Assembly (NCBI GenBank): GCA_025384855.1
Contig: JALAHT010000001.1
Location: forward strand, 811,064 to 875,063
Source: Luteirhabdus salina
GTDB taxonomy: Bacteria > Bacteroidota > Bacteroidia > Flavobacteriales > Flavobacteriaceae
DNA length: 64,000 nucleotides
Direction of reading: 5' to 3'
The notes under the pieces are model-generated. The model saw only the letters and a program-made list of their open reading frames with translations. It was not told the DNA's origin and made no database searches. The first letter of the stretch is position 1, and each line of letters starts with the position of its first letter. Shown in pieces: positions 1 through 64,000 of this stretch. A program made the position numbers and the translations under genes.

Positions 1-839
1 AAATACGCCATGTTTTCAATGATTCCCAAGACCGGCACCTGAATATTTTCCTGTTGGAACATAGCCACACCTTTTCGCGCATCGGCCAAGGCAACGTTCT
101 GTGGTGTACTTACCACAACGGAACCTGTAATCGGCAAGGATTGCATAATGCTAAGGTGAATATCGCCCGTTCCTGGAGGAAGATCGACCAACAAAAAGTC
201 GAGTTCACCCCAAGCTGCATCAAAAATAAGCTGATTGAGTGCTTTTGCCGCCATCGGACCTCTCCAAATGACCGCTTGATCGGGTTTGGTGAAAAAGCCA
301 ATGGAAAGTACTTTCACGCCATAATTTTCAATAGGCTTCATCTTACTCTTTCCATCTACCTGAACCGAGAGTGGCTTTTCATTATATACGTCAAACATCA
401 TTGGGATGGATGGCCCGTAAATATCGGCATCCAACACCCCCACCTTAAAGCCCATTTTTGAAAGCGTTACCGCCATATTTGCCGTTACGGTAGACTTTCC
501 GACGCCTCCTTTTCCGGAAGCGACTGCAATAATATTCTGAATGCCGGGAATCGGTTTTCCTTTAATTAGGTTCGGATTTTTCTTGGAAGGCGCTTCTATC
601 TTTATATTAACCTTTACTTCAGCATCGTTGGACACCTTTTCAGCAATGGCTTTCTTGATGTCTTCCTCTGCACGCTTTTTAATATGCATGGCAGGTGTGG
701 AAAGCACCAAATCGATGATCACTTCATCTGCGAACGTTACGATGTTTCGAACGGCGCCACTTTCAACCATATTTTTGCCTTCACCAGCAATACTGATGGT
801 TTCAAGGGCATTCGATATATCTTGTTTGGAAAATTTCAT
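1..839 (-). CDS. mrp: Mrp/ApbC-family P-loop ATPase, Fe-S cluster carrier (3' end missing)
   Basis: Reading the minus strand from the ATG at 839 gives an open frame of about 279 residues that continues past the left edge. The N-terminus (about residues 1-85) is a MIP18/DUF59-like domain. The MinD/Mrp ATPase domain follows, with the deviant Walker A ASGKGGVGKST near residues 108-118, a Walker B-like DADIYGPS, and VDLPPGTGD, a Mrp signature. Family members bind and transfer Fe-S clusters to apoproteins. The C-terminal CxxC of the family lies outside the window. The gene is downstream of the sdhB terminator and has its own promoter box. A 15-bp palindrome covers the predicted transcription start, which suggests control by a metal- or redox-sensing regulator. 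Confidence 0.93.
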   Translation of the reverse strand, partial: MKFSKQDISNALETISIAGEGKNMVESGAVRNIVTFADEVIIDLVLSTPAMHIKKRAEEDIKKAIAEKVSNDAEVKVNIKIEAPSKKNPNLIKGKPIPGIQNIIAVASGKGGVGKSTVTANMAVTLSKMGFKVGVLDADIYGPSIPMMFDVYNEKPLSVQVDGKSKMKPIENYGVKVLSIGFFTKPDQAVIWRGPMAAKALNQLIFDAAWGELDFLLVDLPPGTGDIHLSIMQSLPITGSVVVSTPQNVALADARKGVAMFQQENIQVPVLGIIENMAY

Positions 840-852
840 ATAGGGCTACAAC

Positions 853-867
853 TTAGAATCATTCTAA
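853..867. promoter_or_regulatory. 7-1-7 palindrome, Fur/PerR-box-like candidate operator
   Basis: TTAGAATCATTCTAA is a perfect inverted repeat with 7-bp arms around one base. It lies between the mrp -7 box and the mrp ATG, over the expected transcription start. The layout is that of Fur-family boxes; the Bacillus PerR consensus TTATAATnATTATAA differs by one symmetric position. Which regulator binds is inferred only. Confidence 0.45.
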
Positions 868-870
868 ATG

Positions 871-878
871 CAAATATA
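871..878 (-). promoter_or_regulatory. mrp -7 promoter box (TATATTTG)
   Basis: On the minus strand this is TATATTTG, a full match to the Bacteroidota TAnnTTTG element. The mrp ATG lies 31 bases further on. No clear -33 TTTG is seen at the usual spacing. Confidence 0.55.
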
Positions 879-960
879 CAGTTTATGCCTTGGATTAGAA
901 AAGTCTACGATTGTTTCCGTCTATCGATTGATAAGGGAATTTCGAGACGATTTCAACATA

Positions 961-990
961 AAAAAACCCAGCCATAATAGCTGGGTTTTC
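961..990 (-). terminator. Intrinsic terminator after sdhB
   Basis: AAAACCCAGC at 963-972 pairs with GCTGGGTTTT at 980-989 around a 7-base loop. A T-run follows on the minus strand. It ends the sdh operon 20 bases past the sdhB stop and separates it from mrp. Confidence 0.85.
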
Positions 991-1010
991 TTGTTTATGT
1001 GTTTTTATAA

Positions 1011-1757
1011 TTAACTTTCTACACTCGCCTTTAAATACTCACGGTTGATACGGGCGATATTTTCAAGTGAAATATCCTTCGGGCATTCGATATAGCAGGC
1101 TCCAGTATTACTACAACCTCCAAACCCTTCTTTGTCCATTTGCTCGACCATATTCATAACACGACGGCTCGCTTCTACTTCACCTTGTGGCAATAAAGCA
1201 AACTGGCTCACCTTTGCAGAAGTGAAGAGCATCGCACTTGCATTTACACAAGCGGCAACACAGGCACCACAACCAATACAGGTAGCTGAGTTGAAGGCTT
1301 CGTCTGCATTTTCCTTCTCAACGGGAATAGAGTTCGCATCGATGGTATTTCCAGAAGTATTTACAGAAATATAACCGCCTGCTTGTTGGATACGGTCGAA
1401 TGCACTGCGATCTACCACCAAATCCTTGATGACTGGGAAAGCGGTGGCACGGAATGGTTCAATTACAATCGTATCGCCATCGTTGAAACTACGCATGTGC
1501 AATTGGCAGGTAGTAATATGACGTTTCGGTCCGTGTGGTCGTCCGTTAATCTGAAGATTACAGCTTCCGCAGATTCCTTCACGACAGTCATGATCGAACT
1601 CTACTGGCTCTTCTCCTTTATCGATTAGACCGGCATTTAGCACATCCAACATCTCCAAAAAGGACATATCGCCATCGACATCCTCAACATTATAATTCTT
1701 AAAAGCACCTTTTGCGCTGGCGTTTTTTTGCCGCCATATTTTAAGTGTAAGCTTCAT
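1011..1757 (-). CDS. sdhB: Succinate dehydrogenase/fumarate reductase iron-sulfur subunit
   Basis: This 248-residue protein is the electron-transfer subunit of respiratory complex II, passing electrons from the SdhA flavin to the membrane cytochrome b subunit. The N-terminal plant-type ferredoxin domain carries the [2Fe-2S] motif [10 protein letters not shown] near residues 57-66. The C-terminal domain has [11 protein letters not shown] and a later [14 protein letters not shown] for the [4Fe-4S] and [3Fe-4S] clusters. The length is normal for the b558-type enzymes of Bacteroidota. It would usually follow sdhA directly; here a four-helix-bundle gene is wedged in between. Confidence 0.97.
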
Positions 1758-1767
1758 GGTATAACAA

Positions 1768-1785
1768 GTTATTTGTTAAAAGTTA
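1768..1785. repeat. Period-7 GTTA array, 3' flank of the first four-helix-bundle element
   Basis: On the plus strand GTTA occurs at 1768, 1775 and 1782, exactly 7 bp apart. On the minus strand this reads as TAAC units, the first of which contains the stop codon of the four-helix-bundle gene. It is oriented opposite to the ACTA array at 2166-2190 on the other side of the gene. Confidence 0.5.
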
Positions 1786-2160
1786 GTGGTTGGCTTTTGC
1801 CTTCTTAAGGTAATTGATATATCCATTTAAGATAGCAACACAACCAGTAACTCGTTTCCTCATTTTGTGATACACCTCTTCAGAAATATACTTTTCATCT
1901 AAGGCTACAATCAATTGGTCCTGTAATTCGTATAAAGATCCTCTCGAAATACGACAGAACTGTATATTTTCTTGATAATGAAATCGGCCATATCCTTCAG
2001 CAATGTTATGCGTTACTGACCGAGAAGCTCTTCTCATCTGAGCTTTTAATTCATATTTTTCATCCTCAGGCAAATCGATAATGAGATTTTTCACCTCATT
2101 TCTTAATTCCCGAGCCATTTTCCAGCATTCGAGGTCTTCAAAACTTTTCAGGCTTCCCAT
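1783..2160 (-). CDS. Four-helix-bundle protein, S23 / 23S rRNA intervening-sequence family, inside the sdh operon
   Basis: This 125-residue cytosolic protein has the S23 family pattern: an N-terminal FxxLxxW, the core QMRRASRSVTHNIAEGYGR near residues 41-59, then E, F and GSxxEL further on. The fold is a four-helix bundle related to the Avd accessory protein of diversity-generating retroelements. The family was first found inside 23S rRNA genes and its biochemical role is unknown. Here it sits between sdhA (27 bases upstream) and sdhB (25 bases downstream) on the same strand, an unusual place. Both flanks are short period-7 arrays. It shares the core motif with the copy at 56443-56802 but is otherwise well diverged. 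It may be a cargo or maker of a small mobile element. Confidence 0.9.
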   Translation of the reverse strand: MGSLKSFEDLECWKMARELRNEVKNLIIDLPEDEKYELKAQMRRASRSVTHNIAEGYGRFHYQENIQFCRISRGSLYELQDQLIVALDEKYISEEVYHKMRKRVTGCVAILNGYINYLKKAKANH

Positions 2161-2165
2161 CGAAT

Positions 2166-2190
2166 ACTAATAACTAATTACTATTAACTA
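2166..2190. repeat. Period-7 ACTA array, 5' flank of the first four-helix-bundle element
   Basis: On the plus strand ACTA occurs at 2166, 2173, 2180 and 2187, exactly 7 bp apart. On the minus strand these are TAGT units, and the first contains the sdhA stop codon. The array fills nearly all the space between sdhA and the four-helix-bundle gene. Confidence 0.55.
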
Positions 2191-4191
2191 TTTATAGCTT
2201 CGGGTTTTCACCTCGATATTTTCGTAATCCAAGTTCTCTTTATGCAATACGGCTTCACTGGGTTCTCCTTTGTATTCCCAAGCCGCCACGTACATAAAGT
2301 TTTCGTCGTCACGTTTTGCCTCTCCTTCCTCGGTTTGGTATTCTTCACGGAAGTGACCGCCACAACTTTCCTCTCTATGAAGGGCATCCTTTGCAAACAA
2401 TTCACCCAACTCTAAGAAATCGGCTACGCGACCTGCTTTTTCAAGTTCTTGGTTCATTTCGTCCATATCGCCAGGTACGCGAACATCTCTCCAGAATTCT
2501 TCACGCAATTCCTTGATTTCCGAAATCGCTTCCTTCAACCCTTGTGCATTACGCGACATTCCGACCTTGTTCCACATGATTTTTCCTAATCGCTTATGGA
2601 AATGGTCAACCGATTTTGTTCCGTTATTGTTAGCGAGTTTTTCAAGACGCTGACGAACATTGTTCTCGGCTTCTTCAAATTCGGGTGTTTCGGTTGAAAT
2701 TTTACCCGTTCGGATATCATCCGCTAGGTAATCCCCAATTGTATAGGGAAGCACAAAATATCCATCTGCTAAGCCTTGCATTAAGGCAGACGCTCCAAGT
2801 CGGTTGGCACCGTGATCGCTAAAGTTTGCTTCACCGGCAGCATAGCAACCCGGAATGGTGGTTTGTAGGTTGTAATCTACCCAAACACCTCCCATGGTAT
2901 AGTGTACCGCTGGATAAATCTTCATCGGTGTTTCATACGGGTTCTCATCTACGATTTGCTCGTACATTTGGAAGAGGTTTCCGTATTTGTTTTCAACTGC
3001 TTTTTTACCCAACTCTTTGATCTTTGCATCGGAAGGATTGTCAATTTTTTCAATAGCAGCCTGCTCCTTTCCGTAGCGCATAATGGCTGAAGCGAAATCG
3101 AGATATACTGCCTCTCCAGTTTTGTTCACACCGTAGCCAGCATCACATCGTTCTTTCGCTGCTCTTGACGCCACATCACGTGGTACAAGGTTACCGAAAG
3201 ATGGGTAACGACGCTCCAAATAGTAGTCGCGTTCGTCTTCTGAAAGCTCGGTCGGCTTTAATTTTCCTTGACGAATGGCCTCGGCGTCTTCTTTTTTCTT
3301 CGGCACCCAAATTCGACCGTCGTTACGAAGTGACTCCGACATCAAGGTCAGTTTCGATTGGTGGTCGCCCGAAACAGGAATACAGGTTGGGTGAATTTGC
3401 GTGAAGCACGGATTTGCGAAGTACGCACCGCGCTTATGGATTTTCCAGGCAGCTGTTACGTTACTTCCCATTGCATTGGTAGAAAGATAGAATACGTTTC
3501 CGTAGCCTCCGGAAGCCACTACTACTGCGTGAGCCGAGTGACGCTCAATCTTACCCGTTACCAAGTCGCGCGCAATAATTCCTCTAGCTTTGCCGTCTAC
3601 GATTACCAAGTCCAACATTTCATGTCGGTTAAACGGCTGAATCTTTCCACGGTTAATCTGGCGGTTCATCGCGGAATACGCACCTAGCAACAATTGCTGC
3701 CCTGTTTGTCCTTTCGCATAGAAGGTACGGCTTACCAACACCCCACCAAACGAGCGGTTGTCTAAGAGACCTCCATATTCACGAGCGAAAGGAACGCCTT
3801 GTGCCACACATTGGTCGATGATATTTGCCGACACCTCAGCCAAACGGTATACATTTCCTTCACGAGAGCGGTAATCGCCACCTTTAATGGTATCGTAAAA
3901 AAGACGGTAGGTAGAATCGCCATCTCCTTGATAGTTTTTAGCTGCATTGATTCCTCCCTGAGCGGCAATAGAGTGTGCCCGACGTGGAGAATCCTGATAG
4001 CAGAATGTTTTTACATTATAGCCAAGTTCTGCCAAGGTTGCAGCGGCACTTCCACCGGCGAGACCCGTTCCCACAACGATAACATCGATGTTACGTTTGT
4101 TGGCTGGGTTCACCAGGTTGATTTCGTTTTTATGTTTTGTCCACTTTTCGCTTAGCGGTCCAGTAGGTATATGAGCTTTAAAATTTGACAT
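2188..4191 (-). CDS. sdhA: Succinate dehydrogenase/fumarate reductase flavoprotein subunit
   Basis: This 667-residue protein oxidises succinate to fumarate in complex II. The FAD-binding Rossmann motif [12 protein letters not shown] lies near residues 40-51, and [14 protein letters not shown] follows, containing the conserved flavin-linked His. [10 protein letters not shown] and the later RLGASAL are typical substrate/FAD-site segments. The length fits the long B. subtilis/Bacteroidota-type subunit. It lies 12 bases after sdhC and is the second gene of the operon. Its stop codon overlaps the first unit of the period-7 array before the inserted four-helix-bundle gene. Confidence 0.97.
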
Positions 4192-4203
4192 AGCTATTGC
4201 TTT

Positions 4204-4869
4204 TTAGTGGGAAAGTTGATTAAAGTGAAGGTATAACGCGATAAAGATAAAGCCTGCAGGAATTGCGATGGCGTACACCTTTGTGAACCCTTGTAACCCT
4301 TTTGAAAATTTATTGTTCCACCCCATTGTCTGAAACGAAGAAGAGAATCCGTGCCATAAGTGAAACATCAATAAGACGAAACTAACGACATATATAAGTA
4401 CTCGGATAGGGTCTTCAAACTTATGGGCCAATTCTGGGTAATAGCGACTTTCCAGCGCTTCGTTCACATCAACATATTTGTAGATCATTTCCGGTACCCA
4501 GAAATCGTAAAAATGAAGACCAAGAAAAGCCAACACTACGGCTCCTGAAATAATCATGTTTCGGGATGCCCAAGAAGAGTTCTTGTTTCCAGCGTATTTT
4601 GCATATCCTTTCTGACGTGCCTTGTTGTTTTTCAACTCGATGATGATTCCCATGATGAAGTGAAATACCACTCCGAAAATCAAAATAGGTTGTAAGACAA
4701 ATTGCACCAACGGATTGGTTCCCATAAAATGCGACCACTCATTGAAAGTGTCGGGGTCGATTACGGATGTGATATTAATGGTAAAATGCTGGGCAAGGAA
4801 AAAGACGAGAAAAAGGCCTGAAAGGGCCATCGCCACTTTTTTGGCGATTGAGGCGGATAACATTCCCAT
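4204..4869 (-). CDS. sdhC: Succinate dehydrogenase cytochrome b558 subunit
   Basis: This 221-residue membrane protein anchors complex II and passes electrons to menaquinone. About five hydrophobic helices are visible, with His residues in or near them (QHFTIN, FHFIMG, LHFYDF, HLWHGFSS) that can supply the haem ligands expected of the single-subunit dihaem b558 type. No separate sdhD is needed. It is the first gene of the operon and has a well-formed promoter about 30 bases upstream. The start at MGMLSASIAKK leaves the first membrane helix intact. Confidence 0.94.
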   Translation of the reverse strand: MGMLSASIAKKVAMALSGLFLVFFLAQHFTINITSVIDPDTFNEWSHFMGTNPLVQFVLQPILIFGVVFHFIMGIIIELKNNKARQKGYAKYAGNKNSSWASRNMIISGAVVLAFLGLHFYDFWVPEMIYKYVDVNEALESRYYPELAHKFEDPIRVLIYVVSFVLLMFHLWHGFSSSFQTMGWNNKFSKGLQGFTKVYAIAIPAGFIFIALYLHFNQLSH

Positions 4870-4896
4870 AAGGTTTTGTTTCAGATTTTTGAGTTA

Positions 4897-4928
4897 CAAA
4901 AATACGGCTCAGAACTGTTTTCGGCAAA
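4897..4928 (-). promoter_or_regulatory. sdh operon promoter
   Basis: On the minus strand TTTG (4925-4928) is followed after 20 bases by TATTTTTG (4897-4904). This matches the Bacteroidota -33/-7 promoter layout and is the best promoter in the window. The leader to the sdhC ATG would be about 20 bases. Confidence 0.7.
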
Positions 4929-4971
4929 CAATCGACTGGCTTTGTATTGTTATTTAGAATTGTTTTAAACT

Positions 4972-7812
4972 TTATTCAATCACTAGCGGAAACGTTTTCT
5001 CTTGGTTACCTACCGTAATCTTCGCTACATACTCCCCTTTTGGCAAATAATACTTTTCATTCTCCGCCTTCGAAGTTTTGACTTCACTTTTCTCTAATGT
5101 CTTAACACCTTTTTCGGATACGGTCAAATCATAGTGCACCACATTGATACCTTTGTCGAATTCCTTTTCCATTTTTTGAAGCACTTTTCCCTCTTTCGTT
5201 TCAATTTGAAGGCTTCCCTTTCCTGCTGAAGGTGAATAGAACTGCATTTCAACCGAAGGCTCGTTGGTTTCATACCACATACCAAAACTGCTTCCCCAAC
5301 GGCGTGAGCGACGAATTGGTTCTATTTCTGAAACGATGAGCGCATTCATGTCACCTTGCTTCATCATTTGCAACAATTCCACATCGGTAAGGTAAAAAGA
5401 GCGTCCGTGTGTTCCCAACACCAAATCCTTTTCACGCTCCTGAACCACTAAATCGTGTACTGCTACTCGCGGCAAGCCTTCCGAAAATGCCTGCCAGCTG
5501 TCACCACGATCCCAGCTTACATAAGCACCGTTATCAGTTCCCAAATACAACACATCTTCATTCGCAGGATCTTCCTTAATAACATTCACCGGAGATGCCG
5601 GTAAGTTGCTGCTGATGTCTTTCCACGACTGACCATAATTTTCACTTACATATACATATGGTTTAAAATCGTCCCAGCGATAGCCATTCAATGTAACATA
5701 CACACGTTCTTTTTTATGCTGTGAGGCTATTACGCGGCTGACCCATAAATCGTTTGGAAAGGTTTTAGAAATATTCACCCAATTGCCACCAGCATTTTGG
5801 GATACATGTACCATTCCATCATCACTTCCAGCATACAGCAATCCAAATTTGAAGGGCGATTCGCTAATGCTGGTCAAGGTTCCATAGGCAACATTTCCTT
5901 TTTTTCCACCTTGGGTAAGATCGCCAGAAATAGCTTCCCAATCGGTTCCCTGATTCATCGAGCGCATCAATTTATTACCCCCCAAATATAAAATGTCTTG
6001 GTTGTGCGGACTCAGCAATATTGGTGTTTGCCAGTTGAAGCGATACGGACTTTCCCCCAACTCATGTTTTGGTTGAATGTAGGTTGTTTCTTCCGTTTCA
6101 CGATTGATTCGATAATAGTTCCCAAACTGAAATCCGGTATATACGATGTCGCTGTTCCGACTATCAATCTGTACTTGCATACCATCGCCACCCATGATGC
6201 TTTTATACGGATTCTGACCGCTTTGCTGCCACGAAAAATCCATTTCGGAATTATGCGCCCCTACCCAAACACCATTATCCTGTAGACCTCCATAAACATT
6301 ATACGGCTTTTCATTATCGACATTCACGGTATAGAACTGTCCAACGGCTGGGGCATTGTTCTTGATCCAGTTTTCACCATCGTCGTACGAAATGTTTACC
6401 CCTCCATCGTTCCCATCTATTAAATGACCCGAACGATTTGGGTTAATCCATAGCGCATGGTGATCGGCATGAACGTTTTCAGCACTAATGCTTTCAAAGG
6501 TTTTTCCGCCATCGTCCGACTTTAGGATGGGAACTCCATAAATATAAATTTTCTGAGCGTTGCTTGGGTCTACGTGCACTTTTCCGAAGTAATATCCATA
6601 CGAATAATACAGGTCGTCTAAATAGCCTTCGTGCGTCTTGCTCCACGTTTTGCCCCCGTCTGTGCTTTTGTATACTTCAGCCCCAATGACGGGAGAATCG
6701 AAAAGCATGCTATTGGCATCCTCCAGATATTTTGCAAGATCGATAGGCTTCACCGTTCCGCCACGCACCATATTTTTCACGTTTTCTGGGCGATATTTCT
6801 CCTGAAAACCATTTCTGCGAAGAAATTGCTTCAACTTATCGTTATCTAAGTCCAAAAAATGCTGTACCGTCATTTCCTTAAAGTCATCCTTCGTCAAATC
6901 GTCGCTGTCATCCTCTTCTTTTTCTTCTTCTCGACGGTCCTGATTATCATGAATAGCATACACCGTATTCTCATCTACCACCGCCAAACCGATACGACCA
7001 ACACCTTCCCCAATTGGAAAGCCGCTACCATCTACCGAAACTTTTGTCCACGTATTCCCTGCATCGGTACTTTTATAGATAGCACTGCCTTCACCACTGC
7101 CGCGGAAATTCCATGCCTTTCGGTCCTTATCCCAAGAAGAGGCATACATGATGTTGAAGTTCTTCGGATCGCGATCCATTTCAATAATGCCACTGCCTTC
7201 ATCTACATATAAGGTACGATTCCAACTCTGGCCACCATCCAAGGTTTTATATACTCCTCTTTCGGTGTTTTCGGAGTATAGGTGTCCGACCACTCCAACG
7301 ACTACCTCTTCAGGATTTTTGGGGTTGATAAGGATCTTGCTGATGTGGTGACTATCATTTAAGCCTACATTTTCCCAAGTTTCACCCCTATCGGTACTTT
7401 TCAGCAATCCGATGCCTGCATAACTGGAGCGAGAGGCGTTCACTTCACCTGTACCTACCCAAAGAATATTGTTTTCCCAGTCCATGGCGACGCTTCCCAC
7501 GTTTTGGGTAAGACTGTTATCGAGGATTGGGGTGAAGGTTGTTCCGTTATTATTGGTATGCCAAACACCTCCACTTGCGTATCCGACAAAGAATTCGGTT
7601 GGATTGGCAGGATTTACGGCGAAATCGGTTACGCGACCACTCATTACGGTAGGTCCGATGTTTTTAAACGGAAGGTTTTTTACCATTGAATTTTCCAACA
7701 ATTGCTCCTTTTGCTGAAGCGCTTGTTGCATGGCTTCTGGAGAAGTTGCAGGTTGTTGGGCATAACCTGAAATAAGAAAGAAAAATAAGGCGATGGTGAA
7801 GAAGTGTTTCAT
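4972..7812 (-). CDS. Secreted BNR/sortilin-type beta-propeller protein
   Basis: This 946-residue protein has an N-terminal signal peptide (MKHFFTIALFFFLISGYAQ). Many BNR/Asp-box-like motifs follow, such as STDRGETWENVG, TLDGGQSWNRT, STDAGNTWTKVS and STDGGKTWSKTH. They indicate one or two large beta-propellers of the VPS10/sortilin and glycosidase-like BNR type. A low-complexity acidic segment near residues 290-310 precedes a non-repeat insert. The C-terminal roughly 130 residues look like a beta-sandwich; no clear T9SS sorting domain is seen. Proteins of this kind are often labelled glycosyl hydrolase, but no catalytic residues can be assigned, so enzyme activity is not claimed. It is transcribed alone, divergently from pepP. 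Confidence 0.85.
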   Translation of the reverse strand: MKHFFTIALFFFLISGYAQQPATSPEAMQQALQQKEQLLENSMVKNLPFKNIGPTVMSGRVTDFAVNPANPTEFFVGYASGGVWHTNNNGTTFTPILDNSLTQNVGSVAMDWENNILWVGTGEVNASRSSYAGIGLLKSTDRGETWENVGLNDSHHISKILINPKNPEEVVVGVVGHLYSENTERGVYKTLDGGQSWNRTLYVDEGSGIIEMDRDPKNFNIMYASSWDKDRKAWNFRGSGEGSAIYKSTDAGNTWTKVSVDGSGFPIGEGVGRIGLAVVDENTVYAIHDNQDRREEEKEEDDSDDLTKDDFKEMTVQHFLDLDNDKLKQFLRRNGFQEKYRPENVKNMVRGGTVKPIDLAKYLEDANSMLFDSPVIGAEVYKSTDGGKTWSKTHEGYLDDLYYSYGYYFGKVHVDPSNAQKIYIYGVPILKSDDGGKTFESISAENVHADHHALWINPNRSGHLIDGNDGGVNISYDDGENWIKNNAPAVGQFYTVNVDNEKPYNVYGGLQDNGVWVGAHNSEMDFSWQQSGQNPYKSIMGGDGMQVQIDSRNSDIVYTGFQFGNYYRINRETEETTYIQPKHELGESPYRFNWQTPILLSPHNQDILYLGGNKLMRSMNQGTDWEAISGDLTQGGKKGNVAYGTLTSISESPFKFGLLYAGSDDGMVHVSQNAGGNWVNISKTFPNDLWVSRVIASQHKKERVYVTLNGYRWDDFKPYVYVSENYGQSWKDISSNLPASPVNVIKEDPANEDVLYLGTDNGAYVSWDRGDSWQAFSEGLPRVAVHDLVVQEREKDLVLGTHGRSFYLTDVELLQMMKQGDMNALIVSEIEPIRRSRRWGSSFGMWYETNEPSVEMQFYSPSAGKGSLQIETKEGKVLQKMEKEFDKGINVVHYDLTVSEKGVKTLEKSEVKTSKAENEKYYLPKGEYVAKITVGNQEKTFPLVIE

Positions 7813-7926
7813 TGAATACTATTTTTGAAATATGAAAAATACGCAAACCCTTTGTCTTGGGCAAGAAGGCCTTGTTTTTGGTAAAGGATCACGCTCTTAA
7901 AACATGGAAAGCTGCCGTATTTCATG

Positions 7927-7934
7927 TAATTTTG
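7927..7934 (+). promoter_or_regulatory. pepP -7 promoter box (TAATTTTG)
   Basis: TAATTTTG matches the TAnnTTTG consensus and ends 21 bases before the ATG at 7956, giving a leader of about 14 bases. No clear -33 element is seen. Confidence 0.55.
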
Positions 7935-7955
7935 TAGAAATAAGAAAAATAAGCA

Positions 7956-9248
7956 ATGAAATACCATCCTATAGACAGTAGTCTTTTTGTAAAAAACCGT
8001 AAAAACTTCATGAAACAGATGAAGTCGAATAGTTTGGCGGTTTTCAACAGTAATGATATTTATCCTATCGGTGCCGACAGTACCATGCCTTTTGAACAGG
8101 CACGCGATCTTTTCTATTTAAGTGGAGTCGACCAAAATGAAAGCATGTTGCTACTTTTTCCGGATGCGGTAGAAGAAAAGCATAGAGAGGTATTGTTCTT
8201 AACCGAAACCAACGAGCATATTGCGGTTTGGGAAGGTGAAAAACTGACGAAGGAAAAAGCATTCGAAGTTAGTGGCATTAGAACAGTATACTGGTTGAAG
8301 GAGTTCGATAAAATTTTCTTTGAACTGATGACGCAGTGCAGCACGATATACTTCAACACCAATGAACACTATCGCGCCAATGTTGAAACGGAAACCCGCG
8401 AGGATCGTTTCATAAAAAAGACCAAACAAAAATATCCAGCCCATCGTTGGGCAAAAAGCAACCCAATATTACAGCGGTTGCGTTCGGTGAAGGATGAGAT
8501 CGAGCTCGATTTGATGCAAACGGCTTGTAACATTACGGAAAAAGGCTTCAAAAGAGTATTGAATTTCGTAAAACCCGGCGTTTGGGAATTCGAGATTGAA
8601 GCGGAATATATGCACGAATTTCTTCGGAATCGATCACGCGGATTCGCCTACACACCAATCGTTGCTAGTGGAAACAATGCGAATGTGCTTCACTATGTGG
8701 AAAACAATCAACAATGTATGGAAGGCGACCTCATTTTAATGGACGTTGGTGCCGAATATGCCAATTACAGCAGTGACATGTCACGAACCATTCCGGTTAG
8801 CGGACGGTTCACCAAGCGCCAAAAGGAAGTGTATAATGCCGTAAATAAGGTAAAGGATGACGCTACCAAAATGTTAGTGCCAGGCACGCTGTGGAAGAAA
8901 TACCACGTGGAAGTCGGCAAGATGATGACCTCTGCTTTATTGGACTTAGGTTTATTGGATAAGGCTGATGTTCAGAATGAAGATCCGGAATGGCCAGCGT
9001 ACAAGAAATATTTTATGCACGGAACCAGTCACCATATTGGCTTGGACACCCACGATTACGGAATTCTATGGGAGCCGATGCAAGCAAACCAGGTCTTTAC
9101 GGTAGAACCCGGAATTTACATTCCTGATGAAGGCTTTGGAATTCGATTGGAAGACGATGTGGTGATTCAAGAGGAAGGAGAACCGTTCAACCTCATGCGC
9201 AACATACCAATTGAAGCTGATGAGATCGAAGAGATCATGAACGCATAA
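7956..9248 (+). CDS. pepP: Xaa-Pro aminopeptidase (M24B)
   Basis: This 430-residue cytosolic metallopeptidase removes an N-terminal residue preceding proline. The N-terminal half is the creatinase-like AMP_N domain; the C-terminal half has the pita-bread fold. The five metal ligands are recognisable: D in LMDVGAEY, D in SSDMSRT, H in the HGTSHHIGLD region, E in VEPGIYIPDEG, and E in IRLEDD. The length agrees with the E. coli PepP class (about 440). It is monocistronic, with a promoter box upstream and a terminator whose hairpin overlaps the end of brnQ on the other strand. Confidence 0.94.
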   Translation: MKYHPIDSSLFVKNRKNFMKQMKSNSLAVFNSNDIYPIGADSTMPFEQARDLFYLSGVDQNESMLLLFPDAVEEKHREVLFLTETNEHIAVWEGEKLTKEKAFEVSGIRTVYWLKEFDKIFFELMTQCSTIYFNTNEHYRANVETETREDRFIKKTKQKYPAHRWAKSNPILQRLRSVKDEIELDLMQTACNITEKGFKRVLNFVKPGVWEFEIEAEYMHEFLRNRSRGFAYTPIVASGNNANVLHYVENNQQCMEGDLILMDVGAEYANYSSDMSRTIPVSGRFTKRQKEVYNAVNKVKDDATKMLVPGTLWKKYHVEVGKMMTSALLDLGLLDKADVQNEDPEWPAYKKYFMHGTSHHIGLDTHDYGILWEPMQANQVFTVEPGIYIPDEGFGIRLEDDVVIQEEGEPFNLMRNIPIEADEIEEIMNA

Positions 9249-9269
9249 GTAAATACTTTTTCAAAGTAT

Positions 9270-9298
9270 AAGGCCTCATTCTTATGGGGCCTTTTTTG
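9270..9298 (+). terminator. Terminator after pepP, overlapping the brnQ stop
   Basis: A 9-bp stem (9270-9278 with 9285-9293, one G-U pair) has a 6-base loop and then a run of six T. The loop contains the brnQ stop codon of the opposite strand, so the convergent genes share this site. Confidence 0.8.
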
Positions 9299-10556
9299 TT
9301 TTGTGAAGAAGGTTCGCTAGTATAAACGCTAGGAATGCTGGAAGCACCCATCCCATATTTTGGTTTCCGAGTGGAATGGTGTTTCGAATTGACGTCAATA
9401 CTTCACTTTCCACTATAAATCCTAAAAAATCGGGAAGACTAAATAGAACCGTTATCAGAGCCACTATTCGGAATACTAACGAAGAAGCAAATTGCTGTGG
9501 GATAGCATTCAGCAAAATTAGAATAATGGTCAACGGATAAATTATCATCAGTGCTGGCAGGGCGATATCAATTATAAAGGAAACGTTGAATTGGCCTACT
9601 GCTACTCCAATAGCACAGCCTAAAACAGCCGTCACAATATATACTAGCCGCGAATTTCCCAGTATCCCCTTGAAGAAATCGGCAGTACCGGTTACGATCC
9701 CAACTGCGGTGGTAAAACATGCTAGTCCAACCGCAACGGCTAAAAAACTAGTTCCTACATTTCCAAGGGTCTCAATACTCAAATAGGTAAGAAGCTCGGT
9801 TCTTGTTTCACCCGGAAACATACCGCTATAAAAAGCACCGATTGCAATCAGTCCCGCATAGATGGTAAAAAGTCCGAAACCAGCATACAATCCAGCTTTA
9901 CCGATCATCTTTTTCTTTTCTTCGTAACCGTATTTCCCTTGCAAAGCGAAGGAGACAACAATAACACCTCCAACCACCACACCTCCAATCGCATCAAAGG
10001 TTTGGTAGCCTTCCAGAATACCTTCGGTAAAGGGACTCACACTTTGGGAGATGCTATAGGCTGTATGTTCTGCAAAAAGTCCGATAGCGACAATCACCAC
10101 CAACAATATGACCAAGATTGGAGTGAGAAATTTTCCAATCAATTCCAAAATCTTTGATCTGTTTAGGGCGAATAGCAATACCAAGGCAAAGTAAAGGCAG
10201 CTAAACCATAGTGACGACAGCTCGAAATAGGGTGCGATGGCCATTTCGTACGTAACCGACGCCGTTCTGGGAGATGGAAGCGATATTGCAATCAGGTAAA
10301 TAGCAACAGCATATACCAACGCTATGGATGGTGATATTTTTTTAGCGAAATCGGTGAGCGTTCCTTGAAGTCTAGCATGACCATAAATGGCCAAAATTGG
10401 AATGATAACCGCCGAAATGGCAAAACCGAATGTTACCCAAATCCATTCTGAGCTTGCTTGAAACCCTAAAAATGGTGGAAGAATTAGGTTTCCTGCCCCA
10501 AAGAAAAGTGAAAACAGCGCAAAAGCTGTCATAAAGGTTTGTTTGGTATACGGCAT
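9282..10556 (-). CDS. brnQ: Branched-chain amino acid:cation symporter, BrnQ/LIVCS family
   Basis: This protein of about 424 residues has roughly 12 hydrophobic helices. The N-terminal FALFSLFFGAGNLILPPFLG is the conserved opening segment of the LIVCS family, which imports Leu, Ile and Val with Na+ or H+. An upstream in-frame ATG at 10622 would add 22 polar residues and overlap the divergent hydrolase gene. The ATG at 10556 (MPYTKQTF) places the first helix where the family has it and is preferred. Only 33 bases separate it from the divergent gene at 10590. Confidence 0.92.
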   Translation of the reverse strand: MPYTKQTFMTAFALFSLFFGAGNLILPPFLGFQASSEWIWVTFGFAISAVIIPILAIYGHARLQGTLTDFAKKISPSIALVYAVAIYLIAISLPSPRTASVTYEMAIAPYFELSSLWFSCLYFALVLLFALNRSKILELIGKFLTPILVILLVVIVAIGLFAEHTAYSISQSVSPFTEGILEGYQTFDAIGGVVVGGVIVVSFALQGKYGYEEKKKMIGKAGLYAGFGLFTIYAGLIAIGAFYSGMFPGETRTELLTYLSIETLGNVGTSFLAVAVGLACFTTAVGIVTGTADFFKGILGNSRLVYIVTAVLGCAIGVAVGQFNVSFIIDIALPALMIIYPLTIILILLNAIPQQFASSLVFRIVALITVLFSLPDFLGFIVESEVLTSIRNTIPLGNQNMGWVLPAFLAFILANLLHKTKKAP

Positions 10557-10589
10557 TCCAAGATATTTGCGGTTGAAGATACCTAAAAT

Positions 10590-11351
10590 ATGATTTCGAC
10601 CTATCGCGATTGCGACATTCATTACACCGTTTCAGGAAAAGGCCCTGCGATTGTTTTGCTGCACGGCTTTTTGGAAAGTTCAACAATTTGGAATGAATTT
10701 GTGACGCACCTTTCAGAAACGAAAACCGTAATTACGATCGATTTACCCGGTCATGGTAAAAGTGATGTATTTGGGCATGTGCACACGATGGAAGAAATGG
10801 CCAATGTGGTTGTACATATTATGGATGAGTGTGAAATTTCTGCAGCCACGATGTTAGGGCATTCCATGGGTGGCTATGTTGCGTTGGCGATGGCCGAAGC
10901 CTATCCCGAAAGAATCTCAAGGTTATTGCTGTTGAATTCTACCACCCTCCCCGATTCGGAAGAGCGATTAGTAAATAGAAATCGTGCCTTGCAATTGCTG
11001 GATGAAAATCCCCCTCCCTTTATCCGTATGGCGATTGCGAATTTATTCCCATCGGAAAGGATTCATGACTACGAAGAAATTATTGTACGCTTAAAAAACG
11101 AAGCCTTATCATTTCCATTGGAAGGAATCAAGGCGTGTATACGGGGCATGATGCAGCGGAAAGATCAAACGGAAACCCTGCGACGTTTTTCGAATGAAAA
11201 ACTATGGATTGCCGGAAAGAGCGATCCGTTAATTTCTTTAACACTCTCAAAAGAACTAGCAAAAAAGAGCAAAGCCCCTTTAAAAATAATAGATGGAGGC
11301 CATATGGGATGGATAGAAAACAAAAATGAAGTGTTATTGATTTGCATTTAA
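10590..11351 (+). CDS. Alpha/beta hydrolase
   Basis: This 253-residue cytosolic protein has the alpha/beta-hydrolase layout. LLHGFLESSTIW carries the oxyanion-hole HG, the nucleophile elbow GHSMGG has Ser near residue 94, and DGGHMGW near the C-terminus carries the catalytic His. The Asp is probably in AGKSDPL. The family includes esterases, MenH-like lyases and epoxide hydrolases, and the substrate cannot be told from sequence. It is divergent from brnQ with very little room for two promoters. A near-match to a -7 box (GATATTTG) lies upstream. Confidence 0.88.
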   Translation: MISTYRDCDIHYTVSGKGPAIVLLHGFLESSTIWNEFVTHLSETKTVITIDLPGHGKSDVFGHVHTMEEMANVVVHIMDECEISAATMLGHSMGGYVALAMAEAYPERISRLLLLNSTTLPDSEERLVNRNRALQLLDENPPPFIRMAIANLFPSERIHDYEEIIVRLKNEALSFPLEGIKACIRGMMQRKDQTETLRRFSNEKLWIAGKSDPLISLTLSKELAKKSKAPLKIIDGGHMGWIENKNEVLLICI

Positions 11352-11431
11352 TCGATATTTTTATGCGTTTTAACGATTATTTATGAAATTTTTATATATT
11401 AGCCTAACTAACAAGCAAACACCTGATACCC

Positions 11432-11701
11432 ATGAACTTTCCCCAAAAACCTACGAATCCTTTGCAGGGCGCGTACTGTGGCCTTGTCGGACACCGTTAC
11501 AGAGTGTCGCAGCGCATTACGCATCATATTAACGAATATGAATGTTGCAACTGCGGAAAACAGATAACCGACACATTTTCGGGTAAAACGGAATTGTTAA
11601 CAGTTAAAAACAAACAGGTAAATGAAAAGCTCGCCGAGTTTTTCAGAAAAAAGCAAGCGTATTTCCAGCGGAAATCGCAACGGATACGCTTTGCCAGCTA
11701 A
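11432..11701 (+). CDS. Small Cys/His-rich protein, possible zinc-binding
   Basis: This 89-residue basic protein has one recognisable feature: a Cys and His near residues 16-21 (YCGLVGHRYR) and a CCNCGK knuckle near residues 38-43. This spacing resembles one half of a treble-clef or zinc-ribbon and is like the small prophage-associated DUF1660 family, but the match is not secure. The C-terminus is Lys/Arg-rich (FFRKKQAYFQRKSQRIRF), which would suit nucleic-acid or ribosome binding. It stands alone between the hydrolase gene and the convergent thiL, whose end is 6 bases away. No promoter box is clear. Function unknown. Confidence 0.65.
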   Translation: MNFPQKPTNPLQGAYCGLVGHRYRVSQRITHHINEYECCNCGKQITDTFSGKTELLTVKNKQVNEKLAEFFRKKQAYFQRKSQRIRFAS

Positions 11702-11706
11702 CAATC

Positions 11707-12762
11707 TTATTCTTCATCGGAAAGTGCATTCCAGCCCCTTGCCTTAAGTGGGATTTTAGTGTTGGCTCGCGTTACCAGATGCATGCCTTCATTTTTAGCA
11801 TTAATATGGCCAATCACGGAAAGGTGTGGATTTCCCTTTATTTTGTCGAAATCGGCCGTATCGATTGTAAATAGTAATTCGTAATCTTCACCTCCTGACA
11901 AGGCGATTGTTGTGCTATCCAATTCGAATTCTTCACAAGTGGTAATTACCTGAGGATCTAAGGGGATTTTCTCTTCATAGAGTGTACAGCCCATCTGTGA
12001 ACTCTTACAGATATGTATCAATTCTGAAGAAAGCCCATCACTAATGTCAATCATTGAAGTGGGCTTCACTTCCAATTCCATCAACAAGGGACGAATATCC
12101 TTCCGCGCCTCTGGTTTTAGCTGCCGTTCAATTAGATAAGAATACGGCTCCAAATCGGGTTGCGACTTCGGGTTCACCTTAAAAACCTCTTTTTCACGCT
12201 CCAACACCTGCAGGCCGAGATAGGCGCCACCTAAATCGCCTGTTACCACAATTAAGTCATTTTCCTTCGCTCCAGAACGTCGCACCAAAGTATCGCTGGC
12301 ACCTAGTCCGATGGCAGTAACACTAATGACCAGCCCTGTGGTTGAAGAGGTCGTATCGCCGCCCACCACATCTACACCATAGGTTTTGGCAGCCGTGGTA
12401 ATACCGGCATAGAGTTCTTCAAGCGCTTCTACTGGAAATCTGTTTGAAACTGCGATGGAAACAGTTATTTGTTTGGCTTCGGCATTCATAGCGAAAAGAT
12501 CGCTAACATTTACAACGACAGATTTATAGCCCAAATGCTTCAACGGCATATAGGATAAGTCGAAATGCACACCTTCAACCAACATATCGGTTGTCACCAC
12601 TAATTGTTGATTGTTTCCAGACTGAAGAATAGCAGCATCATCGCCAATTCCTAAAATCGTTTCTTCATTTATGACTTCAAAATGCTTGGTTAGATGGTCG
12701 ATCAGGCCAAATTCACCCAAATCGGAAATACTAGTTCTCTCGGCGTCTTTATTTTCAAACAT
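11707..12762 (-). CDS. thiL: Thiamine-monophosphate kinase
   Basis: This 351-residue enzyme phosphorylates thiamine phosphate to thiamine diphosphate, the last step of the pathway. It has the AIR-synthase/PurM fold: GIGDDAAIL near residues 41-49 (metal and ATP binding), VVTTDMLVEGVHF, VVGGDTTSS near residues 134-142, VTGDLGGAYLG, and IDISDGLSSELIHIC. LALSGGEDYELLFT-like sequence (SGGEDYELLF here) is a ThiL signature. Length is slightly above the usual 320-340. It is transcribed alone, and no other thiamine gene is in the window. Confidence 0.95.
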   Translation of the reverse strand: MFENKDAERTSISDLGEFGLIDHLTKHFEVINEETILGIGDDAAILQSGNNQQLVVTTDMLVEGVHFDLSYMPLKHLGYKSVVVNVSDLFAMNAEAKQITVSIAVSNRFPVEALEELYAGITTAAKTYGVDVVGGDTTSSTTGLVISVTAIGLGASDTLVRRSGAKENDLIVVTGDLGGAYLGLQVLEREKEVFKVNPKSQPDLEPYSYLIERQLKPEARKDIRPLLMELEVKPTSMIDISDGLSSELIHICKSSQMGCTLYEEKIPLDPQVITTCEEFELDSTTIALSGGEDYELLFTIDTADFDKIKGNPHLSVIGHINAKNEGMHLVTRANTKIPLKARGWNALSDEE

Positions 12763-12779
12763 GCTCTCTTAATTTTACA

Positions 12780-12787
12780 CAAAAATA
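12780..12787 (-). promoter_or_regulatory. thiL -7 promoter box (TATTTTTG)
   Basis: TATTTTTG on the minus strand ends 17 bases before the thiL ATG, giving a leader of about 10 bases. No clear -33 match is seen. Confidence 0.5.
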
Positions 12788-12839
12788 CGGGAAACCTACT
12801 CGAACCCCATCCTTCACTATATAAAATTCAACAATCCTT

Positions 12840-12872
12840 TAGAAAATGTAACTTTTTATCGCACATTTTCTA
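12840..12872. promoter_or_regulatory. 10-bp inverted repeat in the thiL / propeller-operon intergenic region
   Basis: TAGAAAATGT at 12840-12849 is repeated in reverse as ACATTTTCTA at 12863-12872, with a 13-base AT-rich loop. There is no T-tract suited to termination. A near-consensus box (TAATATTG) lies about 10 bases downstream on the plus strand, so an operator for the operon starting at 12997 is possible. Confidence 0.35.
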
Positions 12873-12942
12873 TAAGAACTTGTAATATTGCAAGGTCTAT
12901 CACGACTTATTATATTGGTAGATACTATATTACTACTGAATT

Positions 12943-12960
12943 CGTTATATTATGATAACG
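12943..12960. promoter_or_regulatory. Dyad CGTTAT-N6-ATAACG upstream of the MbnP/MbnH-like operon
   Basis: A perfect 6-bp dyad with 6-base spacing lies 37 bases upstream of the ATG at 12997 in a very AT-rich stretch. Position and symmetry fit a dimeric regulator site, but none is identified. Confidence 0.3.
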
Positions 12961-12996
12961 TATATTATAGCTCAATCTTAATTTTAATAACTCTTC

Positions 12997-14409
12997 ATGA
13001 AAATACTTTTACACGCTGCAATTTGTCTTTTTACAACGGCAATGCTAGCACAGTCCCCCTGTGAAGGTGGAACGTCCGCAGGCTATCCGTGCGATGGCTT
13101 GCAGCTTCAATCGCAAATAAATTTAAACACATTAGATGCCAGTGCAGGAAATGATTCCTGGGGATGGACAGATCCAGCTACTGAAATAGAGTATGCAATC
13201 GTTGGCTTGAACAACGGTACCGCATTTATTGATATATCGACACCTACTGATCCGATTTATCTAGGAAAGCTCCCAACCCACTCTGGAAACAGTACTTGGC
13301 GCGATATTAAAGTATACAATAACCACGCCTTTGTTGTTAGTGAAGCAGGAGGCCATGGAATGCAGGTTTTTGATCTTACGCGTTTGAGAAATGTTAACGC
13401 CGCCCCGGTAACATTTACAGAGGATGCCCACTACGACGAATTTGGAAACGCACATAATATTGTTATCAATGAAGATACAGGATTCGCATATGCTGTTGGA
13501 ACCAGTACTTTCAATGGTGGACCCCATTTCATCAATATCCAGGACCCCCTGAATCCAACATTTGCAGGAGGATATTCTATGGATGACTATAGCCACGATG
13601 CGCAAGTAGTTACGTATGGCGGACCCGATTCCGATTATACTAACAGAGAAATCTTGATTGGAAGTAACGAAAATGAAATTTCCATCGTAGACATAACAGA
13701 CAAAAACAATCCGCAATCAATTTCTACCATTTCCTACACAAACGTAGGTTATACACACCAAGGATGGTTTACTGAAGACCAGCGCTATTTTATTTTAGGC
13801 GATGAATTGGACGAATCCTTTGTTGGCTTCAACTCTCGTACGATTATCTTCGATTTTAACGATTTGGATAATCCTCAGTTTCACTTTGAATATTTCGGCC
13901 CTACTCCAGCTATCGACCATAACGGTTATGTGAAGGGCGATAAATATTATTTAGCGAATTATACTGCAGGTATGCGCGTAATCGACGTCAGTGACATTGA
14001 AAATGAAAATATTACAGAAACTGCCTCCTTTGATAGTCATCCCGAAACAAATTCTGCTTCTTTTGAAGGTGTGTGGAGTATATATCCTTATTTCGAAAGT
14101 GGTAATATTGTGTTAAGCGATATCAATCGAGGTTTCCTCCTGGTTCGTGACCCAGTCGTACTTGACACCCCCTCCCTTACCAAAGAGGGGTTTTCGATGT
14201 ATCCTAACCCAACGAATAGTAAGCTTACTATCGCTTCTGCAGAAGAAACGATAACTAGTGTCCGTATTTTAAATGTACTTGGACAAACGGTTTATCAAAA
14301 CAATAGTTTTGATAATAACACTGTTAATTTAGATGTATCTAGCCTTTCAGCAGGAATGTACCTTACTGAAATAAACGGATCTACCACTAAAAGATTAATT
14401 ATTAAGTAA
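12997..14409 (+). CDS. Choice-of-anchor B (LVIVD-repeat) surface protein with T9SS type A sorting domain
   Basis: This 470-residue protein has a signal peptide (ending near LAQSP). The propeller-like choice-of-anchor B domain, about residues 30-390, contains repeated units such as AIVGLNNGTAFIDIS, HAFVVSEAGGHGMQVFDL and YYLANYTAGMRVIDVSDI. The last roughly 75 residues (MYPNPTNSKL ... NGSTTKRLIIK) form a type A T9SS C-terminal signal, so the protein should be secreted and anchored at the surface. The linker just before this signal is encoded by a GC-rich palindrome (14166-14190). It is the first gene of a four-gene operon with a second propeller protein and the MbnP/MbnH-like pair. Confidence 0.88.
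   Translation: MKILLHAAICLFTTAMLAQSPCEGGTSAGYPCDGLQLQSQINLNTLDASAGNDSWGWTDPATEIEYAIVGLNNGTAFIDISTPTDPIYLGKLPTHSGNSTWRDIKVYNNHAFVVSEAGGHGMQVFDLTRLRNVNAAPVTFTEDAHYDEFGNAHNIVINEDTGFAYAVGTSTFNGGPHFINIQDPLNPTFAGGYSMDDYSHDAQVVTYGGPDSDYTNREILIGSNENEISIVDITDKNNPQSISTISYTNVGYTHQGWFTEDQRYFILGDELDESFVGFNSRTIIFDFNDLDNPQFHFEYFGPTPAIDHNGYVKGDKYYLANYTAGMRVIDVSDIENENITETASFDSHPETNSASFEGVWSIYPYFESGNIVLSDINRGFLLVRDPVVLDTPSLTKEGFSMYPNPTNSKLTIASAEETITSVRILNVLGQTVYQNNSFDNNTVNLDVSSLSAGMYLTEINGSTTKRLIIK
14166..14190 (+). repeat. In-frame palindrome encoding the linker DTPSLTKEG
   Basis: CCCCTC at 14169-14174 pairs with GAGGGG at 14185-14190 around about 10 bases. Translated, this is the short linker just ahead of the T9SS signal. 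Its core resembles the hairpin at 26775-26793, so it may be a palindromic repeat captured in a coding sequence. Confidence 0.4.
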
Positions 14410-14431
14410 AAACCATAAGCCCCCAAGCGTT

Positions 14432-15778
14432 ATGAAATCCATTTTACCTACCCTGCGCTACGTAGCACTAACCTGTGTTGTCGTAAGCCTATTTTCTTGT
14501 GAAAAAGATGACAGCTCCAGTCCTAATCCTGAAAATCCAGAGTTTGGAAGTGTTGAATATATCAAAACCTTTGGCGGAAGTGGCCTAGATGAAGCAGTAT
14601 CTGTTGTAATGGCCAATGATGGCAATTATGTTCTGTTGGGTACGACCGAAAGTACTGATGGAGATATTGATGGAAAAACAACTACCGATTCCGATTACTG
14701 GGTTTTAAAAGTTTCGCAAGAAGGCACTATCCTTTGGAATAAGGTGTATGGCGGAAGTTCAGATGATAAAGCAACCAGTATTAAAAAAACCAATGATGGC
14801 GGCTTTATCGTGTCTGGATATAGCCGAAGCGACGATGGCGATGTTTCTGAAAACGGCGGTTTTCATGACTATTGGATCGTTAAATTGGATGGTAGCGGAA
14901 ATTTACAATGGGAAAAAAGCTTTGGTTACCCAGGAAGCGATCAAGCTCTAAATGTCCTGCAAACTTCCGATGGTGGGTATTTTACCACAGGTTTTCTAGA
15001 TGTTACGGCAAGTAATGGTGAAGGGAATGATACTCGAGGTACCTTACATGGCGTAGGCGAATATTGGGGTATACGGATGGATGCCAACGGTACTAAAATA
15101 TGGCGAAATTATTTCGGAGGAACGAATAACGACAGGAGTTATGACGCTATTCAAACTGCGGATGGAGGCTTTTTGATGGCTGGCGCTTCAGAAAGTACCG
15201 ACTTCGATATCACAGACGACAAAGGAAGCTACGACTATTGGTTGGTAAAAGTAAATGCCAACGGAGAAAAACAATGGACTCGATCCTATGGCGGTTCCGA
15301 AATCGACGTGTGCTACGCCATTGCAAATGCAGAAGGTGGATATATCATGGTCGGCGATGCTAGAAGTAGCGACCAAGATGTAACTAACGCAAAAGGCAAT
15401 GCTGATTTATGGGCTGTGAAAGTGAATACTACTGGCGATATTGTTTGGAAGCGTAATTTAGGTGGGGAACAATTCGATTCTGCAAGAAGTATTACACCTA
15501 TGGGCAACGGAGAATACTTGCTGTCAGGAACAACTCGCAGTACGACTGGAGACGTTTCAGGAAATAATGGCCAAAACGACCTCTGGACCTTAATTATTGA
15601 TGAACAAGGAGTCATTCAATATGAAGCGACATTTGGTGGCTCCAGCTTCGATTTCGGCGATGCAGCTATTCCAGTGGAAGACAATAAAATTATCGTTGTC
15701 GGTAATACCGAAAGCAACGATATTGACATACCACAATTTCGCGGTGTGAAAGACGTTTTATTAATCAAAATCAAATAA
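14432..15778 (+). CDS. Lipoprotein with seven tandem repeats, predicted seven-bladed beta-propeller
   Basis: This 448-residue protein has an export signal with the lipobox VVSLFSC (Cys near residue 23). Seven repeats of about 58 residues follow, each starting like W-x-K-x-F/Y-G-G-S-x-x-D and containing DGGxxxxG and DYWxxK, for example KVYGGSSDDKA, NYFGGTNNDRS, RSYGGSEIDVC and TFGGSSFDFGD. Seven such units fit a closed beta-propeller exposed at the cell surface or in the periplasm. It carries no T9SS signal. It lies 22 bases after the choice-of-anchor B gene and just ahead of the MbnP-like gene. Ligand unknown. Confidence 0.82.
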   Translation: MKSILPTLRYVALTCVVVSLFSCEKDDSSSPNPENPEFGSVEYIKTFGGSGLDEAVSVVMANDGNYVLLGTTESTDGDIDGKTTTDSDYWVLKVSQEGTILWNKVYGGSSDDKATSIKKTNDGGFIVSGYSRSDDGDVSENGGFHDYWIVKLDGSGNLQWEKSFGYPGSDQALNVLQTSDGGYFTTGFLDVTASNGEGNDTRGTLHGVGEYWGIRMDANGTKIWRNYFGGTNNDRSYDAIQTADGGFLMAGASESTDFDITDDKGSYDYWLVKVNANGEKQWTRSYGGSEIDVCYAIANAEGGYIMVGDARSSDQDVTNAKGNADLWAVKVNTTGDIVWKRNLGGEQFDSARSITPMGNGEYLLSGTTRSTTGDVSGNNGQNDLWTLIIDEQGVIQYEATFGGSSFDFGDAAIPVEDNKIIVVGNTESNDIDIPQFRGVKDVLLIKIK

Positions 15779-15803
15779 CTACTTTATTTTAATCAGACTC
15801 CCT

Positions 15804-16550
15804 ATGAAAAAAGTATTCCTACTTTTACTATTCGTAGCGGTACTTGCAAGTTGCAAAAGCGACGATGACAGCACTTCGAGTGCTTTGGTTCAATTTCAAT
15901 TCTCACAGAATTGGGACGGAACAGCGGTTACCGCAAGCGATATTAACAATACCGTTTATACCAACGAAAATGGTGAAGAATTGAAGATTGCTCGTTTGCG
16001 ATATCTTTTGTCACGCTTCCAATTAAGCAGCGCTGATGGTTCAAATACACTTTTGAATACCTATCAATTGATAGATCTATCCGATGCTTCTACAATGGAG
16101 TCGGATTCGCAAGTAACCGTTCCAGAAGGAACCTACACCGTTTCTATGGTATACGGTTTTAATGATGAAGACAATGTAGATGGCGCTTATGCTGATCTTA
16201 ATGCAGCTTCATGGAACTGGCCCATGATGTTGGGCGGCGGGTACCATTTCCTTCAATTTGATGGCACCTATAATGTTAATAGTAGCGAACCTAAACCTTT
16301 CAATTTTCATAATGGCACAGCGCGGGTAAGTGAAGGTGTTTTCGAGTCGAATTTCGTGGAAGTCGATTTAGGAACCATTACCATTGACGGGGATACGACG
16401 ATCAACATTCAGATGAACATCGCCGAATGGTTTAAAAACCCCAATACCTGGAACTTAAACGAACTAGACACGCCGTTAATGCCAAACTATGAAGCGCAGA
16501 TTATGATGCATGAAAATGCGCAATCCGTGTTTTCTATAAACCAAAATTAA
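15804..16550 (+). CDS. MbnP-family lipoprotein (putative copper-binding partner)
   Basis: This 248-residue lipoprotein has the lipobox VLASC with Cys at about residue 17. The mature part has the MbnP pattern: an N-terminal beta-strand VQFQFSQNWDG, then ARLRYLLSRFQL, YTVSMVYGFND and the aromatic AASWNWPMMLGGGYHFLQFDG near residues 133-153. In Methylosinus the MbnP protein binds copper after MbnH oxidises a Trp to kynurenine. The Trp-rich segment and the dihaem gene 55 bases downstream suggest the same partnership here. No methanobactin genes are present, so a role in copper handling is inferred from the family and not proven. Confidence 0.85.
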   Translation: MKKVFLLLLFVAVLASCKSDDDSTSSALVQFQFSQNWDGTAVTASDINNTVYTNENGEELKIARLRYLLSRFQLSSADGSNTLLNTYQLIDLSDASTMESDSQVTVPEGTYTVSMVYGFNDEDNVDGAYADLNAASWNWPMMLGGGYHFLQFDGTYNVNSSEPKPFNFHNGTARVSEGVFESNFVEVDLGTITIDGDTTINIQMNIAEWFKNPNTWNLNELDTPLMPNYEAQIMMHENAQSVFSINQN

Positions 16551-16614
16551 ATACCAAAGGGATGAGCCGAAGGTTCATCCCTTATACTTAAATCAAAATT
16601 GTAAAATGTACGGT

Positions 16615-17682
16615 ATGAAAAAGTATATGCTATCAATCGCAGTATTGACGGTTTTACTATTTGTTTCCTGTTCCGACGATTCCAATCCAGACGAACCAGG
16701 TTATGAACCCATACCCTATACCCTGGAGTTACCACCTATTTTTGACAGAATCAATCCCCCCAGCATACCTTCGGATAATCCATTAACGGAAGAAGGGGTA
16801 GCCCTCGGAAAAAAGCTTTTTTTCGATCCTATACTATCAGGAGATAATACACTCGCCTGTGCAGGTTGCCATAAACCCGCTAATGCCTTTACAGACGATG
16901 CTACATTGAGTATTGGAATAGATGGTGAAGAAGGTATCCGCAACTCAATGCCGCTATTCAATCTGGCTTGGAACACGAATGATTTCTTTTGGGACGGTGC
17001 CGCTAATACACTCGAAAAGCAGGTATTGGAACCGGTCGCGAATCCTGTTGAAATGCACGAAGACTGGGAGAATGCCGTAGCCGAGTTAGCCGCACACCCA
17101 CAATATCCAGAAATGTTCTCCAAATCCTTTGGAACGTCGAGTATCGACCGTGATCAAGTGGCTAAAGCCATCGCTCAGTTTATGCGGACCATGGTTTCTG
17201 GAAATTCGCGCTTCGACAAGTATCTTTTGGGTGAATTGGAACTTACAGAAAGTGAATTAAATGGCTTCGATATCTTTATGGATGAAGACCGAGGCGACTG
17301 CTTCCATTGTCATGGAAATCCCTTTAATCCACTCTGGACCGATAATCAGTATCACAATAACGGCCTTGATGAAACCTTCGACGACCGTGGTCGTGGCCTA
17401 GTGACGGGCGATCCGATGGATTTTGGAAAATTTCGTTCTCCTTCACTACGAAACCTAGCCTACACGGCTCCGTATATGCACGATGGACGTTTTGAAACAC
17501 TGGACGAAGTTATCGATCACTACTCGGAAGGATTGGTCTATTCCGAAACTATCGATCCACTTATGAAGGCCGTAGCAGAAGGCGGCGTTCAACTCACTAC
17601 AGAACAAAAAGAAGACCTGAAGGCCTTTCTACTCTCACTTTCCGACCCTTCTTTTATCAATAATCCAGATTTCCAGAACTAG
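16615..17682 (+). CDS. MbnH/MauG-like dihaem c-type peroxidase family lipoprotein
   Basis: This protein of about 355 residues has a lipobox LLFVSC and two CxxCH haem-c sites: CAGCH in LACAGCHKPANAF near residue 83 and CFHCH in DCFHCHGNPF near residue 223. The segment YTAPYMHDGRFETLDEVIDHY is characteristic of the bacterial cytochrome c peroxidase/MauG group. Next to an MbnP-like gene, the best reading is MbnH, which uses a bis-Fe(IV)-type state to oxidise a partner Trp; an ordinary peroxidase is the alternative. The ATG at 16615 (MKKYML) is preferred over 16606 because it starts the signal peptide cleanly. It is the last gene of the operon. Confidence 0.87.
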   Translation: MKKYMLSIAVLTVLLFVSCSDDSNPDEPGYEPIPYTLELPPIFDRINPPSIPSDNPLTEEGVALGKKLFFDPILSGDNTLACAGCHKPANAFTDDATLSIGIDGEEGIRNSMPLFNLAWNTNDFFWDGAANTLEKQVLEPVANPVEMHEDWENAVAELAAHPQYPEMFSKSFGTSSIDRDQVAKAIAQFMRTMVSGNSRFDKYLLGELELTESELNGFDIFMDEDRGDCFHCHGNPFNPLWTDNQYHNNGLDETFDDRGRGLVTGDPMDFGKFRSPSLRNLAYTAPYMHDGRFETLDEVIDHYSEGLVYSETIDPLMKAVAEGGVQLTTEQKEDLKAFLLSLSDPSFINNPDFQN

Positions 17683-17737
17683 AAGTAACCATTTCATTTT
17701 TAACTTTTTAGCAGTTTTTGTTAAGTATTGCTTAAAT

Positions 17738-17765
17738 CTATTGCTCAATAGGTTTTATAATACTT
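17738..17765. promoter_or_regulatory. Small dyads upstream of the suf promoter
   Basis: CTATTG-CT-CAATAG (17738-17751) is a 6-2-6 dyad. It lies within a wider inverted pair, AAGTATT at 17723-17729 and AATACTT at 17759-17765. These end about 30 bases before the suf -7 boxes. A repressor site is possible but unproven. Confidence 0.25.
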
Positions 17766-17795
17766 CGTCACTATGGTGTTACGCGCTATTTATTG

Positions 17796-17816
17796 TATTT
17801 TTGCGGTCTAATTTTG
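17796..17816 (+). promoter_or_regulatory. Tandem -7 boxes for the suf operon
   Basis: TATTTTTG (17796-17803) and TAATTTTG (17809-17816) both match TAnnTTTG. The second would give a leader of about 7 bases and the first about 20 to the ATG at 17831. Confidence 0.5.
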
Positions 17817-17830
17817 AATGATTCCAATCT

Positions 17831-18160
17831 ATGATAAAGGTTAGTGACACTGCAAAATCCAAGCTCGCCCAATTGATGAGTGAAGAAGGCTTTAATGTTG
17901 AGCAGGATTTTGTTCGGGTTGGGGTGAAAAGCGGCGGTTGTTCAGGGTTGTCGTACGAATTGAAATTCGATAATGCCTCTGGCGATACCGATAAGGTCTT
18001 TGAAGACACCCCAGTAAAGATCGCGATAGATAAAAAAAGCTTTTTATACCTAGTAGGAACCACGCTTGAATATAGTGGCGGTCTGAACGGAAAAGGCTTT
18101 GTATTTAATAACCCAAATGCTAATCGCACCTGTGGTTGCGGTGAAAGTTTTTCGCTGTAG
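17831..18160 (+). CDS. sufA: A-type Fe-S carrier (HesB/IscA/SufA family)
   Basis: This 109-residue protein receives Fe-S clusters from the SufBCD scaffold and delivers them to target proteins. The three conserved Cys are present: one in KSGGCSGLSY near residue 37 and two in the C-terminal TCGCGESF. It is first in the SUF operon, 39 bases before sufB, which supports the SufA role over a stand-alone IscA/ErpA, though these cannot be separated by sequence alone. Confidence 0.93.
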   Translation: MIKVSDTAKSKLAQLMSEEGFNVEQDFVRVGVKSGGCSGLSYELKFDNASGDTDKVFEDTPVKIAIDKKSFLYLVGTTLEYSGGLNGKGFVFNNPNANRTCGCGESFSL

Positions 18161-18199
18161 CACACAATTGAACTGGTATCAATTACTAAAACGTACTGA

Positions 18200-19648
18200 A
18201 TGAGCAAGTATACTGAAGATGATCTGAAGAAGGAGTTAGAAACCAAGGAATATGAGTATGGTTTTTACACCGACATCGAGAGCGACACCTTTCCGGTCGG
18301 CCTAAATGAAGATATTGTTCGGGCGATTTCAAAGAAAAAGGAAGAACCTGAATGGATGACCGAATGGCGTTTGGAGTCGTTTCGGTATTGGCAGGAAATG
18401 ATAGAGCCTGAATGGGCAAACGTTCATTATAAAAAACCTGATTTCCAAAATATATCCTATTATTCCGCTCCCAACAAGAAACCGAAATATGACAGTTTGG
18501 ACGAAGTAGATCCAGAATTGCTGGATACCTTCAACAAACTTGGAATTTCTATTGAAGAGCAAAAGAAACTAGCAGGTGTAGCGGTCGATATCGTGATGGA
18601 TTCCGTTTCGGTGGCGACTACCTTCAAGGATACGTTGGCTAAGAAGGGCATTATCTTCTGCTCTATTTCAGAAGCCATTAAAAAACATCCAGAACTCGTT
18701 AAAAAATATATAGGAACCGTCGTTCCGCAGAAAGACAATTTTTATGCAGCTCTAAATAGTGCTGTTTTTAGCGATGGCTCTTTCTGTTATATTCCAAAGG
18801 GCGTACGATGTCCGATGGAGCTTTCTACCTATTTCCGAATTAACCAAGCGGGAACAGGACAGTTCGAACGAACACTGGTCGTAGCCGATGAAGATAGCTA
18901 TGTTAGTTATTTAGAAGGTTGTACGGCTCCTATGCGTGATGAAAATCAATTGCACGCGGCCGTTGTAGAACTGATTGCATTGGACGGTGCAGAAATTAAA
19001 TATTCTACGGTTCAGAACTGGTTCCCAGGTGGAAAAGATGGAAAAGGTGGTGTTTATAACTTCGTGACCAAGCGTGGTTTATGCGAAAAGAACGCCAAGA
19101 TTTCTTGGACGCAGGTGGAAACCGGTAGTGCCGTAACTTGGAAATATCCTAGCTGTATCCTAAAAGGGGATAATAGTATTGGAGAGTTTTACAGTATTGC
19201 TGTGACCAACAATTACCAGCAAGCCGATACGGGTACGAAAATGATTCATCTTGGAAAAAATACCAAGAGCACCATTATCTCGAAAGGTATTTCCGCAGGG
19301 AAATCACAAAACAGTTATCGCGGTCTCGTTCAGGTGAATTCTCGTGCTGAAAACGCTCGAAACTTTTCACAGTGCGACTCCTTGTTGATGGGAAATAAAT
19401 GCGGTGCGCATACTTTCCCTTACATCGAAGCAAAAAATAAAACCGCTCAAATCGAGCATGAGGCAACGACAAGTAAAATTGGAGAAGACCAAATATTTTA
19501 TTGCAACCAACGCGGTATAGATACCGAAAAAGCAATTGCGCTTATCGTAAACGGTTTCAGTAAGGAAGTGCTAAATAAATTACCGATGGAATTCGCGGTA
19601 GAGGCCCAAAAGTTATTGGAGATCTCCCTAGAGGGTTCTGTTGGATAA
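18200..19648 (+). CDS. sufB: Fe-S cluster scaffold subunit SufB
   Basis: This 482-residue subunit of the SufBC2D scaffold complex is where nascent clusters are built. Typical SufB segments are visible: [55 protein letters not shown] and [18 protein letters not shown]. The C-terminal region [20 protein letters not shown] contains the conserved Glu and Cys involved in cluster assembly. The length is normal. It is followed by a small lipoprotein gene before sufC. Confidence 0.97.
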
Positions 19649-19662
19649 ACAATCATGTAAGA

Positions 19663-20067
19663 ATGAAAAAAGTAGTTCTTTTAGCTTTTGTCGCATTTTG
19701 CTTTCTAGGTTGTAAAGAGCAATCGAAAGCACAATCTGAAAAAACAGCAGCGGAAGTAACGATTTCGCCAGCCGGCGAAAAAACGCTTACAGGAGAGTTC
19801 ATCTATGTTGATGAGGCTGCCGTATTACAGCAGAACAACAAGGTGTACGGAGTAGTCTTAAATGAAACTGCCAAAGATCTTGCTGAAAAGGTTACGGCCA
19901 TTCAAAAGGATCCGTACGATATGGTAATGGTAACAGTAAAAGGAACTACCAAAAAGAAAGAAGCTGGTACCGATGGCTGGGAAGATATTCTCACCATCAC
20001 AGAAGTACTAAGCATACAGGACAAGGCTACAATGGCCGACGTAAAAATAGAAGAAAAGAAAAATTAG
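19663..20067 (+). CDS. Small lipoprotein of unknown function inside the suf operon
   Basis: This 134-residue protein has a signal peptide and lipobox FCFLGC, Cys about residue 17. The remaining roughly 115 residues are Lys/Glu-rich and end in a predicted beta-strand pattern (DMVMVTVKGTTKKK ... DILTITEVLSI) that could be an OB-like small barrel; this is weak. It has no Cys besides the lipid anchor, so it is not itself a cluster scaffold. It lies 14 bases after sufB and 9 bases before sufC in the same direction. An envelope lipoprotein cotranscribed with a cytosolic assembly system is unexpected. Confidence 0.8.
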   Translation: MKKVVLLAFVAFCFLGCKEQSKAQSEKTAAEVTISPAGEKTLTGEFIYVDEAAVLQQNNKVYGVVLNETAKDLAEKVTAIQKDPYDMVMVTVKGTTKKKEAGTDGWEDILTITEVLSIQDKATMADVKIEEKKN

Positions 20068-20076
20068 ATAGAAGAT

Positions 20077-20832
20077 ATGCTGCATATTGAAAACTTACAC
20101 GCAGGTGTAGAAGAAAAAGATATTCTAAAAGGTATTAACCTTGATGTGAAACCAGGTGAGGTTCACGCTATTATGGGACCCAATGGTTCTGGTAAAAGTA
20201 CCTTTGCTTCTGTTATATCCGGAAAGGAAGAGTTTGAAGTCCATAAAGGAATAATGGAATTCGAAGGTGAAGACATCACCGAATTGGATCCAGAGGAACG
20301 TGCCCACAAAGGTTTGTTCCTATCTTTCCAGTACCCAGTCGAAATTCCTGGCGTAACGGTCACCAACTTCATCAAAACGGCTATCAATGAAACCCGCAAG
20401 GCAAAAGGTCTTGAGGAAATGCCCGCTGGTGAAATGTTGAAAAAAATCAAGGAAAAGGCCGATATGCTGGAAATCGATCGCAAATTTCTTTCCCGTTCCT
20501 TAAATGAAGGGTTCTCAGGTGGAGAGAAGAAGCGTAATGAAATCTTCCAACTTGCCATGATGGAACCAAAATTGGCCATTTTGGATGAAACCGACTCTGG
20601 ACTCGATATCGATGCGCTAAAAGTAGTAGCAAATGGTGTGAACAAGCTGAAAAGCAAGGACAACGCCATCATTGTAATTACTCACTACCAGCGACTATTG
20701 GAATATATCGTACCAGATTTCGTACACGTTTTGGTCGATGGAAAAATCGTAAAGTCGGGCGACAAGAGTTTAGCCTACGAATTGGAAGAAAAAGGATACG
20801 ACTGGATTAAAGAAGAAATGAAAGCGGTGTAA
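20077..20832 (+). CDS. sufC: SufC ATPase of the SUF Fe-S scaffold
   Basis: This 251-residue ABC-type ATPase drives conformational change in SufBC2D. It shows Walker A GPNGSGKS near residues 35-42, the Q-loop SFQYPVEIPG typical of SufC, the signature FSGGEKKRNEI near residues 147-157, Walker B LAILDETDSGLDID, and the H-switch ITHYQRLL. No membrane segment is present, which fits a soluble scaffold ATPase rather than a transporter. Confidence 0.97.
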   Translation: MLHIENLHAGVEEKDILKGINLDVKPGEVHAIMGPNGSGKSTFASVISGKEEFEVHKGIMEFEGEDITELDPEERAHKGLFLSFQYPVEIPGVTVTNFIKTAINETRKAKGLEEMPAGEMLKKIKEKADMLEIDRKFLSRSLNEGFSGGEKKRNEIFQLAMMEPKLAILDETDSGLDIDALKVVANGVNKLKSKDNAIIVITHYQRLLEYIVPDFVHVLVDGKIVKSGDKSLAYELEEKGYDWIKEEMKAV

Positions 20833-20880
20833 AACGCACAGCATGCATGAAGTTTGAAGTGGAATTATTGAAAACATCCT

Positions 20881-22197
20881 ATGAGTTTAAAAGATAAATT
20901 AGTAACCTCTTATTTCGCCTTTGAAGACAATTTGGCCGACGACTCGCCTATTCATAATTTGAGGAACGACGCCATCAAAAATTTTGAGACGATAGGTTTT
21001 CCGACCAAAAAGGATGAGGAGTGGAAATATACTTCCTTAAGAAGCCTCTTAAAGACCGATTACAGCATCTTTCCAAAACCCTTGAACAGAACAATCGAGT
21101 TTCGTGAGGTTAAGAATTATTTCCTTCACGATGTCGATACCTATAAAATCGTATTTATCGATGGTGTCTACAGTTCTTTTCTTTCGGAAACAACGCATGA
21201 TAGCATTGATGTATGCCTACTATCGTCTGCCTTGACTAAGCCGAAGTATAAGCCTGTACTGGAAGCCTACTTCAACAAAGCGGCGAAAAAAGATAGCTTA
21301 AGCTCCCTAAATACAGCTTTTGCGAAAGAAGGTGCTTATATCCATATCCCAAAGCATAAGGAGGTTGAAAAACCGATTGAGATTATCAACTTCTCCACCG
21401 GCACCGAATCGGCAGCCCTACTGCAACCTCGAAATTTAGTGGTTGTAGGTGAAAATAGTCACGTTCAGATTATCGAGCGTCATCAAAGCCTTTCTGAAAA
21501 TCCTGTATTTACCAATAGCGTAACCGAGGTGTTTGCTGAAAAACGCGCGTTTGTGGATTATTATAAAATCCAAAATGATGTTTCAACGGCTTCACTAATC
21601 GATAGCACTTATATTTCGCAAGAACGCGAAAGTAATTGCCGTCTGCACACCTTCTCATTTGGTGGAAAACTGACACGAAACAACCTCAACTTCTATCAAA
21701 AAGGAGAACGTTGTAATTCAACCTTAAACGGTATTACAATATTGGAAGACAAACAGCATGTCGACCATAATACGCTGGTACATCACACCCAGCCGAATTG
21801 TGAAAGTCACCAGGATTACAAAGGTATTTTCGACGATGCTTCTACAGGTGTTTTCAACGGAAAAGTGTTGGTCGATAGCATTGCACAAAAGATTGATGCT
21901 TTTCAGCAAAACAACAATATCTTAATAAGCGATAAAGCGACGATCAACTCAAAACCACAGTTGGAGATTTTTGCCGATGATGTGGCGTGTTCGCATGGTT
22001 GTACGATTGGTCAGTTGGATGAAGAAGCCTTATTCTATCTTCGTTCTCGTGGTATCGCACAAAAAGAAGCCCGGGCATTACTGATGTATGCGTTTGCCAA
22101 CAATGTGTTGGAAAGCGTAAAAATTCCCGAACTGAAACGCAGAATCAACAAACTTATCGCCGAAAAGATCGGGGTAAGCGTTGGCTTTCAGTTGTAA
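20881..22197 (+). CDS. sufD: Fe-S cluster scaffold subunit SufD
   Basis: This 438-residue SufB paralogue pairs with SufB and SufC. The N-terminal helical part (DEEWKYTSLRSL) is typical for SufD. The beta-helix core ends with KPQLEIFADDVACSHGCTIGQLDEEALFYLRSRGI near residues 360-395, which carries the family SHG segment. The operon order and 48-base gap from sufC support the call. A strong terminator follows, so downstream sufS may be transcribed separately. Confidence 0.96.
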   Translation: MSLKDKLVTSYFAFEDNLADDSPIHNLRNDAIKNFETIGFPTKKDEEWKYTSLRSLLKTDYSIFPKPLNRTIEFREVKNYFLHDVDTYKIVFIDGVYSSFLSETTHDSIDVCLLSSALTKPKYKPVLEAYFNKAAKKDSLSSLNTAFAKEGAYIHIPKHKEVEKPIEIINFSTGTESAALLQPRNLVVVGENSHVQIIERHQSLSENPVFTNSVTEVFAEKRAFVDYYKIQNDVSTASLIDSTYISQERESNCRLHTFSFGGKLTRNNLNFYQKGERCNSTLNGITILEDKQHVDHNTLVHHTQPNCESHQDYKGIFDDASTGVFNGKVLVDSIAQKIDAFQQNNNILISDKATINSKPQLEIFADDVACSHGCTIGQLDEEALFYLRSRGIAQKEARALLMYAFANNVLESVKIPELKRRINKLIAEKIGVSVGFQL

Positions 22198-22215
22198 TTG
22201 AAAAATGAATTTCAA

Positions 22216-22249
22216 ACAAAGCCCGCTTTCAAAAAAAGCGGGTTTTTGT
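22216..22249 (+). terminator. Terminator between sufD and sufS
   Basis: CCCGCTTT at 22222-22229 pairs with AAAGCGGG at 22235-22242 and is followed by TTTTTG. It splits the SUF locus into two likely transcription units or attenuates the distal genes. Confidence 0.8.
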
Positions 22250-22313
22250 TTCACTGTAGTTAGCATATTTTTAACGCAGTATTCGCTACGGAAACCTTTA
22301 TTTTGATGTATAG

Positions 22314-23528
22314 ATGTTAGATGTAACCAACATTCGAAACGATTTTCCCATCCTTCAACGACAAGTGAATGGAAAACCTTTGGTGTATCTCGACAATGCA
22401 GCGACTTCCCAGAAACCTAAGGCTGTTATCGATTGTATCGTCGATTACTATTCACGGTACAACGCCAATATCCATCGCGGCGTGCATACCCTTTCTCAGG
22501 AAGCGACCGATGCGTATGAGCAAGCACGGGAAACCATTCGTGAACATTTCAACGCAAAAAAGGCTCATGAAATAATTTTCACAGCAGGAACAACGCAAGG
22601 CATCAATTTGGTGGCCAATGGATTTTCCAAAGTTCTTAAGGAAGGAGACGAAATCTTAGTATCTGCTATGGAACACCACAGTAACATCGTGCCATGGCAA
22701 ATGCTATGCGAACGAACGGGCGCTACCCTTCGGGTGATTCCAATGAATGAGGAAGGTGAATTGATAATGGACGAATATGAAGCCTTGCTTTCAGAGAAAA
22801 CGAAGCTCGTTTTTGTAAATCATGTTTCAAATGCCTTGGGAACCATCAACCCCATCAAAAAAGTTATTGAAAAAGCACATGCTGTTGAAGCAGCCGTCTT
22901 GATAGATGGCGCACAGGCGTGTTCGCATATAAAACCAGATATACAGGCATTGGAAGTCGATTTTTACGTCACCTCTGCCCACAAGATGTGTGGACCTACC
23001 GGAGTCGGCATATTGTATATGAAGGAAAAATGGGGAAAGAAGTTACCTCCCTATCAAGGTGGTGGCGAAATGATTGCCGAAGTTACCTTTGAAAAAACAA
23101 CCTATGCCGATTTACCCCATAAGTTCGAAGCGGGGACGCCAAATATCGCTGGTGGGATTGCTTTTGGCGCTGCTATTGCGTATCTTAACAATATTGGATT
23201 TGAAGCGATAGAGGAATATGAAACCGAATTATTAAACTATGCCACCGAACAGCTTCAACAGATAGAGGGATTAAAGATTTACGGTACCGGTAAAGCAAAA
23301 ACATCGGTTATTTCCTTCAATATTGAAGGAATTCACCCTTACGATATCGGAACCATTGTCGATAAATTGGGCATAGCAGTCCGTACCGGACACCATTGTG
23401 CCCAACCGATTATGGATTTCTATAAAATTCCAGGAACCGTTCGTGCTTCCTTCGCGTTCTATAACACGAAAGCGGAAGTAGATGCCCTGGTTTCGGCTGT
23501 GCAACGGGCCAAGAATATGTTGCAGTAA
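22314..23528 (+). CDS. sufS: Cysteine desulfurase SufS
   Basis: This 404-residue PLP enzyme takes sulfur from cysteine for cluster assembly. The PLP Lys is in TSAHKMCGPTGVG near residue 225. The catalytic Cys is in RTGHHCAQPIMD near residue 362, with the short loop of the SufS class rather than the long one of IscS. YLDNAATSQKP at the N-terminus and DGAQACSHI complete the signature. It works with SufE encoded two genes downstream. Confidence 0.97.
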   Translation: MLDVTNIRNDFPILQRQVNGKPLVYLDNAATSQKPKAVIDCIVDYYSRYNANIHRGVHTLSQEATDAYEQARETIREHFNAKKAHEIIFTAGTTQGINLVANGFSKVLKEGDEILVSAMEHHSNIVPWQMLCERTGATLRVIPMNEEGELIMDEYEALLSEKTKLVFVNHVSNALGTINPIKKVIEKAHAVEAAVLIDGAQACSHIKPDIQALEVDFYVTSAHKMCGPTGVGILYMKEKWGKKLPPYQGGGEMIAEVTFEKTTYADLPHKFEAGTPNIAGGIAFGAAIAYLNNIGFEAIEEYETELLNYATEQLQQIEGLKIYGTGKAKTSVISFNIEGIHPYDIGTIVDKLGIAVRTGHHCAQPIMDFYKIPGTVRASFAFYNTKAEVDALVSAVQRAKNMLQ

Positions 23529-23539
23529 AACTTGAAATT

Positions 23540-23980
23540 ATGAAAAAAACAGCTATTATTTTAGTACTGATGGTGGCGGGACTTTTTGTGGCCTGCGACA
23601 GCACCCAAAATGTAACCGATGTAGTTGGTAATGTACAACTTTCGGGAACCTATGACGTTACCGCAATTGATGGCAATCAGGTTCCGGCCAATAAGCAAAA
23701 CCTAACCTTTAATGCACTTGACACCTCTATTAACGGAAATGGTGGTTGCAATACATTCTTCGGCGACTATACCTTAAACGCTGGGAATCTGAGTTTCGCT
23801 GAATTGGCAACGACCAAGAAAATGTGCGATAAGGCTACGATGGAGCGTGAAGAAGCCTTATTGGAAGCGCTGAACAATACTGGAAGTTACCGTATCTATC
23901 AAGGAACGCTTACACTTTACGGAACAGATCAATCGGTATTGCTTTCGGCGAAGAAAAGAGCTCAAAACGAAGAACAATAA
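23540..23980 (+). CDS. META/HslJ-domain lipoprotein inside the suf locus
   Basis: This 146-residue protein has a signal and lipobox LFVAC, Cys about residue 19. The mature part is a META domain: GTYDVTAIDG, LTFNALDTSINGNGGCNTFFGDY, then FAELATTKKMC and MEREEALLEALNN. Two Cys (NGGCN and KKMCD) may form a disulfide, as in HslJ. META proteins are envelope stress or heat-shock-linked in E. coli, with no known reaction. It lies 12 bases after sufS and 2 bases before sufE, so it is cotranscribed. This is the second envelope lipoprotein embedded in the SUF genes. Confidence 0.88.
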   Translation: MKKTAIILVLMVAGLFVACDSTQNVTDVVGNVQLSGTYDVTAIDGNQVPANKQNLTFNALDTSINGNGGCNTFFGDYTLNAGNLSFAELATTKKMCDKATMEREEALLEALNNTGSYRIYQGTLTLYGTDQSVLLSAKKRAQNEEQ

Positions 23981-23982
23981 AA

Positions 23983-24408
23983 ATGACAATACAGGAGAAG
24001 CAACAGGAGTTAGTAGATGAATTCGCGATGTTCGATGACTGGATGGAGCGGTATGAATACATGATTGATTTAGGAAAATCGCTGCCCGAAATTGCTCCTG
24101 AACACAAAACGGACGATAAGCTTATTAAAGGCTGTCAAAGTAAAGTTTGGTTGCATGCCGAATTGAACGACCAAAATGTGGTGTTTACCGCCGATAGCGA
24201 TGCTATTATTACAAAAGGTATTATCGCCATTTTAATTCGAGCCTTTAGTAACCAATCGCCTGAAGCCATCGTGGAAGCCAACACCGATTTTATTGATGAA
24301 ATTGGCCTGAAAGAACACTTGTCTCCTACTCGTGCCAATGGATTGGTTTCCATGATCAAACAAATGAAGTTATACGCAGTCGCTTACCAAGCTAAAGCAA
24401 ACAATTGA
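23983..24408 (+). CDS. sufE: Sulfur acceptor SufE
   Basis: This 141-residue protein takes persulfide from SufS and hands it to SufB. The active Cys is in LIKGCQSKVWL near residue 51, the invariant SufE site. DWMERYEYMIDLGKSLP at the N-terminus is also typical. Start and stop are nearly contiguous with neighbouring genes (2 bases before, 1 base after), which indicates translational coupling. Confidence 0.96.
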   Translation: MTIQEKQQELVDEFAMFDDWMERYEYMIDLGKSLPEIAPEHKTDDKLIKGCQSKVWLHAELNDQNVVFTADSDAIITKGIIAILIRAFSNQSPEAIVEANTDFIDEIGLKEHLSPTRANGLVSMIKQMKLYAVAYQAKANN

Positions 24409-24409
24409 T

Positions 24410-24739
24410 ATGAGTACAACGGAACAAATAGATACTAAAGAACTGGGTGAAAAAATCGTAAAAGTGTTGAAGACTATATACGATCCTGAAATACCGGTCG
24501 ATATTTATGAATTGGGACTTATTTACGATGTCTTTGTAAATGAAGATCGTGAGGTAAAGATCTTAATGACCCTAACCACTCCAAACTGTCCGGTGGCGGA
24601 AAGCCTTCCTGCGGAAGTAGAAAGCAAGGTTCGAAGCATCAAAATGGTTAAAAGTGCTGAAGTGGAAATGACCTTCGATCCGCCATGGTCGCAAGATTTG
24701 ATGAGTGAAGAAGCTAAGCTCGAATTAGGAATGCTATAA
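24410..24739 (+). CDS. SufT-like / MIP18-family (DUF59) Fe-S assembly protein
   Basis: This 109-residue protein consists of a single DUF59/MIP18 domain: IYDPEIPVDIYELGLIYDV near residues 22-40 and MTLTTPNCPVAESLP near residues 61-75, with the conserved Cys in NCP. Such proteins help mature Fe-S enzymes, and SUF-linked ones are called SufT. It is shorter than classical SufT (about 180) and lacks its N-terminal extension. It lies 1 base after sufE. Its stop is followed at once by an 8-bp-period array. Confidence 0.9.
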   Translation: MSTTEQIDTKELGEKIVKVLKTIYDPEIPVDIYELGLIYDVFVNEDREVKILMTLTTPNCPVAESLPAEVESKVRSIKMVKSAEVEMTFDPPWSQDLMSEEAKLELGML

Positions 24740-24740
24740 A

Positions 24741-24852
24741 GCGCTTTGCCCCTTTACTCCTCTGCTACTTTGAACCTTTGCTACTTTGCTACTTTGAACC
24801 TTTGCTACTTTGCTACTTTGATACTCTGTACCTCTGAACCTATGAAACTCTG
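24741..24852. repeat. Fourteen-unit 8-bp array filling an intergenic gap
   Basis: The whole space between the SufT-like stop and 4 bases before the next ATG is divided exactly into 14 units of 8 bp. Consensus is CTACTTTG; the five perfect CTACTTTG units are at 24765, 24781, 24789, 24805 and 24813, two AACCTTTG units are interleaved, and outer units are more degenerate. There is no gene inside. AACCTTTG differs by one base from the TAnnTTTG promoter box. Confidence 0.85.
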
Positions 24853-24856
24853 AAAA

Positions 24857-25366
24857 ATGGAAAACGAAATCATCAATCGCGTCGCCAATAGTAAACTTGT
24901 CACCTTCGATCTAGAAGAATTCTATCCGCAGGGCGAACGGGTTACGATAGATATTTCGCAATGGCTATTGGAAGGCATCGTACTGAAAGAGAAAGATTTT
25001 CGTGTTGCTATAAAAAATTTTAATTGGGGTCAATATTCAAATAGCTATATCGCCTTACATTGTTCTACCGATGCCATCGTTCCCGGATGGGCCTATATGT
25101 TTGTGGCGCTGGAAGCTTCAAAAGTGGCCAAAAAGGTTGTGGTTGGATCATTGGAGGAATTGGAGTCGCAACTCTTCACTGAAATCATTAACGGAATGGA
25201 CCTTTCTGAATTTCAGGATAAGCCGGTTATTATTAAAGGCTGTTCGCGTAAGCCTGTCCCACAGAGCGCCTTCGTATTGCTAGCGCAAAAGCTTCAGCCC
25301 GTGGCGCGAAGCATTATGTACGGTGAAGCCTGTTCTGCCGTACCGCTTTTCAAAAGAAAAAAATAA
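24857..25366 (+). CDS. DUF2480 family protein
   Basis: This 169-residue cytosolic protein belongs to a family known mainly from Bacteroidota. Recognisable features are the opening NRVANSKLVTFDLEEFYP, the central IALHCSTDAIVPGWAYMFV, and the C-terminal VIIKGCSRKPVPQSAFVLLAQKLQPVARSIMYGEACSAVPLFK. Several conserved Cys and His residues (HCS, KGCS, EACS) would allow metal or cluster binding, but this is not shown. It commonly lies near SUF genes, as here, which points to a link with Fe-S metabolism. Its start codon is 4 bases after the 8-bp array, which occupies the whole upstream region. Confidence 0.85.
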   Translation: MENEIINRVANSKLVTFDLEEFYPQGERVTIDISQWLLEGIVLKEKDFRVAIKNFNWGQYSNSYIALHCSTDAIVPGWAYMFVALEASKVAKKVVVGSLEELESQLFTEIINGMDLSEFQDKPVIIKGCSRKPVPQSAFVLLAQKLQPVARSIMYGEACSAVPLFKRKK

Positions 25367-25387
25367 GTACTCTTTTCGAAGAAAAAC

Positions 25388-25395
25388 TACCTTTG
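25388..25395 (+). promoter_or_regulatory. -7 box before the DUF3078 gene (TACCTTTG)
   Basis: TACCTTTG matches TAnnTTTG and ends 20 bases before the ATG at 25416. It supports that start over the longer in-frame extension back to 25323, which would overlap the preceding gene. Confidence 0.55.
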
Positions 25396-25415
25396 CACAA
25401 CTAAACCTTCTTATT

Positions 25416-26315
25416 ATGAAACATTTATTGTTAGCAGTACTGCTTTTTACTGCTCCCATGACCCTTTTCGCTCAGGATGCAGAAGAGGAAGAACAACCGA
25501 AAGACGGATGGACTAAATCTGGAAACATCTCCATTATTTTCAATCAAGCTGCTTTTAACAAAGAATGGCAAGGGGGAGGAACTTCCAATTATGCCGTTAA
25601 CGGTTCCCTTACTTACGATTTCAACTATCGAAAAGGCAAACTTACATGGGATAACCGGATTTTAGCAGAATATGGTATTACCAAAATTAAAGATGAAGAA
25701 TTTAGTAGAAAGACCAATGATCGTCTAGAACTGAACTCCATCGTTGGTAGACAAATCGCCGAAAGCAAGTGGTTTTATTCCTTCTTTATGAATTTCAGAA
25801 CCCAATTTGCAAAGGGATATGAGTTCTCTGAAGATCCGGTAACGGGTGACGATATCCGTACGGAGACCACGCACTTTATGTCGCCAGGATACTTACAATT
25901 TGGTCCTGGTTTCTTATGGAAGGAAAGCGACAACCTTAAGGTGAACCTCGCTCCTGCGACTGCGCGACTAATTTTTGTAGATGATATGTTTACGACCGTT
26001 CCTGGCTATACCGATGGCGACTATTTTGGAGTTGATGAAGGGGAAAGCATGCGCTTCGAATTTGGTGCTTCACTAAACGGATATGCGAAGTTTGATCTAA
26101 TGGAAAACATTACGATGGAAAACATCCTTCAGTTGTATTCCAACTATTTGGAAGATCCACAGAATGTAGATATCGATTATACGATGAACTTAGTGTTGAA
26201 GGTAAACGAATGGATAAATGCAACGGCGACTTTCCAAGCTATTTATGACGATAATGCGATTAAAGGCTTCCAGATTCGGGAAACGCTAGGTGTTGGAGTA
26301 GGGTATAAATTCTAA
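25416..26315 (+). CDS. DUF3078 outer-membrane-type protein
   Basis: This protein of about 299 residues has a signal peptide (MKHLLLAVLLFTAPMTLFAQ). The DUF3078 body is rich in alternating beta-strand pattern (WTKSGNISIIFNQAAF, GTSNYAVNGSLTYDFNYRKG, WDNRILAEYGITK) and ends in an aromatic strand GVGVGYKF, typical for an outer-membrane barrel. The precise role is unknown. An in-frame upstream start at 25323 would add a non-signal segment overlapping the DUF2480 gene and is rejected in favour of the ATG next to the promoter box. Confidence 0.88.
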   Translation: MKHLLLAVLLFTAPMTLFAQDAEEEEQPKDGWTKSGNISIIFNQAAFNKEWQGGGTSNYAVNGSLTYDFNYRKGKLTWDNRILAEYGITKIKDEEFSRKTNDRLELNSIVGRQIAESKWFYSFFMNFRTQFAKGYEFSEDPVTGDDIRTETTHFMSPGYLQFGPGFLWKESDNLKVNLAPATARLIFVDDMFTTVPGYTDGDYFGVDEGESMRFEFGASLNGYAKFDLMENITMENILQLYSNYLEDPQNVDIDYTMNLVLKVNEWINATATFQAIYDDNAIKGFQIRETLGVGVGYKF

Positions 26316-26352
26316 ACTCAACCTTTCGGAATGTATAGAAGATGAAAGATTT

Positions 26353-26592
26353 ATGAAAATAAGGTTCAATATTGACGGCCGAATACTAAGGGGTGATAAC
26401 GAAGGGGGCATTGTAAATGTCTTAGATGATAGAGCGGAAACAGGAGGATATTTAATTCTTGAATTTGATTCAGATAAAAAAAATGAATGTTTTGACACAT
26501 GGATCGCTGACGATAAGAGTTTATACGACTACTTCAAAACATCTAAATGGTCAATAAAATGGTTAGACACAGCAGAAGTTGTGAACTTTTGA
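26353..26592 (+). CDS. Small orphan protein, function unknown
   Basis: This 79-residue protein starts MKIRFNIDGRILRG and contains GGYLILEFDSDKK near residues 31-43. It is acidic, with an alternating strand and helix pattern and no signal peptide. It lies 37 bases after the DUF3078 gene in the same direction. No family is recognised; small solitary proteins of this kind can be immunity or antitoxin-like, but nothing here shows that. Confidence 0.5.
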   Translation: MKIRFNIDGRILRGDNEGGIVNVLDDRAETGGYLILEFDSDKKNECFDTWIADDKSLYDYFKTSKWSIKWLDTAEVVNF

Positions 26593-26865
26593 TTATTAAT
26601 AGGGCAAGTGAGAACATCTTTCAAGATTCCCAAATCCGAGAAATGTCTGGCTTTAATTTGAACAAACATTCTAAATTCAACCTTTTCGCTAACCATTCTG
26701 GTAATATCTGTCGTGAGACCAGGAAGAAAATAGAGCGATTACATCGCTCATGTGAATCAATAAATAAAAAAGGTCCCCTCCTAACAGGAGGGGTGATTCG
26801 CCCAGCGAATCGGGGTGGTCATTTGACTTACCCTTCCATTCTTGGAACGAAATAATTTACCTTAC
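26593..26865. other. Non-coding stretch with a two-hairpin repeat
   Basis: No convincing gene is found here; an apparent frame at 26547-26855 crosses the end of the preceding gene and the hairpins and has no family features. The stretch contains the REP-like element at 26771-26820 and leads into the hflX terminator. Confidence 0.6.
26771..26820. repeat. REP-like element with two perfect hairpins
   Basis: CCCCTCCTaacAGGAGGGG (26775-26793) is an 8-bp stem with a 3-base loop. GATTCGCccaGCGAATC (26795-26811) is a 7-bp stem with a 3-base loop. The ends GGTCCCC and GGGGTGGTC are related. Repeats of this general form, with a CCCCTCCT-type hairpin next to an ACCACCCC motif, are common between genes of Bacteroidota. 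Confidence 0.7.
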
Positions 26866-26902
26866 AATAAAGAAAGCCCGGAAGTTCCGGGCTTTCTTTA
26901 TT
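26866..26902. terminator. Long perfect palindromic terminator at the hflX stop
   Basis: Arms 26866-26883 and 26885-26902 are perfect 18-bp reverse complements around a single base, with a GC core of CCCGG. It includes the hflX stop codon and works in either direction. Confidence 0.8.
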
Positions 26903-28112
26903 CTTCATACTCCAAATACTTCTCTGGATACAGAAAGTTATTATAAGGGAAACGATTTACATGAATCTCCCGAACCTTTTCATATACCAACTTTCGGAAC
27001 TCTTCAAAATTGTCCTTGTTTAGAGCAGAGATGAAGATGGCATTCTCTTCCCGGTTCATCCAGGTCTGTTTCCATTCCTTTAAGGTATAATGAGCGGTCG
27101 TTCTTTCCGTAGTTAAATCATCTTCATCGATGGTTTCAGGTTTGTATTGGTCAATCTTATTAAAAACCATAATCGTTGGCTTATCGGCCGAATCGATTTC
27201 ATCCAATACCTGATTTACAGAAGCGATGTGGTCTTCAAACGAACCATGAGTGATATCCACCACATGTAATAGCAAATCAGCTTCGCGAACCTCGTCCAAC
27301 GTACTTTTAAAACTTTCCACCAATTGCGTCGGCAGTTTTCGTATAAATCCAACCGTATCCGTCAACAAAAATGGCAGATTTCCGATTACCACCTTTCGCA
27401 CGGTAGTATCCAACGTCGCAAACAATTTGTTTTCGGCAAATACTTCACTTTTGCTCAAGCTGTTCATCAAGGTGCTTTTTCCAACATTTGTGTATCCGAC
27501 TAAAGCGACACGCACTAGAGAACCACGGTTACCGCGTTGCACCTCCATCTGCTTATCAATTTTCTCGAGCTTTTTCTTCAACAAGGAAATGCGATCGCGA
27601 ACAATACGACGGTCGGTCTCAATCTCGGTTTCACCAGGACCCCGCATCCCGATACCACCACGCTGTCGTTCCAAGTGCGTCCACATACCCGCTAGTCGCG
27701 GCAACAAATATTCGTATTGTGCCAATTCAACCTGGGTTCGGGCATAACTCGTTTGTGCACGTTGGGCGAAGATGTCGAGGATCAAGCCCGTACGATCGAT
27801 AATCTTACACTTCAGAATTTTTTCAATATTCTTTTGTTGAGCAGGCGAAAGTTCATCATCGAAGATTACGGTCCCCACATCATGTTCATCCACATATTCC
27901 TTTACGGTGTCCATTTTCCCCGTTCCGATAAAGGTTTTGGGATTGGGCATATCCAATTTTTGGACAAAGCGCTTCAATACTTCACCACCAGCGGTATAAG
28001 CCAAAAACTCGAGTTCGTCTAAATACTCCTTCGATTTTTCCTCATCCTGATAGCGGGTAATGAGTCCTATAAGCACGGTCCGTTCATATTCTATTGTATT
28101 CTTTTCAAGCAT
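26898..28112 (-). CDS. hflX: GTPase HflX
   Basis: This protein of about 404 residues is a ribosome-associated GTPase that splits stalled or heat-damaged 70S ribosomes. The N-terminal HflX domain (VGTVIFDDELSPAQQKN) is followed by the coiled linker with RGGIGMRGPGETEIETDRR. The G domain has G1 GYTNVGKSTL near residue 204, G3 DTVGFIRKLP, and G4 NKID. The ATG at 28112 (MLEKNTIEYER) is preferred over a GTG two codons earlier. A -7 box ends only 5 bases upstream, so the message may be leaderless. Confidence 0.95.
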   Translation of the reverse strand: MLEKNTIEYERTVLIGLITRYQDEEKSKEYLDELEFLAYTAGGEVLKRFVQKLDMPNPKTFIGTGKMDTVKEYVDEHDVGTVIFDDELSPAQQKNIEKILKCKIIDRTGLILDIFAQRAQTSYARTQVELAQYEYLLPRLAGMWTHLERQRGGIGMRGPGETEIETDRRIVRDRISLLKKKLEKIDKQMEVQRGNRGSLVRVALVGYTNVGKSTLMNSLSKSEVFAENKLFATLDTTVRKVVIGNLPFLLTDTVGFIRKLPTQLVESFKSTLDEVREADLLLHVVDITHGSFEDHIASVNQVLDEIDSADKPTIMVFNKIDQYKPETIDEDDLTTERTTAHYTLKEWKQTWMNREENAIFISALNKDNFEEFRKLVYEKVREIHVNRFPYNNFLYPEKYLEYEE

Positions 28113-28117
28113 AAACA

Positions 28118-28125
28118 CAAAGGTA
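28118..28125 (-). promoter_or_regulatory. hflX -7 box, 5 bases from the ATG
   Basis: TACCTTTG on the minus strand matches TAnnTTTG. Transcription starting about 7 bases downstream would begin at or inside the ATG at 28112-28110, predicting a leaderless message. Confidence 0.5.
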
Positions 28126-28184
28126 CAAAACTGATTGCTCCCATTTTTCGTAATTTACACCCCTTTAACAGCAACTTCACTCGA

Positions 28185-29135
28185 ATGCCTTCGGACACAT
28201 CGCTCTATACCATAGGTTTCTACAATCTGGAAAATCTCTTCGATACCGAAGACGACCCTTACACGTTGGACGACGATTTCACTTCAACCGGAAGGAAAAA
28301 ATGGAATGAGAAGCGTTTCAAACGAAAGGTAGCAGCGCTCGGAAAAACGATTTCAAAAATTGGTAAGAAGGAGACCGGTTTTCCACCGGCTATCCTTGGG
28401 GTTGCTGAAGTAGAGAATGCAACTGTAATAGAAGCGCTGGTTCAGTCTAAGGCCTTGCGGAATTCGAACTATGGATATGTTCATATGGATTCGCCCGACG
28501 AACGTGGAATAGACGTAGCATTATTGTATCGAAAGGATATTTTTGAAGTTGAAGCATTTGAAGCACATACATTATGGGTAACCAATGAGGTAGGCGAACG
28601 CGATTATACACGTGATATTCTTCAAGTGGATGGGACGTTACAGGGACAATTTGTTAGTGTTTTAATCAATCATTGGCCTTCTAGAAGAGCAGGTACGGAG
28701 GAAACCAATGAAAAAAGGATTGCTGCAGCGCAACGCGTTTTGGAAATCGCAGAGACATTAGTAGTAAAAGATTCCGATTCACGAATCCTGATTATGGGCG
28801 ATTTCAATGATGATCCACAGAGCGAAAGCATTCAGATGTTGAGCGAGCATTCCTTCTATAATCCGATGGAAACATTACATACGCCTTATTCGGGCAGTCT
28901 TACCCATAGAGGAAGGTGGAATCTTTTTGACCAGATATTAGTATCGCATAGTTTTCTCAAACCCTATGAAAATCCCTTCGAATTTAAAGAAGCAAAAGTG
29001 TATACGGACGCAAGCCTTCAAGAAAAGGATAGGCGATTCTTTGGAAATCCCTTTAGAACCTATGCCGGACCCCGTTACCTAGGGGGGTCTAGCGATCATT
29101 TTCCAATCTTTGCTTTGTTCTCTGTCGAAAATTGA
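28185..29135 (+). CDS. Endonuclease/exonuclease/phosphatase (EEP) family protein, cytosolic paralogue
   Basis: This 316-residue protein has the EEP phosphodiesterase layout: IGFYNLENLFDTEDDP with the metal-site Asn/Glu, GVAEVENATV, VLINHWPSRRAG, IMGDFNDDPQSES with the catalytic DxN, and GGSSDHFPIF with the terminal DH pair. It has no signal peptide, unlike its paralogue at 43011-44069, which shares the unusual NLENLFD, NHWPSR, NDDP and SDHFP motifs. The substrate (DNA, RNA, phospholipid or sugar phosphate) cannot be told. It is divergent from hflX. Confidence 0.88.
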   Translation: MPSDTSLYTIGFYNLENLFDTEDDPYTLDDDFTSTGRKKWNEKRFKRKVAALGKTISKIGKKETGFPPAILGVAEVENATVIEALVQSKALRNSNYGYVHMDSPDERGIDVALLYRKDIFEVEAFEAHTLWVTNEVGERDYTRDILQVDGTLQGQFVSVLINHWPSRRAGTEETNEKRIAAAQRVLEIAETLVVKDSDSRILIMGDFNDDPQSESIQMLSEHSFYNPMETLHTPYSGSLTHRGRWNLFDQILVSHSFLKPYENPFEFKEAKVYTDASLQEKDRRFFGNPFRTYAGPRYLGGSSDHFPIFALFSVEN

Positions 29136-29251
29136 TACCTTTACCCTTTATCGGAATTTTCCCTCAATACATCTAAAAATTATATCGCGGATGTAAATGA
29201 TGGTTTTTTTCTATATTTTAGTCTACTAATTAACCTTACAATTTCATGTAA

Positions 29252-31888
29252 ATGAAGAAAAAATTACTCTCTTCCCACATACTTAGTAAACCATTCCAAG
29301 CAAAAATATCTTTTACATTTTTGCTATTCTTATTTACCGTGGTTTCAGGTCTCGCTCAAACGACCATCGTTTGCGCCGACGGCCCCGTGAATAACACTTA
29401 TTGTTATGACGAAAATGACACTACTGCGTTTGAATTTCAAAGCGATACTGGATTTCCTTTAACGGTTGTTTTTAACGCTGGAACGGTAGAGCAAAACTTC
29501 GACGAGTTGCTTATATTGGACTCAGACGGTGTAACCGATCTTAATGCCGCAACACCTTATGGTGACGGTGGTGAATTGTCTGGATTAAGCTATACTTCAA
29601 CAGGTGATATTATTACCATTCAGATTAATTCCGATATCTCCAATAGCTGTGTATCTGGCGGTCAGACACCTTGGGATTTTGATATCTTTTGTGCTTCGTG
29701 CATCAACCCAACTGTATCCTATGCCCTTGTAGAAGATTGTGAAAATGACCAGTTTTTTATCGATGTAACTATTTCGGATTTAGGGAGCGGCACTTCTTAT
29801 TCTATTGAAGACAATGAAGGAATTGCAAACGAAACCGTAACTGAAACAGGAACCTACACGGTAGGTCCTTATATTCCTCAAACCGATATAGTTGTCGAGG
29901 TGTCAAACGACGACGATCCAAACTGTGTGGTAACAAGTGAATCGATCACATCCTTCTGTATTGAAGAAGGCCCTTGTGAATTTATAGATGCAGGCGCTGA
30001 TGTTACTATAGATTGTGAAGATAATTGTACCGACCTAGAAGCTGAAATTTTTGCCTTTCCCGGCCGAGAGACATCGTCATATTTAATTAACGGTCCAATT
30101 TGCGACTTGCCACCTATTGAAGGAGGCACGCCTACTAACCTTACCACGGACGATTTGTGGACATCTCCTATTGATATCACTTTCCCATTTAATTTTTTCG
30201 GCAATGAATATTCTCAAATTGTTGTCGGAGCGAACGGGCAGATATCCTTTGATACATCGTTAGCGGGAGGTTTTAACGATTGGGGTATTGAACCAGGCGA
30301 ACTTTTACCTATTAACAACTCGAGCTTTCCTTTTAATACCATATTTGGTGCCTTTCATGATATGGATCCGGGTGTAAATCCGGCTCCCGATAGAATCAAT
30401 TATTTTGTAACGGGCACAGCTCCTTTCAGAATTTTTGTATTGAATTTTAATGCGATTCCACAATTCTCTTGTAACGATATTTCAAGCTCCCAACAAATTG
30501 TATTGTATGAAACCTATAATGTGGTAGAAGTTAATATCATTGAGAAACCTGTTTGTCCGGGTTGGAACGATGGCCTTGCAACCTTAGGACTTCAAGGAAA
30601 CGATTTAACTGAGTTTAGTGTGCCACCAGGACGAAACACAGGTGTTTGGGAGGTCCTTCCGGGTGAAAGCGAAACATGGCGCTTTGTACCGAATGGCGCA
30701 CAAGCAAATACAACTGTTTTTGAGTGGAGAGATGAAACTGGAACAGTTATTAGTAACGATCTTACGGTAAATGTTTGTCCAACCGAAACTACAACCTATA
30801 CTGCTGCTCTTATCTATGAAGATGATAATGGAGAAATTACGGAAGTAACAGATGATGTTACCGTAACAGCTCAAAACGTATTCACTGTCGATTTAGGTGG
30901 CGATCAAGAATTTTGCGGTAACGAATCCTACGATATTACCGCTACGTTGGACGGTGTCGATCCCGCAGATGTTACGTTTGAATGGAGCACTGGGGAGGAT
31001 ACACAAACAATTACGGTTACGGAATCTGGAACCTATACGGTAGAAGTAACCTTCGAAAATTGTACTGTTACCGAAAGCGTAACCATCACACTTATTGAAA
31101 ATCCTGAGATTGAACTAGGTGAAGATATTGTAACATGCTTTGAAGATCCTATAACACTGGATGCTACTCCTTCAAATTATGCTGCAGCAGATGTCACCTT
31201 CGAATGGACATTAGATGGCGATGTAATTGTAGATGAAACAGGCGCAACTTTACAGGCAGTCGACCCTGGCACTTATGGTGTTACGGTTACTGTAGGCGAT
31301 TGTTCTAGTACAGACACTGTGACCATTTCCTTATCGGAGCTTGGGGTTACAATTCAGCAAGAAGATTTCCTGACATGCCCTGATACCGAATTTACACTGG
31401 TAGCAGATTCATCAGATCCTGACGTTATCTTCAAGTGGTATTTGAATGGAGATTTGATTGAAGGTGAAACTACTAATACACTCGTTTCCTCATTACCGCC
31501 TAGCACTGTAGGTACCCAACGATACCGCGTAAAAGTTATAAGAGGGCGATGTGTTGAAAATGCAATTGTTCGTATCAATGCGTATAGAAACAGTGAATGT
31601 ACTATTCCAGAAGGGCTTTCACCTTCAGGATCCCCAGGTATGAATGAGCGGTTTGACCTAACATTCCTTGCCGACAGAACAGGTATAGAAAGTTTTAAGG
31701 TATTTAACCGTCATGGTCTTTTGGTATATGAAAAAGACAATTATGTGAATGAATGGAAGGGCCAATCCAAGGACAACAAGAAAATGCCAACCGGCACCTA
31801 TTACTATATGATCATTTTCGACGGAGAAGACGCTGTGTACGGAAATGAAAAATCTGGATGGGTGTATATAAACCAAGACGAAAACTAA
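29252..31888 (+). CDS. T9SS type B cargo: CUB-like and Ig-like surface protein
   Basis: This 878-residue protein has a long signal peptide ending near VSGLAQ (about residue 36). The N-terminal region (NTYCYDENDTTAFEF ... SDGVTDLN) looks CUB-like. A middle domain, SPIDITFPFNFFGNEYSQIVVG near residues 310-335, resembles nidogen-like modules. Ig/PKD-like repeats of about 80 residues follow (VTFEWSTGEDTQTITV, VTFEWTLDGDVIV). The last roughly 90 residues (EGLSPSGSPGMNERFDL ... INQDEN) are the type B gliding-motility C-terminal domain that directs T9SS export. It is the first gene of a cassette with a second cargo, PorP/SprF and an OmpA protein; probable adhesin or gliding-type surface protein. Confidence 0.92.
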   Translation: MKKKLLSSHILSKPFQAKISFTFLLFLFTVVSGLAQTTIVCADGPVNNTYCYDENDTTAFEFQSDTGFPLTVVFNAGTVEQNFDELLILDSDGVTDLNAATPYGDGGELSGLSYTSTGDIITIQINSDISNSCVSGGQTPWDFDIFCASCINPTVSYALVEDCENDQFFIDVTISDLGSGTSYSIEDNEGIANETVTETGTYTVGPYIPQTDIVVEVSNDDDPNCVVTSESITSFCIEEGPCEFIDAGADVTIDCEDNCTDLEAEIFAFPGRETSSYLINGPICDLPPIEGGTPTNLTTDDLWTSPIDITFPFNFFGNEYSQIVVGANGQISFDTSLAGGFNDWGIEPGELLPINNSSFPFNTIFGAFHDMDPGVNPAPDRINYFVTGTAPFRIFVLNFNAIPQFSCNDISSSQQIVLYETYNVVEVNIIEKPVCPGWNDGLATLGLQGNDLTEFSVPPGRNTGVWEVLPGESETWRFVPNGAQANTTVFEWRDETGTVISNDLTVNVCPTETTTYTAALIYEDDNGEITEVTDDVTVTAQNVFTVDLGGDQEFCGNESYDITATLDGVDPADVTFEWSTGEDTQTITVTESGTYTVEVTFENCTVTESVTITLIENPEIELGEDIVTCFEDPITLDATPSNYAAADVTFEWTLDGDVIVDETGATLQAVDPGTYGVTVTVGDCSSTDTVTISLSELGVTIQQEDFLTCPDTEFTLVADSSDPDVIFKWYLNGDLIEGETTNTLVSSLPPSTVGTQRYRVKVIRGRCVENAIVRINAYRNSECTIPEGLSPSGSPGMNERFDLTFLADRTGIESFKVFNRHGLLVYEKDNYVNEWKGQSKDNKKMPTGTYYYMIIFDGEDAVYGNEKSGWVYINQDEN

Positions 31889-31899
31889 ACTAACCAATT

Positions 31900-34260
31900 A
31901 TGAATATAGCCAAAAGGTGGGCTATACTGTCTTTGGTCCTACTAGGATCGATGACAGCATACTCGCAAATGACAGTAGATGGCACGCTAACAGCTCAGCA
32001 GTTGGTAGATGACATCCTCGTAAGTGGCTCTACCTGTGTGGAAACTGCTAACCATGTAATTGTTACAGGGACCGATTTTGGAAGTTTTAATGGCGTCGGT
32101 GCTTTTGATGCTACCGGCACAAATTTTCCGTTTCAATCAGGAATCGTGCTTACCTCAGGAGACCTAAATGGTGTGCCTGGACCTAACTTAGACCTTAACA
32201 GCGATGGGGACTCTGGATGGCCCGGAGATGCCGATCTGGAACTTTATACAACAGCAACCAGTACAAACAATGCGTCGTATATAGAATTCGATTTTACACC
32301 GAATGTAACAGAATTGAACTTTGATTTTATCATGGCCTCAGAAGAGTATGAAGAAGGTTTTGAATGTACTTTTTCAGATGCTTTTGCCTTTATACTCACC
32401 GATCAGGCTACTGGCGATGTACAAAATCTAGCGGTGTTGCCAGGGACTAACATTCCGATAGAGGTAACCAACATTCGACCGGAAGTAATTGGACAATGTC
32501 CAGCCGTAAATGAAGAATTTTTTGCACAGTACAATTTTGAGCCTGTCGCTAATCCGAATGTTACTACGGTTCCGGCTGCAGAGGCAGATATTGACTATAA
32601 TGGTCAGACGGTAGTATTAACTGCCTCAGGAACTGTAATCCCAGGAAATACCTATACGATCAAGATGGTCGTTGCAGACGAATCAGATTCTGCATGGGAT
32701 ATGGCAGTATTTCTTAATGCGGGCAGTTTCAATATCGGAAACGTAGATATCGCCAATGACGTAGATGGTACCATTGAAGGCTGTGAAGGTGAGGAAATCA
32801 CATTAACGACCGAAGTAACGGGTATCGATCCTAATGAAGTAACGATAGAGTGGTTTTTTAACGGCGATTTAATTCCTGGTGAAAATGACCTAAACATTAC
32901 GGTAACCGAAGCTGGTGAATACACCGTAACCGTTACTGCAGGAGACTGTGGCACGTCAGACTCTGTAGTTGTAACTTTTGTACCTGGTCCTGAAATTGAA
33001 TTAGGCGACGATATCCAAGCGTGTATATTGCCCGATGACGATATTGTTCTAGATGCAACACCTTCCAATTATGATGTTTCTGAAGTTACCTTCGAATGGT
33101 ATTTAGATGGCACCTTACTTACGGGAGAAACCAATGCTACCCTAATTCCTAGTCAAACTGGGACCTACGAGGTAAATGTAACGGTAGGATCCTGTACCGC
33201 TGTCGATACAATTGTAATCGCACCGGCGAACGATATTGATTTCGATTTAGGAGAAGATACCACAAGCTGTTTCTTTGAAGCAATTGTTCTGGATGCAACT
33301 CCCTCTAATTACGATTTAGATGATGCTTCATTTGAATGGTCAGTAGATGGAGAGGTAATTGCTGGTGAAACCGATCCTATATTAGAAGTACTAGATCCAG
33401 GCACTTATACCGTTAGTGTAATGGTGGGAGAATGTACCGTAACCGATACGATTGTGATATCGCTTACAGATTTAACTTTGGATTTAGGTGAAGATTTCGA
33501 TTCCTGTTTTGAGGATGGTGAAATTCTTTTTGCTGAAGTGGGCAATCTAGACCCAGAAGCATTGACATTTGAATGGACCTTTAATGGCGAAGTAATTGAC
33601 GGAGAAGACGATCAAACCCTAGAAGTTTTCGAACCAGGCGATTATGGTGTCAATATTACCTATGGCAGCTGTTCTGCTAGTGATACACAAACAGTGTCAC
33701 TCTCTTCAGACCTTGAAGTTACTATTTTAGAAGGTGACTTTGAATCCTGCCCTGGTGCTGAATTCACCTTAGTTGCTGAATCTTCGGATCCAAATGTTAC
33801 CTATAAATGGTACTTAAACGGCGACCTAATTGAAGGTGAAACAAGCAACACATTGGTTGCATCTATCCCAGAAAATAGTGTTGGCCCACAGCGATTTAGA
33901 GTTAAAGTTCGAAGAGGGCTTTGTTTTGTTAATGAAATTGCCAGAGTATCGCTTTATAGAAACAGTCGATGCGTCCTGCCAGAAGGCCTCTCTCCTTCCG
34001 GTTCTCCAGGCTTGAACGAACGATTCGACCTTACTTTTCTAGCTGAAAGAACGGGCATTGAAAGTTTTAGAGTGTTCAACCGTCAAGGATTGATTGTATA
34101 CGAAAAAGATAATTATGTCAATGAGTGGAAAGGCCAGTCAGATGACAATAAGAAAATGCCAACAGGAACCTATTACTACGTAATAATTTTTGATGGTGAA
34201 GATCCGATATTCGGTACTGAGAAGTCTGGGTGGGTCTATATAAACCAAGACGAAAACTAA
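31900..34260 (+). CDS. T9SS type B cargo: choice-of-anchor L and Ig-like surface protein
   Basis: This 786-residue protein has a signal peptide (to about TAYSQ, residue 23). The choice-of-anchor L domain, about residues 40-275, includes FPFQSGIVLTSGD and MASEEYEEGFECTFSDAFAFIL. About five Ig-like repeats of roughly 80 residues follow, each with LGED/LGDD, a Cys, LDATPSNYD and EWxxDG, and a type B C-terminal domain. That last domain agrees with the neighbour's at about 80 of 92 positions, but the DNA differs at many synonymous sites, so the duplication is old and the domain is under selection. It lies 11 bases after the first cargo gene. Confidence 0.93.
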   Translation: MNIAKRWAILSLVLLGSMTAYSQMTVDGTLTAQQLVDDILVSGSTCVETANHVIVTGTDFGSFNGVGAFDATGTNFPFQSGIVLTSGDLNGVPGPNLDLNSDGDSGWPGDADLELYTTATSTNNASYIEFDFTPNVTELNFDFIMASEEYEEGFECTFSDAFAFILTDQATGDVQNLAVLPGTNIPIEVTNIRPEVIGQCPAVNEEFFAQYNFEPVANPNVTTVPAAEADIDYNGQTVVLTASGTVIPGNTYTIKMVVADESDSAWDMAVFLNAGSFNIGNVDIANDVDGTIEGCEGEEITLTTEVTGIDPNEVTIEWFFNGDLIPGENDLNITVTEAGEYTVTVTAGDCGTSDSVVVTFVPGPEIELGDDIQACILPDDDIVLDATPSNYDVSEVTFEWYLDGTLLTGETNATLIPSQTGTYEVNVTVGSCTAVDTIVIAPANDIDFDLGEDTTSCFFEAIVLDATPSNYDLDDASFEWSVDGEVIAGETDPILEVLDPGTYTVSVMVGECTVTDTIVISLTDLTLDLGEDFDSCFEDGEILFAEVGNLDPEALTFEWTFNGEVIDGEDDQTLEVFEPGDYGVNITYGSCSASDTQTVSLSSDLEVTILEGDFESCPGAEFTLVAESSDPNVTYKWYLNGDLIEGETSNTLVASIPENSVGPQRFRVKVRRGLCFVNEIARVSLYRNSRCVLPEGLSPSGSPGLNERFDLTFLAERTGIESFRVFNRQGLIVYEKDNYVNEWKGQSDDNKKMPTGTYYYVIIFDGEDPIFGTEKSGWVYINQDEN

Positions 34261-34300
34261 GAACCAAAACCAATCACGAGAATAAATTAATTTGAATACG

Positions 34301-35215
34301 ATGAAAAAAATACCTCTAGTCATTTTTATTGTTGGCTTCCTATTCGCTCACGACGCGTCTGCGCAACAGGATCCGCAATATACCCAGTATATGTACAACC
34401 AGAGTGTTATCAATCCGGCCTATGCAGGCTCTAAGGAAAGTTTAAATATTACTGGTTTGTACAGAAGACAGTGGTCTGGACTCGATGGAGCTCCTGAAAC
34501 CATTACCTTCTCAGCACATTCCCCAGTGGGTAGCAATGTGGGATTAGGACTTTCTGCTATCAAAGATGAGTTAGGCCCTATCAAGGAAACCAATGTTTAT
34601 GCCGACTTCTCCTACACACTACAAATGAGCGAAACAATTAAGTTAGCTCTAGGTGTGAAGGCGGGAGCAACCTTTCACGATGTTGGGTTGGTAGACTTGG
34701 AACTAATTGATCAGAATGACCCTTTCTTCTCTGAGAACATCAACAATACCTATCCCAATGTTGGAGCAGGATTGTTTCTTTACAGCGATAACTTTTATGT
34801 AGGGGCATCGGTACCAAACTTTTTGGAATCGGTTCACCTAGATGAAAACGGATTGAAATACGGAGCGGAAATTGAACATTACTTCGTAACAGCTGGATAT
34901 GTATTCCAACTTTCCGAGAACTTCAAGCTGAAGCCTTCAACGATGTTTAAGACCAGTTTCGACGGACCGCTTTCTTTCGATGCTAACCTTAATGCCCTTT
35001 TCTACGATCGGTTCGAATTAGGAGTATCCTATCGACTAGATGACTCATTCAGTGGTTTGGTAGGGTTCCAGGTAACTCCAAACATTCGAGTAGGCTACGC
35101 CTATGACAGAGTAGTATCAGATATTCAAGAAGTAGCCCCTTCTTCGCATGAAGTTATCGTTACCTTCGATATCTTCTTCAAGGAGCGTGTGTTACGTTCA
35201 CCAAGGTTCTTTTAA
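34301..35215 (+). CDS. PorP/SprF family type IX secretion membrane protein
   Basis: This protein of about 304 residues has a signal peptide (MKKIPLVIFIVGFLFAHDASAQ). The hallmark N-terminus of the mature protein, QDPQYTQYMYNQSVINPAYAG, is followed by a beta-barrel pattern ending in VIVTFDIFFKERVLRSPRFF. These outer-membrane proteins partner with individual type B cargo proteins, as SprF does with SprB in Flavobacterium. The ATG at 34301 is chosen over an in-frame TTG at 34292 because it starts the signal peptide. It follows the two cargo genes and precedes the OmpA gene, the standard order. Confidence 0.94.
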   Translation: MKKIPLVIFIVGFLFAHDASAQQDPQYTQYMYNQSVINPAYAGSKESLNITGLYRRQWSGLDGAPETITFSAHSPVGSNVGLGLSAIKDELGPIKETNVYADFSYTLQMSETIKLALGVKAGATFHDVGLVDLELIDQNDPFFSENINNTYPNVGAGLFLYSDNFYVGASVPNFLESVHLDENGLKYGAEIEHYFVTAGYVFQLSENFKLKPSTMFKTSFDGPLSFDANLNALFYDRFELGVSYRLDDSFSGLVGFQVTPNIRVGYAYDRVVSDIQEVAPSSHEVIVTFDIFFKERVLRSPRFF

Positions 35216-35238
35216 TTATAATTTAAGTTAGATTCAAG

Positions 35239-37119
35239 ATGAGAAAATTTTACACTATAGTTTTATTAACCTTGAGCACAACACTCTTGGTTGCACAAAA
35301 CAAGCAGACAGAAAAAGCCGACGAACTTTATGAACAATTGGCTTACACCGATGCTGCCGAAGCCTATCTTAAATTGGTTAAAAAAGGAAAGGCAGACGAT
35401 TATGTCTATACCCAACTCGGGAATAGCTATTATTATATCAACGACACTAAAAATGCCGAACGCTACTATAAAAGGGTAGTCGATAAGCCAGAAACGGATT
35501 CAGAAATAGTGTATAACTATGCTCAGGTGCTGAAGGCGAATCAAGAATTTAGTGAGTATAATTCTTATATGAAGAAATTCGCACAGATGAAACCAAACGA
35601 TTCGCGTGCGAAAGAGTTCATGAAAAATCCGAATTATATTCCGATGATCATGGAAGGTCGTGAAAAGTATACCGTAACCAACCTAAAGGATCTGAACAGC
35701 AAGTATTCCGATTTTGGAGGAACCGTGGTCGATAACGACTTCTACTTTGCTTCAGGGCGAAATACCAGCCGTAAAACCTATAATTGGAACGAAGAGCCCT
35801 TTTTAGACTTATACAAGGCACAAATCGTAGGAAATACTGTTAAGAACGCAAACTTAGTAGAAGGTGATGTGAACACTAAATACCATGAAAGTAATGCGGT
35901 AATTTCAGCCGATGGCAAGCGCATGTATTTCGATAGAAACGACTACTACGATGGCGACTACGATAAGAGCTCAGCCGGAGTGAATCAAATCAACCTTTTC
36001 TACGCCGATAAGGTAGGTGGCGAGTGGAAGGATATCCAATCTGTTCCTTTCAATAACGACGAATATTCTGTCGGTCATCCAGCGCTAAGTAAAGATGGCA
36101 ACACCTTATATTTCTCTAGCGATATGCCAGGAGGAATGGGAGGCGCCGATCTTTATAAAGTATCGGTTTCAGCTGATGGAACGTTCGGCGAGCCAGTAAA
36201 CCTCGGAAGCGGTATCAATACGGAAGGAAAAGAGGTATTCCCATTTATTGATGATAATGGAACCTTATACTTCTCTAGTGATGGTCACTTAGGATTAGGT
36301 GGATTGGATGTCTTCTATTCTGAAGCCAGCGGAAGCGGTTTTGGAGATGTTGAAAATATGGGAAAAGGCATCAATAGCCCTAAAGACGATTTTGCTATTC
36401 GATACGATTCGAATACAAATGAAGGTTATGTTTCTTCTAACCGTAGTGGCGGAAAGGGAAGCGATGACATCTACGGTATCAACAAGCTTTGTGAAGTAAT
36501 GATTAACGTGATGGTGAAAGATAGCAACAGCGACCGACCGTTATCGGGTGCTACAGTAGCCCTTTACGACTCGAAAGAGAATCGCTTGGCTACGAAAACT
36601 ACTGATGCCAACGGTATGGCTGAATTTGTAGCAGCCTGCGATCAGGATCATGTTGTACAAGCAAGTCTTTCCAACTATGAAAGCAACGCTACCGAAGTAG
36701 ACGCTGCAAGTGATACGGAAATAGATACCACTATCGCGCTTCGTCCGATTGAAGAAATTATCGAAGACGATAAAGTGGTACTCAACCCAATCTATTTCGA
36801 ATTCGATAAGAGTAATATTCGTCCACAGGCAGCTTTCGAACTAGATAAGCTTGTAACATTGATGGAGAAATATCCAGACATGAAGATTAAGGTTGAAAGT
36901 CATACCGATATTCGCGGTAGCGACCGTTACAACCAAAATCTATCGGAACGCCGTGCACAATCTACGGTTCAATATGTTATTTCGAAAGGAATTTCTAAAG
37001 ACCGTATTAGCGGTGAAGGCTTCGGAGAACAGCGACCCATCAATACGTGTGGTATGAACTGTACAGAAGAAGAACACTTAGAAAACCGTCGCTCTGAATT
37101 CATCATTGTAGAGCAATAA
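35239..37119 (+). CDS. TPR-PD40-OmpA family envelope protein
   Basis: This 626-residue protein has a signal peptide to about LLVAQ (residue 19). TPR-like helices cover residues 25-130 (YVYTQLGNSYYYINDTKNAERYYKRVV). WD40-like PD40 repeats cover about 140-410 (ADGKRMYFDRND, SKDGNTLYFSSDMPGGMGGADLY, DNGTLYFSSDGHLGLGGLDVF). A carboxypeptidase-regulatory-like Ig domain lies about 415-500. The C-terminal OmpA peptidoglycan-binding domain (FEFDKSNIRPQAAFELDKL, HTDIRGSDRYNQNLSERRA) ends the protein. The layout matches PorE-like and gliding-associated proteins that tie outer-membrane secretion machinery to the cell wall. It is the last gene of the T9SS cassette. Confidence 0.93.
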   Translation: MRKFYTIVLLTLSTTLLVAQNKQTEKADELYEQLAYTDAAEAYLKLVKKGKADDYVYTQLGNSYYYINDTKNAERYYKRVVDKPETDSEIVYNYAQVLKANQEFSEYNSYMKKFAQMKPNDSRAKEFMKNPNYIPMIMEGREKYTVTNLKDLNSKYSDFGGTVVDNDFYFASGRNTSRKTYNWNEEPFLDLYKAQIVGNTVKNANLVEGDVNTKYHESNAVISADGKRMYFDRNDYYDGDYDKSSAGVNQINLFYADKVGGEWKDIQSVPFNNDEYSVGHPALSKDGNTLYFSSDMPGGMGGADLYKVSVSADGTFGEPVNLGSGINTEGKEVFPFIDDNGTLYFSSDGHLGLGGLDVFYSEASGSGFGDVENMGKGINSPKDDFAIRYDSNTNEGYVSSNRSGGKGSDDIYGINKLCEVMINVMVKDSNSDRPLSGATVALYDSKENRLATKTTDANGMAEFVAACDQDHVVQASLSNYESNATEVDAASDTEIDTTIALRPIEEIIEDDKVVLNPIYFEFDKSNIRPQAAFELDKLVTLMEKYPDMKIKVESHTDIRGSDRYNQNLSERRAQSTVQYVISKGISKDRISGEGFGEQRPINTCGMNCTEEEHLENRRSEFIIVEQ

Positions 37120-37138
37120 ACGCAAACAACGATTTATA

Positions 37139-37178
37139 AAAACCTGTTTAGGGAATTCCTAAGCAGGTTTTTTTATTT
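37139..37178 (+). terminator. Terminator of the T9SS cassette
   Basis: AACCTG-t-TTAGG pairs with CCTAA-g-CAGGTT (37141-37169) and a TTTTTTTATTTT tract follows. It lies 20 bases after the OmpA gene stop. Confidence 0.88.
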
Positions 37179-37218
37179 TGATTCTTACAAATTAACACTT
37201 GTTAGTCAGAATCTAGGG

Positions 37219-37701
37219 CTAGCTTACCATGATTGGAATCATGATAGCAATCATTACCGCCACAGTAGTCTGCCAGTAATAATTGGTAATAAAAAGCCCT
37301 GCTAAAACGAGCACGGTATCCTCCACGTTCGCCTTAATCTCTCCTTTTGTTGAAGAACCTGCATAGTTAATTTCAATTCCCTTATGGTTCCGGATACTCC
37401 ATTTGGTATTCCAAGTATTATCATATTTCCATGAGTATACATCCCCTTTAATTGAAATGGAAGCTGTTCGCATCCAGTTTCCATATTCAATCTCAGCAAC
37501 AACAGTATTCGAAGCATCTAGAACTTCAGTATGTCTTTTGAAGAATCCGGTTGTTTTAAAGGTATATTTCTGACCCTTTAATCCCGCAATAGTTGTATTG
37601 GAAAAGGGCTGATCTTTAAAGTGACCAACCTCACGGCCATTTTCAAAAATTCGATACTGATTTGAAAAGAATTTTTTCTTCCAATGTAGATTTAAAGTCA
37701 T
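37219..37701 (-). CDS. LURP-one/tubby-like protein with C-terminal hydrophobic segment
   Basis: This 160-residue protein has no signal peptide. Short alternating strands with basic and aromatic residues (LHWKKKFFSNQYRIFENGREVGHF, YTFKTTGFFKRHTEVLD, GDVYSWKYDNTWNTKWSIRN) suggest the LURP-one/tubby-like beta-barrel fold. The last roughly 30 residues are hydrophobic (VLVLAGLFITNYYWQTTVAVMIAIMIPIMVS), enough for a membrane hairpin or tail anchor. The function is unknown; tubby-fold proteins in eukaryotes bind phosphoinositides, but that role cannot be transferred. It stands alone between two terminators. Confidence 0.65.
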   Translation of the reverse strand: MTLNLHWKKKFFSNQYRIFENGREVGHFKDQPFSNTTIAGLKGQKYTFKTTGFFKRHTEVLDASNTVVAEIEYGNWMRTASISIKGDVYSWKYDNTWNTKWSIRNHKGIEINYAGSSTKGEIKANVEDTVLVLAGLFITNYYWQTTVAVMIAIMIPIMVS

Positions 37702-37834
37702 AGTAGAGGCTAATCAGATTTGCTCAGAAATGTATTCAAAGAAACACAAATTTATCCGAACTAATAGAATGCAATGCTAACTAGAACCCATGCCATTTCA
37801 GTCTGAGTACAGATTACCTATTGATATCATTCCA

Positions 37835-37866
37835 TAAAAAAAGCACCCTGATCAGGGTGCTTTTTA
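37835..37866 (-). terminator. Terminator after the DUF5689 gene
   Basis: AAGCACCCT pairs with AGGGTGCTT (37841-37862) around GATC, with A- and T-runs on both sides. It lies 18 bases past the stop of the minus-strand gene. Confidence 0.88.
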
Positions 37867-37884
37867 AATTATCACGTGGTATTC

Positions 37885-39996
37885 CTATTGTTGCTGAAAT
37901 ACTGAAACGTTATCTACATGGTAACGTGTGGTATCCGATGGATCGCTTCCTTCGTAGAAGAATCCGAAGTATACGTCACCCGAAAGGTTCGATACATCCA
38001 CATTTCCTACGTTTTGGAAGGTTCCAAAACCACTAGACGGACCAGAAGGAATGTCAACATTCAACTGTGTCCATGTGGCAGTAGTTGGGTCACCACTAAA
38101 GTCTGTAGAATAATAAAGCGTCAAAATTTCACCTGTATCAAAGTTTGTCTGAACATCGAACGTTAGGTTCTCATTCTCGGTACTATCCATGTTAATCGCT
38201 GGCGTTACCAACCAAACATCAATTTCACTAGCACCAGAATTAAATCCTGAAATCTGAGCGTATTTGTTATTGTCGAAACTTCCGATTAACCACTCCGTAC
38301 TTCCACCACTTACGTTCACATTTGTCCAACCTGCGGCTTCCAACCCATTGATATCGGAGTAGCTTTCGAAATCCTCAAAGAAGAAACCTTCAATTGGGTC
38401 GCAACGGTCTCCGTCAAGATTCACGTCATTTTCGTCACGAATTACCAACTGTGGTGTTCCGTTAAATTCGCTGTTCACCGCAACGATATTACCTTGTCCA
38501 GTTGGGAACGGTAAGCTTGCAAAATCTGCAAATCCGCTGTTACGTAAAATAATGGTATTGTCGGTAATACAGCTTTCAACTGTTCTGTTTGCAGAATCTG
38601 TACCGGCATAGAATGCATAGGCTTGTCCTACTTCACCTGGAACCACTTGTACGCTTTGTACATCTACTAAGATGCCTTCTGGAGCTGGAACTTCAGTTGT
38701 TTGACCATTCTCTTCAACTTCAATTGTAAGTCCATTAGCACCAACCATTGCAGGTGTAGGAACAATTGTAGCATTCTCTCCAGTATTGATTACGTAGTTC
38801 CCTACCTGACCTTGCTCGATTCTACCGATAAAGTCACCATCAGGGAATCCTAATGACAACACACCGAATGATTCTCCTAAATAAAGACCGTCTGCACGCA
38901 CAATTACTTTCGATCCTGGAGGATATGCTTGGAACAAATCGTTATCGTCTGCTAAGATTTGAATAGCAGCTGTTGGGTTTACTGGGCTATCTTGAATAAA
39001 GATATTCTTGAAAAAGTTTCCAGCTTGGTCGCTTGAAACTACGTATCCTTCAAAGACGGTTTCACTTCCTGGAGCGAAAACCATAGTACTACCGTTGTAC
39101 ATATCGCGAATTTCGCCGATAGTAGTTGTAATTTCTAAGCTTTGGGAAACATCGCATCGCTCTCCGTCCAAGTTCAAATTCTCAATGCTATTGATTGAAA
39201 TGATTGGAGTATCGCCAAAGAAGTTTAGTGAATATACTCCAGTAATAGTACCTGAACCTTCAGGAACCTGAACCGATTTAAAATCGGCAAAGGTACTTGT
39301 ACTGAAAAGTAACGTTTCGCCATCTGAACAACTTTCCAACAAACGCTCTCCATCAAAATCGTCACTTGGCTCTGCTGCTAATGTTTTACCTAAAGCAGTG
39401 GCAGAGAATTGTACATTTTGAACCTGTATCAATGTGTTCACATCACTTGGTGAAAGAGAAGAAATAGACTTCTGGGTAGGTACTAATTCAGCTACTTCGC
39501 TACTACGTACTAAAAAGTCTTCTTCCAACGGAGCAGGAATAGATCCGACACCACCTTCTTCGTTGATTCCTAACGTTAGAACACCGCTATCGTATCCAAC
39601 AGTAAGGCCATCAAGCTTCACAAAAACTCTGCGGCCTAACTCATATCGTGTGAATAAAGGACTTTCATCGATTACCACACGAATACCGATGGTTGGGTTT
39701 TCTGGGCTATCCTGAAGAATCAATTCTTCAAAAAAGTTTCCAGCTTCGTCACTAGAAACTACATATCCAGAAATATAGTTGTTGGTTCCTTCAAATGTAA
39801 GGATAGGTTCCCCGTTATTGGTTTCTTCTTGTTGCTGAAGATCGCGAACATCGGCGATAGAGATCTCATTACCCTCAATGTTTACATCGACCGGATTGGT
39901 ATCGGGCACTTCAAATTCATCATCCTGAACACAAGAGAAGGTTACCATTGCAACCAGGAACAGGATTGTTAGATTATACAGATTAAATTTTTTCAT
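37885..39996 (-). CDS. DUF5689 / choice-of-anchor J surface lipoprotein
   Basis: This 703-residue protein has a signal and lipobox VTFSCVQ (Cys about residue 22). Two related DUF5689-like modules follow, about residues 40-275 and 285-535. They share YVVSSDEAGNFFEELILQDSP and YVVSSDQAGNFFKNIFIQDSP, then GRRVFVKLDGL and GSKVIVRADGL, and end in NLDGERC. A C-terminal choice-of-anchor J carbohydrate-binding-like domain begins at about FFFEDFESYSDINGLEAAGW (residues 545-703). It lies 33 bases after the TonB receptor gene in the same direction and is probably its surface-exposed SusD-like partner or a substrate-binding protein. Substrate unknown. Confidence 0.87.
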   Translation of the reverse strand: MKKFNLYNLTILFLVAMVTFSCVQDDEFEVPDTNPVDVNIEGNEISIADVRDLQQQEETNNGEPILTFEGTNNYISGYVVSSDEAGNFFEELILQDSPENPTIGIRVVIDESPLFTRYELGRRVFVKLDGLTVGYDSGVLTLGINEEGGVGSIPAPLEEDFLVRSSEVAELVPTQKSISSLSPSDVNTLIQVQNVQFSATALGKTLAAEPSDDFDGERLLESCSDGETLLFSTSTFADFKSVQVPEGSGTITGVYSLNFFGDTPIISINSIENLNLDGERCDVSQSLEITTTIGEIRDMYNGSTMVFAPGSETVFEGYVVSSDQAGNFFKNIFIQDSPVNPTAAIQILADDNDLFQAYPPGSKVIVRADGLYLGESFGVLSLGFPDGDFIGRIEQGQVGNYVINTGENATIVPTPAMVGANGLTIEVEENGQTTEVPAPEGILVDVQSVQVVPGEVGQAYAFYAGTDSANRTVESCITDNTIILRNSGFADFASLPFPTGQGNIVAVNSEFNGTPQLVIRDENDVNLDGDRCDPIEGFFFEDFESYSDINGLEAAGWTNVNVSGGSTEWLIGSFDNNKYAQISGFNSGASEIDVWLVTPAINMDSTENENLTFDVQTNFDTGEILTLYYSTDFSGDPTTATWTQLNVDIPSGPSSGFGTFQNVGNVDVSNLSGDVYFGFFYEGSDPSDTTRYHVDNVSVFQQQ

Positions 39997-40029
39997 TGTA
40001 ATATGATTATTAAAGGTATTCAGTTTTTA

Positions 40030-42885
40030 TTAGAATCGTACGTATAGGTTTACATAATAGGTTGTACCGTAACCAAAGAAATAACGCGGTCCGAATACGG
40101 CACCATTCGGATTGGATTGATCTTCCAATACATCGCGATAATTCGACTTTCTCCCTTGCTCGAAACCACCAGTTCGGTAGTCCTCATCAAAAACATTGTT
40201 AATAGTGGCAAAGAATCCAACATAGTAATCGTTGATCTTCCAAGATTTCCCTCCTACTACGTTTACAAGAATATAGTCATCAAACTCTTCTTGAGCCAAT
40301 AAATCGTTTGCCACTTCGGCGTCGTATTCCGGAATCGGCTGACCGTCGAAGTCGGTTGTAAAGGCTGCCGAACGAGACAGATTGTTTACATCAAGATACG
40401 CATTACTAAAGTAATTGGTTGTAGCGCCAATCCACCAGAAATCTGGATCGCGATATTCGAAGCCTAGTTGGAAGGCACGTTCTGGCCCGCTAGCAACGTG
40501 ATAGTTCTCAAGATTTGTAGTACCATCGCCAAAGGTTAACGGTCCATCAAAATCGTCGCTTGTTAAATATAAATTTGGGTTGTTCGCATATACGTATTGT
40601 GCCAAGGAACCGGCAGCTTTTAACTTCACGGTTGGCGTTACTTGCGCTTCAACTCCAAGTTCCAAGCCCATGTTACGTGTTTCAATACCTGTAACTACTT
40701 CCTGAACGAAAGCATCCTGTTCCAGACCCAATCCGCCAAGATTCTCTGTAAAGTAGAATCCGATATCGGTAGCATCCTTAATATTGGTATAAAAACCGGT
40801 AAGGCGTCCTTTAATGATAGGCGAACGATAAATGTAGCTAAGATCGGCACTGGTAATTTTTTCACTATCCAATCCGATAACTACATCGTTATTCTGACGT
40901 GCATTGCTGAATGAGTTCCGCAAAGTAGGCGCTTTTGTAAGGTATCCTGCATTCAAATCGATTAGGTGTCGACCTGTTACTTTAAAAGTAGCACCCGCTT
41001 TTACACCGTAATTTGAAAAATTCAATTCTTCGCTTTCTCCGAAGGAACGCTCCCCAGGGAAGTTTCCATTTTCGAAAAGACCATTTCGCTGATAGGTTGT
41101 ATTTGAAACCATCGCCGCTCCGTAGAAATCGACTAGATTATACTTAAACTGTGCTTGTGCAAATCCAGATAGTTCGTTTGCCGTAAGCTCGTAGTTATAC
41201 TTATAGCGATCGCCTTCAACAGCAATTCTGTTTCTATTGTTTAAGTCACTTTGCGCAACATCACCTACTTCCACTTGCTGTGCATCGGCATCATCACCCG
41301 CAAAGAAATCCACATCCAAATAGCCAGTTCCACCTAAAAGGTCCTTCAATTCTGCAAAGTTTTCACTCTTTAAGGTACGGAAACTAACATTTCCGTTTAA
41401 AAGGATATTTTCAGAAAGTGAGGTGTTAAAAATTGAGTTAATGCTCAATTGCGTATCGTCGTTGCGATCTTCTTGAATAGCATATACCGAATTCCCGCCA
41501 TTCTCTCGAAGGGCTAGGTTGGCAGCATATAATTCTCTCCAATTCAACTGACCATCAGCAATAAATTCTTGCTCTGCCAAATACGCTTTTTGATAGTCTA
41601 AAGGCGTAGGATTATCGTCCTGAAGGAAATAGCTGGGCAGTCGTTGGTAATAGTTACCGAACGGGTTTCGAGCACCTCCTTCATATACTTCAACACCATT
41701 AGCATTGGTAACCAATCGTGTACCTCCGTTATCGATTCGGGTATTACCAATCTTACCGAACTGATAGGCTACGTTTGTATTTAATAAGGTGTTATCAGAA
41801 ATATTCCAATAGTGGTTCAACATTAAAACAGGCTCCTCGATTTCACGAGTACGGCTGTTTCGAATATCACCATCCTGGTAACCCCAATTAGGGTTATAGG
41901 TTCTTCCTTTTAGGTCGTACATCTCTTCCGTAATAGCCGTAGAACGACCTCTTCGGTTAGGTGTATAAAATCCTGTAAAGTTAAGGCTGTGTGCTTCACT
42001 TAATTTTTTCTCAACCGAAGCAAAGAAGGAGTTCGCATCGTATAAGGTTCCATCGATATACCCTTCATCGCCAAAACGACGCGATACCAATACAGAATAG
42101 GCCCAACCATTTTGGTCGAGACCACTGTTGTAGGATCCCATAATACGTCCTTTATAGCTTCTGTTTGCCGCCGCATATGATACACGTCCACCCTCACGGT
42201 ATTGAGACGCTCGCATGATAATATTCGTCGTACCTGCAATACCTCCAAAAGCATAATCGTTTGGCTGAAGACCCATGGAGAACTCACGGTTTCGCTGTGC
42301 ATCGTTCAATCCACCCCAATTGCTCCATTGTGGACGACCGTTGAACATTTTGTTCATTTCAATACCATTGATTAAAACTTTACCATTGGCATTGTCTAGT
42401 CCACGGGGACGGAAAAAGGTTGCGCTAAAATCGAAGGCTGCAGCATTCAAGAATACATCTCTTGAAGCCTGAAGCAGTCCTGAAATATTGTATGCCGTGC
42501 CTTCGTCTTGGTCTAGTTCGTTATCGGAAAGACTGATAATCCCGATTTGGGCCTCTACTTCACTTAAGTCGAGTTCCAGTAAGATCGATTCAATATTCAA
42601 GGTTTGTCCTTGTTGAATCACGATCGGCATGCGTTGCGTGGTATAACCTGATTTTGTAATTACCAATACCTGTTCACCTAACGGCAAAGCAGCATCGGCC
42701 ATACGAAATTCACCTTTTGCATTGGAAGTCGCATCAAATGGGCTATCTTCTATTCGCAATTCAACGTCTGGAATCGGTTCGGTAGAGTTCGCATCTACTA
42801 CCTTACCCATTACAACCGTTTGTTGTGCAAACGCAGAAGTTGCCACTAGCAGCCCAACACACAAGGTTAAAATGAAATGTTTCAT
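40030..42885 (-). CDS. TonB-dependent receptor with N-terminal regulatory-like domain
   Basis: This outer-membrane receptor of about 951 residues has a signal peptide MKHFILTLCVGLLVATSAFAQ. A carboxypeptidase-regulatory-like domain (GKVVDANSTEPIPDVELRIED, near 24-110) comes next, then the plug (FRPRGLDNANGKVLINGIEMN) and a 22-strand barrel ending in TTYYVNLYVRF. It takes up an unknown substrate with energy from TonB. The frame extends 18 codons upstream but the ATG at 42885 begins the signal peptide and is preferred. It heads an operon with the DUF5689 lipoprotein. Confidence 0.92.
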   Translation of the reverse strand: MKHFILTLCVGLLVATSAFAQQTVVMGKVVDANSTEPIPDVELRIEDSPFDATSNAKGEFRMADAALPLGEQVLVITKSGYTTQRMPIVIQQGQTLNIESILLELDLSEVEAQIGIISLSDNELDQDEGTAYNISGLLQASRDVFLNAAAFDFSATFFRPRGLDNANGKVLINGIEMNKMFNGRPQWSNWGGLNDAQRNREFSMGLQPNDYAFGGIAGTTNIIMRASQYREGGRVSYAAANRSYKGRIMGSYNSGLDQNGWAYSVLVSRRFGDEGYIDGTLYDANSFFASVEKKLSEAHSLNFTGFYTPNRRGRSTAITEEMYDLKGRTYNPNWGYQDGDIRNSRTREIEEPVLMLNHYWNISDNTLLNTNVAYQFGKIGNTRIDNGGTRLVTNANGVEVYEGGARNPFGNYYQRLPSYFLQDDNPTPLDYQKAYLAEQEFIADGQLNWRELYAANLALRENGGNSVYAIQEDRNDDTQLSINSIFNTSLSENILLNGNVSFRTLKSENFAELKDLLGGTGYLDVDFFAGDDADAQQVEVGDVAQSDLNNRNRIAVEGDRYKYNYELTANELSGFAQAQFKYNLVDFYGAAMVSNTTYQRNGLFENGNFPGERSFGESEELNFSNYGVKAGATFKVTGRHLIDLNAGYLTKAPTLRNSFSNARQNNDVVIGLDSEKITSADLSYIYRSPIIKGRLTGFYTNIKDATDIGFYFTENLGGLGLEQDAFVQEVVTGIETRNMGLELGVEAQVTPTVKLKAAGSLAQYVYANNPNLYLTSDDFDGPLTFGDGTTNLENYHVASGPERAFQLGFEYRDPDFWWIGATTNYFSNAYLDVNNLSRSAAFTTDFDGQPIPEYDAEVANDLLAQEEFDDYILVNVVGGKSWKINDYYVGFFATINNVFDEDYRTGGFEQGRKSNYRDVLEDQSNPNGAVFGPRYFFGYGTTYYVNLYVRF

Positions 42886-42936
42886 TCGAAAAGTAATTGG
42901 TTTGTAAGAGATTAAATAATTGTTATAAATGGGGCA

Positions 42937-42944
42937 CAAAACTA
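42937..42944 (-). promoter_or_regulatory. -7 box before the TonB receptor (TAGTTTTG)
   Basis: TAGTTTTG on the minus strand matches TAnnTTTG and lies about 51 bases before the ATG at 42885, which supports that start over the longer frame. Confidence 0.5.
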
Positions 42945-42964
42945 CATTTTTTAAATGAATTAGC

Positions 42965-42972
42965 TACTTTTG
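42965..42972 (+). promoter_or_regulatory. -7 box before the secreted EEP gene (TACTTTTG)
   Basis: TACTTTTG on the plus strand matches TAnnTTTG, with about 38 bases to the ATG at 43011. Confidence 0.45.
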
Positions 42973-43010
42973 GCCCACCTTTTGAATAACATTTTACAAT
43001 AACTTAATCT

Positions 43011-44069
43011 ATGTTTATGATTGGAAGAAATATCCTTTCCCTATTACTGATTTTTAGCCTCTCGGCGTCACTTTATGCGCAACAGGAAAAGCAATATAAG
43101 GTGAACACAGTTGCCTTTTATAACTTGGAAAATCTCTTCGATTATGAGGATGATCCTGTTACATTTGACGATGACCGTACGCCTGAAGGAAAGGACCATT
43201 GGACGAAAGAAATTTATGAGGCCAAATTGAAGAATATGGCGAAGGTAATCGCTGAAATCGGTAGGGATGTTACCGGCACGTCACCTGCGTTACTCGGTGT
43301 TTGTGAAAGTGAAAACCGACGGGTATTGGACGATCTGGTGAACCAAGAGCCTTTGGTTGATAAGAATTATGGTATTATTCAGTTCGATTCGCCTGACCGA
43401 CGAGGCATCGATGTCGCTTTGCTCTACCAAAAGCGACTGTTCACTCCAACAAATTATAAGGCGTACCCTTTAATGATTTACGATGAAGACGATCGTACAA
43501 AGCGTGTCTATACCCGAGATCAGTTATTGGTAAGCGGTATGTTGGATGGTGAAAAGATACATGTTATCGTGAATCACTGGCCCTCAAGAAGTGGTGGTGA
43601 AGCTCGTAGCCGTCCGAAACGTATGCGCGCTGCAGAACTGAATAAGAAGATTATCGATTCGCTTTTCAGTGAAGATCCCTACGCTAAAATCATTACTATG
43701 GGCGACCTTAACGACGATCCTACGAGTCCTAGTGTAAAGGAAGTATTGGAAGCCAAGGAGGATAGAGATGATGTCGATATAAAAGAATTATACAATCCGA
43801 TGGAGGAAATGTACGATAAAGGCATTGGTACTCTAGCATGGCGCGATAGCTGGAACTTATTCGATCAGATGATCGTTTCGCATGAGCTCCTGAAGAAGGA
43901 CTACGCTACCTATCGCTTTTATAAGGCCGGTGTTTATAACAAAAGTTATTTAGCAAATCCAAGAGGACGCTACCAAGGGTATCCCTACCGCAGCTTCGTA
44001 AACGGATTTACAGGAGGCTATAGCGATCACTTTCCGGTCTACCTCTATCTTATAAAAGAGGTTAATTAA
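43011..44069 (+). CDS. Secreted endonuclease/exonuclease/phosphatase family protein
   Basis: This 352-residue protein has a signal peptide (to about LYAQQ, residue 25). The EEP motifs are complete: VAFYNLENLFDYEDDP, GVCESENRRV, VIVNHWPSRSGG, TMGDLNDDPTSPS and GGYSDHFPVYL. It is a paralogue of the cytosolic protein at 28185-29135, so one member acts outside the cytoplasm. The role could be phosphate scavenging or extracellular nucleic-acid breakdown; neither is shown. It is transcribed alone with its own promoter box and a strong terminator. The ATG at 43017 is an equally good start. Confidence 0.9.
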   Translation: MFMIGRNILSLLLIFSLSASLYAQQEKQYKVNTVAFYNLENLFDYEDDPVTFDDDRTPEGKDHWTKEIYEAKLKNMAKVIAEIGRDVTGTSPALLGVCESENRRVLDDLVNQEPLVDKNYGIIQFDSPDRRGIDVALLYQKRLFTPTNYKAYPLMIYDEDDRTKRVYTRDQLLVSGMLDGEKIHVIVNHWPSRSGGEARSRPKRMRAAELNKKIIDSLFSEDPYAKIITMGDLNDDPTSPSVKEVLEAKEDRDDVDIKELYNPMEEMYDKGIGTLAWRDSWNLFDQMIVSHELLKKDYATYRFYKAGVYNKSYLANPRGRYQGYPYRSFVNGFTGGYSDHFPVYLYLIKEVN

Positions 44070-44086
44070 ACACTTCTTAGTTGAAG

Positions 44087-44122
44087 AAAAAAAAAGCGGT
44101 TCAAATACGAACCGCTTTTTTT
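44087..44122. terminator. Bidirectional terminator between convergent genes
   Basis: GCGGTTC at 44096-44102 pairs with GAACCGC at 44109-44115, with A- and T-runs on both sides. It serves the EEP gene and the minus-strand membrane protein gene. Confidence 0.88.
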
Positions 44123-44134
44123 ATAACTTATACG

Positions 44135-44578
44135 TTAATCGAACCATTGTTGCCAAGGAATTCTGCTTAGCATCAAGATCAAACCTATCGCATAGAAAAT
44201 AGCCAACGCCTTGAATTTTGGACGCGAGGTTAGCTTTTTCTTATGTCTCGAGTATCCAATCGTTACAAATACTATGGTAAGGATCATAATTAATGGATGT
44301 TCAACAGCATATAATCGCAACATAGAATCCTTCATTACCGTTCCCATTCCATTATTGGTAATAGACGAAAACCCTAATGGCGAAATAAAATAAAGTACGA
44401 GTCCTATGAGCAATTGAATATGGGTAACGATTAAGGTGAAAAGTGCAATCCTGAAATCTTTCGGATTATATTCACGTTTGGTTGCCATTCCAGCGATACC
44501 ATTAATAGTAGCAATAACCAACATGAAAAGGACAAGGTATGCCCACCAAGAATGAACAAATTGAACGGTTGTATACAT
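44135..44578 (-). CDS. Four-helix integral membrane protein, uncharacterised
   Basis: This 147-residue protein has four hydrophobic helices, about residues 10-30, 46-66, 90-110 and 124-142, and no signal peptide. His residues lie in or near helices 1-3 (FVHSWW, VTHIQLL, AVEHPLIMI), so a haem-binding role is conceivable, as in small cytochrome b-like proteins, but this is inference. The family is common in Flavobacteria without a known function. It stands alone between a terminator and the lipocalin-like gene, which ends 100 bases upstream and has its own terminator. Confidence 0.75.
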   Translation of the reverse strand: MYTTVQFVHSWWAYLVLFMLVIATINGIAGMATKREYNPKDFRIALFTLIVTHIQLLIGLVLYFISPLGFSSITNNGMGTVMKDSMLRLYAVEHPLIMILTIVFVTIGYSRHKKKLTSRPKFKALAIFYAIGLILMLSRIPWQQWFD

Positions 44579-44620
44579 AGTTTGTAGTGTTTTTAGTATT
44601 TCAAAGGTAGGGAATTCAAC

Positions 44621-44650
44621 AAAAAAACCGTTCTCTAATAAAAGAACGGT
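44621..44650 (-). terminator. Terminator after the lipocalin-like gene
   Basis: ACCGTTCT at 44627-44634 pairs with AGAACGGT at 44643-44650, and a run of seven T follows on the minus strand. Confidence 0.85.
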
Positions 44651-44678
44651 GATACAACTCTAATATCTATAGAATAGA

Positions 44679-45080
44679 TTATTCCTTCCGATACTTTGCT
44701 TGACATGCTTCTATACAAGGATAAGAGACGATTAAAATATTTCCGTTTCTTTCAAACGGATAATTATAATCGGGATCATTACAATCATCGGAATTGAATG
44801 TTGACTCAGTTTCAGAATAAGTTCCGCTTGAAGATGTAGCGGTATCAGTGGTCATGTTGCACATCAATCCATTAGAGGTAATGGTGCCGTCTGATTGAAA
44901 TACCAATTTCTTGTCGGAAGTTACCGATTCAAAAGAGCCGCTGCCATCGCCAGGATCACCGTAAACTTCAACTAAAGTCCACGTGCCCACCAAATCCACT
45001 TCACCTGAAACATCATCGTCATCACTTTTGCAAGAAGAAAAAAACAGTAAAACTGCTATAAAAATCGAAAATACTTTCAT
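44679..45080 (-). CDS. Lipocalin-like lipoprotein
   Basis: This protein of about 133 residues has the lipobox LLFFSC, Cys about residue 15. The mature part has the lipocalin-like opening DLVGTWTLVEVYGDPGDGSG, then KKLVFQSDGTITSNGLMCN and a NILIVSYP strand. Four Cys in the mature part may form disulfides. The open frame extends far upstream into the TonB receptor gene on the same strand, but MKVFSIFI at 45080 is the only sensible start because it begins the signal peptide. A terminator between it and the receptor gene makes it a separate unit. Function unknown. Confidence 0.8.
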   Translation of the reverse strand: MKVFSIFIAVLLFFSSCKSDDDDVSGEVDLVGTWTLVEVYGDPGDGSGSFESVTSDKKLVFQSDGTITSNGLMCNMTTDTATSSSGTYSETESTFNSDDCNDPDYNYPFERNGNILIVSYPCIEACQAKYRKE

Positions 45081-45143
45081 AATGATATCTATTGATGTTT
45101 TCCTAAGATACAAAATTTCCAAATAGCGGGATTTAGCAGGTAT

Positions 45144-45177
45144 AAAAAAACCGCTCCTCGAATGAAGAGCGGTTTTG
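45144..45177 (-). terminator. Terminator after the second TonB receptor gene
   Basis: AACCGCTC at 45149-45156 pairs with GAGCGGTT at 45167-45174, and a T-tract follows on the minus strand. Confidence 0.87.
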
Positions 45178-45198
45178 TAAAATAGTTCTAAATTCTCT

Positions 45199-48100
45199 TT
45201 AGTTGAATATATAACGTAACCCAACTTGCATCTGCCATCTTGAAGATTGGATTCCGCTATCATCAATTTCCTCAATACCATCCAAGAACGCAGGATCGAA
45301 GGTGAATTCTGGATCGGGACCATCTGATTCGGTAGTAATCAATTCTACTTGACTTGGAATAAATTTCCGAACCCCCCATTCCTTATTAATAAGGTTGGTA
45401 AAGTTGAAGATATCCAGGGAAGCTTGAAGTGTATGCTTTTTACCTCCTACGTTTAAGGAGAAGTCCTGCAGGAACTTCAGATCGATGATGTGGTTCCATG
45501 GACCTCTTGCACCATTGTTTTCGGCATACTTACCACGACGGTCACGAAGGTATTCATTACCTTCAATAAATTGATCTAAGGCTGCCCATTGATCTTCCGC
45601 AGAAACAACGATGTTTCCATCACCATCGGTAATAGGTACCAAATTGATTTCAGATTGATCAGCGGGAATATAAATCAAGGCATTGTCTCTAGAATCATCA
45701 TTCAAAAGATCACGTCCTTCATTATAGGTAAAGCTATAAGGACTTCCTTCCTGACCATTGTAGAATAAGCCAATAGTCGTTTTTAGATTATCGTTCCATT
45801 CCAATTCATATAACGCATTTGCAGAAACTCTGTGACCTGTTGCGAATTGTGAATTTGTAGCTCTTGGATTTGCATTCTTACCGTTTACGGTTATCAAGTT
45901 TCTCCATTGCGAGCTATTTTGTGAAGAGGTTCCTTCAAAAACATATTCACCTTCACCATAGGTATAGGCCACTTGACCAGAGAATCCGTTTTGGAACGGC
46001 TTGGTGATAGAGAATGTCGCATTATAAGAGTATCCCAATCCTGTATTCGAACCAAGGATAATACGACCATAGGTATCGTCGATTGGATTGCTATCGTTAT
46101 AATACGGACGGTTATCGGCCCCGTTTAAGGTACCCACTGCTGGTCGGATGTTCAAGTTCTCATAGAAGACATTTGTGATAACGTCGTTGTACAAGAAATC
46201 TGCAGAGGCTACCAAATTCCAAAATGGTAATTTTTGATCGATAGCAATATTGTACTTCATCGTCTGTGGCAGCTTAAAATCAGGAGCAAATAGGTCAACA
46301 TTTCCTCCTACCGCGCCGGTCCCAGGAACTGAGGTTACGGGCTGTTCGTCTACATTAGGATTAAAGAATACCGGGTCATCTTGTAGAAATCCTGCAGAGA
46401 AACCAGTCGTTAATCCATTGTTGTTGTAAGTTGCTCCAGGCCATACCAACGGAATCCTTGAGGTAAAGATACCAATACCACCTCGTACTTGTGTCTTCTT
46501 TTCACCATTCACGTCCCAGTTGAACCCTAGACGCGGGGCGATATGGGGTAAGCTTCGAATTTTCTTCCCAACTTCGGCTCCCTGAAGATCTTTTCCAAAG
46601 GACTCCAATAATGGAATGGTTCGAGTATTAAAGTCTTCATTTACCGCACCATCCTCGAAATACGGAATGTCGACACGCAATCCAGCCGAAACCTTAACAT
46701 CATCTGTCAAATCAACTTCATCCTGTACATAAAATCCTAATTGAGTATATGTAAATTCAGCGGCTCCTTGGCTATCATCGCCCGTACCTCCTATTAAGGA
46801 ATAGTTATAGAAGAAATCGTCTGCAGGCACTTCATTTCCTGGTACACCATCTAAGTATGAATTAAAGTCGGCCAGGCTATCGAAGGTATAATTTCCAAAA
46901 TTTTGACCAAAAAATACATTTAAAACGTCAGTATATTCAAAATTTGCTCCAATGGTAATATTATGTGCTCCAGAGAAGATAGAGAAGTTATTGGTTACTG
47001 TAAACACATCTTGCTCCAACAAGTTAGCGGTTGAAAATGGCTCGGAACCAAAGCTAATTTCGCCGATACCATCACGAATGGTAACCGCTGGAAATGGATC
47101 GCCTAAAGGACCACGGTCGTCGACAACGGTAGTATAACCAATTCGTAAATTATTCGCTAAGTTATCTCCATTGCTAGTGCTCCATTCTATTGTTGATGAA
47201 TTCGTAGTTGAAGGGAAGAAAACACCGCTATTCAAAAAGTTAATCGATCGGAAACTAGATGAGTTCGGGGAAGTTTGTTCTGCGTTTACATAATTATGCT
47301 TCGCCGTAATAGAGTTTTTAGAATCGATATTATAGTCCAAACGAATAGTAAACTTATCACTTGTTAACATTCGAGTGTTATTTGCAAAACCACCAGGGTT
47401 ATAACCAAAAATATCTATAAGGCCTTGTCGAAGCGCGTTGATTTCTTCTAAACTTGAGTCGCCCGTATATTGGCCGAAGTTAAACGGTTGGGGAGTTTCT
47501 TCTTCTTGTCGCTCGTAGTTTACAAAGAAGAACAGTTTATCTTTAATGATAGGACCTCCAATTCTAGCTCCATATAGCTGTGCGGTAAATTCATCTAATT
47601 TTTCACGATTATCGGCATCGATATCTACCGGTGTCTTTCCAGCTAAACTTTCATTTCTCAAATAATAATACGCTGATCCTTCCAACTCGTTGTCTCCTGA
47701 TCGTGTAATAGCGTTAATAGCACCTCCGGAGAAACCAGATTGCCGAACATCGAAAGGCGAAAGGTTTACCTGAAAGGATTCGATTGCATCTACAGATAAA
47801 GGATTCACTCCCGTTTGTCCACCATTTGTTCCAGAAGCTGCTAATCCGAATACATCATTATTAACCGTACCGTCCAAATAGATAGAGTTGTATCGGTTAT
47901 TCTGACCTGCTAGGGAAATAGCTCCAGATTCAGCCACCAATGCCTGTGGCGTTTTTCTAACAAAATCTCCAATTCCCCTTGAAACGGAAGGAAGCGTTTG
48001 AATTTCTCGAGTAGAAACATTTGTTTCAGCACCCGTTTTTCCAGAGTCAAAAACACCATTAGACTGAGCGGTAATTACGACTTCATCCAAAGCATTTTGA

Positions 48101-48429
48101 GACTCTGCCATAGTAGCGTCTATTTCTTCAGAATCACCTAACTGTAAATACACGTTCTCGCGAACGAATTCCTCATATCCAACAAATGTGATGGTGATGG
48201 TGTAGGGACCGCCCACACGCATGTTAACGATGCGATAAAACCCGTCGAAATCGGAGATAGCACCGTAACGCGTACCTGAAGGATTATGGACAGCCACAAC
48301 GTTGGCTCCAGGAAGCGCTTCGCCTTGTGCATCCGTTATCTTTCCGTTTATGGCAGAAGTCGTTACCCCTTGCCCAAACATACTGAACGTTGCACCTAGT
48401 ACAAATACTAAGAGTAATAGTTTTTTCAT
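45199..48429 (-). CDS. TonB-dependent receptor (Oar-like) with regulatory-like N-terminal domain
   Basis: This outer-membrane receptor of about 1076 residues has a signal peptide (to about SMFGQG). The carboxypeptidase-regulatory-like domain (GKITDAQGEALPGANVVAVHN, about 24-110) is followed by the plug (FVRKTPQALVAESGAISLAGQNNRYNSIYLDG region) and a large barrel closing with WQMQVGLRYIFN. The size and AGQNNRYN/NNDVFGL motifs are like Oar-type receptors, linked elsewhere to T9SS cargo or protein transport. The ATG at 48429 is preferred over the longer frame. No partner gene is adjacent. Confidence 0.92.
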   Translation of the reverse strand: MKKLLLLVFVLGATFSMFGQGVTTSAINGKITDAQGEALPGANVVAVHNPSGTRYGAISDFDGFYRIVNMRVGGPYTITITFVGYEEFVRENVYLQLGDSEEIDATMAESQNALDEVVITAQSNGVFDSGKTGAETNVSTREIQTLPSVSRGIGDFVRKTPQALVAESGAISLAGQNNRYNSIYLDGTVNNDVFGLAASGTNGGQTGVNPLSVDAIESFQVNLSPFDVRQSGFSGGAINAITRSGDNELEGSAYYYLRNESLAGKTPVDIDADNREKLDEFTAQLYGARIGGPIIKDKLFFFVNYERQEEETPQPFNFGQYTGDSSLEEINALRQGLIDIFGYNPGGFANNTRMLTSDKFTIRLDYNIDSKNSITAKHNYVNAEQTSPNSSSFRSINFLNSGVFFPSTTNSSTIEWSTSNGDNLANNLRIGYTTVVDDRGPLGDPFPAVTIRDGIGEISFGSEPFSTANLLEQDVFTVTNNFSIFSGAHNITIGANFEYTDVLNVFFGQNFGNYTFDSLADFNSYLDGVPGNEVPADDFFYNYSLIGGTGDDSQGAAEFTYTQLGFYVQDEVDLTDDVKVSAGLRVDIPYFEDGAVNEDFNTRTIPLLESFGKDLQGAEVGKKIRSLPHIAPRLGFNWDVNGEKKTQVRGGIGIFTSRIPLVWPGATYNNNGLTTGFSAGFLQDDPVFFNPNVDEQPVTSVPGTGAVGGNVDLFAPDFKLPQTMKYNIAIDQKLPFWNLVASADFLYNDVITNVFYENLNIRPAVGTLNGADNRPYYNDSNPIDDTYGRIILGSNTGLGYSYNATFSITKPFQNGFSGQVAYTYGEGEYVFEGTSSQNSSQWRNLITVNGKNANPRATNSQFATGHRVSANALYELEWNDNLKTTIGLFYNGQEGSPYSFTYNEGRDLLNDDSRDNALIYIPADQSEINLVPITDGDGNIVVSAEDQWAALDQFIEGNEYLRDRRGKYAENNGARGPWNHIIDLKFLQDFSLNVGGKKHTLQASLDIFNFTNLINKEWGVRKFIPSQVELITTESDGPDPEFTFDPAFLDGIEEIDDSGIQSSRWQMQVGLRYIFN

Positions 48430-48456
48430 AGTTATGAAGTTTGTTAAAATTTGATG

Positions 48457-48464
48457 CAAAATTA
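48457..48464 (-). promoter_or_regulatory. -7 box before the second TonB receptor (TAATTTTG)
   Basis: TAATTTTG on the minus strand matches TAnnTTTG and lies 27 bases before the ATG at 48429. Confidence 0.55.
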
Positions 48465-48602
48465 CGTCTCATCTCCTCTTAAAACCTCTTTTCAAAGGTT
48501 AAGAAAATGTGAAGAAATTTACACCCAATTAAGGTAACTATGAAAATCGTAAGATGCTGACTACAAGTATTTTATTTGCTAACAGCTTATCAACACCTTG
48601 AC

Positions 48603-49871
48603 TTATAAGAGTATGGCTTCAGTATTGTTTTCCTTATAGGGGATACAATCCAATTGATCCTTTAGGGGTAACATGTAATTGAAGTATGCTGGACGAAGTT
48701 CTTCATCCATAGGCTTGCTCATAGGTAAATCCTGCTTAAATGGATCTACTTGTTTTCCGTTTTTCCAGAAACGGTAGCAAACGTGCGGACCACCCGTATT
48801 ACCAGTCATCCCAATCCAGCCAATAACTTCTCCTTGACGAACGTAATCGCCCACCTTCACCTTACGTTGCTTCATATGAAGGTATTGCGTTTCGAACGTG
48901 CTGTTATGGCGAATTTTGACGTAGTTTCCATTTCCGCCGCGACGCTCCGATTTGGTAACGGTACCATCTGCCGTTGCGAGAATCGGCGTACCCAATGGTG
49001 CGGCAAAATCGGTTCCTTTGTGCGGACGAAGTTTATACCCGTAATACTTGATACGGCGCTTAAGATTATATCGGGATGATATACGGTAATTGAATTTGAT
49101 TGGCGATTTCAAGAAGGCACGTCGAAGATTATCTGCATTTTCATCATAAAAATCGATAACACTTCTACCAACACTATCCATAGGCGTTTCATAACTGAAA
49201 GCATACAAAGGCGTACCTCTATGCTCAAAAAGTGCTGCCTTTATTTCATGAATCCCAGCCGGTATCGAATCATTAATAAACTTTTCCGTATACACGACCT
49301 TAAAGCGATCGCCTTCCTGTAAGTGAAAGAAATTGACTGTCCAAGCATAAATATTGGCCAATCGTTCACTCATGTAGGGTGATAAATTTTGTTCAGCCAT
49401 CGTTTCAGACAGTGAGCTTGTAATGACGCCAGAAGCAGATCGTTCCCGATACGTAACCGGCTTTTCTGAAGTAAACGATTTTACCTCATCGCGTAAATCG
49501 ACAACTGCATAATCTACCTTGTTCTTTTCGTAAATGAATACTTGAGTAGTATTGGTTGTATCTTTGGCATTTAATAACACATAGGGTTTCCCAACGACCA
49601 TCCGACGTACATCGAAGGTATCCTGGAACTTGGTTGCCACTTCAAAAATTTTGGACTGTGGTACGCCATTAGCATTGAGAATATCGCCAAAGGTATCGCC
49701 AGGGCGAACCGTATCGCGTATTACATTGAAATTGTTAAGTATATAGCCGTATTCCTCGACCAGCTTTGGGGCGGTTTCCTTCTTCTCTATTACTTTTGCT
49801 ATCTCTTCATTTCCACTGTTGCAAGCCGCAAGAAGTACGACAGACAACCCTAACATAAAAATCCTTTTCAA
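48603..49871 (-). CDS. M23 family peptidoglycan endopeptidase, lipoprotein
   Basis: This 422-residue lipoprotein has the lipobox VLLAAC, Cys about residue 17. A LysM-like or degenerate opacity-associated region follows (GDTFGDILNANGVPQSKIFEV). The LytM/M23 domain at about residues 285-385 has HKGTDFAAPLGTPI with the first His and Asp zinc ligands, YLHMKQRKVKVGDYV with the HxH-type motif reduced to LHM, and GGPHVCYRFW in place of the usual GPHLHFE. The normal second HxH is therefore HVCYR: one His remains, as in several Bacteroidota members, so activity is likely but not certain. It lies 10 bases after kynA. Confidence 0.9.
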   Translation of the reverse strand: MKRIFMLGLSVVLLAACNSGNEEIAKVIEKKETAPKLVEEYGYILNNFNVIRDTVRPGDTFGDILNANGVPQSKIFEVATKFQDTFDVRRMVVGKPYVLLNAKDTTNTTQVFIYEKNKVDYAVVDLRDEVKSFTSEKPVTYRERSASGVITSSLSETMAEQNLSPYMSERLANIYAWTVNFFHLQEGDRFKVVYTEKFINDSIPAGIHEIKAALFEHRGTPLYAFSYETPMDSVGRSVIDFYDENADNLRRAFLKSPIKFNYRISSRYNLKRRIKYYGYKLRPHKGTDFAAPLGTPILATADGTVTKSERRGGNGNYVKIRHNSTFETQYLHMKQRKVKVGDYVRQGEVIGWIGMTGNTGGPHVCYRFWKNGKQVDPFKQDLPMSKPMDEELRPAYFNYMLPLKDQLDCIPYKENNTEAILL

Positions 49872-49881
49872 ATTGTTACTT

Positions 49882-50844
49882 CTATTTTTCAGTGTTAAAC
49901 GTATGGGTCACCCACTCGCGACCCCAATTTTCTTTTTCATTTTGGCTCCAAAGATTAGGAAAAAAATGCACTTTTTGAAAACTAGGTGGTAGAAATTGCT
50001 TCCAATTGGTACCGCCTGTTGCCGATATTTCCTTCCCGCGATCGTTATTTAAATACCGATACGCAGCTCCCATATGCATTAGTAGCCAGTTTACATTGAC
50101 GTTAACGTCTAAATTTCGTAATTCTTTTATTAGACGCTCATTTTTTTGTTCCGTTTCAGGTAATTGCAAAAATTTATGGTACAACGTATTGCCTTCAACT
50201 TCCTTTGCAATCCGTATAAAGCGCGGTGTATACCGGTACTCAAACTGTTTAAGGGTAAGGGTTTTTTCTTTAGTAGCCAAATCGGTAGCGCCTTTTTTCC
50301 AATAAAGATTTTCATACAAGTCCTCGATACTCTCTTTTGAAGAGAATTCCTCCCGAACAGACGCCTCGACCAAATGTTCCAATGGCGTTGCATAAATTTC
50401 GATCATTCTGAATTGTGCCGATTGAAAGCCGCTAGCGGGCAATAAACTCATCCTAAACTTCAAAAATTGCTCGCGTTCCATGCCACGAATCATAATATCG
50501 AAGGAGTCGATCAAAACCTTAAAGTACCGATTGATACGGGCTGCTTTCTGCTGAAAGAAATCTGCCTGTTGAAGCTTATCGTCCAGTACCTGTTTTATTT
50601 CATGGATAATAAGCTTGAAGTACAGCTCGGTAATCTGATGATACCCGATAAAGATTTCTTCGTCGGGAAAATGTGTTCGGGGTACTTGAAGACTTAAAAG
50701 GGTGTCTAAATGGATATAATCCCAATAGGTAAGATAACGATCATAGAGTAAACCTTCTAGATATGCATTGAGATCTTGGCCTGAGTTTTTAAACTTCTCT
50801 TGAAGTTCCTTTATTTGCTTTTCTGTTTTGGAATCCAGCGCCAT
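49882..50844 (-). CDS. kynA: Tryptophan 2,3-dioxygenase
   Basis: This haem enzyme of about 320 residues opens the indole ring of Trp to N-formylkynurenine. FIGYHQITELYFKLIIHEIKQ near residues 67-87 matches the family FIxxHQxxELWFK with the distal His, and NYLNN-like AAYRYLNNDRGKEISATGGTNWKQFL near residues 270-295 holds the conserved C-terminal GGT. The ATG at 50844 is preferred over an in-frame TTG at 50859, which would overlap the DUF3108 gene. Other kynurenine-pathway genes are not in the window, but Tyr catabolism genes follow nearby. Confidence 0.94.
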   Translation of the reverse strand: MALDSKTEKQIKELQEKFKNSGQDLNAYLEGLLYDRYLTYWDYIHLDTLLSLQVPRTHFPDEEIFIGYHQITELYFKLIIHEIKQVLDDKLQQADFFQQKAARINRYFKVLIDSFDIMIRGMEREQFLKFRMSLLPASGFQSAQFRMIEIYATPLEHLVEASVREEFSSKESIEDLYENLYWKKGATDLATKEKTLTLKQFEYRYTPRFIRIAKEVEGNTLYHKFLQLPETEQKNERLIKELRNLDVNVNVNWLLMHMGAAYRYLNNDRGKEISATGGTNWKQFLPPSFQKVHFFPNLWSQNEKENWGREWVTHTFNTEK

Positions 50845-50848
50845 ACTA

Positions 50849-51619
50849 TTAGTCCACAATTATTTTGAAGGAATGTTGTAGTCCTTTGAACTCGGTTAAG
50901 GTTGCCTTTAGCGAACCGACCGCCAAATCTGCCTTTATAAGCATTGGCATTTTGTTTTTGTCGTCAGTGACCCAAACCGTCAAGCTTTCCTTTTCCTTGA
51001 AAACCCTTCCTGCTTGAACATATGGCCTAAATTTCAGGGTAGGAACTTTTCCGAATTTCGTATCTAAGGTATCACGCCCGAGAAACTTCAAACGGAATTT
51101 ATAGTTTTCCTTATCAAAAAACATATTCATATCGATTGTATCGCCCTCTTCAATTTCGGAAACATCTAAATAATTCCGGAGATAATAGAAGGCAGAAACC
51201 ATATCTTGTGCATCCTTAGGGAACGAAACGGCATCGACCTTATCATGCTTAATATTATTCACGAGTGCAATCCCAGTGGAATGATCGAAGTCTATCTGAA
51301 TATCCTTGGTATGACCACCTTCATCGATTTTTCGAATAAACCGATGGGGTAAATCCGTATCCTGATCGATATACGATTGATAATAATCTTCAACATCAAA
51401 AAACAATTTTGATAATCCGACCGTACGGCCCTCCCCTTTTACGTGAAATACAGGAACCCCGTTTAAACTAGTGTTATCTACCTCAAGAGTAGCATATCCG
51501 GCTGTTACAAAGCCGTAATGAACCCTAAATTTAAACCATTCGCCATCGCCATAGGCACGCTCCTGAGCAAACCCGTAAAAGGATAATAACAAAAGAGATA
51601 AAAGAAGTAGGCGTTTCAT
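50849..51619 (-). CDS. DUF3108 periplasmic or envelope protein
   Basis: This 256-residue protein has a signal peptide (MKRLLLLSLLLLSFYGFAQ). The DUF3108 body is beta-rich: GEWFKFRVHYGFVTAGYATLEV, VGLSKLFFDVEDYYQSYID, FRLKFLGRDTL and ESLTVWVTDDKNKMPMLIKADLAVGSLKATL. This family is often found with outer-membrane and LPS-related genes; the role is unknown. The stop lies 4 bases before the kynA ATG, so the two are translationally coupled and probably form an operon with the M23 gene. Confidence 0.9.
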   Translation of the reverse strand: MKRLLLLSLLLLSFYGFAQERAYGDGEWFKFRVHYGFVTAGYATLEVDNTSLNGVPVFHVKGEGRTVGLSKLFFDVEDYYQSYIDQDTDLPHRFIRKIDEGGHTKDIQIDFDHSTGIALVNNIKHDKVDAVSFPKDAQDMVSAFYYLRNYLDVSEIEEGDTIDMNMFFDKENYKFRLKFLGRDTLDTKFGKVPTLKFRPYVQAGRVFKEKESLTVWVTDDKNKMPMLIKADLAVGSLKATLTEFKGLQHSFKIIVD

Positions 51620-51668
51620 ACTATTGGGACATGATTTTGGAAATAGGGTTACAACATCTATTCCAAAA

Positions 51669-51700
51669 ATAAAAAAACTCCACCGATAACCGATGGAGTT
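51669..51700 (-). terminator. Terminator after the HPPD gene
   Basis: AACTCCA at 51676-51682 pairs with TGGAGTT at 51694-51700, with further CG pairing inside after one mismatch. A long T-tract follows on the minus strand. Confidence 0.85.
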
Positions 51701-51721
51701 CTCATTTTCAAAAAATTAAAT

Positions 51722-52861
51722 TTACAATGTTCCGCGCGATTCTTGTTCGCGTTCAATAGCTTCAAAAAGCGCTTTAAAGTTTCCTTTCCCGAAGGATTGC
51801 GCCCCTTTTCGCTGGATGATTTCGAAAAACATAGTGGGTCTATCCAACACCGGTTTTGTAAAAATCTGAAGCAAATAGCCTTCATCATCACGGTCAATCA
51901 AGACCCCTAATTCCTTTAAGGGCTCCAAATCCTCGTCAATTTCACCTACACGATCTAATACGGTATCGTAATAAGTATCTGGAACATATAAGAATTCTAC
52001 ACCGCGATCGCGCAACTGGGTAACGGTTTCAATAATGTTATCGGTAGCAACAGCGATGTGCTGAACACCTGCGCCGTTATAAAAGTCGATATATTCTTCA
52101 ATTTGTGATTTTTTTCGTCCTTCCGCAGGTTCATTTATCGGAAATTTAATGCGTCCATTTCCATTGCTCATCACCTTACTCATCAAGGCTGTGTATTCGG
52201 TTGAAATATCCTTGTCGTCGAAAGAAACCAACTGCGCAAAGCCCATAACCTTCGCATAGAATTCAACCCATTTGTTCATTTCATTCCATCCTACGTTCCC
52301 TACCATATGGTCGATATACTTTAGCCCAAGCGGTTCTGGCCTGTACGATTTCGTGATGGGTTGATACCCCGGCAAAAAAGGACCGTCATATGCATTTCGC
52401 TCTACAAAGATGTGAACTGTTTCACCGTACGTATGAATACCTGATAGCACCACCTTACCATTTTTATCTTCACGAGTGGTTGGTTCCATATAGGGTTCTG
52501 CGCCACGCTTGGTGGTTTCCTCGAAACTCTTGGTGGCATCATCTACCCAAAGTGCTACAACTTTAACACCATCGCCATGTTTTTCGATATGGCGATTGAT
52601 ATCGCCACCTTCTCCCATTGCTGAAGTAAGGACAAGCCGAATTTTTCCTTGTTGAAGTACGTATGAGACACTATTCTTATTTCCGGTTTCCAATCCGCTA
52701 TAGGCAACTGGTTGAAAGCCCCAAGCCGTTTGGTAGTAGTAGGCTGCTTGTTTTGCATTCCCTACATATAATTCGACGAAGTCGGTACCTAAAATAGGAA
52801 GAAAATCTTCCGCCTGTGGCACGACCTTTTTTAGTTTTTGTGAAGTGGTATCTGTACTCAT
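51722..52861 (-). CDS. hppD: 4-hydroxyphenylpyruvate dioxygenase
   Basis: This 379-residue Fe(II) enzyme converts 4-hydroxyphenylpyruvate to homogentisate in Tyr and Phe breakdown. Two vicinal-oxygen-chelate domains are present. The iron ligands are in the C-terminal half: His in KYIDHMVGNV near residue 183, His in GVQHIAVATDNI near residue 262, and Glu in MFFEIIQRKGAQSFGKGNF near residue 345. The last segment is the signature helix-gate of HPPD. It lies 43 bases after hmgA, whose substrate it makes. Confidence 0.97.
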   Translation of the reverse strand: MSTDTTSQKLKKVVPQAEDFLPILGTDFVELYVGNAKQAAYYYQTAWGFQPVAYSGLETGNKNSVSYVLQQGKIRLVLTSAMGEGGDINRHIEKHGDGVKVVALWVDDATKSFEETTKRGAEPYMEPTTREDKNGKVVLSGIHTYGETVHIFVERNAYDGPFLPGYQPITKSYRPEPLGLKYIDHMVGNVGWNEMNKWVEFYAKVMGFAQLVSFDDKDISTEYTALMSKVMSNGNGRIKFPINEPAEGRKKSQIEEYIDFYNGAGVQHIAVATDNIIETVTQLRDRGVEFLYVPDTYYDTVLDRVGEIDEDLEPLKELGVLIDRDDEGYLLQIFTKPVLDRPTMFFEIIQRKGAQSFGKGNFKALFEAIEREQESRGTL

Positions 52862-52904
52862 TTTTCTATTCTATTAATAAAGTTGTCGTTTCTTATAATA
52901 TCTT

Positions 52905-54071
52905 TTAGTCTTCGTTCTCTAGCCACGACCGATAATAATCGCCGTCGGCCAGTTTTAATGCGTCTTCTGTTACTTGTAGTGGTTTAAACGTATCCACCAT
53001 CACAGCCAACTCATCGGTTTTTACCTTTCCGATACTTCTTTCGGTTGCACCGGGATGCGGACCATGCGGTATACCCGCTGGGTGCAAGGAAATATGTCCT
53101 TTATCGATATCGTTTCGGCTCATGAAATCGCCATCCACATAATACAATACTTCATCGCTATCGATATTACTGTGATTATAAGGTGCTGGAATGCTTTCAG
53201 GATGATAGTCATAAATTCGAGGTACAAAACTACACACTACAAAAGCATCGGTTTCAAATGTTTGGTGTACCGGTGGTGGTTGATGTACGCGACCTGTTAT
53301 CGGTTCAAAATCGTGAATGGAGAAGGCGTAAGGGTAGTTATAACCATCATAGCCAACCACATCGAACGGATGGGTAGCATAGATCATATCAAAAATCTCG
53401 TCCTTTTTCTTCACTTTTATTAGAAACTCGCCTTTTTCATCATGGGTTTCCAATTCTTCTGGTCGACGAATATCGCGTTCACAAAAGGGAGAATGCTCCA
53501 ACAATTGTCCGAACCAGTTACGATAGCGCTTGGGAGTGTAAATAGGCCTACGTGATTCCACGATAAACAAGCGATTATCCTTCGTATCAAATTTCATCTT
53601 ATAAATCATTCCCCGAGGAATAATCAAGTAGTCGCCATATTCAAATTTTAGATTCCCGAGATGGGTCCGAAGTGTTCCAGAACCTTCATGTACAAAAATC
53701 ATTTCATCGGCATCGGTATTTTTATAGAAATAGTCGTCTTGCGACGCTTGCGGAGCTGCTAAAATTATGCTGCAATCGCTGTTGGTAAGTACCGTTTTAC
53801 GACTTTCAAGGTAGTCCTTTTCCGGCGCTACCTCGAAACCTTTAAAGCGATACGATTGAATGTTATTCGCCTTTGCAATTTTAGGAGCGACGCTATATTG
53901 GTTTCTAATCTCCTTCACCTGTGTAGGACGATGGACGTGGTACATATTGCAGGACATACCATCGAAGCCAATCGTTCCGAATAGTTGTTCGTAATACAAG
54001 CTACCATCCGGCTTTCGGAATTGTGTATGACGTTTATGGGGAATTTCCCCGAGCTTATGATAAAAAGGCAT
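52905..54071 (-). CDS. hmgA: Homogentisate 1,2-dioxygenase
   Basis: This 388-residue non-haem iron enzyme opens homogentisate to maleylacetoacetate. Recognisable segments are HRPTQVKEIRNQY, DEMIFVHEGSGTLRTHLG (cupin core), DYLIIPRGMIYKM, HQPPPVHQTFETDAFVVCSFVPR, and the metal-site HPAGIPHGPHPGATE near residues 340-355. The length is that of the shorter Bacteroidota form. It is first in the pair with hppD. No later pathway genes (maleylacetoacetate isomerase, fumarylacetoacetase) lie in the window. Confidence 0.95.
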   Translation of the reverse strand: MPFYHKLGEIPHKRHTQFRKPDGSLYYEQLFGTIGFDGMSCNMYHVHRPTQVKEIRNQYSVAPKIAKANNIQSYRFKGFEVAPEKDYLESRKTVLTNSDCSIILAAPQASQDDYFYKNTDADEMIFVHEGSGTLRTHLGNLKFEYGDYLIIPRGMIYKMKFDTKDNRLFIVESRRPIYTPKRYRNWFGQLLEHSPFCERDIRRPEELETHDEKGEFLIKVKKKDEIFDMIYATHPFDVVGYDGYNYPYAFSIHDFEPITGRVHQPPPVHQTFETDAFVVCSFVPRIYDYHPESIPAPYNHSNIDSDEVLYYVDGDFMSRNDIDKGHISLHPAGIPHGPHPGATERSIGKVKTDELAVMVDTFKPLQVTEDALKLADGDYYRSWLENED

Positions 54072-54133
54072 AAATAGCTGAGTTTGTTACACAAATATCG
54101 TAAAAATTTGGCGGGTATTTATGTAAGGGAATG

Positions 54134-56371
54134 CTAAAACCGGAAGCCTGCGGTGACGAACCATTCGCCTTCATCACGTTCAGGAGAGTAGGAGTATTTC
54201 AACTCTAAGGGACCTAGGAATGTTTCCATACCATAGCCAAGTGCAAAACCGGAATAATCGATACCATCTATCCATTGACCCGTTTCAAATAAATCGTCGC
54301 CGATGTTCGCAATATTAGCAGCTATGTTCACGTGGTTATTGCGAAAAATTTCATAATCGAATGTCAGGGAAGATTTAAGATAGGTATTCCCGCGCAAGCT
54401 CAATGCCTCATAGCCGAAAAATGGCATAATGTTGTTGGTCTTCCGATAGCCATAGCCACCTAAAAAGAAATCCAATGTTCGCGTAGCATCGTTTCCAATG
54501 GTAAAGCCTCCTTGTGTAGCGACGACGGCAGAAAGTTTGGATGTTATCGATTGGGCATAAGCAGCTTTCGCCTGTGCTATCGAGAATTGGTCAAAATCCG
54601 TATTGGAACCTTCAGCGAAAAGATATAGGTGAAAATCGCCATCGAAAAATATTCCACTTTTTGGAAAAAACGAGTTGTCGAAGGTGTCGTAGCGCAAGTA
54701 GCCGTAAGTGCTGAAATAATTGGTGTTTTCAAAAACAGTCCTGGGGTTTTCATCTTCATCAATCCCGATGGTTTCAGACACTAACCTCAGCCATTTATGC
54801 TCGGCTCCAATTCCCAACAAAAAGTTTCTTCTGAAGAGGGTTTCAACGTACAATTGGTTGGTCAGATCGCCATATTCGAGTTCTATTTCATTTAATTGTG
54901 TTTGGTTCGAAAAGCCCAGTTCATCACTGATTAGGTCGACAGCAATGTCCTTATCGAAGAACAAGAATCGCGAGCGTAATCCAATACTCCAATAAAAACC
55001 CTTATCGATATAATAATTGAAATCATACCGGATATTATCGCCAACCACAAAGTCGAATGAAACGATATCATTGTTGGTAAAGACACGCTTTCGAGTGACG
55101 TTCATAAGGGCTGCTGTTCGATAGAGATCGTCGTAATGTGCTCCAAGACGCAATGTCATTTGTGAGTCGTTTTCCCTTAGGTTGAATACAATCTTGTAGG
55201 TGCCATCATCCAATTGCATTAAACGATAATTGATATCTTGGAAGTTTCCAGTGGCAGAAAGATTGTTTACACCTTCATAGAAACGTTTATTTGAAATTTC
55301 GGCTGGTGTTTTCAACTTCAATTTCCCCAACACATAGGATCGTGTATACTTTTCATTTCCATTAATCTCAACAGTACTAACGTAGATTTTGTTTTTCTGA
55401 AAAAAGTCAACATCCGGACGATCCACCTGCTTTTGTTGCGATGCGATACTTCTTAGCGTATCTAATACGCTACGGGCCTCTTCCCTTCCAGATTCAATGA
55501 TCTTCTTCCCTTCATCGAAAGAAACCACCGAGAAGTCCTTGATATTCGGATTTATGTAGATATCGGTGCGCTTTCTTTTTTCAACCATATCCTCGATGGT
55601 TCTGTAATTATTCACCTGTACCAAAACATCGAATGCAGATTCCAAGTTTTCACGCGTTTTCAAACTATCTTGAACGTCCACACCAATAACAATATCGGCA
55701 CCCAACGCTCGAACCTCATCTATGGGATAGTTGTTCACCACCCCACCATCAATATAAATTGTATCGTTAATAGCTACTGGTGAAAAGAGACTTGGCAGGG
55801 CACCACTTGCTGTTATAGCCCTTGGTAAATATCCCTCGTTTAGAATCACTTCCTTGCCCGATTCTACATTCGTTGCCACACAAAAGAACGGAATTGGTAA
55901 TTTGCTGAAATCATCAACGTCATTTACATGAAGCGTAAGTCTGGAAATGAGATTATATACATTCTGCCCTTTGGAAAGCCCAGATGGAAATCCGATCTTG
56001 AAACTATCGAACGGGAGTGTAATAGCGTATTTCTCTGATTCATCCTTCTCGTAAAAGGTTTTTGCGCTACGCGGAATATCATCCTGAATCAGCGTAGTAA
56101 AGTCTGTTTCGTTGAAAATAGAGTCCAATTGCTTGGCAGAATAGCCTGAAGCGTATAACCCACCTATAATCGCCCCCATACTCGTTCCCCCGATATAATC
56201 GATACGAACACCGGCTTCTTCCAATATTTCCAAGGCACCGATATGCGCCAACCCCTTTGCGCCACCGCCACTGAGCACCAGCCCCACTTTCACGTCTTGG
56301 TCTTGGGAGGGGGATTGGGCTACCAAAAGGTTGGATACCATAAGAAATACTATTAGAAGGGGATATTTCAT
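54134..56371 (-). CDS. Patatin-like phospholipase with BamA-type outer-membrane barrel
   Basis: This 745-residue protein has a signal peptide (to about LLVAQS). The patatin domain, about residues 28-310, contains LVLSGGGAKGLAHIGALEIL with the oxyanion GGGxKG, GGTSMGAIIGGLY with the GxSxG Ser near residue 64, and IDGGVVNNYPIDE with the catalytic Asp. A POTRA-like domain at about 325-400 and a C-terminal barrel at about 410-745 follow, as in PlpD-type type Vd autotransporters. A surface or secreted lipase is the likely role. Its start codon is only 3 bases from the edge of an 8-bp array that takes the place of an ordinary upstream region. Confidence 0.93.
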   Translation of the reverse strand: MKYPLLIVFLMVSNLLVAQSPSQDQDVKVGLVLSGGGAKGLAHIGALEILEEAGVRIDYIGGTSMGAIIGGLYASGYSAKQLDSIFNETDFTTLIQDDIPRSAKTFYEKDESEKYAITLPFDSFKIGFPSGLSKGQNVYNLISRLTLHVNDVDDFSKLPIPFFCVATNVESGKEVILNEGYLPRAITASGALPSLFSPVAINDTIYIDGGVVNNYPIDEVRALGADIVIGVDVQDSLKTRENLESAFDVLVQVNNYRTIEDMVEKRKRTDIYINPNIKDFSVVSFDEGKKIIESGREEARSVLDTLRSIASQQKQVDRPDVDFFQKNKIYVSTVEINGNEKYTRSYVLGKLKLKTPAEISNKRFYEGVNNLSATGNFQDINYRLMQLDDGTYKIVFNLRENDSQMTLRLGAHYDDLYRTAALMNVTRKRVFTNNDIVSFDFVVGDNIRYDFNYYIDKGFYWSIGLRSRFLFFDKDIAVDLISDELGFSNQTQLNEIELEYGDLTNQLYVETLFRRNFLLGIGAEHKWLRLVSETIGIDEDENPRTVFENTNYFSTYGYLRYDTFDNSFFPKSGIFFDGDFHLYLFAEGSNTDFDQFSIAQAKAAYAQSITSKLSAVVATQGGFTIGNDATRTLDFFLGGYGYRKTNNIMPFFGYEALSLRGNTYLKSSLTFDYEIFRNNHVNIAANIANIGDDLFETGQWIDGIDYSGFALGYGMETFLGPLELKYSYSPERDEGEWFVTAGFRF

Positions 56372-56374
56372 TCA

Positions 56375-56435
56375 GTCTATGAGTCTATGAGTCTATGAGT
56401 CTATGAGTCTATGAGTCTATGAGTCTATGAGTCTA
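56375..56435. repeat. Perfect 8-bp tandem array, 3' flank of the second four-helix-bundle element
   Basis: Seven perfect copies of GTCTATGA followed by GTCTA, 61 bp in all, lie between the patatin gene start (3 bases away) and the stop of the four-helix-bundle gene (7 bases away). The lack of any change between copies means recent expansion, so copy number is probably variable. Confidence 0.95.
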
Positions 56436-56442
56436 AAGGTTA

Positions 56443-56802
56443 TTATTTTAGTTGTGATTTTCGTAAGGCATGTATCATTGCTGTTATTTCTGAAATATTG
56501 TTTCTTAACAGCACATATTCCTCTTTCGATATATATTCCAAATCTAAAGATAGGATACTTTGACTTACTAGCTCCATTGCAGATCCATATGCTATTTCGC
56601 TAAACCGTGCTGCTTCTTTCTTAGATTTGCGACTAACTCCTTCAGCGATGTTGGAAGAGATAGAAATAGCTGCTCTTCGCATCTGACTTATCAATCCGAA
56701 CTTTTCTTCCTCTAAAAAAGTAGCTGTTATAGTATATATTTCATATGACAAATTCCGAGATTTCTGCCAAACCTTTAACTTCTCAAAGCCAAACTTTTTC
56801 AT
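56443..56802 (-). CDS. Four-helix-bundle protein, S23 / 23S rRNA intervening-sequence family, between uvrC and the patatin gene
   Basis: This 119-residue cytosolic protein has the S23 pattern: FEKLKVWQKSR at the start, SQMRRAAISISSNIAEGVSR near residues 39-58, then EAARFSEIAYGSAMELVSQ and LEYISKEEY. It is a diverged relative of the gene at 1783-2160; the two share QMRRA, NIAEG, GS and YIS positions. It lies between uvrC (62 bases upstream) and the patatin gene (71 bases downstream), all on the minus strand. The downstream side is a perfect 8-bp array; the upstream side holds a degenerate array of the same unit in inverted orientation. There is no rRNA nearby. Function unknown; see the related findings. 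Confidence 0.9.
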   Translation of the reverse strand: MKKFGFEKLKVWQKSRNLSYEIYTITATFLEEEKFGLISQMRRAAISISSNIAEGVSRKSKKEAARFSEIAYGSAMELVSQSILSLDLEYISKEEYVLLRNNISEITAMIHALRKSQLK

Positions 56803-56822
56803 GTTTTAGTTTGTTAACGCTT

Positions 56823-56862
56823 CACTTTTATACTCATAGCCATATCGACTCCTCCACTTCTT
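56823..56862. repeat. Degenerate 8-bp array, 5' flank of the second four-helix-bundle element
   Basis: On the minus strand, five successive 8-mers read AAGAAGTG, GAGGAGTC, GATATGGC, TATGAGTA and TAAAAGTG. Against the unit TATGAGTC, by hand, they match at 26 of 40 positions. The orientation is opposite to the array at 56375-56435, so the gene is bracketed by inverted copies. Confidence 0.45.
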
Positions 56863-56864
56863 TT

Positions 56865-58655
56865 TTACTTCTGAAAATACGTAATTATCTTTTTCGCTCG
56901 GCTGGCTCCGATGACATTTGCCAATTCATCGAAACTGGCTTTTTCGATTCGTTTGGTACTTTTGAAATGCTTCAACAACTGAACGACCGTTTTCTCACCA
57001 ATACCAGGTATTGTTTCTAAAGCTGTATTCAAAGCCTGCTTGCTTCGCTTATCGCGATGGAAGGTAATGCCAAAGCGATGGGCTTCATTTCGCAGTTGCT
57101 GAATAATTTTCAAGGTCTCACTTTTCTTATCCAAATACAAGGGAACCGGATCATCTGGATAAAACAACTCTTCCAAACGCTTCGCAATTCCAATGATGGC
57201 GATTTTCCCTCTAAGTTCCAACCGCTCCAAACTTTTCAACGCAGAAGACAATTGTCCCTTTCCACCATCTATGATGATAAGTTGCGGCAAAGGTTGCTCC
57301 TCATTCAACAATCTTTTATACCGGCGGTAGACCACTTCTTCCATACTTGCAAAATCGTCTGGGCCTTCCACAGTCTTTATATTGTATTTACGATAGTCCT
57401 TTTTACTCGGCTTCCCATTTTTAAATACCACACAGGCGGCAACGGGATTGGTTCCTTGAATATTACTATTATCGAAGCATTCAATATGACGTGGTTCCTC
57501 GGAAAGACGAAGGTCCTTCTTCATTTGTGCCATAATTCTGTTTTCATGCCGATCGGGATCGACAATCTTTGCCTGTTTAAAGCGTTCCATGCGATAGTAC
57601 TTCGCATTGCGAAGCGATAACTCTAAAATCTTCTTTTTATCTCCTAGCTTGGGTACGTGCACCTTCAATCCTTCCTCTACTTCAATTTTGAAGGGAAGGT
57701 AAATTTCCTTTGACTGTGAATTGAAACGCTGTCGTAATTCGACCACAGCAAGTTTCAACAACTCCTTATCGGATTCCTGAAGTTTCTTCTTGATTTCCAA
57801 GGTATGCGAACGAATAATGCTTCCGAATGAAATCTGAAGAAAGTTTACATAGCCATAGCTTTCATCCGAAACAATGGAAAACACATCCACATTATTGATC
57901 TTCGGATTTACGACGGTGCTTTTCGACTGATAATTCTCCAGTACATCAATCTTTTCCTTGATGCGTTGGGCATCCTCGAATTGAAGGTCGGCCGCATGCT
58001 GCTTCATCTGTTTTTTGAAGCGCGAAAGCGAGTCCTTGAAATTTCCTTTAATGATATTCCGAATGGCATCAATATTCTCCTGATAGTCTTTCTCAGCCTG
58101 TTTTCCTTCACACGGACCCGCACAGTTATGAAGGTGGTATTCCAAACAAACCTTATACTTTCCATTACGGATTTTCTCCTCTGAAAGATCGTAGTTACAA
58201 GTTCTCAACGGATATAAACCTCGAATCAAATCCAACAACGTATGCACCGTTTTCATGCTGGTATAAGGACCGTAATATTCCGAACCATCCTTGATGACGC
58301 GGCGTGTTGGAAAAACCCGTGGGAAGCGTTCATTTTTAATACAAATCCAAGGATAGGATTTGTCGTCCTTCAGCATCACATTATAGCGAGGCTGGTATTT
58401 TTTAATCAGATTATTCTCGAGTAATAATGCGTCGGTTTCATTAGCGACCACAATATGCTTGATGTCCTTAATTTTTCGTACCAATAATCGGGTTCGGGCG
58501 TTATCGTGGGTTTTATTGAAATAGGAAGAAACCCTTTTTTTAAGATTCTTCGCTTTGCCAACATATAAAAGCTTCCCGTTTTTATCATAATACTGATATA
58601 CTCCGGGTGAATTTGGGAGGGTTGAAATTTGAAGCGGTACGGAAGCTTGGGCCAT
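56865..58655 (-). CDS. uvrC: Excinuclease ABC subunit C
   Basis: This 596-residue nuclease makes both incisions in nucleotide excision repair. The N-terminal GIY-YIG domain has LPNSPGVYQYYDKNGKLLYVGKAKNL near residues 15-40 and an RxxxY segment. A Cys-containing region (CNYDLSEEKI ... CLEYHLHNCAGPC), the UVR motif, and the RNase H-like 3'-side nuclease (IECFDNSNIQGTNPVAACVVF, IIDGGKGQL) follow. Helix-hairpin-helix motifs (LETIPGIGEKTVVQLLKHF) end the protein. The length is normal. A -7 box ends 4 bases before the ATG, suggesting a leaderless message. Confidence 0.97.
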   Translation of the reverse strand: MAQASVPLQISTLPNSPGVYQYYDKNGKLLYVGKAKNLKKRVSSYFNKTHDNARTRLLVRKIKDIKHIVVANETDALLLENNLIKKYQPRYNVMLKDDKSYPWICIKNERFPRVFPTRRVIKDGSEYYGPYTSMKTVHTLLDLIRGLYPLRTCNYDLSEEKIRNGKYKVCLEYHLHNCAGPCEGKQAEKDYQENIDAIRNIIKGNFKDSLSRFKKQMKQHAADLQFEDAQRIKEKIDVLENYQSKSTVVNPKINNVDVFSIVSDESYGYVNFLQISFGSIIRSHTLEIKKKLQESDKELLKLAVVELRQRFNSQSKEIYLPFKIEVEEGLKVHVPKLGDKKKILELSLRNAKYYRMERFKQAKIVDPDRHENRIMAQMKKDLRLSEEPRHIECFDNSNIQGTNPVAACVVFKNGKPSKKDYRKYNIKTVEGPDDFASMEEVVYRRYKRLLNEEQPLPQLIIIDGGKGQLSSALKSLERLELRGKIAIIGIAKRLEELFYPDDPVPLYLDKKSETLKIIQQLRNEAHRFGITFHRDKRSKQALNTALETIPGIGEKTVVQLLKHFKSTKRIEKASFDELANVIGASRAKKIITYFQK

Positions 58656-58659
58656 GATT

Positions 58660-58667
58660 CAAAGATA
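58660..58667 (-). promoter_or_regulatory. uvrC -7 box, 4 bases from the ATG
   Basis: TATCTTTG on the minus strand matches TAnnTTTG. Expected transcription start falls at the ATG (58655-58653). The UvrC N-terminus is fixed by the conserved LPNSPGVY at residue 15, so a later start is unlikely. Confidence 0.5.
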
Positions 58668-58788
58668 GCGGTTGTGGGCTTTTCTCACGCGCTCAAAACA
58701 TACGAAAAATATGTTAAGGTAGGGTTAAAGCAACCGTTATTTCAAACCTAAAGTTGGGTTTATACGTACTTATGGTAGTGTAAATAGT

Positions 58789-59196
58789 ATGCAAGAACAA
58801 CGAATAGCATTTTTTCCAACGAAGCAGTTAGTAGTAGTGCTAACGGTGCTATACCTTTTCGCCCCCCTCCAAGCCCCGATAACGTCCTTATTTCATACCA
58901 TTTCGCATACTATTTCGAAAACGTCTTCAGATCACGAGCATGATCACGAGCATGACATTGCACATACGCACGATCATGAAGTATTACACTTCTTCTCCAC
59001 CTTATTTGGAGAAAATGATACACAGGATTCACCGAAACACCTAACGAAACTCGAATTCGACAAGCATCTATTTCAATTTAAGCAGTACTTGCCCGAATCA
59101 TTTACTTTTTATCTTCACGTTGCCTCGCACTACTACGAGGTAGGGTATGTACATTATCGTTCTACACCGGTTCCTCCTCCCCGATTCATGGTTTGA
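58789..59196 (+). CDS. His-rich small membrane-linked protein upstream of a TonB receptor
   Basis: This 135-residue protein has an N-terminal hydrophobic segment (LVVVLTVLYLFAPLQAPITSLF, about 14-35), which may be a signal anchor. A cluster of His and Asp follows (DHEHDHEHDIAHTHDHEVLHF, about 49-69), which should bind metal ions such as Zn, Cu or Ni. The C-terminus ends in a Pro-rich PVPPPRFMV. Proteins of this kind precede metal-related TonB receptors or efflux genes in Flavobacteria. It is 53 bases upstream of the receptor start and should be cotranscribed. The metal is unknown. Confidence 0.75.
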   Translation: MQEQRIAFFPTKQLVVVLTVLYLFAPLQAPITSLFHTISHTISKTSSDHEHDHEHDIAHTHDHEVLHFFSTLFGENDTQDSPKHLTKLEFDKHLFQFKQYLPESFTFYLHVASHYYEVGYVHYRSTPVPPPRFMV

Positions 59197-59249
59197 TCAT
59201 ATCGGCCGAAGGGAAACTCCCTTCTTTATCAATCCAAAACCATGAAAAC

Positions 59250-61472
59250 ATGAAAACTTTACTTTTATGGATGTTCGGATTATGCGTTATTAGTATCCAT
59301 GCTCAAAGTTTGGAAGGCATTATCCGTACCCAAAACAATACCCCAATCGAAAACGTGGCTATTTTCAATAAAAATTCTGGGGCTCATAGCCATACGAATG
59401 CTGAAGGCGTATTTAGTATAACCAACTCTTCGGTAAACGACACGCTTTATATCTCGCATTTAGGATATGAAACGGTCATTCTTCCTCTTTCAGAAGAGTC
59501 ATTTGAATCAACGATAGAAATCACACTTGCTCCGGCGGAGTTAAGCTTAGAGCAAATCGTTATTACTCCTGAGGTGAACACCTTAAGTAAGATAACTGAA
59601 GTAGACATCAAGACAAACCCAGTGAAGTCCTCTCAAGAGATTCTTCGGAAAGTACCTGGATTAATCATCGGTCAGCATGCAGGAGGTGGAAAAGCAGAAC
59701 AAATTTTCCTTCGCGGATTTGATATCGACCATGGAACTGATATCAATCTATCGGTCGATAATATGCCCGTAAATATGGTCTCGCATGCCCACGGACAAGG
59801 GTATAGCGACTTGCACTTTATCATTCCAGAAACCATTGAGAATATAGCATTTGGAAAAGGGCCTTATTATGCTGAACGTGGCGATTTTACTACGGCAGGA
59901 TATGTTGCTTTTAAGCGAAAGGAGCGTTTACGGAACAGCTCTATTTCAGTTGAATATGGCGACTTCGATTCCTTTAGAACTGTAGGGATGTTCAACCTTC
60001 TAGATAACGAAAACAGTAATGCATATGTAGCGGCTTCCCTGAATACCTTCGACGGTCCGTTTGAATCGCCGCAAAACTTCAATCGTGTTAATCTAATGGG
60101 GAAATATAATTTTGAATTGCCTGGTAATCAACAAATGAGTGTTACGGCAGGGCATTTCCAAAGCAAGTGGGATGCCTCTGGACAAATTCCACAAAGGGCC
60201 GTCGATGCTGGTCTGATTAGCCGTTTCGGCGCCATCGATGATACAGAGGGCGGCAATACCAGTAGAACAAATTTGGTTATTAACCACCGAAAAACACTTT
60301 CACCAGATAGCAAATTGGAAACAACAGCATATTATTCGCATTATGACTTTGAGTTGTTTTCAAACTTCACCTTCTTTTTGGAAGACCCCATAAATGGAGA
60401 TCAAATTGTACAACGGGAAGATCGAAACTTGTTTGGCTTCCGATCGGCTTATTCGAAAAAAACAACTGCAGATGCTTTCGATTTTGAATATACCGCCGGT
60501 GGTGGCTTTCGGTATGATGATGCCAATGGTGTTGAATTATCACGTAGCAAAAACCGAGATGAAATCCTAGAGCGATTGGCGTTGGGGAACGTGGATCAAA
60601 TCAATGTCTTTGGGTTTTTCAATACTGAATTTGACTTTGGGAATGTTAAGGTAAACCCAGGGTTACGCTTGGATTACTTTAAATTCGATTACGAAGATAA
60701 ACTATCAGAGGAATATGACAACCGGAGTGAAAGTAAGGTTTTTGCCAGCCCGAAATTGAACGTTATCTACAGCCCGAATCGCGATTTACAACTCTTTGCC
60801 AAAACAGGTATTGGCTTTCATAGCAACGATACTCGAGTAGTGGTAGCAAATGAAGGAGAGGATATTCTACCCGCGGCCTACGGAGCCGATGTAGGTGGTA
60901 TTTATAAAATTACCGACCGATTAATTGCAAATACAGCCCTTTGGTATTTATTCCTAGAACAAGAATTCGTATATGTTGGTGATGCCGGCATAGTAGAACC
61001 TAGCGGCAAGACACGTCGTTTAGGTGTTGATTTTGGATTGCGGTATGAAGCCTTAGATTGGCTGTATTTTTATAACGATCTAACCTACACCTATGCACGA
61101 AGTACCGAAGCTCCAGAAGGAGAGGATTATATTCCATTGGCGCCAGACTTCACCTCCACGGGAGGAGTAACATTGAATAATTTGCCCAATTTTTCTGGAG
61201 GATTAAACTATCGTTACATCAAGGACCGACCTGCAAATGAGGATAATAGTATTGTAGCTGAGGGATATTTCGTTACCGATATGAATGTAAATTATACATG
61301 GGATAATGTAACCTTTGGGGTTATCATCGAAAACCTGTTCGATACGGAATGGAATGAAACTCAATTTGCAACGGAAAGTCAACTTTCGTTTGAAGACGAA
61401 CCCGTAGAAGAAATACATTTTACACCAGGAACTCCGTTTTTTATTCGAGGAAAGGTGACGATTAATTTCTAG
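59250..61472 (+). CDS. TonB-dependent receptor, probably metal or metal-chelate uptake
   Basis: This outer-membrane receptor of 740 residues has a signal peptide (MKTLLLWMFGLCVISIHAQ). A carboxypeptidase-regulatory-like domain (GIIRTQNNTPIENVAIFNKN) is followed by the plug (LRKVPGLIIGQHAGGGKAEQIFLRGFDIDHGTDINLSVD) and the barrel with C-terminal GTPFFIRGKVTINF. The plug segment QIFLRGFDxDHGTDI and the loop VNMVSHAHGQGYSDLHF are typical of a receptor group often linked to metals, and the His-rich upstream gene supports that. The in-frame start at 59193 would give a non-signal leader and is rejected. Confidence 0.9.
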   Translation: MKTLLLWMFGLCVISIHAQSLEGIIRTQNNTPIENVAIFNKNSGAHSHTNAEGVFSITNSSVNDTLYISHLGYETVILPLSEESFESTIEITLAPAELSLEQIVITPEVNTLSKITEVDIKTNPVKSSQEILRKVPGLIIGQHAGGGKAEQIFLRGFDIDHGTDINLSVDNMPVNMVSHAHGQGYSDLHFIIPETIENIAFGKGPYYAERGDFTTAGYVAFKRKERLRNSSISVEYGDFDSFRTVGMFNLLDNENSNAYVAASLNTFDGPFESPQNFNRVNLMGKYNFELPGNQQMSVTAGHFQSKWDASGQIPQRAVDAGLISRFGAIDDTEGGNTSRTNLVINHRKTLSPDSKLETTAYYSHYDFELFSNFTFFLEDPINGDQIVQREDRNLFGFRSAYSKKTTADAFDFEYTAGGGFRYDDANGVELSRSKNRDEILERLALGNVDQINVFGFFNTEFDFGNVKVNPGLRLDYFKFDYEDKLSEEYDNRSESKVFASPKLNVIYSPNRDLQLFAKTGIGFHSNDTRVVVANEGEDILPAAYGADVGGIYKITDRLIANTALWYLFLEQEFVYVGDAGIVEPSGKTRRLGVDFGLRYEALDWLYFYNDLTYTYARSTEAPEGEDYIPLAPDFTSTGGVTLNNLPNFSGGLNYRYIKDRPANEDNSIVAEGYFVTDMNVNYTWDNVTFGVIIENLFDTEWNETQFATESQLSFEDEPVEEIHFTPGTPFFIRGKVTINF

Positions 61473-61479
61473 ATTTACG

Positions 61480-61516
61480 ATGCCAGTTTGGGTTGAAGAA
61501 AGGCCTGAACTGGCAT
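61480..61516. other. 9-bp inverted repeat between convergent genes
   Basis: ATGCCAGTT at 61480-61488 is repeated in reverse as AACTGGCAT at 61508-61516, with a 19-base loop. It starts 7 bases after the TonB receptor stop. No T-tract follows, so it is not a standard terminator but may mark the 3' end of the message. Confidence 0.45.
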
Positions 61517-61609
61517 TAAATATCTGTGAAGGCTATCGTTAAGCCAGGTGTGCAGCGACCAGTTACTTTTTGGCGCAGGCACAATAAGTTAATAAATAAA
61601 CAGTGTATA

Positions 61610-62329
61610 TTATTCGAATAATTGCTGCAGAATTTGAAGCGATTTAGGTTGCTTGAAACCTTGTAGGTGTAATTGATAGTACTCCAGTAGCATGATGAGA
61701 GTTCCAGTTCTTGTTTTCTTCGGAATAGAGATGGTTTGAAGGTCGTCGAACGATAATGGAATAAGCTTTTTAAAGGCTTCCACACGTTTTCCGGAATAGC
61801 TAGGTTGAAGACTGTCCTGCTCCTGAAAGCGTCCTTCTTCCAAATTGAAGAAAGGAGCTTCTATGTTTGAAGGATCTGGCGAAAACCCTAAATATTGCGA
61901 CAACTTCAACAAGAAGAGATTGTGAAAGTTGGCAATTTCATTGTGCTCATCTAACCATACCAAGGCATATTTCAAATATTGAAACAATGCTGGATTCGGC
62001 ATTTCCTCCTGAATGCTGTTTTTCAACACTTCAGAAAGAAACATGACCAAGGTCGATTTTATAATATCGGTATGCAGCGTTTTGTATGGATGTAGAACTT
62101 TCGCTTCACGAATGTATTCCAAACTGCCTTTATTCTTATGCTGGGCAACCAATTCGAGTTGTGTAAGCGGCTGAAAATAGGAACTGCGCAGCTTTCCTTT
62201 CTTCGACTTTAGTATGCCACGAAGTAAATAGGTTTTAACACCATCGCTTTCAGTAAGGCAAATGGTAATCAGGTCTGCCTCGCCATATTTCAGTTTAGAC
62301 AAAACAATAGCCTGTGTCGTGACGATCAT
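61610..62329 (-). CDS. recO: DNA repair protein RecO
   Basis: This 239-residue protein loads RecA with RecR and anneals single strands in recombinational repair. The N-terminal OB-fold has VTTQAIVLSKLKYGEADLITICLTESDGVKTYLLRGI, and FQPLTQLELVAQHKNKGSL continues it; the helical C-terminal part lacks a Cys4 zinc site, as in many Bacteroidota members. The start shares one base with the stop of the porZ-like gene (TAATG), indicating translational coupling. Confidence 0.92.
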   Translation of the reverse strand: MIVTTQAIVLSKLKYGEADLITICLTESDGVKTYLLRGILKSKKGKLRSSYFQPLTQLELVAQHKNKGSLEYIREAKVLHPYKTLHTDIIKSTLVMFLSEVLKNSIQEEMPNPALFQYLKYALVWLDEHNEIANFHNLFLLKLSQYLGFSPDPSNIEAPFFNLEEGRFQEQDSLQPSYSGKRVEAFKKLIPLSFDDLQTISIPKKTRTGTLIMLLEYYQLHLQGFKQPKSLQILQQLFE

Positions 62330-64000
62330 TATCGAACAATCATAATTTTAGCGACGGTGGTTTCGAATGCATCCTCAGAAGTAACCATCACCAAATAAAC
62401 ACCCGATCGCACCTTATATCGTCCGAATGCAGTAGTATCCCATAAAATGCTACCTCCTTCACTGGTTTCCTCAAAAACCAAGTTTCCTTCTATGTCTGTA
62501 ATTTTTACATTGCTATTTGCCATAAGGCCATCGATGGTAACATTTCCTTCGTAATTGGGTCTTACGGGATTGGGAAAGGCGTAGACATTCTCTAGGTTTT
62601 CTCTTGGCGCCGTAGAGGTGCCATTATAGGCCACGAGGCCATTAGTTGTAGCAAAATAAACCGTTCCAGTGAAATCGTCGATGGCAATGTCTTGAACGTT
62701 GTTCGAAGGAAGCGGGCTGTTATCTTCTGTAAACCGAAGTAAGGTTTCCTGTCCGTTGGAAGAAAGGTAGAAAACTCCTGAAGTAGCTGTTGAAATCCAT
62801 TTATTGTTGGAGCCGTCTACTTCAATATCGGTAATTGATTGTTGAAACAACAACTCTTGTGCTACATCGCCTTCCAAAATAATGATGGCCTGTGCTTCCA
62901 CGTCGGCATCCTCTTCAAAAAAGCCTCCTACATTGAATAACACCCGTAAACCTTCCAAAGTTCCGATCCAAAGTCGATTGTTATTGTCAAACGCCAACGC
63001 ACGTACATCGCTACTTGGCAAGTTTCCTTGCCCTTCTCCTTCACCGATCGTATTAAAAGTGTTGTTACTAGGATTAAATGCCGACAAACCATTTGCGTTG
63101 GTTGCCATAAACACATACCCTTCTCTGCTTATCGCAATTTCGGTTAGCGCTTGGTTATCGGTGGGATTAATTTGTTCGATATCAAAAATTTGGAATTGTC
63201 CCTCGGGTGTTCTTCGTATAAGGCCCTCATCTGTCCTTGATTGCACGGTCCATAAATTTCCTTGATCATCGAATGTTAGTCCGTATAATCGAATTCCCGC
63301 ATTGTCACCACCCACGAATACCTCTTCCAAGGGACTATTTGTATCATCAAATAAGTTTATGGGCGTTTGGTCTTCAATTTGAAGTAAGCCGTATTGATAC
63401 GAAGTCATAAACGTTTCGTTACTATTATTCGGATTAATAGCGATGTTTACAATATCGGTTACCGGTCTATTTCCAACGCTTTCAATCAATTCCTCATATG
63501 AAATATTGGTCCATTCCCCTTCCCGAAGGTTACTAATACCTCTTCTAGTAAAAGGGGCAGGATTGAAGCTTACGGTAACTTCACCATACGCCAACCACAG
63601 CTGTCCAGGAGAGGCATCTATCGTAAAGCCTCTATTGAATAATGGTCCATTGGGTAAAATTTGTTCGGGTTGGTTGCTTCCAAAAGGAATGATAAATAAG
63701 CCTAAGGTTTCAGTTCCAGTATAAAAGAAACCATCAAAGGCAATTCCAGACTGTAGTTGATAGTCGAATTCCGGGATATTAAAAACGGAAGCCTGAAGGG
63801 AAAAATCATCCGAATAACTTCGAATATTGGTAGCCGTTGTAATTGTTAAAAGCGAATTGGTAGCCGTAAAGTCCTGAATCGGGCTCCCTACATTACCAAC
63901 TGTTGTAGCGGTCCCTTGCGAGGCTACCCTAATAACATCGCTGTTATTTCGAGCAGCGTAGACCTGTGTTCCTACGGTTTGTATTCCCACAAACCCACCA
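62329..64000 (-). CDS. PorZ-like type IX secretion protein (5' end missing)
   Basis: The visible 553 or more residues are the C-terminal part of a protein that continues past the right edge; the GTG at 63990 is not the true start because the frame stays open beyond it. Two-component-regulator-like propeller blades are visible (AVYGLTFDDQGNLWTVQSR-like GLTFDDQGNLW, VRALAFDNNNRLWIGTLEGLRV, VQDIAIDDFTGTVYFATTNGLVAYNG). A type A T9SS C-terminal domain follows (YAFPNPVRPNYEGNVTIDG ... VAKIMIVR). This order matches PorZ, a surface protein that supplies A-LPS to the sortase complex. The recO neighbour agrees with my recollection of PorZ in other Flavobacteria. A generic T9SS-sorted propeller protein is the alternative. 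Confidence 0.75.
   Translation of the reverse strand, partial: GGFVGIQTVGTQVYAARNNSDVIRVASQGTATTVGNVGSPIQDFTATNSLLTITTATNIRSYSDDFSLQASVFNIPEFDYQLQSGIAFDGFFYTGTETLGLFIIPFGSNQPEQILPNGPLFNRGFTIDASPGQLWLAYGEVTVSFNPAPFTRRGISNLREGEWTNISYEELIESVGNRPVTDIVNIAINPNNSNETFMTSYQYGLLQIEDQTPINLFDDTNSPLEEVFVGGDNAGIRLYGLTFDDQGNLWTVQSRTDEGLIRRTPEGQFQIFDIEQINPTDNQALTEIAISREGYVFMATNANGLSAFNPSNNTFNTIGEGEGQGNLPSSDVRALAFDNNNRLWIGTLEGLRVLFNVGGFFEEDADVEAQAIIILEGDVAQELLFQQSITDIEVDGSNNKWISTATSGVFYLSSNGQETLLRFTEDNSPLPSNNVQDIAIDDFTGTVYFATTNGLVAYNGTSTAPRENLENVYAFPNPVRPNYEGNVTIDGLMANSNVKITDIEGNLVFEETSEGGSILWDTTAFGRYKVRSGVYLVMVTSEDAFETTVAKIMIVR

Follow-up and report, generated by a model that had tools for sequence, protein, structure and literature searches.

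The gap between two co-directional genes of Luteirhabdus salina, a SufT-like gene and a DUF2480 gene, consists almost wholly of 8-bp tandem repeats, which raises the question of whether this is an ordinary repeat array or the vacant site of a gene-bearing element. The initial annotation, comparing it with an array beside a four-helix-bundle gene elsewhere in the window (the whole 64,000-nucleotide stretch analysed, positions G000:C1:811064-875063 of the 3.15-Mb draft flavobacterial genome G000), suggested that it could be the array part of such an element without its protein, that is, either a target before insertion or a scar after loss.

Structure of the octamer array

The SufT-like gene (PF01883, FeS_assembly_P; 24410-24739, + strand) and the DUF2480 gene (PF10652; 24857-25366, + strand), both assigned with Pfam, are separated by 117 bp between the stop at 24739 and the start at 24857. 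This gap comprises a single A, the array of 112 bp (24741-24852) and an AAAA link to the start codon (24853-24856, + strand) that places an A at -3; all but 5 of its bases are array, and the 112 bp first reported as the stop-to-start distance is the length of the array itself. The proposed exact division into 14 octamers is borne out by the unit list, and the lag-8 identity of 75/104 lies beyond all of 20,000 Markov simulations, the best of which reached 57 across lags 7-9. The units, CT-rich on the sense (+) strand and in a single orientation throughout, have the core NNNCT[T/C]TG, in which C4, T5 and T7 are invariant, G8 is present in 13 of 14 units, position 6 is T, C or A, and positions 1-3 vary. 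With head-to-tail units in the range of 5-11 nt, repeated beyond chance and outside coding sequence, the array belongs among the intergenic short-unit tandem arrays (LSSR).

The outer units are degenerate, as originally described, but no run of perfect copies makes up the centre. The most regular part (24765-24820, + strand) is a higher-order repeat, AACCTTTG-CTACTTTG-CTACTTTG, detected by TRF with a period of 24 and a score of 121, and its units follow the order CTA-AAC-CTA-CTA-AAC-CTA-CTA, with CTTTG after each. The consensus first put forward, CTACTTTG, fits 5 of the 14 units, and NNNCTTTG describes the array better. The array ends 4 bases before the start codon, in agreement with the earlier reading. 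The array with which it was compared, AGTCTATG in 7.8 copies at 56374-56435 (- strand, TRF), beside the second four-helix-bundle gene (PF05635, Pfam; 56443-56802, - strand), does have a period of 8 bp; its distance from a start codon, given as 3 bases, is 2 by the TRF limits and 3 under another unit phasing. All gene calls are longest ORFs in a draft assembly, and the placement of arrays close to ORF ends may be slightly off.

The junction in the sister species and across the family

One genome per species was compared, and the sister species (G001) is the only other genome of the genus. DNA around the junction is 93-95% identical between the two, and the sister carries a gene-free array at the same position, reading AATCTCTG, ATTCTTTG, CTCCTTTG, AACCTTTG, ATACTTTG and then AACCTTTG four times. 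Related arrays at one junction in both species indicate that the array predates their split. The amplified unit differs, being AACCTTTG in the sister and CTACTTTG in the window's genome, and, judging from this comparison, different units have probably been amplified in each species since the split, rewriting the array.

More widely, we examined 135 DUF2480 loci, drawn from named GTDB genomes as well as from the family; in 121 of them SufT lies directly upstream, giving 114 distinct junctions. A PF05635 gene was found in none of the 121. We also rejected a hidden copy: when junctions of more than 60 bp were translated in six frames and scanned with a PF05635 profile derived from 36 loci, the best E value was 0.54, compared with 1e-44 for the positive control. 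The check proposed at the outset, a search for a four-helix-bundle gene inside the array of relatives, therefore came back empty. Most junctions in the family are short (0-60 bp) and the majority of relatives are array-free; 7 of the 114 bear 7-8-mer arrays, all without PF05635, namely the window's, the sister's and five from other lineages, which are built of heptamers (AGTGTTC in two, TAGTTGA, GGCTGTA and AGTCAAT).

Other small genes do occupy this gap. On reading the translations, we found unrelated, non-PF05635 genes (methyltransferase-like, XRE-like, YCII-like and others) that have repeatedly entered it (L030, L032, L044, L178, L189, L221, L229, L232, L234, L250, L259 and L268), and in some lineages the inserted gene sits right behind a 7-mer array. 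These insertions mark the operon gap as a tolerant site.

A genus-specific family of octamers

Short-unit arrays are scattered through the genome. A simple detector, run at a score of at least 18 on a 1.18-Mb sample of G000, returned 31 arrays with periods of 7, 8 or 9 (mainly 7, some 8, 9 rare), against zero at that score in a Markov control over the first 400 kb. Arrays of CTTTG octamers are present at 7 loci in G000, at 5 in the sister and at 1 locus in 58 other genomes; a reversed-pattern control gave 0 in G000 and 0 in G001. Unlinked arrays share unit words well above a letter-shuffle null, with 11 identical pairs among 7-mers versus a mean of 0.63, and 2 among 8-mers versus 0.01. Independent slippage from random sequence is thus insufficient to account for the sharing, and the CTTTG core common to unlinked loci requires some copying between loci or a constraint on the core, which counts against slippage alone.

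From the sister comparison at the SufT-DUF2480 junction, together with the growth of the AGTCTATG array, we infer amplification by slippage or unequal exchange. The AGTCTATG array has 7.8 copies at 56374-56435 and about 2.5 in the sister (G001:C22 near 582.4 kb), a recent expansion of an array that already existed. In a further array of the sister (L310), AGTCTATG units pass into CTTTG octamers in one register; this continuity places the 56374-56435 array in the CTTTG octamer class, though with the reverse orientation with respect to the genes.

Base composition varies with position, arrays being CT-rich toward starts and AG-rich toward stops (Spearman -0.37, p=0.04), while a 2x2 test of polarity near stops and near starts was not significant (p=0.11). 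This polarity hints at function or at a polarity of insertion, and for arrays without PF05635 it is only suggestive. Some heptamer arrays of G000 grade from word to word along their length (C29:243984-244090, C29:279749-279882 and C12:388899-389101).

PF05635 cassettes and the vacant-site question

G000 has eight matches to PF05635, one of them decayed. In the sampled part of the genome, 4 of 6 PF05635 genes have a 7-9-mer array within 200 bp, far above the rate for the remaining genes (29 of 1001; p=1.4e-5). In the sister, 0 of 5 PF05635 genes are near arrays at the threshold used for G000, and degenerate arms can be read by eye around all five. The 5' and 3' flanks of a given gene are complementary to each other beyond pairs drawn from different loci (29 of 34 PF05635 loci below the cross mean, Wilcoxon p=1.4e-6), and reading of the flanks gives a consistent order of stop codon, AG-rich 5' arm, PF05635 gene, CT-rich 3' arm, a few bases and ATG. 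The resulting cassettes, 427-490 bp in size and with complementary 7/8-mer arms, occupy the gap from the stop of one gene to the start of the next in the same direction; their PF05635 genes are at 1783-2160 (- strand) in the window, the 56443-56802 gene introduced above, and G000:C1:899480, C29:243561, C29:249160 and C12:77464. In other genera, the strict array score proved a weak marker of PF05635 and was set aside: at its strict threshold, 7 of 29 loci scored, compared with 3 of 29 controls, and the 7 include periods other than 7/8 or runs of N. The test of complementarity between arms told us more.

Whole cassettes (427 and 486 bp) are present in one species and missing from the other. Neither the cassette at C1:812825 (about 1762-2189 of the window, a 427-bp insertion) nor that at C1:899403 occurs in the sister, and L025 and G001 C11:599k provide further presence/absence differences. 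At L025 (G000:C1:305-306 kb; G001:C11:824-825.5 kb), the two species have different PF05635 cassettes at neighbouring junctions of one gene, and each cassette site is empty and array-free in the other species. At L026 (G000:C1:1060.7 kb), PF05635 is decayed in G000, with an internal TAG, and intact at the same junction of the sister (C22:378.9 kb).

The proposed link between short-unit arrays and PF05635 genes accordingly stands for the class but not for the SufT-DUF2480 junction. The array at 24741-24852 has neither the gene nor complementary arms, and shares with the cassettes its position against a start codon, 4 nt away as in the C29:249160 cassette. That it is a pre-insertion target, still unoccupied, in a genome where cassettes enter existing arrays, we regard as very improbable. 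Five sites that lack the cassette found in the other species bear on this reading: two retain short remnants of related units (the G000 C1:899k junction in G001 and the G001 C11:599k junction in G000), as such a model predicts, but three are array-free (G000 C1:812k and both L025 junctions), so that at least some arms arrive together with the gene. These array-free sites rule out arrays as insertion targets as a general rule.

A scar is easier to envisage: the gene and the 5' arm of a four-helix-bundle cassette would have been lost, leaving a solo 3' arm that was then re-amplified. In the C29:249160 cassette, the 3' arm consists of CTTTG octamers ending 4 nt before the start codon, and the array is of the same octamer class, lies on the same strand and is equally far from ATG; the mutual complementarity of cassette arms, the short unit remnants at the gene-less G000 site matching G001 C11:598992 and the first word of the sister's array, AGCTGTA, which is like an AG-type arm unit, are also consistent with a scar, and the decay of PF05635 in G000 at a junction where the sister keeps it intact shows that gene loss occurs. 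Against this, the 5' arm is missing, CTTTG/CTCTG octamers flank 1 of 37 PF05635 loci and are absent from the other 36, and the relatives lend the scar no positive support, the sister likewise carrying the array alone. The two observations that the initial annotation had itself named as counting against its proposal have largely been made, with PF05635 genes missing from all 114 distinct junctions and from the surroundings of 26 of the 31 sampled arrays. We therefore consider the scar possible but unlikely. The same low standing applies to its wider form, in which IVS-like PF05635 cassettes would insert between co-directional stops and starts in Bacteroidota, their complementary arms could form an RNA stem, and surviving solo arms, of which this array would be one, would re-amplify and disperse as genus-specific word families. 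Taken together, a target is unlikely at 24741-24852, a scar is possible, and an ordinary array is most likely.

RNA structure and a possible leader role

The array RNA folds weakly, with a minimum free energy of -2.6 kcal/mol; 300 random 112-mers drawn from the window averaged -20.4, and every one of them was at least as stable as the array. Dinucleotide-shuffled versions fold about as weakly (z=0.5), so the weak structure is a consequence of composition. We rejected a structured RNA or terminator, there being no Rfam match in the array and no structure above shuffles, as well as a promoter array, with neither TTTG-N16-24-TAnnTTTG nor the Bacteroidetes -7 consensus TAnnTTTG on its own inside 24741-24852. 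Translation in Bacteroidetes initiates without Shine-Dalgarno pairing and is tuned by mRNA structure and by an A at -3, the latter a positive determinant of initiation in Flavobacterium johnsoniae (PMC6847099). Given such structure-sensitive initiation, a C/U-rich array that ends AAAA-AUG should be a permissive leader.

Whether the array goes further and acts as a functional VNTR, whose unit number would tune translation or transcription of DUF2480, seems doubtful. In its favour, the array ends only 4 nt upstream of ATG, its unit composition is unlike between the sister species, and a translational role has been suggested for start-proximal heptamer arrays of Beggiatoaceae and some Bacteroidetes (PMC4679880). 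However, the array has no promoter consensus, DUF2480 is no known surface or contingency gene, and most relatives do without an array at this junction, many with spacers of 0-60 bp. In Haemophilus, 7-bp promoter repeats tune the expression of hmw1A and hmw2A; the array resembles these in having short tandem units upstream of a gene, with a copy number prone to change, but differs in that no promoter lies in or at 24741-24852.

Origin of the array and relation to known repeats

The reading we favour, and hold to be probable, is that the intercistronic octamer array is one copy of a genus-specific NNNCTTTG family dispersed in intergenic DNA, reshuffled by slippage and tolerated as a leader. An ancestral array would have been in place before the split of the window's species and its sister; slipped-strand replication or unequal recombination would then have produced the 24-bp CTA-CTA-AAC block here and the AAC units in the sister; and a nearly unstructured C/U-rich leader would have been tolerated, perhaps mildly favoured, ahead of the non-Shine-Dalgarno start of DUF2480.

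The array is of a known kind with another unit. Arrays of the heptamer TAACTGA, start-proximal and sometimes reversed after the stop, occur in Beggiatoaceae, Cyanobacteria and some Bacteroidetes (PMC4679880; MacGregor), and, together with other heptamers, in Gramella forsetii and Aequorivita sublithincola, both flavobacteria, whose close relatives have no array at the same junction; their proposed role is translational regulation or, for Gramella, gene rearrangement (PMC4679880). Like these, the array described here is intergenic, of short units, and ends a few nucleotides before a start codon. Unlike the TAACTGA family, it has an 8-bp unit, NNNCTTTG, and belongs to a genome with several repeat words, in which some arrays flank PF05635 genes. 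The main text of PMC4679880 contains none of the terms 'four helix', 'S23' or 'intervening', and we found no report in the open-access literature linking PF05635 genes to flanking 7/8-mer arrays. The unit length also falls within that of the prokaryotic long simple sequence repeats of Mrazek et al. 2007, as these are summarised in PMC4679880 (units of 5-11 nt, heptamers commonest, slippage proposed); as far as that summary goes, they differ from the present words, which are common to unlinked loci of one genus above expectation.

The cassettes, for their part, seem to be the mRNA equivalent of the intervening sequences of 23S rRNA. In those sequences, PF05635/S23p genes lie between complementary ends, as in the 428-nt intervening sequence of Coxiella, which is excised by RNase III (PMC4990558), and the neighbouring cassettes share with them both this arrangement and a comparable size (427 bp at G000:C1:812825). 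The array at 24741-24852 is unlike such sequences: it lies outside rRNA and lacks both a PF05635 gene and a second arm.

Taken alone, this is an intergenic repeat of an ordinary sort; its value is as a dated case of the speed of octamer turnover, seen by comparing one junction between two sister species. The class to which it belongs raises broader questions, namely how unlinked arrays of one genus come to share words, and why PF05635 genes lie between complementary repeat arms in mRNA operons as they do in 23S rRNA.
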